NCBI GenBank assembly: GCA_945862355.1
Contig: CAMAYR010000023.1
Span: 1-34,857 of the forward strand
Source of the DNA: Devosia equisanguinis
Lineage (GTDB): Bacteria; Pseudomonadota; Alphaproteobacteria; Rhizobiales; Hyphomicrobiaceae
Length of the DNA: 34,857 nucleotides
Direction of reading: 5' to 3'
In this document: positions 1 through 34,857 of the stretch, one piece after another
Numbering within the stretch: the first letter of the stretch is position 1
Layout of the letters: each line of letters begins with the position of its first letter
The notes under the pieces: generated by a model
The model's input: the letters and a program-made list of their open reading frames with translations, nothing else
What the model was told of the DNA's origin: nothing
Database searches by the model: none
Position numbers and translations under genes: made by a program

Positions 1-408
1 CCGCTCGCCCGGCCGGGCGCGAGGGTGCTGGGGGTGGAGGACGACGCAGCCGTCCGCGCGCCCGCGGTCGCGCGGATCGCGGGGCTCGGCTACGACGTCG
101 TCGAGGCTGAAAGCGGGGCAGCCGCCATCGAGATGCTCGGCCGCTCCGCCGGCGCTATCTCCTTGGTATTCAGCGACATCGTGATGCCTGGCAACGTCTC
201 GGGTTTCGATCTGGCGAAGTGGGTGAGGGCCAACGCACCCCATCTCGCCATGCTGCTGACCTCTGGTTATCACGAGCAGGCCGCCGGTGGAGTTGATCCC
301 GCAAGAGCCGACGTGAAGGTCGTGCAGAAGCCCTATGGCAACGTCGAGCTTGCCAACGCGCTGCGCACAGCGCTCGATGGTGGCTCACGGTTTGATCGGG
401 CGAGGTGA
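1..408 (+). CDS. C-terminal receiver domain of a response regulator or hybrid histidine kinase (5' end outside window)
   Basis: The reading frame is open from the first base, so the ATG/GTG offered at 25 by the ORF track is probably internal. The visible ~135 residues form a CheY-like receiver domain: an acidic pair in VEDDAAVR, the phospho-acceptor Asp in VFSDIVMPG, a Ser/Thr in LLTSGYH, and the conserved Lys in VVQKPYG. The domain ends about 15 residues before the stop, and a receiver at the extreme C-terminus is typical of hybrid sensor kinases. A stand-alone receiver protein cannot be excluded because the N-terminus is missing. It converges on the OmpR-type regulator downstream. Its input signal is not visible. 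Confidence 0.75.
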   Translation, partial: PLARPGARVLGVEDDAAVRAPAVARIAGLGYDVVEAESGAAAIEMLGRSAGAISLVFSDIVMPGNVSGFDLAKWVRANAPHLAMLLTSGYHEQAAGGVDPARADVKVVQKPYGNVELANALRTALDGGSRFDRAR

Positions 409-530
409 AAGCGAGGTTGCTTCACCGTGAGTGGGAAGCACTCTCGCATCGGCGGCTGGAGACGTTCCGGCGCTTTAACTCGCGCCATTCGGTAAGGCCA
501 GTCGGCAAGGCCATTCGGGCACCTGGTATC

Positions 531-1307
531 TCATCCCCTGCGGACCTCAGCGACCAGCACGTAGCCGATGCCGCGCACGGTCTTGATGATACGCGGATTT
601 TCCGGATCTGGCTCGATTTTGCGCCGAACGCGCACGATCAGCGAATCGATCGATCGGTCGTAAGGTGACCAGTCGTGCCCCTTGAGCAGGTCCATGATGT
701 TGTCGCGTGACAGCACGCGGCTGGGTCGTCGCAGGAACATTTCCAGCATATTGAACTCGGCCGTGGTGAGCGCTTGCGCCTCCCCCGCACGCGACACCAA
801 TTCCCGCCGGCGGACATCGAGGATCCAGTCCTCGAACACGATCCGCTCGTCATCGCCTTGCGCATTGGGCGCCGCCGCGGACGCTTCGGCTTCAACTTCC
901 ACCGTCGCCGCAGCGCTGTCGTAGCGCCGCAGTACGGCCCGGACGCGTGCCAGCACCTCCCGCAGATGGAACGGCTTGGTGATGTAGTCGTCCGCCCCGA
1001 GCTCCAGCCCGACGACCCGGTCGATGGTGTCGCCTTTGCCCGTGATCATGATGATCGGCACGTTGTTGGACGTGCGGATCTGCCGGGCGAGATCGAGGCC
1101 GTTCTCTCCGCCCAGGCCGACGTCGAGCGTTACGAGTTGGATGGGCCCGGCTGCGAGGACCGCGGTCATCTCCGCCCCACTCGCAGCCTCCGACACGCGA
1201 TAGCTCTCCATTTCGAAGCAATCCCTCAGCAGCGCACGCACCCCCTCGTCGTCATCGACGACGAGGATGTGGGCGGAGCCGGTCGTCGAGCAGGGAGCCG
1301 TCGGCAT
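531..1307 (-). CDS. OmpR/PhoB-family two-component response regulator
   Basis: An N-terminal receiver domain (about residues 10-125 from the chosen start) carries LVVDDDEG, the phospho-acceptor Asp in LVTLDVGLGG, the Thr of MITGKGD and the Lys of ITKPFH. A C-terminal winged helix follows, with the typical TTAEFNMLEMFLRRP and RSIDSLIVRVRRKIE...IKTVRGIGYVL. An acidic, Ala-rich linker (EVEAEASAAAPNAQGDDE) is longer than usual. I chose the ATG at 1307 because the receiver fold starts soon after it; the track start at 1358 adds a Cys/Arg-rich stretch unlike this family. The gene is divergent from the FixK-like gene, and three 10-bp direct repeats lie in the gap. No cognate kinase is adjacent, unless it is the truncated protein at the left edge. 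Confidence 0.88.
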   Translation of the reverse strand: MPTAPCSTTGSAHILVVDDDEGVRALLRDCFEMESYRVSEAASGAEMTAVLAAGPIQLVTLDVGLGGENGLDLARQIRTSNNVPIIMITGKGDTIDRVVGLELGADDYITKPFHLREVLARVRAVLRRYDSAAATVEVEAEASAAAPNAQGDDERIVFEDWILDVRRRELVSRAGEAQALTTAEFNMLEMFLRRPSRVLSRDNIMDLLKGHDWSPYDRSIDSLIVRVRRKIEPDPENPRIIKTVRGIGYVLVAEVRRG

Positions 1308-1352
1308 GGCTTGTCTTTCGGGGAGCGTGGGTGAGCATCCGCGGGAGCACTC

Positions 1353-1382
1353 TCTCACATAGTCTCACAAAGCCTCACATGC
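1353..1382 (-). promoter_or_regulatory. Three 10-bp tandem direct repeats, probable response-regulator operator
   Basis: The plus strand reads TCTCACATAG, TCTCACAAAG, CCTCACATGC with an exact 10-bp period (GTGAG core on the minus strand). They lie 46 bp upstream of the OmpR-type regulator start and 80 bp upstream of the FixK-like start. OmpR/PhoB winged-helix proteins bind head-to-tail direct repeats with about one helical turn of spacing, so autoregulation or control of the divergent gene is plausible. This is inference from spacing only. Confidence 0.45.
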
Positions 1383-1410
1383 CAGCCATCCTGCAGAAGC
1401 AGGGAGCTGT

Positions 1411-1429
1411 TTGATTGGCGTCCATTCAA
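1411..1429. promoter_or_regulatory. 19-bp imperfect palindrome in the fixK-like leader
   Basis: TTGATTGG-CGT-CCATTCAA matches in 7 of 8 arm positions. It sits 33 bp before the FixK-like start codon. The outer TTGAT resembles a FixK/FNR half-site, but the arm spacing is wrong for a normal TTGAT-N4-ATCAA box. It may be an operator for another factor or a leader hairpin. Confidence 0.3.
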
Positions 1430-1462
1430 GAACGATGTCCAGTCAAACACAAGGGGAACGAC

Positions 1463-2176
1463 ATGCTGGCAACTGCATTTACGGCAGATACAGCTTACGC
1501 CGTTCGCGGTGAGGACCGGCCGAACAACCGCGCTCCTGCCCCCGATGCGCTCGCCCAGAGGCTGGCCGACGGAACCGTGCGCACCTTCGAGGGCAAGGAG
1601 CACATCTATCGCGAGGGCGATGTGGCCGCTCACGTCTACGTCGTCGAGGTCGGCCACGTCTGCATCTACAAGATGCTGCCGGACGGCCGCCGCCAGGTGA
1701 TCGACTTCGCCTACCCGGGCGACCTGGTCGGTCTGGGGGCGATGGGCGAGCACAAGTGCAGCGCGCAGGCAACCAGCAGGACCCGCGTTCGTGGCATCCC
1801 GTTGGCCTCCCTGCATCAGATCGCACGCACTGATGGTCGGCTGGGCGTGAAGCTCTACGAGGCGGTTTCGCGCGAGCTGCAGGCCACCCGCGAGTTGCTG
1901 TTCACGGTGAGCCAGCGCAATGCGATGGAGCGTGTCGCCGCGTTTCTGCTCGCCATCTCCCGCCGCTGCGAGCGGAACGGCGAGGATCCACTGGAGTTCG
2001 TGCTGCCCATGACCCGCAGCGACATCGCGGATTTCCTGGGGCTCACGATCGAGACGGTGAGCCGCACGTTCACGCGCCTGCGCGTCGACAGGCTGATTGA
2101 CTTGTCGCAAAGCGTTCTCGTGACCATTGTCGATCATGAGGCGTTGGCTCGGTTGGCCGAAAGCAAGGGTCACTGA
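1463..2176 (+). CDS. fixK: FixK-like Crp/Fnr-family transcriptional regulator
   Basis: This is a 237-residue Crp/Fnr protein. The effector domain is a cyclic-nucleotide-binding-type beta roll (GKEHIYREGDVAAHVYVVEVGHV...YPGDLVGLGAM), followed by a dimerisation helix and an HTH (MTRSDIADFLGLTIETVSRTFTRLR). The recognition helix has the E..SR pattern of FNR/FixK proteins that read TTGAT-N4-ATCAA. The N-terminal cysteines that hold the [4Fe-4S] cluster of FNR are absent, so it is FixK-type rather than an oxygen sensor itself. The ATG at 1463 follows AAGGGGAA at good spacing; the upstream TTG at 1415 does not. Matching boxes stand before ccoN and before the CBS-BON gene, its likely targets. The allele (fixK, aadR or another Crp/Fnr type) is not certain. 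Confidence 0.82.
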   Translation: MLATAFTADTAYAVRGEDRPNNRAPAPDALAQRLADGTVRTFEGKEHIYREGDVAAHVYVVEVGHVCIYKMLPDGRRQVIDFAYPGDLVGLGAMGEHKCSAQATSRTRVRGIPLASLHQIARTDGRLGVKLYEAVSRELQATRELLFTVSQRNAMERVAAFLLAISRRCERNGEDPLEFVLPMTRSDIADFLGLTIETVSRTFTRLRVDRLIDLSQSVLVTIVDHEALARLAESKGH

Positions 2177-2217
2177 CGGACGCGCCGTGCGGCCCGGCGT
2201 CTTGCTTCCAGGAACGG

Positions 2218-2289
2218 CTAGTGAGGCGTCGCGCCTGAATCGGACGGTGGTTGCGGCTATGATACGATTTTGGCGCGACGGGCCACCAG
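2218..2289 (+). repeat. Short (72-bp) copy of the dispersed hairpin repeat, internal deletion derivative
   Basis: CTAGTGAGGCGTCGCGCCT is the left end of the long copies (23357 and 31603). It continues directly into GAATCGGACGGTGGTTGCGGC, which in the long copies lies about 95 bp further on. The switch point is the GTCGCGCCT word that occurs twice in the long form, so this copy equals the long form minus the segment between the two words. The ends still form an inverted repeat (GTCGCGCC near each end). It lies between the FixK-like gene and the next ORF. Confidence 0.75.
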
Positions 2290-2422
2290 GCGACGGAATC
2301 ACGTTCCTGGGCTGGTCGGCGCGAGATCTAGCGAGGCCCTCCCACTGCCGGTGTGCATGATGTCGGGGCGCGCTGGCACGTTGATCGAGATTGGAGAACA
2401 ATGGAGAACGAGGACGAAGATT

Positions 2423-2953
2423 ATGGCAACGACGCTTGATCGGATTCGAATTGCCGTCACGACGTTCGATGACGCCGAGCAGCTTTGGAGCATGATCGGT
2501 GGGCTCGTTGATCGGGGGATAGATCCAACGCAACTCTGTATCGTCGCCACTGCGCCGGCGATGGCATTGCTTCGGCGCCTGAGGCCGACGCATGACGATC
2601 GGACAATGTCGGCTGGTCCGCACATCGGTTCGCAACTGGCCGACCTTTGTGAAGACGTCGAGCCGGTTTGCAAGTTACGCGATGCGAAGGCTGTCCTCGC
2701 GACTTCGGGGCCCGTGCTCAAGCTGCTTCTCGGTGGCTTGGCCCGAGGGGACACGGCCAGAAAACTCATCATCGACGAGAACAGTCTTGATCCGGAGAGT
2801 TCGCTTCGTCAGGGCGCTCCCGCACTTGTCGTGCTCTCCAACGAATCCGCTCAGCAGCGCACCGCGACGCAAATGCTGCTGCGACGCAGCCAGCACCGCG
2901 TAAAGACCTTCGATCTCGCACTCCCACGGGAGCTGGAATCCCAACGGGCATGA
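2423..2953 (+). CDS. Hypothetical protein (176 aa)
   Basis: I do not recognise a family. The protein begins MATTLDRIRIAVTTFDDAEQLW and shows alternating strand/helix stretches (LCIVATAPAMALLRRL, ALVVLSNESAQQRTATQMLLRR). These suggest a small alpha/beta protein with two ferredoxin-like or Rossmann-like halves. There is no signal peptide or membrane segment. The ATG at 2423 was chosen because the 51 residues upstream in the track ORF run through the 2.2-kb repeat and look non-coding. The opposite-strand 157-aa ORF is a shadow. It sits next to the regulator genes and converges on the APC permease. GAGG-type ribosome binding sequence upstream is weak. Confidence 0.55.
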   Translation: MATTLDRIRIAVTTFDDAEQLWSMIGGLVDRGIDPTQLCIVATAPAMALLRRLRPTHDDRTMSAGPHIGSQLADLCEDVEPVCKLRDAKAVLATSGPVLKLLLGGLARGDTARKLIIDENSLDPESSLRQGAPALVVLSNESAQQRTATQMLLRRSQHRVKTFDLALPRELESQRA

Positions 2954-2998
2954 TCAGCCGTTTGCGCTTACATGTGCCGAGCTGCAGGCGCTTTTCCC

Positions 2999-4279
2999 TC
3001 ACGCGCTCGAGATCATCTCCGCGACCAATACGGCCGTGGTCACCACCGCTCCTGCCCACGGCACCCAGACAGGAACCGTGAAGACGCCGGCTGGTGGCAC
3101 CTTCTCCCGCATCTTGAGAAAACCCAGCGCTGCGTTGACGAAAGCGAACAGCGCCAGGATCAGCCGCGACGTCCAGTCCGCCAGCGCATCGAGCGGCAGG
3201 GCGACCGCCAGCACAAGCACGCAGACGATCGTGAATGCCGTGGCCAGGATCGGCGTGTGCGTCACGGCGTGGACGGAGCCGAAGGCGGCCGGGATGCTGC
3301 GTTGGGCAGCGAGCCCGTAGAGCACGCGAGCCGACATGATGATCTGCACGATGATGCCGTTGAGCGTAGCGATTATGGCGATCAGTGTCATGATGCGCGG
3401 GTCCGCCCCGGTCGTCCGCTCGAATACGATCGCCAGCGGTGCGGGCGAACCGGCAAGCTCGCCGGCCGGCACCGCCCTGAGGCACACCCAAACCACCGCG
3501 ATATAGAGCAGAGTGGTCACGAGCAGTGTGATGAAGATCGCGAGTGGCAGGTTGCGCTGTGGCTCGCGAACCTCCTCTGCCACGTTGGCAAGCCCCTCGA
3601 AGCCGATGAAGGCGAACACCGCGAGCAGTGTCGTCGACAGCATCCCCGCGACAGTGATCGTGGCGACGCCGGCAGCGGCTGGGGACGGTTGCGCGGCCTC
3701 GACCGGCGCCATCATCGCGCCCGCCGCTACGATCACCAGGAGCCCGCCGAACTCGATCACCGTCATGACGCCCGCGAACGTCACGGATTCCCGTATGCCG
3801 ACGGCCGCGACCAGGCCCATCGCGATCACCACGGCTGCGATGATGACGGCCTGGGGCAGCGGCACGATCTGACCGACATAGCCAGCACTCCCCACGCTGA
3901 TCGCGGCTGCCGAGACGATGGAGATCGCCACGACCACGAGGCCGGTGAAGGTGGCCAGCGTGTCCGATCCGAAGCCGGCCCGCACATAGGCGGCCTCTCC
4001 CGCAGCCACCGGCATCCGCGAGCCGAGCTCGGCGAACGAGGCCGCCGTCAGCGAAAGCAGAGCCGCCGCGATCAGGAACGCCAGCGGCGCCCAGGCCCCC
4101 GCGCGGCCGATGGCCGGACCGACCAGCACGTAGATACCTGCGCCGATGGTGACGCCGAGCCCATAGAGCACGGCGTGGCCCAGGCTCAAGTTGCGCACGA
4201 GGCCAGGCTTGCCGGCCGGGGCCGCCCCGCCCGGGGCCCCGCCTGCAGCTGTTGAGCCGCCGCTATGGCCGTTGCTCAT
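2999..4279 (-). CDS. APC-superfamily amino acid permease
   Basis: About 426 residues with roughly 12 hydrophobic segments spaced as in the amino acid-polyamine-organocation family. The first helix carries GLGVTIGAGIYVLVG, matching the unwound substrate-binding GxGIGAGI motif of APC transporters. FIGFEGLANVAEEVREPQRNLP is the conserved TM6 region followed by the cytoplasmic loop. The N-terminal tail is rich in Gly/Ala (GGSTAAGGAPGGAAPAGK) and probably cytoplasmic. I prefer the ATG at 4279 (AAGGGG upstream) to the track start at 4387, which adds a Cys/Arg stretch. It imports or exchanges an amino acid or related amine across the inner membrane; the substrate cannot be read from sequence. The large plus-strand ORF 2972-4255 is a shadow. 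Confidence 0.85.
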   Translation of the reverse strand: MSNGHSGGSTAAGGAPGGAAPAGKPGLVRNLSLGHAVLYGLGVTIGAGIYVLVGPAIGRAGAWAPLAFLIAAALLSLTAASFAELGSRMPVAAGEAAYVRAGFGSDTLATFTGLVVVAISIVSAAAISVGSAGYVGQIVPLPQAVIIAAVVIAMGLVAAVGIRESVTFAGVMTVIEFGGLLVIVAAGAMMAPVEAAQPSPAAAGVATITVAGMLSTTLLAVFAFIGFEGLANVAEEVREPQRNLPLAIFITLLVTTLLYIAVVWVCLRAVPAGELAGSPAPLAIVFERTTGADPRIMTLIAIIATLNGIIVQIIMSARVLYGLAAQRSIPAAFGSVHAVTHTPILATAFTIVCVLVLAVALPLDALADWTSRLILALFAFVNAALGFLKMREKVPPAGVFTVPVWVPWAGAVVTTAVLVAEMISSA

Positions 4280-4396
4280 ATCCGGTTCATCCCCTTTTCG
4301 TCCCCAGTTCGACCCTGGCAGCCTGTCACATCCACCCTCCACTGTCGCAGCGCAGTGCTCGCACCGGCCGCCTTTTCGAGCTGGCAAGCTGCTTGT

Positions 4397-6502
4397 CTAT
4401 TGGAGACGCCCCTCGTTCGCCAGCCCGGCGGCGATCGGTACGGTTTGCAAGGCAGCCTTCAATGCGCGTCGCGTCGTCTCGTCCAGTCGTGCCGGCACGA
4501 TCCGCGGCGACAGCGGCACGCCCCTCTCCGCATCGACGAGCTGCTGGGCGAGCATCTGTCCGATGATCACCCGGTGCGCCTCTGCCAGCTTCTCGATGTC
4601 CTCCCGCGATCCGATGCCGAGCTCGGCCACCGCCTCGAGGCGATCGGGCGTCGATCGCGCACGAACGCCATGCCGGATGGCCAGAACACGCGCAGCCGTG
4701 AATACCGGCATCAGGCCGTAGGCCTTGAGATCGAGCCGCCCGTCGCCATCAGTCTTGAGGTGTCCCATCCACGACACGGGCGGCGACGTTCGCGGCGTCA
4801 TCAAGGTCAACTGCATCAGGAAGTCGCGCGCTTTGCGGGCTTGCTCGAAGGCATGGGTCAGGATCGCTTCGCCCAGTGCTGCATCGCCATGCACGACGGC
4901 ACCGTCGAAGAAGATGTCGACGTTGAGCAGATCCTGCGGCCGCTGACGCTGGATCCAATTGTCGGTAAGCGTATGCCAGCCCTCGACACTGTGGCGCCAT
5001 TCCGCGTTGCTCGACATCACGCCACCCTTGCAATAGGGCACGCCGACCTCGTCGAGAATGTCGGAGATGTGCTGACCGAGCGCCTTGAACCATGTGTCCT
5101 CCGGTCCACCTGGAGCCCCGCTCGCGAAGACGAGCGCATGATCCTGGTCGGCCGCCAGCAGGCTCTCCCCACGTCCTGCCGATCCCAGCACGAGCAAGGC
5201 GTAGGGCACCGGAGGCTCTCCTTGCCCATCCGCTCGCATCCGCTCCTCCGCGAGTTCGGCCGCCCGGCGCGCCAGCGCGCAGATCTCCGCGCTGATCACG
5301 GCAGCGAGCCGGCGCGGGTCGACATCCTCCTCGAGCAGACCTCGCGCCATCGGCATCAGTGACGCCCAGGTCTTGGCGAGAGCAGCCGTTGAAGTGGCCG
5401 CGTCGATGCCGTCGCCGAGCATGATTGCCGTGCTCGCCCGCTGTCTCAGCAGATCGCGCGTCGAGACGATGCCGACGATGCGACCGGCCGCGTCCGAAAC
5501 GCCCAGATGTCGGATGCCGAGCCGACCGATGCGGCCGATGGCGCGGTAGAGGTAGTCGCTGTCGCGCAGGGCCTGCAGTGGTCGCGACGCCATCCCCCCG
5601 ACCGGCTGATCGAGGCATGCCCCTCCGCCCGCATCGAGTGCTCGCAGCACGTCGCGTTCCGTCAGAATGCCGGCGTCCGCATCGGGCGTGCCTACCAGAA
5701 CCGAGCTGATCCGGCGCTCGATCATGGTTTGCAGTGCCGTTTTGAGGGCCGTCCCCGGCTCGCACCATACCGGTGCGGACATCACGTCTGCGAGCCGGTG
5801 CCGGTATGGAAAGCTGTCGATCCTGGCAAGCACGGGCGGCGGCGCGGTGCCGGGCGTAATCTGCATCGTCGCGATACCACCGCTGAGCTGGCGGTCGGCG
5901 AGATGGCGGCAGGCCGCTTCCGCCTCCGCCACGGTCCGGATGTCGCGCTGCCGCAGTAGCGGCAGTAGCGCGAGGAAAATGCGCGCCGTCGCCATCGCGT
6001 CGCCCACAGCCGTGTGCCGTCCCTCGATGTCGACACCCAGCGAGGCCGCGATGCGGTCGAGGTCGTATTGCGCAAGGCCTGGCTGGGCGAGCTCGGCGAG
6101 TGTGCGGACGTCGAGCGCGCGCGGGCTCACCCATTCGACACCCGCAAGACCAGCCTCGCGCTGCAGGATCGTCAGGTCGTAGCCGATCGTATGTCCGACC
6201 ACGTAGCTCCCCTCGAACATTGCAGTGAGCTCGCCTGCGAGTTCGGCAAAGTGCGGCGCATTGGCGACGTGGCCGTCGCTTATGCCATGCACCCTGGACG
6301 AAGCTGGTGGGATGGGGATACCCGGGTTGACCAGCCGCTCGAGCACCTGCGTGCCGTCGATCGCCCCCTCCGCGATGCGCACAGCACCGATCTGAACGAG
6401 CCGCGCTGTGCGAGCGTCGAGACCGGTCGTCTCCGTGTCGAGCACCACGCAGTCGAGCGCGGCCAAGGGGGTGGAGGCGTTGATGGCGGAGTGGTTCTGC
6501 AC
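4397..6502 (-). CDS. DnaQ-type exonuclease / CBS pair / DUF294 nucleotidyltransferase fusion
   Basis: Three modules lie in one ~701-residue protein. First, a DEDD exonuclease domain (about residues 15-185) has ExoI DTETTGLD, ExoII GHTIGYD and ExoIII HTAVGDA, so all catalytic acids are present. Second, two CBS motifs (about 225-350) with ILTERDVLRAL and GIVSTRDLLRQ probably bind adenine nucleotides. Third, a DUF294-type nucleotidyltransferase domain has LVLGSAGRGESLLAADQDHALVF, the GS-GR-E...D.D signature shared with GlnD-like enzymes, followed by the DUF294 C-terminal helical region. The start is GTG at 6502, behind AGAAGGGACG; the upstream ATG lacks a good site. It is divergent from the CBS-BON gene, and a perfect FixK-type box lies between them. 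A regulatory role in signal or nucleotide metabolism is inferred; the substrate is unknown. Confidence 0.82.
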   Translation of the reverse strand: MQNHSAINASTPLAALDCVVLDTETTGLDARTARLVQIGAVRIAEGAIDGTQVLERLVNPGIPIPPASSRVHGISDGHVANAPHFAELAGELTAMFEGSYVVGHTIGYDLTILQREAGLAGVEWVSPRALDVRTLAELAQPGLAQYDLDRIAASLGVDIEGRHTAVGDAMATARIFLALLPLLRQRDIRTVAEAEAACRHLADRQLSGGIATMQITPGTAPPPVLARIDSFPYRHRLADVMSAPVWCEPGTALKTALQTMIERRISSVLVGTPDADAGILTERDVLRALDAGGGACLDQPVGGMASRPLQALRDSDYLYRAIGRIGRLGIRHLGVSDAAGRIVGIVSTRDLLRQRASTAIMLGDGIDAATSTAALAKTWASLMPMARGLLEEDVDPRRLAAVISAEICALARRAAELAEERMRADGQGEPPVPYALLVLGSAGRGESLLAADQDHALVFASGAPGGPEDTWFKALGQHISDILDEVGVPYCKGGVMSSNAEWRHSVEGWHTLTDNWIQRQRPQDLLNVDIFFDGAVVHGDAALGEAILTHAFEQARKARDFLMQLTLMTPRTSPPVSWMGHLKTDGDGRLDLKAYGLMPVFTAARVLAIRHGVRARSTPDRLEAVAELGIGSREDIEKLAEAHRVIIGQMLAQQLVDAERGVPLSPRIVPARLDETTRRALKAALQTVPIAAGLANEGRLQ

Positions 6503-6590
6503 GGTTCGTCCCTTCTCTGCTTGCAGCCAGGCGGGAGGCGCCGGCGGCATTCGCCGTGTTCCACGTCAACAAATCAGCGTCCTATTCAAC

Positions 6591-6604
6591 TTGATCGGCA
6601 TCAA
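6591..6604. promoter_or_regulatory. FixK/FNR box TTGATCGGCATCAA
   Basis: A perfect match to TTGAT-N4-ATCAA, 61 bp upstream of the CBS-BON start and 89 bp upstream of the divergent exonuclease-CBS gene. For class II activation the rightward start site would fall near 6639. The -10 for that direction is weak by eye. The box being palindromic, it could serve either or both genes. Confidence 0.75.
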
Positions 6605-6664
6605 CGCAGTTTCGAGCTGGCCGGCGCACAGTTTCATCCAGACCTTGGATGCCAGGAGCAGCCC

Positions 6665-7366
6665 ATGCGCGCCCACGAGATAATGACCTCGAAAGTGTTC
6701 ACGGTGAAGCCGGGGACGTCCATCGCCGAAATCGCCATGCTCATGGCGACGGAGCGGATCAGCGGCTTGCCGGTCGTCGACGACGACGGCCGCATGATCG
6801 GCATCGTCAGCGAGACGGACCTGCTGCATCGTGCCGAGACCGGCACGGAGCGCAAGCGCAAGTGGTGGATTTCCCTGTTCATCGATACCGACATGCGCGC
6901 CCGTGATTTCATCAAGGGACACGGCCACACCGCCGCAGACGTGATGAGCCGCTTCGTCGTCTCCGTGCGCGATGACGCCACGCTGGCCGAGGTCGCCGAC
7001 ATGCTGGATACCAACGATCTGAAGCGTGTTCCCGTTTTGAAAGCGGGCCAGCTCGTCGGCATCATCACCCGTGGCGATCTGGTGCGCGCCCTCGCCAACG
7101 CGGAGGCGACGCGACCCACTGGCGTCGGCGTCGGCGACAACGGCCAGCTGCAGAAGGCGCTGAACGCGCGGATCGACCAGCAGTCCTGGGTGAACCCGAG
7201 CTATCTGAACGTCATTGCCACCGACAAGACGGTCGAGCTGTGGGGGTTCGTCTCCTCGGAGGACCAACGGCGTGCGCTGCTGATCCTCGTCCGCGAGTTG
7301 GCCGGTGACCGTGTGGTGGCGGACCACCTGGCGATCGGTCCCCGTCATTTCAACGCTACGACGTGA
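6665..7366 (+). CDS. CBS-domain pair with C-terminal BON domain
   Basis: A 233-residue soluble protein. CBS1 (about residues 5-60) reads MTSKVFTVKPGTSIAEIAMLM...GIVSETDLL. CBS2 (about 95-150) reads VMSRFVVSVRDDATLAEVADML...GIITRGDLVRAL. The last ~70 residues (LQKALNARIDQQSWVNPSYLNVIATDKTVELWGFVSSEDQRRAL) fit a BON domain, which binds phospholipid or mediates association. The ATG at 6665 follows AGGAG at 6653; the 217 upstream codons of the track ORF are antisense to the exonuclease gene. CBS pairs usually sense adenine nucleotide state. It heads a likely three-gene operon with the UspA protein and the 143-aa protein, behind a FixK box, which points to a low-oxygen stress role. Confidence 0.87.
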   Translation: MRAHEIMTSKVFTVKPGTSIAEIAMLMATERISGLPVVDDDGRMIGIVSETDLLHRAETGTERKRKWWISLFIDTDMRARDFIKGHGHTAADVMSRFVVSVRDDATLAEVADMLDTNDLKRVPVLKAGQLVGIITRGDLVRALANAEATRPTGVGVGDNGQLQKALNARIDQQSWVNPSYLNVIATDKTVELWGFVSSEDQRRALLILVRELAGDRVVADHLAIGPRHFNATT

Positions 7367-7427
7367 GCTGTCTCGAGGCTGAAGGCTCGCGGCTGAGTGA
7401 CGATATCGGTGAAGGAGCCTTGGAGGT

Positions 7428-8264
7428 ATGAGCTACAAGACCATTCTAGTGCATCTCAATCGGGAGAGCCGCGCACGCTCGTTGATGGAGGTCGGCATCG
7501 AGCTGGCCCAGCGTTTCAATGCGCACCTGATCGGGCTGCATGTATTTCCTGCCTACCGCATGACGCCGCCTGTCCCGTTGCCGTTCGTCGGCGAGGTCGC
7601 AGCCCAGATACGTGGCGCGATCAAGAAGGAGGACGAGGCGATCAAGGCCGTCTTCGACGAGATGACCGAGGCCCAGCCGTTCACCTTCGAATGGCGCTCC
7701 ATCGTCAACGAGCGGCGCGATCCAGCCCATACCGTCCTCCAGCAGTCGCACACCGCCGAGCTCGTCGTGGTCAGCCAGGCCGATCCGAACTGGCAGCTTT
7801 CCGACGTGCTCGATTTCCCCGATCGCCTCACGCTCGGCGCGGGCCGGCCAGTCTTCGTCGTGCCCAACTTCGGCCGGCACAAGGCCGTGCCCCGCAATGT
7901 CTTGGTTGCATGGACGAACAGTCGCGAATCCGCCCGCGCGATCGGCGATGCGATGCCGCTTCTGGCGCTCGCCACGCGCGTTCATCTGATGACCGCGATG
8001 GAGGCCGGCGCCGTCGGCGAGGATGGCTCGCTCGACGAAATCGCCGGCGTTCTGCGGCGGCATGGCATCGATCCGGTCGTCTCCCGGCCTCTCGCCACGG
8101 AATTCACCACCGGCGAAGAGATACGCGTTCGCGCGATCGACGAGCAAGCCGACCTTCTCGTGATGGGCTGCTACGGCCACTCGCGCATGCGTGAGATGGC
8201 GCTCGGCGGCGTCACCCGTCATTTGCTGCGCGAGACGACGATCCCGCTGCTGCTGTCCCACTGA
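7428..8264 (+). CDS. Tandem-domain universal stress protein (UspA family)
   Basis: 278 residues, about twice the length of a single Usp domain. The N-terminal half begins MSYKTILVHLNRESRARSLMEVGIELAQRFNAHLIGLHVF, a typical Usp first strand and helix. The C-terminal half ends with LLVMGCYGHSRMREMALGGVTRHLLRETTIPLLLSH, matching the G-2X-G-9X-G ATP-binding motif; the N-terminal half lacks a clear copy of it. A purine-rich stretch (GAAGGAG...GGAGGT) precedes the ATG. It is 61 bp downstream of the CBS-BON gene and in the same direction, so probably co-transcribed. Two-domain Usp proteins are common members of FixK/FNR-type regulons; that link here is inferred from context. Confidence 0.9.
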   Translation: MSYKTILVHLNRESRARSLMEVGIELAQRFNAHLIGLHVFPAYRMTPPVPLPFVGEVAAQIRGAIKKEDEAIKAVFDEMTEAQPFTFEWRSIVNERRDPAHTVLQQSHTAELVVVSQADPNWQLSDVLDFPDRLTLGAGRPVFVVPNFGRHKAVPRNVLVAWTNSRESARAIGDAMPLLALATRVHLMTAMEAGAVGEDGSLDEIAGVLRRHGIDPVVSRPLATEFTTGEEIRVRAIDEQADLLVMGCYGHSRMREMALGGVTRHLLRETTIPLLLSH

Positions 8265-8288
8265 GCCGGCCGGTCTTCCCTTCAACCA

Positions 8289-8720
8289 ATGGAACACTGC
8301 ATGCGCACGGCAAAATCCAAGAGCATGAGCGTGGCGGATGCCACCAGGCTGCTGAGGCACGTGCGCCTGGAACTGGCGCGCGATCACGATTTCCCTAACG
8401 GCAGTCCCGAGCGCGGGTACGAGCTCGTTGCCCCCCTGGACGACGACGGTCATCTCGTCCCCGAGGCCTGGAAGACACTGCGCGACCGCTGCCGCGTCAA
8501 GCGCTTCTGGGCCCACGAGGCCACCGAGGTCGGCCATATCGTGCGCAAGCCCGGCGGCCACTGGGCCTTCCACTACGACATACACGGCGATCCCGATCAC
8601 GACGAGACCGGGTTCCACCTCGACACGCACCGCTTCGTGCCGGGCGAGTACGTCTCCATCAAGGAGCAGGATGGCGTCATGCGCACCTTCCGTGTGCGCG
8701 CGGTAGCCGACCTCGACTGA
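8289..8720 (+). CDS. Conserved small protein of unknown function (143 aa)
   Basis: I do not recognise a named family. The protein is hydrophilic and His/Asp-rich in its second half (HYDIHGDPDHDETGFHLDTHRFVPGEYVSIKEQDG). PGEYVSIKEQDGVMRTFRVRAV looks like a short beta barrel end. There is no signal peptide or membrane segment. It follows the UspA gene by 24 bp, so it is likely the last gene of the FixK-controlled operon. A strong hairpin at 8761 follows it. The start may be ATG 8289 or ATG 8301; neither has a convincing ribosome binding site. Confidence 0.7.
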   Translation: MEHCMRTAKSKSMSVADATRLLRHVRLELARDHDFPNGSPERGYELVAPLDDDGHLVPEAWKTLRDRCRVKRFWAHEATEVGHIVRKPGGHWAFHYDIHGDPDHDETGFHLDTHRFVPGEYVSIKEQDGVMRTFRVRAVADLD

Positions 8721-8760
8721 GCATCCACGGTCGCGTGGCCGGTTGCATATTCGAGCGAAT

Positions 8761-8784
8761 GACGGGTGGCATCGGCCACCCGTC
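8761..8784 (+). terminator. GC-rich hairpin after the CBS-BON/Usp operon
   Basis: GACGGGTGGC-ATCG-GCCACCCGTC gives a perfect 10-bp stem with a 4-nt loop, 40 bp after the stop at 8720. Only a short T-containing tract (TTCATGT) follows, so it is a terminator candidate of moderate quality. Confidence 0.5.
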
Positions 8785-8790
8785 TTCATG

Positions 8791-8805
8791 TGTGACACGG
8801 TCACA
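8791..8805. promoter_or_regulatory. Palindrome TGTGACACGGTCACA in the ccoN upstream region
   Basis: TGTGAC-ACG-GTCACA has perfect 6-bp arms. It looks CRP-like, but the TGTGA to TCACA spacing is 5 rather than 6. It lies just behind the hairpin and 360 bp before ccoN. The bound factor is unknown. Confidence 0.35.
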
Positions 8806-8815
8806 TACTACCACC

Positions 8816-8831
8816 TTGTCAGGCCCGACAA
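8816..8831. promoter_or_regulatory. Inverted repeat TTGTC-N6-GACAA in the ccoN upstream region
   Basis: Perfect 5-bp arms around AGGCCC, 10 bp downstream of the previous palindrome. With the FixK box at 9060 it makes three dyads in the 447-bp gap between 8720 and ccoN. No convincing gene is seen in the rest of that gap. Confidence 0.3.
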
Positions 8832-9059
8832 ACCGCCACGTCGGAACTGCTTGAAGCGACCGCTTGCCGCTCAGTCGCTCTGTATACGGCGCTCTGGGAC
8901 TGGTTGCTGCTCTGGTGCTTTTCCGCCGGAAGTAGAATCGTGGGCAAGCCTCTAGTCTTTGATTTGCCGTGTGATTCAGGGGCTCGGTGGTTCCATCTCT
9001 GACGATCGCTCTATAGGCCATTGGTAGGCGCGCGGTCGTTCGGCGCAGGGTGACGAGAC

Positions 9060-9101
9060 TTGATCGCGGTCAAGCCGCTGGCTCGGGGCGTGTGCTGATA
9101 A
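9060..9101 (+). promoter_or_regulatory. FixK/FNR-dependent promoter of the cbb3 operon
   Basis: TTGATCGCGGTCAA at 9060-9073 matches TTGAT-N4-ATCAA with one mismatch. For a class II site centred at -41.5, the transcription start would be near 9108 and the -10 near 9096-9101. TGATAA stands exactly there. The leader to ccoN would be about 60 nt. The spacing agreement makes this a strong candidate. Confidence 0.78.
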
Positions 9102-9167
9102 GGGCATGCCGGCCCGAGTGCATTGCGCGCGTGCTGGGGGAGCATTTTTGCGGATAGGCAGGGCTAG

Positions 9168-10826
9168 ATGCGAGATACGACAGCAGAGCGGCATGCATTC
9201 AGCGATGCGATCGCCGTGTTGGGAGCCGTGGCAACCGGAGTTCTCGGAATAACGCTTGCTGTTGGCTCGCGCGATCCGGCGATGGCGTTTCACGGTGCTA
9301 TTCTCACGATCGCAGCGCTGATCGGCGCAGCCTATATCGTGGGCTCGGCATTCGGGAACGGCAAGCCGGCGGCAAGCGCCGAAGGCTACAACGACGGTCC
9401 GATCAAGGTCGCCACGATTGCCGCGATCGTCTGGGGTATCGCCGGCTTCATCGTCGGCGATGTGCTGGCATGGCAGCTCGCCATCCCCGCGCTGAACTTC
9501 GACTTGCCTTGGATTAGTTTCGGCCGGCTGCGGCCCTTGCACACCTCGGCTGTGATCTTCGCCTTCGGCGGCAACGCGCTGCTGGCGACATCGCTGTATG
9601 TCGTTCAGCGCACCTGCCACGCGCGCCTTGTCGGGCGTTGGTCGCCCTGGTTCGTCGTGTGGGGCTACCAGGTCTTTATCGCGATTGCGGGAACCGGCTA
9701 TCTCCTCGGTGTCACGCAGGGCAAGGAGTACGCCGAGCCCGAATGGTACGCCGACCTTTTCCTCACAATCGTCTGGGTCGTCTACTTCCTCGTCTTCGTG
9801 GGCACGCTTGCCCGCCGGAAAGAGCCCCACATCTATGTGGCGAACTGGTTCTACCTGGCCTTCATCGTCACCGTCGCGATGCTGCATCTCGTCAACAATG
9901 CGACGATCCCCGTCGCGTTGACGGGCACCAAGAGCTACATCGTCTATGCAGGCGTACAGGATGCGATGACGCAGTGGTGGTACGGCCACAACGCGGTCGG
10001 TTTCTTCCTGACCGCGGGCTTCCTCGGTATCATGTACTACTTCATCCCGAAGCGGGTCGAACGGCCGATCTATTCCTACCGCCTTTCGATCGTGCACTTC
10101 TGGACGCTGATCTTCCTCTACATCTGGGCCGGTCCCCACCATCTCCACTACACCGCGCTGCCCGACTGGGCGCAGACGCTCGGCATGACGTTCTCGATCA
10201 TGCTGTGGATGCCGTCGTGGGGCGGCATGATCAACGGCCTGATGACGCTTGCCGGCGCATGGGACAAGCTGCGCACGGACCCTGTCGTTCGCCTGCTCGT
10301 TGTGTCGGTCGCCTTCTACGGCATGTCGACGTTCGAGGGGCCGCTCATGTCCATCAAGGCGGTCAACTCGCTCTCGCACTACACCGACTGGACCATCGGC
10401 CACGTTCATTCCGGCGCTCTTGGCTGGGTCGCGATGGTGTCGTTCGGCGCGATCTACTGCCTCGTGCCATGGCTGTGGAACCGCAAGGGTCTCTACTCGC
10501 TCAAGCTCGTCGAGTGGCACTTCTGGATCTCGACCATCGGCATCCTGCTCTACATCACCGCGATGTGGGTGTCGGGCATCACGCAGGGCTTGATGTGGCG
10601 CGCCTACGATAGCCTGGGCTTCCTCCAGTACTCGTTCATCGACACCGTGGAAGCGATGAAGCCCTACTACGTGATCCGAGCCATCGGCGGCCTTCTGTTC
10701 GTCTTCGGATCATTCATCATGGCCTACAACGTGTGGCGCACGATCCGCGGCGATGTCGCCGTCGGCGAGGAGGAGCAGCCCGACGTCGCGGCGGCTCCGG
10801 CACTGCGCATGCAACTGGCGAAGTGA
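9168..10826 (+). CDS. ccoN: cbb3-type cytochrome c oxidase subunit I (CcoN/FixN)
   Basis: The 552-residue haem-copper catalytic subunit in the inner membrane, which reduces O2 to water with high affinity. Many membrane spans are visible. Haem and CuB ligand regions include [17 protein letters not shown], the [15 protein letters not shown] helix, the [15 protein letters not shown] pair of histidines, and [17 protein letters not shown]. An N-terminal extension of about 80 residues with two hydrophobic segments precedes the core, as in rhizobial FixN. The ATG at 9168 follows AGGCAGGG. It is the first gene of ccoNOQP, behind a FixK-type promoter. The 514-aa antisense ORF at 8976-10520 is a shadow. 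Confidence 0.97.
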
Positions 10827-10839
10827 GGGGCGCCCAAAC

Positions 10840-11568
10840 ATGAAACACGAGATCTTCGAGAAGAACTCCATCATCCTGTTGATCGGCATCCTCCTCGCGG
10901 TGTCGATCGGAGGCATCGTCCAGATAGCGCCTTTGTTCTGGATCGAAAGCACCATCGAGAAGGTGAAGGGCATGCGGCCCTACACCCCGCTCGAGCAGGC
11001 CGGCCGCGACATCTACGTCCGGGAAGGCTGCTATGGCTGCCACAGCCAGATGATCCGCACGCTTCGCGACGAGGTCGAGCGCTACGGCCATTACAGTCTC
11101 GCCGCGGAGAGCATGTACGATCATCCCTTCCAATGGGGCTCGAAGCGCACCGGACCAGATCTCGCGCGCGTCGGCGGCAAGTACTCCGATCAGTGGCACG
11201 CCGATCACATGATCAATCCGCGCAGCGTCGTGCCGGAGAGCATCATGCCGGGCTATCCCTGGATGGCCGAGCGCAAGCTCGACACCGAGGACATCGCCGC
11301 CCGCATGAAAACGCTGAGGACCGTCGGCGTGCCCTACACCGACGACATGATCGCCAACGTCGACAAGGACCTTAAGGCTCAGATCGAGCCGGACAGTCGC
11401 GCGGCGCGTGATCTCCTGAAGCGCTACCCGAAGGCGCGTGTCGCCAAGTTCGACGGCAAGCCCGGCAGCACGCCGAGCGAGCTCGACGCGATGATCGCCT
11501 ACCTGCAGATCCTTGGCCAGATGGTCGACTTCGCGACATTCGACGCGAGCGGCCCGAACCTGCGGTGA
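10840..11568 (+). CDS. ccoO: cbb3-type cytochrome c oxidase subunit II, monohaem cytochrome c (CcoO/FixO)
   Basis: 242 residues. An N-terminal membrane anchor ([25 protein letters not shown]) precedes a periplasmic cytochrome c domain. There is a single haem c site, [15 protein letters not shown], and a probable distal Met ligand in [10 protein letters not shown]. The ATG at 10840 lies 13 bp after the ccoN stop; the longer track ORF (from 10753) overlaps ccoN and is not needed. It passes electrons from CcoP to the CcoN haems. Length and motif order match the family. Confidence 0.96.
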
Positions 11569-11575
11569 TCCCAAC

Positions 11576-11764
11576 ATGAGCTACGATACCGTCGCCACCA
11601 TCAGTCAGGTCACCTCTTTGCTGATGTTCATCGCGATGTTCGCCGGTGTTCTCGCCTACGCGCTGTGGCCTAGCAACGGGCCCCGCTTCGAGGCGTCACA
11701 GCGCCGGGCGCTCGATCTCGAGACCGAACATGGCAAAGCAGCTTCGAAACGGGGGACAAAGTGA
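11576..11764 (+). CDS. ccoQ: cbb3-type cytochrome c oxidase small subunit (CcoQ/FixQ)
   Basis: 62 residues with one membrane helix (VTSLLMFIAMFAGVLAYALWP) and a charged tail (RFEASQRRALDLETEHGK), the normal CcoQ pattern. CcoQ stabilises the assembled oxidase. The ATG at 11576 was chosen over the track start at 11513, which overlaps ccoO. Its TGA overlaps the GTG of ccoP (GTGA), indicating translational coupling. Confidence 0.93.
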   Translation: MSYDTVATISQVTSLLMFIAMFAGVLAYALWPSNGPRFEASQRRALDLETEHGKAASKRGTK

Positions 11765-12630
11765 GCACCAAGCGCGAGATCGACACTGTCACCGGGGTCG
11801 AGACCACCGGTCACGAATGGGATGGCATCAAGGAGCTCAACAAGCCGCTGCCGCGGTGGTGGCTCCTTACTTTTTACGCCTGCATCGTTTGGGCCATCGG
11901 CTACATGATTGCCTATCCGGCATGGCCGACGCTCAACGACTACACGCGCGGAATGCTGGGTTACAGCCAGCGTGCCACCGTGATGGCAGAGGTCAAGGCC
12001 GCGCACTCGGCACAAGGCGCGATCCGCGAACTGTTGGCGCGAACACCCCTTGCCGATGTGCGCAAGAACCCGGATCTGTTGCGCTTTTCTGTGGCAGGCG
12101 GCAACGCCTCGTTCCAGACGAACTGCGCCCCCTGCCACGGTCGCGGCGCGCAGGGCTTCACGGGCTACCCTAATCTCAACGACGATGATTGGATCTGGGG
12201 CGGCGGCATCGAGGAGATCCACAAGACGATCCTTTACGGCATCCGCTCCGAGCACAAGAATACGCGCACCTCCGCGATGCCGCGCTATGGCGTCGATGGA
12301 CTGCTCAAGAACGAGCAGATCGCCGACGTCGTCGAGCACGTCCTCGCGCTGTCGAAGGCCGAGCACGACAAGGCGTCAGCAGCCCGAGGTGAGGCGATCT
12401 TCAAGGAGCAATGCGCCGCTTGCCACGGCGATCAGGGCAAGGGCAGCATCGAGCAGGGCGCGCCCAATCTCACCGATGCGATCTGGCTCTATGGCGCCAG
12501 CCGTCAAGCGATTATGGAAAGCGTGCGCACCGGCCGTGGCGGCATGATGCCGTTGTGGGAAGGCCGCCTCGACGCCGTCACGGTGAAGGCGCTGGCTGTT
12601 TACGTGCACAGCCTCGGCGGCGGCAAATAG
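11761..12630 (+). CDS. ccoP: cbb3-type cytochrome c oxidase subunit III, dihaem cytochrome c (CcoP/FixP)
   Basis: 289 residues starting at GTG and overlapping ccoQ by 4 bp. The N-terminal part carries KPLPRWWLLTFYACIVWAIGYMIAYPAWP, the conserved membrane anchor. Two cytochrome c domains follow, with CAPCHGRG and CAACHGDQ haem-binding motifs (CXXCH). It accepts electrons from soluble or membrane cytochrome c for the oxidase. Last gene of ccoNOQP. Confidence 0.96.
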   Translation: MSTKREIDTVTGVETTGHEWDGIKELNKPLPRWWLLTFYACIVWAIGYMIAYPAWPTLNDYTRGMLGYSQRATVMAEVKAAHSAQGAIRELLARTPLADVRKNPDLLRFSVAGGNASFQTNCAPCHGRGAQGFTGYPNLNDDDWIWGGGIEEIHKTILYGIRSEHKNTRTSAMPRYGVDGLLKNEQIADVVEHVLALSKAEHDKASAARGEAIFKEQCAACHGDQGKGSIEQGAPNLTDAIWLYGASRQAIMESVRTGRGGMMPLWEGRLDAVTVKALAVYVHSLGGGK

Positions 12631-12900
12631 CGGTTCCGGGCTCAGCGGGGGCGGCAAGCTCATGTGCGGCTGCGGATGCGACCTCATGGTCATGATCGTG
12701 GCGGAGCGCCGCGCTGCAGCCTCACCGGTAACCACGCCGGCCATTGAAGGACGCGGCAAAGGCGGTGCCGATGCACTTCGGGAAAGTGTTGCGCCGGATC
12801 AATGTCGGCGCAGCGGCTTCGTTGCTCTATCGAGCGTCTTTGCCGTGGCGTGGGCGAAGCTCGAGGTTCGGCTCGTCGCCGGTTTCAGGAGAAGGCCGGC
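12631..12900 (+). other. ccoP-ccoG intergenic region
   Basis: 270 bp without a confident gene. An 80-aa ORF (12662-12904, starting MCGCGCDLMVMIV) ends in a TGA that overlaps the ccoG GTG, but its composition looks random and no good ribosome site precedes it. No TTGAT-N4-ATCAA box was found here, so ccoG may depend on read-through from ccoNOQP. AGGAGAAGG at 12889 serves ccoG. Confidence 0.4.
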
Positions 12901-14439
12901 GTGACGAATTTGCTGGACAGGCGCAAGAACCCGCAGGCCGATCCTGCCTTCGGTGTCGTCGAGCACGACGTGAAGGCGATCAACCGCAAGGCGGATCGCG
13001 ATCTTTACGCATCGCGCCAGAAGATTTATCCGAAGCTGGCGAGCGGCCGTTTCCGCACGGTCAAGTGGCTCGTTATGCTGGTCACGCTCGCCGTCTACTA
13101 CGGCCTGCCGTGGCTGCGTTGGCATCGCGGACCCGACCTCCCCGATCAGGCTGTCCTCCTCGACATGCCCAACAATCGATTCTTCTTCTTCTTTCTCGAG
13201 ATCTGGCCGCAGGAGTTCTATTACGTCACCGGCCTCTTGCTGCTCGCCTCGCTGGCGCTCTTCCTCGTCACCTCCGCCGCCGGCCGCGTCTGGTGCGGCT
13301 ACACCTGCCCGCAGACCGTCTGGACCGATCTCATGATCACGGTCGAGCGCTTCTGGCAGGGCGATCGCAACGCGCGCATTCGCCTCGACAAGGAGCCGTG
13401 GGGGCCGTCCAAGATCTTCAAGAAGTCCATGACGCATGTGTCCTGGCTCGCGATCGGCGTGGTCACGGGCGGTGCGCTTGTGTTCTACTTCCGCGACGCG
13501 CCGACGCTGGCGCGCGAACTCGTCACCGGTACGGCTCCGGCAGTCGCCTATCTGTTCCTCGGCATTTTTGCGCTGATGACCTACCTTCTCGGCGGCATCG
13601 CCCGCGAGCAGGTCTGCATCTACATGTGTCCCTGGCCGCGTATCCAAGGCGCGATGACCGACCAGCACACGCTGCTCGTCAGCTACCGGATCGAGCGGGG
13701 CGAACCGCGCGGGCCAGCCCGCAAAGGCTCAGACGGAAAGGTCGACTGGTCATCCCGCGGCGACTGCATCGACTGCAAGGCATGCGTTGCGGTGTGTCCG
13801 ACGGGCATCGACATCCGCGACGGCTCGCAGCTCGAATGCATCCAGTGCGCGCTCTGCGTGGACGCCTGCAACGATATCATGGACAAGATCGAACGCCCGC
13901 GTGGGCTGATCGCTTATGACACGGTTGCACGCAAGGAGGCGTCTGCCGCCGGGCTTTCGCATGTGCCGTTCAAGCTCATCCGAGCGCGGACGGTGCTCTA
14001 TGCCGTGCTGTTCGCTTTCGTCGGCGTGGTCATGCTTTGGGGCTGGTCGAGCCGCTCCATCCTGGAGCTCAACGTGCTCGCCGATCGCAACCCGCCCTAT
14101 GTGCGTCTTTCGAGTGGCGACATACGCAACGGCTACACCGTCAAAATCCTCAACAAGCTTCACGAGCCGCGCGAGTATACGCTGAGCGTGAAGGGTCTAC
14201 CCGGCGCACGCCTGTCGGTGCTCGGCATCGAGACGCAAGAGGTGCCTGTCGTCAGGGTGGGTACGGACGTTCTGCGCGAGATCAAGGTGTTCGTCACGTT
14301 GCCGGTCGATGAGCTTGGCCGCGGCAACGGCGCTCCAAGAAATTTGAGCCTGATCGTCAAGGACAATAAATCCGCCGTCGAGGTCGTCCGTAACACGGCG
14401 TTCCAGGTGCCGGCCAATTCAGGAAAGGCTCGATTATGA
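12901..14439 (+). CDS. ccoG: Cytochrome c oxidase accessory protein CcoG/FixG (ferredoxin-type)
   Basis: 512 residues from GTG at 12901, which follows AGGAGAAGG. Several membrane helices (for example VKWLVMLVTLAVYYGLPWLRW) are combined with a polyferredoxin region. Cysteine clusters include CGYTCPQTVWTD, CIYMCPWPRIQGAMTD, CIDCKACVAVCPTG and CIQCALCVDACN, the last two matching bacterial 4Fe-4S ferredoxin. The C-terminal ~120 residues form the FixG Ig-like domain. CcoG is thought to act in copper reduction for CcoN assembly. The 33 codons upstream in the track ORF are not supported. It overlaps ccoH by ATGA. Confidence 0.95.
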   Translation: MTNLLDRRKNPQADPAFGVVEHDVKAINRKADRDLYASRQKIYPKLASGRFRTVKWLVMLVTLAVYYGLPWLRWHRGPDLPDQAVLLDMPNNRFFFFFLEIWPQEFYYVTGLLLLASLALFLVTSAAGRVWCGYTCPQTVWTDLMITVERFWQGDRNARIRLDKEPWGPSKIFKKSMTHVSWLAIGVVTGGALVFYFRDAPTLARELVTGTAPAVAYLFLGIFALMTYLLGGIAREQVCIYMCPWPRIQGAMTDQHTLLVSYRIERGEPRGPARKGSDGKVDWSSRGDCIDCKACVAVCPTGIDIRDGSQLECIQCALCVDACNDIMDKIERPRGLIAYDTVARKEASAAGLSHVPFKLIRARTVLYAVLFAFVGVVMLWGWSSRSILELNVLADRNPPYVRLSSGDIRNGYTVKILNKLHEPREYTLSVKGLPGARLSVLGIETQEVPVVRVGTDVLREIKVFVTLPVDELGRGNGAPRNLSLIVKDNKSAVEVVRNTAFQVPANSGKARL

Positions 14440-14951
14440 CCGGATCGGTCGACGGACGCGATGGCGGTAAGGCCCGCGCGGGCGGCATCACGGGACACCA
14501 TGTCCTGTTCGGTTTCATCGGTTTCTTCGGGGTCATCTTCGCCGTCAATGGCTACTTCCTCTACGCCGCGCTCTCCACCTATACCGGCATCGTGTCGAAG
14601 GAGCCCTATCGCAAGGGCCTTGCCTACAATGAGCGCATCGTCGCCGACGAACGCCAGGCCAGGCTCGGCTGGCGCCAGGAACTCGTCGTCGAGCGCAGTG
14701 GTCTTGTTAGACTGGCTCTTTCGGGCGCGCAGGGTGAGCCCGTGCGCGGTATCGCGCTGCACGGCACGATCGGTCGACCTTCCACCAGTCGCGAGGACCG
14801 TCCTCTCGCTTTCGTGGCGAAGTCAGGCGCATTCGTCGCCGACGCCGGACCGCTCGCCGAGGGCAACTGGATCGTCGATATCGCCGTCCGCACAGCAGGC
14901 TCCGAGGAGCCCGTCTATCGAGCTAGGAGGCGCATATGGCTGAAGCCGTGA
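14436..14951 (+). CDS. ccoH: FixH/CcoH family cbb3 oxidase assembly protein
   Basis: 171 residues with one N-terminal membrane helix (VLFGFIGFFGVIFAVNGYFLYAAL) and the family-typical stretch STYTGIVSKEPYRKGLAYNERI. A periplasmic beta-rich domain follows. It acts in cbb3 assembly together with CcoG and CcoI. It overlaps ccoG by 4 bp and ccoI by 16 bp, indicating translational coupling in the ccoGHIS operon. Confidence 0.93.
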   Translation: MTGSVDGRDGGKARAGGITGHHVLFGFIGFFGVIFAVNGYFLYAALSTYTGIVSKEPYRKGLAYNERIVADERQARLGWRQELVVERSGLVRLALSGAQGEPVRGIALHGTIGRPSTSREDRPLAFVAKSGAFVADAGPLAEGNWIVDIAVRTAGSEEPVYRARRRIWLKP

Positions 14952-17137
14952 GTCTGCCGGTCGCAGGTATCCGTGGGAGCGGCGCGCGCGTACCGTCAGA
15001 GCCCTCCTTCGAGACCACGCTGGTCGTCGAGAACATGCACTGCGGCGGCTGTATCCGCTCGGTCGAGAAAGCGCTGCTGGCGCTGCCCGATGTCGTTGCC
15101 GCGCGCGCCAATCTCGGCGCCAGGCGCGTGGTCGTGGCGACGCGCTCGGAGCACGCGTCCGCCGAGACGCTGATTGCAGCTTTGCAGGACGCGGGCTTCA
15201 AAGCTGCGCGCGCCGTCGTCGATGCAGCCAACGCCGAAGGCGAACAGGATCGCGACTATCTGCGTCGCCTGGGCGTCGCCGGCTTTGCCGCGGCCAACAT
15301 CATGTTGCTCTCCGTCGCGGTGTGGGCCGGCCACGGCGAGATGCCGCAATCGATGGCGACGATGTTCCATTGGCTTTCGGCGGCCATCGCGCTACCGGCG
15401 GTGGCCTATTCCGGCCGACCGTTCTTCGCCTCCGCCGCGCAGGCACTGAAGGCCCGCCGTCTCAACATGGATGTTCCTATCTCCCTCGGCGTCGTCCTTG
15501 CGACGGTGATGAGCTTGTTCCAGACGATCCGCGGCACCGAGCAGGTGTACTTCGATGCTGCCGTCACGCTGCTGTTCTTCCTGCTGATCGGCCGCTACCT
15601 GGACCGCATGATGCGCGCGCGCGCCAATCGCACGGCGCAGAACCTGCTTGCACTGCAGAGCACCGAGGCCACCGTCATCGGCGGCGACGACGTCGCCTTC
15701 AGGATGTCCGCCGACAAGGTCGTTCCCGCCATGCGCCTGCTGGTGGCAGCTGGCGAGCGCATGGCTGTCGACGGCCGGCTCGAGACCGCTGCGGCGACCG
15801 TCGATGATTCGCTCGTCACTGGCGAAAGCCTGCCACGCAAGCTTCAGGCCGGTGACGTCGTCTACGCAGGCACGATCAACCTCGGAGCGCCGTTCGAGGC
15901 GAAGGCCACATCGTCCGCCGATGGCACGCTCGTCGCCGAACTCGCCCGAATGATGGAATCAGCCCAGCAGGCGCGCGGAGCCTACGTGCGCCTCGCCGAC
16001 CGCGCAGCCAGAATCTATGCGCCAGCAGTACACATTCTCGGTGCGGCCACTTTCATCGGCTGGATGGTGCTCGGCAACGGGTGGGAGCCAGCCCTTACCG
16101 CCGCCATCGCCGTGCTCATCATCACTTGCCCCTGCGCTCTGGCGCTGGCCGTGCCTGCGGTTCAGGTCGTCGCTGTCGGTCGCTTGTTGCGCGCCGGCAT
16201 CGTCGTCAAGGCAGCCGACGGACTGGAGCGGCTGGCCGAGGTCGACACCGTCGTGCTCGACAAGACCGGCACGCTGACCATGCCCTCGCCCGCCCTCGTC
16301 GGTGCGCCGGGAGTGGATGATGCCGCGCTGACCGAGGCCGCGAGCCTGGCCAAGGCGAGTCGCCATCCCTACTCGCGTGCCGTGGTTGCCGCCGCGACCG
16401 TCCGCGGGATCGCCGCTCCAGCCGCCAAAGGCGTCCAAGAGATCGCGGGCGCGGGTCTCGTGCTCGCCACGCCTCAGGGTGAGATCCGCCTGGGCTCGCC
16501 GGCCTTCTGCGGTGTGCCGGAGAGCGATGACAGCCAGCCGGCGCTGTGGCTGACGCGGCCCGGCAAGGCGCCCGTCGAGCTTCGCTTCGAGGAAACGTTG
16601 CGCCCGGATGCCCGCGCCAGCGTGGAGCGCCTTCATCGTGCGGGACTGGCTGTGGAGCTGCTGTCGGGTGATCGCGAGCCGGCCGTCGCGGCAGCCGCAC
16701 GTGCGGCGGGAATTTCCCGCTACATGGCCCGCCAGCGTCCCGATGAGAAGCTCGCTCGTCTCGGCCAGCTTGCCGCCGAAGGCCGCAAGGTCCTGATGGT
16801 CGGCGACGGCCTCAACGATGCGCCGGCACTTGCCGCAGGCCATGCGTCCGTGTCGCCCCAGTCCGCCGCCGACATCAGCCAGACGGCGGCGGATGCCGTC
16901 ATCCAGGGCGACCGGCTCGGTCCGCTTCTCGAGTTGCTGGCCGTGGCCAAGGCCTCGCGCCGCCGCGCGCTCGAAAACTTCGCGATCGCCATCGGTTACA
17001 ATATCGTGTTCGTGCCGATGGCAGTCGTCGGGATCGTGACGCCTCTGATCGCGGCGATCGCAATGTCGGCGTCCTCCATCGTGGTGACCGCGAACGCGAT
17101 GCGGCTCGGCTTGCGCGCCAGGGAGAATTCACGATGA
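14936..17137 (+). CDS. ccoI: Copper-transporting P-type ATPase for cbb3 assembly (CcoI/FixI)
   Basis: 733 residues. An N-terminal heavy-metal-associated domain contains NMHCGGCIRSVEKAL. The P1B-ATPase core follows: actuator loop VTGESLP, transmembrane metal site ITCPCALALAVP (CPC), phosphorylation site DKTGTLTMP, the HP dipeptide in SRHPYSRAV, and the hinge motif MVGDGLNDAPAL. The arrangement matches the Cu+ exporters that deliver copper for CcoN. The ATG at 14936 follows AGCTAGGAGG. The stop overlaps ccoS by ATGA. Confidence 0.96.
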   Translation: MAEAVSLPVAGIRGSGARVPSEPSFETTLVVENMHCGGCIRSVEKALLALPDVVAARANLGARRVVVATRSEHASAETLIAALQDAGFKAARAVVDAANAEGEQDRDYLRRLGVAGFAAANIMLLSVAVWAGHGEMPQSMATMFHWLSAAIALPAVAYSGRPFFASAAQALKARRLNMDVPISLGVVLATVMSLFQTIRGTEQVYFDAAVTLLFFLLIGRYLDRMMRARANRTAQNLLALQSTEATVIGGDDVAFRMSADKVVPAMRLLVAAGERMAVDGRLETAAATVDDSLVTGESLPRKLQAGDVVYAGTINLGAPFEAKATSSADGTLVAELARMMESAQQARGAYVRLADRAARIYAPAVHILGAATFIGWMVLGNGWEPALTAAIAVLIITCPCALALAVPAVQVVAVGRLLRAGIVVKAADGLERLAEVDTVVLDKTGTLTMPSPALVGAPGVDDAALTEAASLAKASRHPYSRAVVAAATVRGIAAPAAKGVQEIAGAGLVLATPQGEIRLGSPAFCGVPESDDSQPALWLTRPGKAPVELRFEETLRPDARASVERLHRAGLAVELLSGDREPAVAAAARAAGISRYMARQRPDEKLARLGQLAAEGRKVLMVGDGLNDAPALAAGHASVSPQSAADISQTAADAVIQGDRLGPLLELLAVAKASRRRALENFAIAIGYNIVFVPMAVVGIVTPLIAAIAMSASSIVVTANAMRLGLRARENSR

Positions 17138-17292
17138 CCGCATTGGCATGGCTCATTCCTGCTGCACTGATCCTCGGCGCGCTGGGGCTCGCCGGTTTTC
17201 TGTGGGCGCTGCGCACGGATCAGTTCGAGGATCTGGAGGGGGCGAGCTGGCGCGCGCTCGACGACGAGCCGCCCGCGCCGCCACCGCGCTGA
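17134..17292 (+). CDS. ccoS: cbb3-type oxidase assembly protein CcoS/FixS (52 aa, missing from the ORF track)
   Basis: A 52-residue ORF below the track length cut-off. It begins MTALAWLIPAALILGALGLAGFLWALRTDQFEDLEG. This is the CcoS pattern: one N-terminal helix, then (W/R)xxxxDQFEDLEG, and a short charged tail. The ATG overlaps the ccoI stop (ATGA), as in other ccoGHIS operons. FixS is required for cofactor insertion into CcoN. Order, overlap and motif make this call firm. Confidence 0.94.
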   Translation: MTALAWLIPAALILGALGLAGFLWALRTDQFEDLEGASWRALDDEPPAPPPR

Positions 17293-17347
17293 CCAACGAG
17301 GCACGGGCAGTAATTACCGGAATGTGCAAGCCGAGGAGAAACGTCAC

Positions 17348-18163
17348 ATGGGCCAGCCGATGAGCGCCAAAGCCTCGCCGGAAGCGCCGTCCTCCTACCA
17401 GCTTCCACCGCCTCGCCGGGTGCCATTCGACGCGCCCTGGATCTGGCTGGCCGCTGGCTGGCGCGACATGTGGCGCATTCCCTCGATAAGCGTCACCTAT
17501 GGCTTGGTGTTCGCCGTGTTGGCGATGGGGATCGTCGGCGGGCTGTCGCTCGTCGGCGCGCTTGCAGTGTTACCGGCGCTGGGCGGCGGACTGATCCTGC
17601 TGGGGCCGTTCGTGGCCGTCGGTCTTTACGAGGCGAGCCACCAGCTCGCCCGCGGTGGTCGGCCGACTGGCGTTGGCGTGCTTCGTGCGGGCCTGCGCGC
17701 CTCGGGTCAACTGGCGCTTTTTGGCTCGTTCCTGCTGTTCGCCTTCATGATCTGGATGCAGATGGCGCTGCTGTTGCTGATGCTGTTCTTCGCCGACAAC
17801 GCCGTGCCCACGCCGCAGGCGTTGATGCAGACATTGCTGTTCACGCCGCGCGGGCTGTCGTTGCTGATCACCGGCACGATCGTGGGAGCAGCGATCGCCG
17901 TCGCTGTTTTTGCGTTCTCAGCCGTCGCCATCCCGATGTTGCTCGACCGGCCCGTCGATGCAGTTACCGCCGCGCGCGCCAGCATGATGGCCGTCGTCGA
18001 GAACCCGAGGCCGATGGCTCTTTGGGCCGTCCTCATCGCCGGGCTTTCAGCGCTCGGATTGTCGACGCTGCTCGTCGGCTTCGTTTTCGTGTTTCCGCTG
18101 ATCGGCCACGCCACGTGGCACGCCTATCAGGCGATCTACGGAGATGATGCAAGCGCGAAATGA
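17348..18163 (+). CDS. DUF2189-type integral membrane protein
   Basis: 271 residues with about six hydrophobic segments, arranged in pairs. The N-terminal cytoplasmic part ends RVPFDAPWIWLAAGWRDMWRIPSISVTYGLVFAV. The C-terminus has the pattern GHATWHAYQAIYG, which fits DUF2189 proteins. The ATG at 17348 follows GAGGAGAAAC; the track start at 17324 is less likely. It is 55 bp after ccoS and in the same direction, so it probably shares the transcript. DUF2189 genes often neighbour cytochrome oxidase genes; its biochemical role is not known. Confidence 0.8.
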   Translation: MGQPMSAKASPEAPSSYQLPPPRRVPFDAPWIWLAAGWRDMWRIPSISVTYGLVFAVLAMGIVGGLSLVGALAVLPALGGGLILLGPFVAVGLYEASHQLARGGRPTGVGVLRAGLRASGQLALFGSFLLFAFMIWMQMALLLLMLFFADNAVPTPQALMQTLLFTPRGLSLLITGTIVGAAIAVAVFAFSAVAIPMLLDRPVDAVTAARASMMAVVENPRPMALWAVLIAGLSALGLSTLLVGFVFVFPLIGHATWHAYQAIYGDDASAK

Positions 18164-18478
18164 CCAGCGCACGGGAAGCTCGCGCGCAGCAGCCGCTTCT
18201 GTGCGCGCGGTCTCGGCCGACCCTCAGGCGCGCGATCGAATACTCAGCATCTACCCTTCGGCAGTGATCTCTCTCCCGCACCCGAACCACCCACCTCGAT
18301 GCGTTCGGAATGGCAATGGGTGCCCAGCTCATTTTGCCGCGGAGCAGAGTAGAGCTGAATTGAAATTGGGAATCCGCCTGAAATTGGCTTCGGATCGTGC
18401 TACGACGCGGTACTCCGGCGGGGACCGTCCCTGCCCACGCCTGCTTCACCCACGACGACGAAGACCGAAAGCTATCGC
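18164..18478 (+). other. Intergenic region upstream of the cobW-type gene
   Basis: 315 bp without a credible gene. CGCGCGCA and TGCGCGCG near 18180-18215 could pair as an 8-bp stem, a possible transcript end after the DUF2189 gene, but no T-run follows. A short direct repeat (TGAAATTGG) occurs twice around 18360-18385. No Zur-like or cobalamin riboswitch pattern was recognised. Confidence 0.35.
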
Positions 18479-19468
18479 ATGTCCCCCGCACTCGTACCCG
18501 TGACGATCCTCACCGGCTTTCTCGGCTCCGGCAAGACGACGCTGCTCAATCACATCCTCTCCGAGCGGCACGGCCACAAGATCGCGGTCATCATGAACGA
18601 GTTCGGTGAGGTCGACATCGACAGCGATCTTGTGCTGGAGACGAAGGAGGAGATCTACCAGATGACGAACGGCTGCATGTGCTGCGTGGCAGACGTGCGC
18701 AACGACGTCGTCAAGATCATCGGACAGTTGTTCGCCAGCGGCCAGCCGCTCGACCATATCATCGTCGAGACGAGCGGGCTCGCCGATCCAGCCCCCGTGG
18801 CAGCCGCGTTCTTCGTCGACGAGGAAGCAGCCCGCCGCGTCCATCTGGATGCAATCGTCACGATGGTCGATGCCGTCCACATCGGAGGACACCTCGCCGA
18901 CGAGCGATTGAACGCGACGGACAATCAGGCAGCCGATCAGATCATGGCGGCCGACCGCATCGTGCTGAACAAGACCGATCTCGTCGACGCGGCAGGCCTG
19001 GCGAGCGCGGAGGCTCATGTCCGCCGCATAAACGAGACCGCGCCGATCGTGCGCTCGCATCAGGCCAAGGTGGCGCTCGACAGCATTCTCGGAATCGGCG
19101 GTTTCGCGCCCCCCTCGATCGCCAACCGTCCAAACTTCTTCGAGGACGATCATCATCACCACCACGACCCGTCGCTGCTGTCCGAATCTTTCGTTTTTGC
19201 CGACCGCCCCTTCGATGAGGCGATGCTCGCGGCGTGGCTCGAGGTTCTGACACGCGAGCATGGCGCGGATATCTTCCGCCTCAAGGGCATCGTCGCCGTG
19301 GCCGGCAACCCCAAGCGCTGGGTGCTCCAGGCCGTTCACACTCTGCTCGACTTCCGCGCCGATATCCCCTGGGGCGAGGTCACGCCGTCTAGCAAGATCG
19401 TATTCATCGGCCGCAACCTCGACCGTGCGGCGCTTGCGGCAGGGCTCGATAGCTGTCTGGCTGGATGA
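18479..19468 (+). CDS. CobW/COG0523 G3E-family GTPase, probable metal chaperone
   Basis: 329 residues. An N-terminal GTPase domain has Walker [10 protein letters not shown], the switch-linked metal motif GCMCC (CxCC, here NGCMCCVAD), Walker [12 protein letters not shown] and the guanine motif NKTD. A His-rich stretch ([10 protein letters not shown]) lies between the GTPase domain and the C-terminal CobW_C domain ([14 protein letters not shown]...[17 protein letters not shown]). Both the CxCC and the His loop suggest zinc or cobalt binding. Whether it serves B12 synthesis (CobW), nitrile hydratase or zinc homeostasis cannot be told: no such genes are adjacent. It converges on the DUF6285 gene with a 24-bp gap. 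Confidence 0.9.
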
Positions 19469-19492
19469 GGCTCGGATTTATCGAGCGGCGCG

Positions 19493-19843
19493 TCATCCGG
19501 CTTGCTTGAGGAACCCCGGATTGGCGATGGCGAGTTCGGCCGCGAGATGTGCGAGCAGCATGCTCGCCAGCCGCGGATGCTTGGCCTCGTCGACCGTGCC
19601 GGCGCGGATATCGGCGGCGAGTTCGCGTGCAGTGCCCTCGCCCGGCTCGTAGATATCGTCGAGCAGCGCCCACAACGGCACTTCTGTTTCGGTCGCGATA
19701 TCGCGGCAGGCGATCTCGATCGCATTGGCGATCTGCGCGGCAGCTTCGCGCTTCTCGCCCTCCAGTGCCGGCGCGATGTCCTCGCGCAAAGCGACGAGCG
19801 CGGCTTCGAGCAGCGTCGCCGCCGAGATGCGTTTTACGGCCAT
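19493..19843 (-). CDS. DUF6285-like small protein
   Basis: 116 residues, mostly helical (LLEAALVALREDIAPALEGEKREAAAQIANAIEIACRDIATE) and soluble. The pattern and the position directly after a phosphotransferase-fold gene fit DUF6285, which is usually found beside acyl-CoA dehydrogenase and phosphotransferase genes. Here no acyl-CoA dehydrogenase is nearby. The ATG overlaps the end of the upstream gene by 10 bp, so the two are translationally coupled. Function unknown. Confidence 0.68.
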   Translation of the reverse strand: MAVKRISAATLLEAALVALREDIAPALEGEKREAAAQIANAIEIACRDIATETEVPLWALLDDIYEPGEGTARELAADIRAGTVDEAKHPRLASMLLAHLAAELAIANPGFLKQAG

Positions 19844-20901
19844 TTAGGGCCTCCGTCGGCTTGTGCGTTCCAGGCGATGATGTCGCTCAGCGCAACGTGC
19901 TCCATCTCGGCCGGCGTGAGACCGGCGAGCGCCAACTCGAGCCGCAACTCCCCGCCGCGCCGGAACCGGTCGCCCTCCAGCACGGCCAGCGTCGCCTGCT
20001 TCGCCGCTGCCATGATCTTCCAATAGCGCACGGCGTCGACCGGGATCTCCCGTGCAGCAGCCGCCGTATAGGCCTCGAGAAAGGGTGCCAGGGGCGCTAT
20101 TCCGCCAGAGACGGGATCATCGTTGCCTTGGCGCGAGCAGCGCGCCGCCATCGAGCCGATGTCCTCGTCCGGATCGCCCCAGTGTGCGGTCTCCCAGCCG
20201 AGTATGCCCGCGAGGCGCCCATTGTTGTCGGTGAAATTGCCGGTCCTGAAATCGCCATGCACGAGGGTCAACGGCTTACCTGGCGGAGCGTGGGCTTCCA
20301 GCCAGACCAGAACGTATTCCAGCGCCGGCCGCGGCTCCTTCGCCTTGTCGAGGGCGGCGCGCAGACGGGCGACTTCCGCGGGTGCAGGCGAGGACATCGG
20401 CACCGGCAGGCAGGCGAGGCTCGGCAGCGGTGGCGTAATCGAATGGACCCTGGCCAGTTGCTCGCCCAGCTCCCGCGCCAGCGCCACGGGGGTAGCCACA
20501 AGCTCCCTCTCTTGCCCGATCGGCGGGGCCAGGACATCGCCGTCGATGCACGGTTGCACGATGAATGACCTGCCGAGCGGGCTCGAACCACCGACGACGG
20601 CGATCGGCGCCGCCACCATCACGCCCGCGGCATGGACAGCGCTCAGCACGCGGGCTTCGCTGTCGCAATCGAGACTGAGCGTAATGCGCGCAGCCGAATT
20701 CAGTCGGAGTTGCCAAACATGCGAGCCGGCGAACCGGCCACCCTCGACCTCCACGACGAGCCGCCAGCTCTCAGGCCCCGCTCTGCGCGCCAGATGCTCG
20801 GCAGTTCGTATGGTGACGGCGCTGGCGCCGATCTGCCGCGCGATCTCGTCGGCGGCAGCAGTCCGGTGGGCGAGTTCCTGAAGACTTGTCATGGGCAGCA
20901 T
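19834..20901 (-). CDS. Phosphotransferase-fold protein (APH/ACAD10-like)
   Basis: 355 residues with the aminoglycoside-phosphotransferase/choline-kinase fold. The catalytic loop is TLVHGDFRTGNF (HGDxxxxN). The metal-binding segment that normally reads VLDWE or IDWE here reads GILGWETAHWGDPDED, with Gly (GGC) in place of the usual Asp, while the downstream GDPxED is intact. It is coupled to the DUF6285 gene; in other genomes this pair accompanies acyl-CoA dehydrogenases, suggesting a role in fatty-acid or 4-hydroxyacyl metabolism rather than antibiotic resistance. The start is ATG 20901 or ATG 20892; neither has a clear ribosome site. Confidence 0.78.
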   Translation of the reverse strand: MLPMTSLQELAHRTAAADEIARQIGASAVTIRTAEHLARRAGPESWRLVVEVEGGRFAGSHVWQLRLNSAARITLSLDCDSEARVLSAVHAAGVMVAAPIAVVGGSSPLGRSFIVQPCIDGDVLAPPIGQERELVATPVALARELGEQLARVHSITPPLPSLACLPVPMSSPAPAEVARLRAALDKAKEPRPALEYVLVWLEAHAPPGKPLTLVHGDFRTGNFTDNNGRLAGILGWETAHWGDPDEDIGSMAARCSRQGNDDPVSGGIAPLAPFLEAYTAAAAREIPVDAVRYWKIMAAAKQATLAVLEGDRFRRGGELRLELALAGLTPAEMEHVALSDIIAWNAQADGGPKWP

Positions 20902-20968
20902 ATACGCTACCGCCGACGCTGCGGGCCAGCAGCGTCTCGGTCTCGTTTCTGCGGGCCGCGCAGACGGC

Positions 20969-22009
20969 TCAGCCCTTGGCGAGGCTCGCCAGACGGGCCG
21001 TCGTCGTCTCGAGCACCGGCTTGACGAGAGGGGCGATGCTTGCGTTGGCGAGCAACCGCGTCACCGCCGGCGCGATCACCGGCAACCAGGCGCCGACATG
21101 GTTCGCCAGCATCTGCCTGTTGTCGCTGGAAAGTTGTCTTGCCGCGCCGTCGAGCCGCTCGAGCGTGGATTGAGCCAGCCGGAGCCGGGGAATTCCAGCC
21201 TCCGCCGTAGCCGTGTCCGTCACACCGGACAGCACCCCGTGGAGCGACCTCAGCGCCCCATCTAGCTCGCCTGCGACATCAGTGCTGCCTGCCATCAGTC
21301 GCGGCGGCGCGGGCACGTCGGCCCACGGCGCGGGAGCACCGCCGAACCAAGCGCCCCAGATGAGGCTCGCCGCTCCCACCAGCACGGCCCATGGCCAGCC
21401 GTTGAACGGCTTTGCCGGTGATGCGAGTGCCGCGCCGGGCGAGGCAACGCCGGCATTACCCGGCAACACGCCGTCGAGGAGGTTCGTGCCTGCGAGCATC
21501 TTGGCAAGCTCGCCTGGAATGGCCGCCGCGATATTCGGCTTCTGCTCGGCAAGCAGCTTGGCCACGCCGCCGGCTTCGAGTTTCATGCTTTTCTGCTGCT
21601 GGGCGAGCGTGCCCATGACGATGGGAGCGAGGATGCCGACGAGCCCACCGGTGGCCTTCTCACTCGAGCCAGTGAACCTGGACAGCGTGCCGATCAGCGT
21701 GCCGAGCGAGGTATTGCCGATGAGACCGCCGAGAGCGGTCGTACCTTGCTCCGCGATGGCTTTGTGTTGTGGCCCACCGAGCACCTGGCTGAGCCGCCCG
21801 AGCATTCCCGTGTCCTGCTTTGTGAGCGCCTCGGTCAGAGCACGTGCGCCGTCGGCCTTGGCGGCTTTGCCCGCCAGAGCGGCCAGTATCACGGGGACGG
21901 CTGCCTTGATGACTGTGTTGGCGAGATTGGGGTTGATGCCGAGGTTCGAGGCCAGCTTGCCGACCAGGGCAGGTGCCAGATACTGCAGGGTCATGGAGAC
22001 GAGATTCAC
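20969..22009 (-). CDS. DUF937/YidB-like protein
   Basis: 346 residues from a GTG at 22009 preceded by AAAGGAGGTA at ideal distance; the 72 codons upstream in the track ORF are rejected. The N-terminal ~180 residues are helical and Gly/Ala-rich (YLAPALVGKLASNLGINPNLANTVIKAAVPVILAALAGKA), matching DUF937. A single hydrophobic segment (GWPWAVLVGAASLIWGAWFGG) near residue 215 precedes a C-terminal helical region with a DUF937-unlike sequence. The role is unknown. It stands alone, divergent from the gene at 22246. Confidence 0.75.
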   Translation of the reverse strand: MNLVSMTLQYLAPALVGKLASNLGINPNLANTVIKAAVPVILAALAGKAAKADGARALTEALTKQDTGMLGRLSQVLGGPQHKAIAEQGTTALGGLIGNTSLGTLIGTLSRFTGSSEKATGGLVGILAPIVMGTLAQQQKSMKLEAGGVAKLLAEQKPNIAAAIPGELAKMLAGTNLLDGVLPGNAGVASPGAALASPAKPFNGWPWAVLVGAASLIWGAWFGGAPAPWADVPAPPRLMAGSTDVAGELDGALRSLHGVLSGVTDTATAEAGIPRLRLAQSTLERLDGAARQLSSDNRQMLANHVGAWLPVIAPAVTRLLANASIAPLVKPVLETTTARLASLAKG

Positions 22010-22245
22010 CGATACCTCCTTTGCGGGCTTACAAGCCGGGTGCGCATCCCGGCGGGGCCCTGCTACCCGCTCTCGGCCGACCGGCCCAAACCGCGTGCCG
22101 TTCGGCAAGCACCGTCGGGCAGCATACGGCGCAAGACTGGCGATGCGCAGGATGTATATCGCTGGTCGGTCGACGGGGCTACGTTCCGGCCGGATTGGTA
22201 AACCAGCGCAGCCGCTCTGTCGCACTTGAGAAAAAGGTGCCTGTC

Positions 22246-23241
22246 ATGTCCCGACTGAAGCTCTCGATCGCCTTCGTGGCGAACCCCAGAACGCGGCCGA
22301 TCCTCGATGGCCGTGTGGAGCCTGATGGCATCGATCTCATATGTACCCCCGGTAATCCCGGCGAGATCTTCTGGCGGCAGCTAAAGTACGCGGACTGGGA
22401 CGTGTCGGAGATGAGCTTCTCTTCCCTGATGATTGCGGTCGCGAAAGGCGACGACCGCTTCGTCGGCCTGCCCATATTCACGACCCGCCGCTTCTTCCAT
22501 GCGCACATTCTGGTTCGTCGCGATGCCGGGATCGAGCGGCCGGAGGATTTGAAGGGCCGCCGCGTCGGCGTCACCGAGTATCAGCAGACCGCCGCGCTGT
22601 GGACGCGGGGGGCGCTCCAGCACGAGTTCGGCGTAGCCGACCGCGACATGGAGTTCTTCATGGAGCGCACGCCCGACAAGAGCCACGGCGGCGCGACGGG
22701 CTTCAAGGCTCCCTCCGGCGTCACCGTCCATCAGATTCCCCCCGACAGGAACATCGGCCAGATGATGCTCGACGGCGAGCTCGACGCAGCGCTTCACTAT
22801 CGCGGATGGGCAAGCTCGGTGAACCGCTCGTTTCTCGACCTGCGCGCCGACCCGGCAATCGCGACGCTGTTCCCCGATCCCCACGCCGAGGGTGTGCGCT
22901 ATCTGGCCAAGACCGGCCTCTACCCGATCAATCACGGCATGTGCATCCGCCGCGAGATCGTCGAGCGCGACCCGTGGTTGGTGCTCAACCTGCTCCGCGC
23001 CTTCGAGCGCGCGGCCGAAATCGCCGATCGCGAGCGCGCCGAGCATGCCGAGGCGCACATCGAGGCTGGTCTGCTCCCCGCCTCGGCGCGCGCCGCGCTC
23101 GCCGAACCCTTGATCCGCCACGGCATCCTCGCAAACCGCAAGGTGCTCGAGACGGCGGCGAAATACTCGCTCGAGCAGGGCCTGACGCCGCGCCTGATGC
23201 GGCTGGACGAGATTTTCGCGCCCGCCACGATGGAGGTTTAG
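22246..23241 (+). CDS. Periplasmic-binding-fold protein, 4,5-dihydroxyphthalate decarboxylase-like
   Basis: 331 residues, no signal peptide. The start MSRLKLSIAFVANPRTRPILDGRVEPDGIDL is the typical opening of proteins annotated as 4,5-dihydroxyphthalate decarboxylase. These share the type-2 periplasmic binding (NMT1/THI5-like) fold. GRRVGVTEYQQTAALWTRGALQHEFGV is the conserved central block, also found in the paralogue at 25035. The ATG at 22246 follows AAAAAGGTG. No permease or ATPase gene accompanies it, and a cytoplasmic location is expected, so an enzyme role is more likely than transport. The true substrate is unknown. Confidence 0.75.
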   Translation: MSRLKLSIAFVANPRTRPILDGRVEPDGIDLICTPGNPGEIFWRQLKYADWDVSEMSFSSLMIAVAKGDDRFVGLPIFTTRRFFHAHILVRRDAGIERPEDLKGRRVGVTEYQQTAALWTRGALQHEFGVADRDMEFFMERTPDKSHGGATGFKAPSGVTVHQIPPDRNIGQMMLDGELDAALHYRGWASSVNRSFLDLRADPAIATLFPDPHAEGVRYLAKTGLYPINHGMCIRREIVERDPWLVLNLLRAFERAAEIADRERAEHAEAHIEAGLLPASARAALAEPLIRHGILANRKVLETAAKYSLEQGLTPRLMRLDEIFAPATMEV

Positions 23242-23356
23242 GCGGCATCATGCGATCGGAAGGATATGGCGGCCCACCTTGCATTCTGCGCGTCCGCCCT
23301 ACAGGCTGAAGGCTTGCAGAAGGCTTCCGGACGCTTCCACTCGAGCCGGAAAGACA

Positions 23357-23521
23357 CTAGTGAGGCGTCGCGCCTTAGTTGACCGACGGTGCGGCGAGGC
23401 AGGTGTCGACTAAGGCGCGATAAACGCCTCACTAAGCAATTGTTGATTCCAGTGGCCCTCATGTCGCGCCTAAATCGGACGGTGGTTGCGGCTATGATGT
23501 GATTTAGGCGCGACTGGCCCC
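23357..23521 (+). repeat. Dispersed bipartite hairpin repeat, long copy 1
   Basis: About 165 bp. Module A: AGTGAGGCGT (23359) pairs with ACGCCTCACT (23424), and inside it TCGCGCCTTAGT pairs with ACTAAGGCGCGA. Module B: GTCGCGCCTAAATC (23463) pairs perfectly with GATTTAGGCGCGAC (23501) around a 24-nt loop (GGACGGTGGTTGCGG...). The copy at 31603 matches throughout in the same orientation. It lies between the 22246 gene and the aldolase gene. No ORF is carried. Confidence 0.85.
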
Positions 23522-23589
23522 AAGTGAAAACGGGCCCGTGCGACAACCGACAACCGACAACTTACAACGAGACGAGACCGGAGACCCCA

Positions 23590-24444
23590 ATGGCAGAGCT
23601 TCCCCGCCTCAACGGCATCATCAAGGCACTGGCGAGCGGCAAGCATGCCGTGACGTGCTTCCAGCCCTGCGAGATCGGCATTGCCGTCGAGATGGCGCAG
23701 TCCAAGTATGACGGTGTCATCTACGAGATGGAGCATCTGGCCTGGGACGGCATGGCGCTGCGTCACACGCTGCAGTACTCGCTCAACCGTCAGCAGATCG
23801 TCGAAAAGGGACTTGCCCCGCAGGTGACACCGCTGGTGCGCATCCCCGTCAACGGCGTGGAGAAGAACCAGTGGTTTGCCAAGCAGGCGCTCGACATGGG
23901 CTGCTATGGCATCTGCTGGCCGCACATCTCGACCGCCGACGAGGCCTACAACGCGATCTCCGCCTGCCGCTATCCCCGCCTGGAGGACAAGCCCAACTAC
24001 GAGCCCGCCGGCATCCGCGGCGACGGCCCGGTCCAGGCTGCGCGCTACTGGGGCATCTCGCAGCAGGACTACTACAAGAAAGCCGACGTCTGGCCGCTAG
24101 ACCCCAACGGCGAGATCTTCGTCGTGCTGCAGATCGAGGACACGAAAGGCATCAAGAACCTCAAGGAGATCCTCCAGGTGCCCGGCATCGGCTGCATTCT
24201 GATCGGCGAGGGCGACCTCTCCCAGGAACTCGGCGTGCCCCGTCAGTACGAGCATAAGGTGGTGCTCGATGCGATGGCGGAGATCGTGGCGCGCTGCAAG
24301 GAGGCGAACGTCGTCGTCGGCCATCCCCACGTGGAGATCGGCAATGCGCAGCGCATCATCGACGAGGGCTATCGCTTCCTGATGAGCGCCGCACCGCGCA
24401 ATTACGGCACGCTCAACAACACGCTGAAGCTGGCGGGAAGATGA
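23590..24444 (+). CDS. HpcH/HpaI-family aldolase
   Basis: 284 residues from ATG 23590; the track start at 23524 reads into the repeat. Family features are the early VEMAQSKYDGVIYEMEH, the metal/substrate region VTPLVRIPVN, and the barrel strand VLQIEDTKGIKNLKEILQVPGIGCILIGEGDLSQELG, where the Glu of QIED and the Asp of EGDLS match the metal ligands of class II pyruvate aldolases. The end (RFLMSAAPRNYGTLNNTLK) matches the family close. It probably cleaves or forms a C-C bond next to a pyruvate-type enol. It runs with an SRPBCC gene and a decarboxylase-like gene, so a ring or dicarboxylate catabolic pathway is likely; the substrate is unknown. Confidence 0.85.
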   Translation: MAELPRLNGIIKALASGKHAVTCFQPCEIGIAVEMAQSKYDGVIYEMEHLAWDGMALRHTLQYSLNRQQIVEKGLAPQVTPLVRIPVNGVEKNQWFAKQALDMGCYGICWPHISTADEAYNAISACRYPRLEDKPNYEPAGIRGDGPVQAARYWGISQQDYYKKADVWPLDPNGEIFVVLQIEDTKGIKNLKEILQVPGIGCILIGEGDLSQELGVPRQYEHKVVLDAMAEIVARCKEANVVVGHPHVEIGNAQRIIDEGYRFLMSAAPRNYGTLNNTLKLAGR

Positions 24445-24455
24445 GGCTCACCCTC

Positions 24456-24482
24456 CTCCCCATTCGTTTTCCGGATGGGGAG
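24456..24482 (+). promoter_or_regulatory. Hairpin that covers the ribosome binding site of the SRPBCC gene
   Basis: CTCCCCAT (24456) pairs perfectly with ATGGGGAG (24475), with two further weak inner pairs. The 3' arm overlaps the GGGGAGAAGG Shine-Dalgarno region of the gene starting at 24497. The RNA could therefore hide the site, or act as an intergenic attenuator after the aldolase gene. It has no T-run. Confidence 0.45.
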
Positions 24483-24496
24483 AAGGAATTCGCACC

Positions 24497-24943
24497 ATGC
24501 GCCAGACCCGACGAATCCGTATCAACGCTCCCCAGCATCGTGTGTGGGAATTGCTCGACGACGCCAGCAAGCTGCAGTCGTGGATGCCTCACATCGTTGC
24601 CGTCCACTATCCCGACGGCCGGCCCAAGGGCGACCCGGTCGGCGCCCGGTTTGTCCACGAGATGCGCCAGGGCGATCAGGTCTCGTCTTACGAGGGCCAG
24701 ATTACGGAGTATCGGCGCGGCGAGTTGCTCGCCATGATGGTCCGTCCCCAAGCATTCGCGATGCACGCAGTCTATCACCTGTCGGGCGACGACGACTGGA
24801 CGCTTCTCGAATACGGCTGCGACGTGAAGCCGACGACATGGCGCGGCTATCTCATGGTCTGGTACGGCAGGCGCCTGCTCAACTCGATCCTCGACCAGCA
24901 GCTCGCGCGGCTGAAGCTGGCCGCGGAGGGCCACCAGCTTTAG
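24497..24943 (+). CDS. SRPBCC-fold protein (polyketide cyclase/START-like)
   Basis: 148 residues. The start MRQTRRIRINAPQHRVWELLDDASKLQSWMPHI is the typical first strand and helix of SRPBCC domains (I.APx..VWxLL.D). The C-terminus is the long closing helix (LMVWYGRRLLNSILDQQLARLKLAAEG). The fold binds hydrophobic ligands; function cannot be given more closely. It follows the aldolase by 52 bp and precedes the second decarboxylase-like gene, so it is probably in the same operon. Confidence 0.82.
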   Translation: MRQTRRIRINAPQHRVWELLDDASKLQSWMPHIVAVHYPDGRPKGDPVGARFVHEMRQGDQVSSYEGQITEYRRGELLAMMVRPQAFAMHAVYHLSGDDDWTLLEYGCDVKPTTWRGYLMVWYGRRLLNSILDQQLARLKLAAEGHQL

Positions 24944-25034
24944 ACTGATACTGAAACTGGCACTTGAGACTGGAAGTGACGTTCAATAGGTGGCGGCCCT
25001 GGATGGCCTAGCACCAGCACTAGCGGAGGACACC

Positions 25035-25943
25035 ATGGCGAGCCCAATTCCGAAGTCCGGTCCTGTCACGCTCCAGGCCAACATTATGGAGTACGTGAAC
25101 ACCAAGGCGATCCGCGCAGGCGACGTGAGTTCCGACCTCGTGAAGATCGAGTTCACCGGCCCGAAGATCGCCAACCAGGGCTTCAAGCCGTTGATCCGCG
25201 AAGCCAAGTTTCACATTTCCGAGCTGGCCGTCGTGTCGTTCCTCCAGGCACGCGAGGCGGGCAAGCCGTTGGTCATGGCGCCCGCGCCGATCCTGTCGCG
25301 CTTCCAGCACCAGAACATTTCCTACAACGTCGAGCGCTGCCCCGGCATGAAGCCGAAGGACGTCGAGGGCAAGCTCGTCGGCCTGCGTTCGTATTCGCAA
25401 ACCACTGCGCTGTGGGTGCGGGCGATCCTGAAGCACGAGTATGGCGTCGATCTCGGCTCGATCCGGTGGACGTGCTATGACCCGCCGCACCCCGCCGAGG
25501 TCAAGGACCCCGATTTCGTGATCCCGTTCGATCCGGCCGGCCGCACGGTCGAGGAGATGCTGGTCGCCGGTGCGTTCGACGCCGCCATCATCGGCGGCAC
25601 GATCAAGGGCGAGCCGAAAGTTGCGACGCTCATTCCCGACGCCGAGAAGGCCGCTCTCGACTGGTATGCGCGCAAGAAGATCGTGCCTGTGAACCACTAT
25701 CTCGTGATGGGGGCCGATCTGCCGAAGGAGCGGCCGGACGTCGTGCGTGAGGTCTACCGTATGATCGGAGAGAGCAAGAAGGCCAACCCGCTGACGGCCG
25801 GCGGCGTCGATCTCCTGCCGATGGGCTTCGAGGCCAATCGCCCGACCATCGAGCAGATCATCGAGTTCGCCCTCGAGCAGGGCCTCATCAAGACGCGCTT
25901 CAAGGTCGAGGATCTTTTCGATCCCGTCACGATGAGCCTTTGA
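25035..25943 (+). CDS. Second periplasmic-binding-fold protein, paralogue of the 22246 gene
   Basis: 302 residues from ATG 25035 behind GGAGG; the track start at 24990 lacks a site. No signal peptide. VEGKLVGLRSYSQTTALWVRAILKHEYGVDLGSIRW lines up with the 22246 protein (GRRVGVTEYQQTAALWTRGALQHEFGV), and both end ...LEQGL followed by L.eiF.p.TM. The two differ elsewhere, so the duplication is old. No transporter genes accompany it. An enzyme of the 4,5-dihydroxyphthalate decarboxylase-like family, or a binding protein recruited from another transporter, are both possible. Confidence 0.72.
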   Translation: MASPIPKSGPVTLQANIMEYVNTKAIRAGDVSSDLVKIEFTGPKIANQGFKPLIREAKFHISELAVVSFLQAREAGKPLVMAPAPILSRFQHQNISYNVERCPGMKPKDVEGKLVGLRSYSQTTALWVRAILKHEYGVDLGSIRWTCYDPPHPAEVKDPDFVIPFDPAGRTVEEMLVAGAFDAAIIGGTIKGEPKVATLIPDAEKAALDWYARKKIVPVNHYLVMGADLPKERPDVVREVYRMIGESKKANPLTAGGVDLLPMGFEANRPTIEQIIEFALEQGLIKTRFKVEDLFDPVTMSL

Positions 25944-26246
25944 GGCAGCGAGCGCCGAGCGGCGTAGGGTGCATGAGCGCGCCAGCGCGACATGCCCCGC
26001 GGCCAGCAGGCGCCAGAGCGAACGCACACCATGGTGCTCGTTATTGAGTTATGGGAAAAGGCGGGGGCAGCCATCGGCCGATCCCGCCTGTCCGATCCCG
26101 CCTTGCCGAGGCCATCACGCACGGCCACGATGTCCGCAACTGAGGGAGCTTCTGCCGTGATCGAGGCGCCGCGATCGGCAGCAGGTGAGCCCAGCACCCA
26201 ACCGGAACCTGAGCAGATGCAGCATGTGTGGCGCACCACAGTCCAG
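25944..26246 (+). other. Gap between the catabolic cluster and ptxE
   Basis: 303 bp between convergent genes. GCCGATCCCGCCTGTCCGATCCCGCCTTGCCG contains a short direct repeat (CCGATCCCGCCT). Small ORFs here have no family features or ribosome sites. I see no gene and no strong terminator. Confidence 0.35.
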
Positions 26247-27200
26247 TTATCGATGCCGTGAAGCGGAAGCGGAAGAGGCGGATTGGACCGGATTCAATCC
26301 AGGAGTTGCAATGGAACCCCCATCGGGATCCGTTCCTGCGGTGTCAACGATCAATGACCTCAGCAGAAGTGCAGCAAGGGAACCAGATGGCAACCGATCC
26401 GGCAAAACGAGTTTGAGATCTTTCACCAGCGGCGCGCCTTCGATATGCAGCGCCGCCAACCGCCCAGCGGCAACTTCTTCCGTAACAGCCGAGCGCATCA
26501 CGATCGATACGCCAGCGCCGGCTTGTACTGCTTTCTTCACGGCCTCTGTGCTGCCGAAACCGGATCGTATACGCAGCCGGTCAGCGACCTCCCCCAACTG
26601 CTCTTTCAAGATCCGTCCTGTTCCGCTACCCGTCTCGCCGCCCAGCATGATTTCGCAGGGGAGTTCCGCTGGAGGAATGGACTGGAGGCTGGCCCACCTG
26701 TGCTCCGGCGACACGATGACGACGAGCGGCTCGCGCAACCATGTCTGGGCCGAGAAGCCGCCACGGTCGTCCCACCACTCCATAACAGCGACATCTGCCT
26801 CACCTCGCTCCAGTCGCTCGGCAACCTCGGGATTCGGGCCGATCCACATCTCGACATCGATACCCATGCATCGCCCAAATGCGGCGATTGGTGGCTGCAA
26901 CAGATAGACGCCAATGTTGCTCGCCGCCGCCACCCGGAGCCGCGGCTGATGCATCATCTCTCTGGCGCGGACGGCGGTTCCAACTAGAGCTCGGGCATAA
27001 GGCAGAAATCGCAATCCGTGCTGCGTCGGGTTAACGGCTCTGTGCTCGCGTGCCAGCAGAGGAGCCGCCAGGTGCTCCTCGAGTTGCTTGATGTGCTCGA
27101 CGATCGTCGAAGGTGACAGATCGAGCTTCTTGGCGGCGGAACGAATGCCCTTGGTGTCGACGACGACAAGGAAGCTGCGAACATGAGTTAGATTAAGCAT
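26247..27200 (-). CDS. ptxE: LysR-family transcriptional regulator, probable PtxE
   Basis: 317 residues. The N-terminal LysR winged HTH reads VRSFLVVVDTKGIRSAAKKLDLSPSTIVEHIKQLEEHLAAPLLAREHRAVNPTQHG. The C-terminal two-lobed effector domain includes REPLVVIVSPEHRWA and GFGSTEAVKKAVQAGAGVSIV. The tail after residue 285 is Ser/Ala-rich and longer than usual. It lies 33 bp after ptxD in the same direction, the order of the ptxABCDE locus of Pseudomonas stutzeri. The LysR family call is firm; the ptxE name rests on position. Confidence 0.85.
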   Translation of the reverse strand: MLNLTHVRSFLVVVDTKGIRSAAKKLDLSPSTIVEHIKQLEEHLAAPLLAREHRAVNPTQHGLRFLPYARALVGTAVRAREMMHQPRLRVAAASNIGVYLLQPPIAAFGRCMGIDVEMWIGPNPEVAERLERGEADVAVMEWWDDRGGFSAQTWLREPLVVIVSPEHRWASLQSIPPAELPCEIMLGGETGSGTGRILKEQLGEVADRLRIRSGFGSTEAVKKAVQAGAGVSIVMRSAVTEEVAAGRLAALHIEGAPLVKDLKLVLPDRLPSGSLAALLLRSLIVDTAGTDPDGGSIATPGLNPVQSASSASASRHR

Positions 27201-27233
27201 CGTCGTGATGTCTGCTTCGCTCGATGTCGTGCA

Positions 27234-28247
27234 CTAGTCGGGACGTGTCGCGTTGATCGCGCCGGTCGGGACAAGTCCTTGCAACACGTCGATGATGCTG
27301 CGCGCTGCCGAGGCCTCGATCTCGCGCCTGACATCGATCACGGCCGAACCGATATGCGGCGTCAGAACCGTAGGAGAACCAGGAGCGAGTAGCCGCTCGT
27401 CGATGGAAGCAGGCCGATCGGGACGCGCCCAATCTTCACATTCGAAAACGTCTGCCGCGTAGCCGCGAAGATGTCCCCTCGAAATCGCATCGGCAACAGC
27501 GGCCTCGTCGACCAGCGATCCTCGGGCAGGATTGACGAGGATCGTTCCCGGCTTCATCGCGGCAATGGAGCGCGCGTCGATGACATGCTTCGTCGATGCC
27601 GACAGTGGTAACGCGAGCACGACGAAATCCGATATACGCAGAAGCTCGCCGAGGGGGACCAACTCGACCAGCGTGCTCGCCTCGTGCCGGGGCCCTTCCA
27701 GCGCGCTGTCGTGTGCCATGATTCGGCAGCCGAAGCCGCTGAGCCGCGCCGCGATCGCCTGGCCCACCTTGCCGAAGCCGACGATCCCCACGGTCGCTCC
27801 AGCGATCCCTATGCCATAATGTTGCGGACGCCAGCCGTGGAAACCTTCTCGACGTATCTCGCTATCTCCAGCCAGCATGTTCCGCCCCAAGGCCAGCATC
27901 AGCCCGATGGCAAGCTCTGCTGTCGGTATGGTGAGAAGATCGCTGCAGATCGTCACCCATACACCGCGCGCCGAAGCCGCCTCGACATCGATGTTGTCGA
28001 ACCCTTTCAGGGCCGCGCCAATGACCTGGAGCTTGGGGCAGCTTTCGAGGAAGGCAGCATTTATACGATCGGGCATGAAGGCCATGATCCCGGCCGCTTC
28101 CCGGCAATGCGCGAGCAGGACATCCCGCTGCCAGGGTTCGTTGCCGTCGTTGGCGATGACACGCGCGATGCCCTCGAACATCGCGCGTGTTTCGACAAAT
28201 GTACGGTTCGTCAGAACGACCAACGGCAACTTCGTCAACTGAGCCAT
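27234..28247 (-). CDS. ptxD: Phosphonate (phosphite) dehydrogenase PtxD
   Basis: 337 residues of the D-2-hydroxyacid dehydrogenase family. It oxidises phosphite to phosphate with reduction of NAD+. Signature blocks recall P. stutzeri PtxD closely: MAFMPDR, ALKGFDNIDV, LLTIPTAELAIGL, GWRPQHYGIGI, LALPLSASTKHV, NPARGSLVDEAAV, GYAADVFECEDWARPDRP and TPHIGSAV. The Arg (NPARGS), Glu (DVFECED) and His (TPHIGS) of the active site are present, as are the Lys of ALKGF and the Trp/Tyr of GWRPQHYG. An Asp after the second Rossmann strand (AHDSALE) fits NAD preference. Context with ptxABC uptake genes supports the call over glycerate or lactate dehydrogenase. Confidence 0.93.
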   Translation of the reverse strand: MAQLTKLPLVVLTNRTFVETRAMFEGIARVIANDGNEPWQRDVLLAHCREAAGIMAFMPDRINAAFLESCPKLQVIGAALKGFDNIDVEAASARGVWVTICSDLLTIPTAELAIGLMLALGRNMLAGDSEIRREGFHGWRPQHYGIGIAGATVGIVGFGKVGQAIAARLSGFGCRIMAHDSALEGPRHEASTLVELVPLGELLRISDFVVLALPLSASTKHVIDARSIAAMKPGTILVNPARGSLVDEAAVADAISRGHLRGYAADVFECEDWARPDRPASIDERLLAPGSPTVLTPHIGSAVIDVRREIEASAARSIIDVLQGLVPTGAINATRPD

Positions 28248-28266
28248 TTTCGATTGCCTGCTCGTC

Positions 28267-29070
28267 TTATTTTAGGGTCTTGCGGAGATAGGCACCGATG
28301 CTGTCGACGACGACGACACAGGCCAGGATCGACAGCAGGATTGCGGATACCTGATCGTAGTTGAGCAGCCGCAGCGCAGCCATCAGTTCGAAGCCTATTC
28401 CTCCCGCGCCGACGATGCCGAGTACGGCCGAGGCGCGGAAATGATACTCCCATCTGTAGATCGTGACGTCCATGAGCTGTGGCAGAACCTGCGGCAGGAC
28501 TGCGTGCAGGATCACCTGCGTCTGTGTCGCTCCGGCAGCCCGTGCGGCCTCCAGAGGCTTGGGATCGACGTGCTCGATCGCCTCGGCGTAGAACTTCCCG
28601 ACCATTCCCACCGAGTGAAGTCCCAGCGCCAGGACGCCGGGGAGTGCGCCGAACCCGACAGCCGCAACGAACAGCACGCCCAGAATGATCTCGGGCACCG
28701 AACGCAAGAATGCCAGCAGCGTGCGCACCACGAAGTATACGCTCGGATGCGGACTGGTATTGGGAGCGGCAAGCAGAGCCAGCGGAAGTGAAAAGACGAC
28801 GGCGAGCGCAGTTCCGGCGATCGACATCAAAAGCGTGTCGAGCAGCGGCTTCAGCCACGTCTGCCATCGGGTGAAGTTCGGAGGCACCATCTCCGACGCC
28901 AATTGCTGAATTGCCGGCCCGCTATCAGCGAACCGCTTGGCGTCGAAGAAACCCGTCCCCCACAGGGAGAAGAGGGAAATACACACGATCAGTCCCACGA
29001 GCGCCGCACCACGTAAAGCGGAGCGACGCTCGTCGGCCAGGATCGCCTCGAAGGAGGTCGAGATCGACAT
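28267..29070 (-). CDS. ptxC: Phosphite ABC transporter permease PtxC (PhnE family)
   Basis: 267 residues with about six membrane segments. The cytoplasmic coupling loop EHVDPKPLEAARAAGATQTQVILHAVLPQVLPQ is the EAA motif of binding-protein-dependent permeases. The PhnE-type region SVPEIILGVLFVAAVGFGALPGVLALGLHSVGMVGKFYAEAIE precedes it. The true start is the ATG at 29070, one codon after the track's TTG, with GAGG just upstream. It follows ptxB by 7 bp. It forms the channel for phosphite import. Confidence 0.9.
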   Translation of the reverse strand: MSISTSFEAILADERRSALRGAALVGLIVCISLFSLWGTGFFDAKRFADSGPAIQQLASEMVPPNFTRWQTWLKPLLDTLLMSIAGTALAVVFSLPLALLAAPNTSPHPSVYFVVRTLLAFLRSVPEIILGVLFVAAVGFGALPGVLALGLHSVGMVGKFYAEAIEHVDPKPLEAARAAGATQTQVILHAVLPQVLPQLMDVTIYRWEYHFRASAVLGIVGAGGIGFELMAALRLLNYDQVSAILLSILACVVVVDSIGAYLRKTLK

Positions 29071-29077
29071 CAAATCC

Positions 29078-29944
29078 TCACAGCTTGGCCATGTCGAGCT
29101 TCAGGATCTTCGCCATGTCGCGAAGCACGTCGTAGTCTTTGTCTGTTGCCCGAGCAAATCCGTCGATACGGAACAGCTTGAGGATCGTCGGATCTTTCAG
29201 CTCTAAGAATGTCTTCCTGATTGCATCCTTGAGCTCCGGCTTCAGATAGCCCTGGAGCGTCATCGGATAGTTGGGGATGGCGTCGGACAGCCCGATTTGC
29301 TTGACTTTCGTCGGGTCGACTTTCTTTGTTTCGACGAGCGTGCGATAAATCGGCTCCGAAAGCGCGCCGGCTGGCACTTGGCCGGCAGCGACCGCACGCG
29401 CTACGGCATCGTGCTGACCGAGATGCACGACCTTGTAGTCGGCATTGCCAATGAGGCCATTCTTGGCTAGATGGGTGCGCGGTGCGAGATGGCTTGAGGT
29501 AGACGCCTGATCGCCGAATGCGAACGGGTGCCCCTTGACGTCCTTGAGCTCCTTCACGGGGCCGCTCGCGGTCGCGATCAGGATCGATTGATAGTTGGGC
29601 TTACCCTTCTCGACGCCGACGGCAAACGGCTCGATCTCGGTCGCCTTTGACTTCGCAAGCACATAGGAGAACGGGCCGAAGTAGGCCACGTCGATTCGAC
29701 CGAAGCGCATCGCTTCGATCATGGAGGAATAGTCGGTCGTCACGATGATCTCGATTTCCTTCTTGAGCGTCTGCTCGAGATATTTCTTCAAAGGCTGCGC
29801 ATTCTGAATCAGTGTCGAGGCATTCTCGTCGGGCAGCAACGCGACGCGCAGCTTGTCCGGGTTAGTCTTGTCGGCCAGCACCGGGCCAGCAACCATCATC
29901 GTGCCGGCCGCGAGCCCGACCGCCAATAAACTTCGACGTTTCAT
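29078..29944 (-). CDS. ptxB: Phosphite-binding periplasmic protein PtxB (PhnD family)
   Basis: 288 residues with a Sec signal peptide (MKRRSLLAVGLAAGTMMVAGPVLA, likely cleaved before DKTN). The mature protein has PhnD-family blocks: LRVALLPDENAST, GRIDVAYFGPFSYVLAKSKA, PFAFGDQASTSSHLAPR, and VPAGALSEPIYRTL. It captures phosphite (or a related reduced phosphorus anion) and delivers it to PtxC. Base composition looks slightly less GC-rich than the cco genes, by eye. Confidence 0.91.
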   Translation of the reverse strand: MKRRSLLAVGLAAGTMMVAGPVLADKTNPDKLRVALLPDENASTLIQNAQPLKKYLEQTLKKEIEIIVTTDYSSMIEAMRFGRIDVAYFGPFSYVLAKSKATEIEPFAVGVEKGKPNYQSILIATASGPVKELKDVKGHPFAFGDQASTSSHLAPRTHLAKNGLIGNADYKVVHLGQHDAVARAVAAGQVPAGALSEPIYRTLVETKKVDPTKVKQIGLSDAIPNYPMTLQGYLKPELKDAIRKTFLELKDPTILKLFRIDGFARATDKDYDVLRDMAKILKLDMAKL

Positions 29945-29973
29945 GATGTGATCTCTTTTTCGGTTGCGAAGTC

Positions 29974-30735
29974 CTACTCGGCCGCTTCCAGAAGTCTGGG
30001 CGTAGCGGCCTTGTAGATCGTGGCGAGAGCGGCCGGCCCGAGCTCGTCTTGGCCGCCATCGAAAACAACGCGCCCCTGCGCCAGCCCGACTATGCGATCG
30101 GCGAACTGCCGGGCAAGCTCGACCTGATGCAGGCTCACGATTGCGGTGATGCCATCCTCCCGGCAGATCCGATGGAGATCGCCGAGCACCTGGATGGCCG
30201 TTTCGGGATCGAGGCTCGCGACGGGCTCATCAGCGAGAATGATCTCCGGTTGCTGGGCCTTGGCCCTTGCGATACCGACGCGCTGTTGCTGACCGCCCGA
30301 GAGCTGGTCCGCCCGATGCAAAGCGCGATCTGCAAGCCCGACGCGATCGAGTGCCTCGAGCGCGATGATACGATCATTGCGCGGTAGCGGCAGCATCGAC
30401 CTCAGCGTCGAGTGCGCTGCAAGCCGTCCCACCAGCACGTTCTCGAGCGCGGTGAGCCGGCCGATCAGATGGTGCTGCTGGAACACCATCCCGGTACGCC
30501 GCCGATGTCGGCGCAGAGCAGTGCCACCAGCGAAGATCGAGCCGTGTCCTTCGGAGATGACATCGCCCTGCGTCGGTCTAACGAGCCCGTTGAGTGTCCG
30601 CAGCAACGTCGACTTGCCCGCGCCGGACATGCCCAGAAGGACGACGAACTTGCCTCGGTCGAAGCCCACGCTCGTCCGACGCAGCCCAGCGAAACCATTA
30701 GGGTAGATGACCTCAACGTCTTTGACAGAAAGCAT
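29974..30735 (-). CDS. ptxA: Phosphite ABC transporter ATP-binding protein PtxA (PhnC family)
   Basis: 253 residues from ATG 30735; the track start at 30807 adds 24 residues that overlap the promoter region. Walker A is GMSGAGKST, signature LSGGQQQRVGIARA, Walker B IILADEPVASLDP, switch His in SLHQVELA. The Q-loop region VFQQHHLIGRLTALENVLVGRL is typical of PhnC. It is first in the ptxABCDE operon and powers uptake. A Pho-box-like promoter lies 86-103 bp upstream. Confidence 0.91.
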   Translation of the reverse strand: MLSVKDVEVIYPNGFAGLRRTSVGFDRGKFVVLLGMSGAGKSTLLRTLNGLVRPTQGDVISEGHGSIFAGGTALRRHRRRTGMVFQQHHLIGRLTALENVLVGRLAAHSTLRSMLPLPRNDRIIALEALDRVGLADRALHRADQLSGGQQQRVGIARAKAQQPEIILADEPVASLDPETAIQVLGDLHRICREDGITAIVSLHQVELARQFADRIVGLAQGRVVFDGGQDELGPAALATIYKAATPRLLEAAE

Positions 30736-30804
30736 ACGGCACCCCCGGTATCGGTTGGCTTTGTTCGGCTTGGTCGAACAGAATGCCATTTCGTTTGCCG
30801 TCTC

Positions 30805-30838
30805 CAACTAGCAAGCCTGTTTGACATGCCGATGACGG
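30805..30838 (-). promoter_or_regulatory. Pho-box-like promoter of the ptx operon
   Basis: On the minus strand CCGTCAT-CGGC-ATGTCAA (30838-30821) has the two 7-bp repeats and 4-bp spacer of a PhoB box (CTGTCAT-N4-CTGTCAT), with a few mismatches. Exactly 10 nt further on, TAGTTG (30810-30805) preceded by TGC could be an extended -10. That spacing is the one used at PhoB-activated promoters. The leader to ptxA would be about 60-65 nt. Confidence 0.62.
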
Positions 30839-30959
30839 CAATCCGATGCGCGTTGGCTCTTCCGCCCAGACGGCGACCGGCACCAAATCTGGAAACCTAT
30901 CGCGGACCGATAACGGACATGCATTCCGCTGCGGTCGCCATCCGCGGCGCTAGCGTAAG

Positions 30960-31602
30960 CGGGAGACCCCCCGGCTCTGCCGGGGAGGCATCAGCAGTTT
31001 GACGATTCCGGCGGTCCATCGACGGACTTCCACCGTGAGCAACCACGCACACGGAAGGAACTCCACCGATGAACCAGTATCAAGCCCTAAACCACACCAC
31101 CTGGGACTGCAAATATCACGTCGTTTTCATCCCGAAGTGCAGACGGAAGACGTTGTATGCTGGTCTGAGGCCGCATCTGGGTGAGGTGTTTCGAAGCTTG
31201 GCGCAGCAGTAGGAGTCGAAGATCGAGGAGGGGCATCTGATGATCGATCATGTGCACATGATGATCTCGATCCCTCCGAAATACGCGGTGTCCCAGGTGG
31301 TCGGGTTCATCAAGGGGAAGAGTGCGATCCATCTGGCGCGGGTGTACGGCGAGCGCAAACGGAACTTCGTGGGACAGCACTTCTGGGCCAGGGGGTACTT
31401 CGTCTCGACCGTGGGTCGTGACGAGGCAGTGATCCGGGAGTACATCCGAAATCAAGAGAAGGAGGATCAGAGGTTGGAGCAGCTCAATCTCTGGGGTCGA
31501 TGACCGCCTTCAGGCGGTACCAAGTTTTGTGGCCGCGTCAGCGACCACTTCTACCGCCTCGGGCGGTTCCAATCCTAAAGCCCCCGGCTTTGCCGGGGGA
31601 TA
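30960..31602 (+). mobile_element. IS200/IS605-family element (tnpA only), non-autonomous
   Basis: A single tnpA-type frame lies between two sub-terminal hairpins: CCCCGGC-TCT-GCCGGGG at 30969-30985 and CCCCCGGC-TTT-GCCGGGGG at 31581-31599. Two further hairpins, ACCGCCT-TC-AGGCGGT (31503) and ACCGCC-TCG-GGCGGT (31553), lie behind the gene. There are no terminal inverted repeats or target duplication, as expected for single-strand transposition by HUH enzymes. The right end abuts the dispersed repeat at 31603. Exact ends are not fixed. Confidence 0.78.
31069..31503 (+). pseudogene. tnpA: IS200-type transposase TnpA with an internal amber codon
   Basis: Reading from ATG 31069 (after GGAAGGA) gives MNQYQALNHTTWDCKYHVVFIPKCRRKTLYAGLRPHL... 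for 47 codons, then TAG at 31210. The same frame continues ESKIEEGHLMIDHVHMMISIPPKY...HFWARGYFVSTVGRDEAVIREYIRNQEKEDQRL to 31503. The HUH motif (DHVHMM) and the catalytic Tyr (REYIRNQ) both lie after the stop. Total length (144 codons) is normal for the family, and a Lys codon (AAG) is the likely original. Restart at ATG 31240 would lose the first beta strand. So active transposase is unlikely without suppression. Confidence 0.85.
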
Positions 31603-31771
31603 CTTACTGAGGCGTCGCGCCTTAGTTAACCGACGTTGCGGCGAGGCAGTTGTCAACTAAGGCGCGGGGAGTGCCTCACTAAGCCATTATTGATTCTAGT
31701 GGCCCTCATGTCGCGCCTGAATCGGACAGTGGTTGCGGCTATGTTACGATCCAGGCGCGACGGGCCACTAG
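31603..31771 (+). repeat. Dispersed bipartite hairpin repeat, long copy 2
   Basis: Same structure and orientation as the copy at 23357: ACTGAGGCGTCGCGCCTTAGTT...AACTAAGGCGCG...GCCTCACT, then module B GTCGCGCCTGAATC...GATCCAGGCGCGAC and the end CGGGCCACTAG. The loop GGACAGTGGTTGCGGCTATG differs from copy 1 at one base. The left end reads CTTACTGAGGC instead of CTAGTGAGGC, where the IS200 element joins it. Confidence 0.85.
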
Positions 31772-31843
31772 CCGAGTTGATGTATGCTGGTGCGGAGGCT
31801 GGTGCGGCCGTAGGCTGGCCTTTCCCACGGAGTTGCCCGGTCC

Positions 31844-32314
31844 ATGCGCATCGCCCTCTATCAGCCCGACATACCGCAGAACGCGGGTACCATCATGCGT
31901 ATGGCGGCGTGTCTGGGCATCGACGTGGACTTGATTGAGCCGGCCGGCTTCGATGCCTCCGACCGCAATCTGCGCCGCGCCGGTCTCGACTACCTGCAGC
32001 ATCTGCGCCTGACGCGGCACGAGAGCTGGGCGGCCTTCGAGGCATGGCGCTCGGCCGCGAGCCCTCGCCCGCGCCTCGTCCTGCTGACGACACGTGCGGC
32101 GAATTCCCATCTCGATCTTGCCTATCGTACCGACGACATCCTGCTTGTTGGGCGCGAGAGCGCAGGCGTTCCAGAATTAGTGCATGCAGGTGTGGATGCC
32201 CGGATCAAAGTTCCGATGCGACCGGGGCTTCGCTCGCTCAATGTCGCGATGGCGGCCGCCTTGGTGGCCGGTGAGGCGCTGCGACAGACCGCGACGTTTC
32301 CACGCGGCACCTGA
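31844..32314 (+). CDS. trmL: tRNA (cytidine(34)-2'-O)-methyltransferase TrmL
   Basis: 156 residues, the usual length of this short SPOUT (trefoil-knot) enzyme. MRIALYQPDIPQNAGTIMRMAACLGIDVDLIEPAGF is the typical N-terminus (PxIPxNxGxIxR). LLVGRESAGVPELVH and IKVPMRPGLRSLNVAMAAALVAGEALRQ are the SAM-binding knot motifs. It methylates the wobble base of tRNA-Leu isoacceptors. It stands alone, 72 bp after the repeat. Confidence 0.92.
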   Translation: MRIALYQPDIPQNAGTIMRMAACLGIDVDLIEPAGFDASDRNLRRAGLDYLQHLRLTRHESWAAFEAWRSAASPRPRLVLLTTRAANSHLDLAYRTDDILLVGRESAGVPELVHAGVDARIKVPMRPGLRSLNVAMAAALVAGEALRQTATFPRGT

Positions 32315-32548
32315 ATGTATGACGCCTGCGTGGGCCTCATCTGAGCGTGTTCGACCCTGGTACCCGCAACCGACCGGACACAGCCCTGGTTGGACGTGAC
32401 TGCCGGCTGCCGGTTCCTCTTTACGGAGCTGCGCCAGCGTGCAACTCGTCTTGAAGACGGCAGCATGAGGTCGAGGGGCCGCCGAGATGCTGGGCAGGGG
32501 TTCATTTTCCCGTCAAGATCGTAGCCTCATTGTCGGGGCCTTCACGGC

Positions 32549-32612
32549 CGTCGGTTCTCGAGCCCGTCCGTTCTCGTGCCCGTCAACTCTCGAGCCCGTC
32601 AATTCTCGAACA
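32549..32612 (+). repeat. Four 16-bp tandem repeats ahead of the parA-like gene
   Basis: CGTCGGTTCTCGAGCC, CGTCCGTTCTCGTGCC, CGTCAACTCTCGAGCC, CGTCAATTCTCGAACA lie head to tail with no spacers (consensus CGTCNNNTCTCGAGCC). They end at the A of the ATG at 32612. The rest of the gap back to trmL (32315-32548) holds a palindrome, CGTCTTGAAGACG at 32447, and no gene. The array could be a ParA operator, a centromere-like site or an unstable tandem repeat. Confidence 0.8.
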
Positions 32613-32644
32613 TGACATCCAACCGCGAGCAGCGAAGCGAACCG

Positions 32645-33529
32645 ATGCGTAACACGATTGCGGTGATGAATACGAAGGGTGGGGTCGGCAAGTCGACCGT
32701 CGTGCTGGCGCTGGCCGAGACGCTCTCGGCCTTTCACGGCAAGAATGTCCTGATCGTCGATTCGGATTCACAGGCGAGCGTCAGCGCGATGCTGATGACG
32801 ACGGCCAGCCTGTTCAAGCTGCAGCAGGACGGTCAGACGATCGTCGACTATCTGGTGCGGACGGTTCTGCACGAGGAGACGGTCGAATGGCCGCGCTTCG
32901 TGGTGCGCGATTTGTCGGACGTCGACGACGCCCGCTCGGTCTACCTGATCCCAAGCGACATGGAATTGACGCTGCTCGAGCGCGAAGTCTCCAAGGGGGG
33001 GCATCATGGCAGGCTGCGTGGCACGATCAAGGGGCTGATCGAGGCGGTCCGCCCGGTATTCGACGTCGTGCTGATCGACTGCCCGCCAGGCTTATCGGTA
33101 TTGACCGAGTGCTGGCTGCGGGAGGCGGATTTCCACCTCTCGCCGACAAAGCCCGACTATGTATCCGTGTGTGGTCTCGAGGTGTTTCGGCGGTTCAAGG
33201 CGCTCAATCCGGAGATGGGATTCGCCGAGAACATCGGCACGCTCATCAGTATGAAGGACAAGCTTTCGCCGTCGGACGAGGAATACCATCGCTGGTTGCG
33301 CGACAACGCGGAGAACCGCTGCTTCGAGCAGCCCGTGCCGCGCAGCAACGCCCTGCAGGATGCTGCCCGCTTCGCGCCTCACCAGCGGTCCTACGCGGCG
33401 AAATACCCTGGCGAGGCGGGCGCGGCGATGAAAGCCCTGGCCAAGGAGGTGCTGGTCCGGATCGCCGCCGGGCAGGCCTCGGCCCCAGAAAAGGTCGAGA
33501 CGGCCAAGACGTCAGAGGTGGCTGAGTAG
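32645..33529 (+). CDS. ParA/MinD-type deviant Walker ATPase (orphan)
   Basis: 294 residues from ATG 32645 (MRNTIAVMNTKGGVGKSTVV). The deviant Walker A motif KGGVGKST, switch I region DSDSQASVS and Walker B VVLIDCPPGLSVLT are all present. The C-terminal half (RRFKALNPEMGFAENIGTLISMKD...QPVPRSNALQDAARFAPHQRSYAAKY) matches the ParA-family AAA-31 domain. ATG 32612 is an alternative start that would add 11 residues and touch the repeat array. No parB or cargo gene is adjacent, so partition of the chromosome is unlikely; a role in positioning another complex or a relic of a mobile element is possible. Confidence 0.85.
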   Translation: MRNTIAVMNTKGGVGKSTVVLALAETLSAFHGKNVLIVDSDSQASVSAMLMTTASLFKLQQDGQTIVDYLVRTVLHEETVEWPRFVVRDLSDVDDARSVYLIPSDMELTLLEREVSKGGHHGRLRGTIKGLIEAVRPVFDVVLIDCPPGLSVLTECWLREADFHLSPTKPDYVSVCGLEVFRRFKALNPEMGFAENIGTLISMKDKLSPSDEEYHRWLRDNAENRCFEQPVPRSNALQDAARFAPHQRSYAAKYPGEAGAAMKALAKEVLVRIAAGQASAPEKVETAKTSEVAE

Positions 33530-33819
33530 CCGACAGCCGACGACGGGGATCATCGATGGCGCGTCCGGTGTGGGTGCAGCCGGTGAGCAGGTCGCGCTGC
33601 TCGCGGATTGTGGAAGCAGGTTGTGGAAGATGCGCCATCGACGCCAGCACGACATCGCAACCTGGACTGGGGCACCGGCACACGGCGTCTGCCGGTATAG
33701 TGGTGAGCGCGTAGCGCTGCGCGAGACCACAGCGTCACCGCCGCCTACCACTGCGTAAGGCGCCGGCCCCGGCGACTCGCACCGGTAGTTTAACGAGGCA
33801 CTCGACTGTCGGATAAAAA

Positions 33820-33894
33820 TGGAGCGGGCGAAGGGATTTGAACCCTCGACCCTCACGTTGGCAACGTGATGCTCTACCCCTGAGCTACACCCGC
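33820..33894 (-). tRNA. tRNA-Gly (anticodon GCC)
   Basis: The minus strand reads GCGGGTGTAGCTCAGGGGTAGAGCATCACGTTGCCAACGTGAGGGTCGAGGG... and ends CGCCCGCTCCA. The acceptor stem GCGGGTG/CGCCCGC pairs, with one G-T pair. The anticodon arm CACGT-TGCCAAC-GTG gives GCC. The T-arm has GGTTCAAATCC. CCA is encoded. The 290 bp between the parA stop and this gene hold no credible ORF. Confidence 0.95.
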
Positions 33895-34265
33895 ACTCCA
33901 TGCTGCGGCAGCCATCACGCCCCGCGTGCTCACCGCAAGTGGCGGCAAGGCCCGGTGTATGGCCCAAGCGCCGCCGGATTGCAAGTCCCTCCCTTCATCC
34001 CCACTGCGAAATCCAGTCGTGCTTCAGCTGCGGCGGCCCGGTCCTGGAAGCACACCACGAACATGCAACCGTTGCGAGAGCGCAACTAGGAAAGCTCAGG
34101 TGCTGTGTTCCGGCGGATGGCGGGGAGCTGGTGGCGCCGCTCGGCGGAGCTGCCGGTTTGGTCTCTGTTCCACCTCGCCGCAACTGCCGGGGACACCTCC
34201 CAGCGCCCGTTTCGGGCCGCAGAGTGCGCCTGTGCTGTGCCGCAACAGATAGTTCGGATCAGTCC
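33895..34265 (+). other. Gap between tRNA-Gly and the tolC-like gene
   Basis: 371 bp. The track ORFs here have no ribosome sites or family features and differ between frames. I see no further gene, terminator or clear operator. The promoter of the tolC-like gene must lie here but is not obvious. Confidence 0.35.
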
Positions 34266-34754
34266 ATGCACCAGAAGAGACGCTGGGCCGCCGTTTCGGG
34301 GCTCGTACTTGCTAGTGGCCTGTTTGGCGGCTGCGCCGTGACGCCTCGGGAGCTCGAGCAGGCCGAGCTTGCCGCAATTGCCGAGGTTTCCATTGCAGGT
34401 GTGGCGGCGGATCAGGAGCCGGTCACTGGAGTGATCGACCTCTATGAAGCGATTGCGCGCGCGATGAAATATAATCTCGATCATCAAGTCGAGATCGCCG
34501 AGGAGGCGGTCCGAGGACGCGAGCTCGATCTTGCTCATTACTCTTTGCTGCCGACGGTGGTGGCCAGCTCGGGCTACGCAGCGCGCGATCGCGTGAGTGC
34601 CAGCAGCAGCTCGAATGTTCTGACAGGGACGCAAAGCCTCGCGACGTCGACCAGCCAGGACAAGCGCCTGCGAACCGCTGACATCGCTTTTGGCTGGAAC
34701 GTGCTCGACTATAGCGCGGCGATCTGGATGCGAACGGCGCGTCAATCAAGATGA
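34266..34754 (+). pseudogene. TolC-like outer membrane efflux lipoprotein, broken at the C-terminal side
   Basis: The first 162 residues of an outer membrane factor. A lipoprotein signal peptide (RRWAAVSGLVLASGLFGGCAV, lipobox before Cys) leads into IDLYEAIARAMKYNLDHQVEIAEEAVRGRELDLAHYSLLPTVVASSGYAARD, the usual first OEP helices, then ...SLATSTSQDKRLRTADIAFGWNVLDYS. Full TolC homologues run to about 450 residues. Here the frame ends at 34752 right inside an inverted repeat, and DYSAAIWMRTARQSR no longer looks like the family. An insertion or rearrangement is likely; a frameshift or an interrupted gene continuing beyond the window cannot be excluded. The start ATG at 34266 was chosen for its signal peptide. 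Confidence 0.72.
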
Positions 34755-34834
34755 GACGCGGTGGCCGAGTGGGATCATGATCGGTGCTGGTCTCGGCGAT
34801 GGCAAGAGCTTTGATTGACGCGCGGCGTCAATCA
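34737..34834. repeat. Inverted repeat at the tolC breakpoint
   Basis: GCGCGTCAATCAA (34737) is the exact reverse complement of TTGATTGACGCGC (34811). A third half, CGTCAATCA (34826), follows at once, so TGATTGACG-CGCGG-CGTCAATCA is itself a palindrome. The repeat sits where the TolC homology stops. It could be the end of an insertion element lying mostly beyond the window. Confidence 0.6.
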
Positions 34835-34857
34835 GTCTTCGGCAGCTTCATTTTTCT

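Follow-up and report, generated by a model that had tools for sequence, protein, structure and literature searches.

What a short repeat that folds into two hairpins is doing at several places in one genome, and what could have carried it there, is the question raised by the stretch of Devosia equisanguinis DNA analysed here (34,857 nt, hereafter the window). An earlier note on this DNA had described three copies in which the stem keeps pairing and the loop keeps its sequence, and had proposed a function at the level of the DNA or RNA hairpin, with a transposase, a nucleoid protein or an RNA-binding protein as possible recognisers. We consider it probable that the repeat is mobile and non-autonomous, a REPIN-like element of ~165 nt that would move as a folded single strand and insert 3' of the tetranucleotide CTAG.

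The sequence and coordinates given in that note hold, except that copy 1 extends 3 nt further, to 23524 (Table 1). The perfect 14-bp stem of module B is present in copy 1 as described, and in copy 2 (GTCGCGCCTGAATC/GATCCAGGCGCGAC) one A-T pair has become G-C beside a single A.C mismatch. The loop is nearly identical within the window, where the quoted sequence varies at one position; its description as invariant applies within this genome only, since across families just TGCNGC is retained. Absent from the earlier description were a 10-bp outer stem beginning with CTAG, a 4-nt bulge and the inverted relation of the two modules. In copy 1, module A has two stems, an outer one of ~10-11 bp into which most of the CTAG falls and an inner one of 15 bp; the loop measures ~20 nt, and 4 nt bulge out on the 3' side where the stems meet (consensus ATGA, ATAA in this copy). 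Because the reverse complement of module B resembles module A, the two modules form a mirror-image pair. The right end of copy 1 reads CAAG; of 45 right ends, only this one and one other depart from CTAG. Copy 2 is full length, but an IS200-type insertion has cut it off from its left CTAG, and the third hairpin of the window is consistent with a deletion derivative of the two-module element.

Table 1. Coordinates of the repeat copies, the IS200-type element and representatives of related families (window positions unless a locus is named)
Feature	Coordinates	Strand	Details
Copy 1 of the repeat	23357-23524		168 nt; order CTAG, module A, 13-nt spacer, module B
Left-end CTAG of copy 1	23357..23360	+	presumed target tetranucleotide; one CTAG between adjacent elements
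Proposed mobile unit, copy 1	23361..23524	+	right tetranucleotide CAAG
Module A, copy 1	23358..23436	+	bulged hairpin
Module B, copy 1	23449..23524	+	bulged hairpin, bulge TCAT (4 nt) on the 5' side
Inner arms of module B, copy 1	23463-23477 and 23500-23514		
Copy 2 of the element	31608..31771 (31605-31771 as full-length match)	+	original left CTAG now beyond the IS200 element
Third copy	2218..2289	+	single fused hairpin: left arm of A joined to B at common GTCGCGCCT
Left-flank CTAG of IS200-type element	30950..30953	+	
IS200-type element	30954..31607	+	left hairpin CCCCGGCTCTGCCGGGG; right end ...GCCGGGGGATACTTAC; between CTAG and copy 2's TGAGGCG
IS200-type Y1 transposase gene	31069..31503	+	in-frame TAG 31210-31212
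Example loci of four further families	L019:1664-1832, L035:1014-1180, L115:422-589, L284:12-178		lengths: type 2, 169 nt; type 3, 167; type 4, 168; type 5, 167

The absence of further copies, which would have spoken against a repeat family, was not what the genome displayed; the repeat is far more abundant than chance would give. At least 97 matches were obtained by BLAST (40 of 104 candidates scored), a search with the loop alone matched 46 places, and a profile run over 603 kb of the window's own genome (G000, a draft assembly, 97% complete) recovered 46 copies, 43 of them full length, a count that is a lower bound for the genome. According to a simple codon-usage gene call, 34 of the 46 do not overlap predicted genes, predicted coding sequence making up 77% of the total. 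No orientation bias relative to GC skew, taken as an indicator of the replication strand, was seen (20/46), and open frames read over joined flanks gave no clear case of a gene broken by insertion, being mostly antisense. Two inverted copies on one contig (L032) were considered as a composite element and rejected, the frames between them reading as ordinary NUDIX-like and EamA-like genes. Many contigs of G053, G037 and G000 end inside repeats (e.g. L098-L102, L028, L041); short-read assemblies thus fall apart at the repeats, and the copy numbers are minimum values. Within the family the distribution is patchy, with 13 of 100 relatives and 12 of 93 well-assembled genomes carrying the repeat, each in its own version at 71-91% identity to that of the window, and searches of plasmids, phages and viral contigs returned no match. 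The version in G102 is closer to that of G000, which belongs to another genus (91%), than the version in G053, of the same genus as G102, is (~82%), a pattern that suggests transfer or separate bursts.

Covariation of the stems was calculated on 39 copies from 11 genomes. Both hairpins are paired in 94.9% of cells of this set. Pairs changed on both sides number 18 against 8.7 +/- 1.7 in shuffles, and the covariation score reaches 0.150 as opposed to 0.075 in shuffled alignments and at most 0.041 in slid registers, so that covariation, whose lack above background would have weakened the proposal, exceeds both controls; it is present in all four helices. The two largest classes of double change comprise 16 and 17 sequences and may reflect few events. 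Correction of quasi-palindromes during replication can also perfect stems without selection. The hairpin-level function proposed in the earlier note is nonetheless supported by the covariation of four helices together with one architecture found in five sequence-unrelated families and a loop motif common to them. Very stable folds and compensatory changes would also be expected of a structured RNA or a terminator retained for its role in transcripts. We regard such a role as highly improbable, given that Rfam contains no match for the repeat and that the CTAG boundaries, the CTAG common to neighbours in arrays and the insertion polymorphism are features of DNA mobility. The terminator version in particular is disfavoured by the missing enrichment between converging genes (7/44 versus 74/387 gene pairs).

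The ends of the copies are informative about the way of insertion. Adjacent elements, whether of one type or of two, overlap by four nucleotides, exactly the CTAG. In G000, CTAG forms the right tetranucleotide in 43 of 45 cases and the left one in 29 of 44 (Fisher p = 4e-4), two of the 15 non-CTAG left readings being attributable to one frame offset and one IS200 disruption. The two ends disagree in 16 copies, and in 15 of these it is the left end that deviates. This combination of a variable left and a nearly invariant right end is evidence against target duplication; it is the asymmetry expected if the left tetranucleotide comes from the target and the right one is carried along by the element. 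MITEs with weak terminal inverted repeats, mobilised in double-stranded form by a DDE transposase that duplicates 4 bp of target (CTAG), would also have CTAG at both ends, and they are compatible with the arrays that share a CTAG and with the clean absence of an array from a relative described below. However, duplicated ends would begin equal and decay equally, which is at odds with the 16 discordant copies, and a DDE enzyme would not need a hairpin architecture retained over unrelated sequences. This explanation is accordingly quite unlikely. What the ends fit is a mode in which the element goes in 3' of one fixed tetranucleotide and duplicates no target sequence, as in the IS200/IS605 family.

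CTAG is rare, with 381 occurrences where ~1957 are expected. An array in G053, composed of type 2 and type 1 elements, lies between GCCGCCT and GACCGAACGG, and the syntenic site of G105 reads GCCGCCT-CATT-GACCGAGCAG, with one tetranucleotide and no element. This comparison shows a clean insertion or loss, the divergence being too great to place the side from which the CTAG originated. An empty site for one G000 copy with a 322-nt flank was sought in congeners, which were too diverged for any to be recovered. At three loci of G024 (L056, L068, L081), CACG, GGCG or CGAG replace CTAG at the copy ends, possibly as a consequence of a changed target preference. Three observations favour the transposase among the recognisers proposed in the earlier note: the CTAG target, the CTAG common to neighbours in arrays and the array missing from a relative.

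At least four further families lacking sequence likeness to the window's repeat but built on the same plan were found in the flanks of type 1 copies. All five have in common a length of 167-170 nt, a 10-bp outer stem, a 3-4-nt bulge, a 13-nt spacer (present in the example element of each family) and CTAG ends. When structure alone was searched for, 93 distinct bipartite elements came up, each 167-170 nt long; owing to the mirror symmetry of the plan, some of them are one element counted on either strand. In module B the bulge of 3-4 nt is situated on the 5' side of the inner hairpin, where a guide might lie, but its sequence differs between families. TGCNGC occurs on either strand in 7 of 10 loops, a number reached in none of 2000 shuffles; the motif was chosen after looking, for which the shuffles compensate by taking the best motif each time. 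The hairpins, the at least 46 dispersed copies, the covariation, the common CTAG, the asymmetry of the ends, the missing array and the at least four sister families together argue for a REPIN-like mobile element.

As to the enzyme, the earlier note had suggested looking for a RAYT or IS200 gene elsewhere in the genome, and it is the second that was found. The sole Y1_Tnp (PF01797) match of the genome is the transposase gene adjoining copy 2, which scores 140 bits against the NCBIfam IS200 model and 34 bits against the RAYT model, whose cut-off is 80. A RAYT as partner of the repeats was rejected on these scores, and no RAYT gene was found in the 97% complete draft. In one protein search the in-frame TAG of the IS200-type gene was read as lysine. 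The IS200 element is bounded by GGCGCTAG and TGAGGCG, so it is inserted exactly where repeats insert. The left flank of this IS200 group is CTAG in three genomes of the family (G000, G037, where it is the end of a type-2-like hairpin, and G102) and in 30 of 30 Acidovorax temperans copies, and the right end is ...TTAC. In other bacteria the bases 5' of the left IS hairpin seem to track the target (GGGAG[GA]C with CTAG, GGGAG[AT]T with CTAA and GGGAAAT with TTAA, read by eye at ~50 loci, L184-L226 of Acidovorax temperans and L183-L262). Such a match between the bases 5' of the hairpin and the target is predicted by the guide mechanism of IS200/IS605 (PMC8266576, PMC5934647), and judging from these readings the target of the group would seem to follow the guide in its own left end. 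In Acidovorax temperans, a repeat with CTAGTGTGGTGTCTC, whose start resembles CTAGTGTGGCGTC, lies beside IS200 copies at L185, L190 and L205; no hairpin pair was detected in it at these loci.

IS200-type Y1 matches are present in four of four high-copy genomes (G000, G053, G037, G102), in none of eight low-copy genomes and in 2 of 81 repeat-free ones (G040, G100). The associated probability of ~5e-6 assumes independent genomes, which they are not, G053 and G102 being of the same genus, and the Y1 evidence in G102 consists of fragments only. This co-occurrence fits mobilisation in trans and equally fits repeats that act as a source of rare CTAG landing sites. The IS200 might only land in the repeats and take no part in their spread, with the covariation arising from quasi-palindrome correction instead of selection. 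The IS200 copies of G000 and G037 do sit exactly at repeat ends, and known IS elements use REPs as landing sites (PMC1525189). One IS200 copy of G102, in contrast, lies outside any repeat, and the multiplication of the repeats would be left unexplained, as would the length, bulge, spacer and loop motif shared by five unrelated families. We therefore judge a mere landing-site relationship somewhat unlikely. No CTAG-ended hairpins were seen near 80 IS200 copies in other bacteria.

If a folded-DNA enzyme moves the repeats, it could also be one other than the IS200 transposase: a RAYT that escaped detection, a different HUH protein or a tyrosine recombinase. Its gene could lie in the few per cent that the assembly lacks, or be missed by PF01797. 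The IS200 end hairpins (CCCCGGCTCTGCCGGGG) are unlike modules A and B in sequence and spacing, and as the ends are unrelated the repeats are not simple IS200 derivatives; moreover, eight low-copy genomes hold the element without a Y1 gene, and the assemblies are of draft quality and interrupted at these repeats. On the other hand, the only Y1 matches in the four high-copy genomes are IS200-type ones, present in each, and it would take a coincidence for the true enzyme to have been overlooked in every one of them, for which reason such an enzyme appears unlikely. The IS200 transposase is thus a candidate mobiliser: its co-occurrence with the repeats is set against the unlike end hairpins, the stop codon in the G000 transposase and the missing hairpins beside IS200 copies of other bacteria. 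The lack of a RAYT and of an orientation bias counts against the REPIN-like reading.

For the REPIN-like mobile element, the following sequence of events can be envisaged. A single-stranded element, for instance on the lagging strand, would fold into two hairpins, of which a Y1 HUH transposase would read the bulge and the loop. The enzyme would then cut after both CTAGs, excise the unit and insert it after another CTAG. With less support than these steps, the enzyme may be the resident IS200-type TnpA acting in trans, a candidate because its group likewise inserts 3' of CTAG. If it is the DNA of the IS, rather than its protein, that determines the target, the repeats must bring their own guide; a guide like that of the IS200 group is not recognisable in all repeat families, and the CTAG of the repeats is perhaps held by pairing with the opposite arm of the outer stem. 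A broader claim, that the repeats form a new class of gene-less 165-nt units mobilised as single strands, with two mirror-image bulged hairpins read by shape and TGCNGC, in which many unrelated families depend on one non-RAYT IS200-type transposase inserting after CTAG, is put forward here only tentatively and as doubtful.

Five families alike in shape, length, spacer, CTAG ends and loop motif, and not in sequence, set the features that an enzyme acting on folded DNA has to recognise (shape, bulge and loop) apart from those that drift freely, and constitute natural substrates for testing the recognition of folded DNA. Should an ordinary IS200 transposase indeed move them in trans, REPIN-like repeats would need no domesticated RAYT. 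The repeats also show how short sequences that break draft assemblies can colonise a tetranucleotide 5-fold under-represented, and the IS200-group loci with CTAG, CTAA and TTAA targets, in Acidovorax temperans and others, provide naturally occurring data on the guide rule.

Among known systems, REPINs and BIMEs consist of two bulged hairpins in inverted orientation that bear a tetranucleotide tag (PMC3116915, PMC8266576, PMC3733652). Like those associated with a RAYT (TnpAREP), the repeats described here are inverted pairs of bulged hairpins of mirror-image structure with a tetranucleotide at the outer ends, mostly intergenic, present in many copies and arranged in arrays. Their tag is CTAG, whereas that of REPINs is GTAG or GTGG at the hairpin foot, and their modules measure ~75-80 nt as opposed to ~20-65 nt for REPs; they have in addition a fixed 13-nt spacer and the tag on both arms of module B, and the RAYT gene, usually flanked by repeats in REPIN systems, was not found in this genome. 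The GTAG- and CGTC-tagged palindromic repeats (PMC3733652) are likewise tetranucleotide-tagged palindromes in dimers, and the CGTC-tagged ones, apparently also with no transposase dedicated to them (PMC3733652), provide a useful parallel. Both kinds differ in the tag and in their shorter modules, and the repeats described here have one fixed dimer length that holds across sequence-unrelated families. With IS200/IS605 elements and their non-autonomous derivatives, the repeats have in common insertion 3' of a specific tetranucleotide without target duplication and hairpin ends, and with the resident IS200 the same CTAG. Unlike them, they lack the IS end hairpins and take the cleavage tetranucleotide into the outer stem. 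RIME and Bru-RS of Rhizobiales, likened here by description only, are also intergenic and consist of two large palindromes with a total size similar to that of these repeats; we know of no CTAG rule for them. No description of CTAG-tagged bipartite repeats was found in the literature searched, which is no proof of absence. Although they depart from REPINs in three of the features tested, namely the tag, the module size and the RAYT gene, the repeats are REPIN-like in their working, and REPIN/RAYT is the nearest known system.
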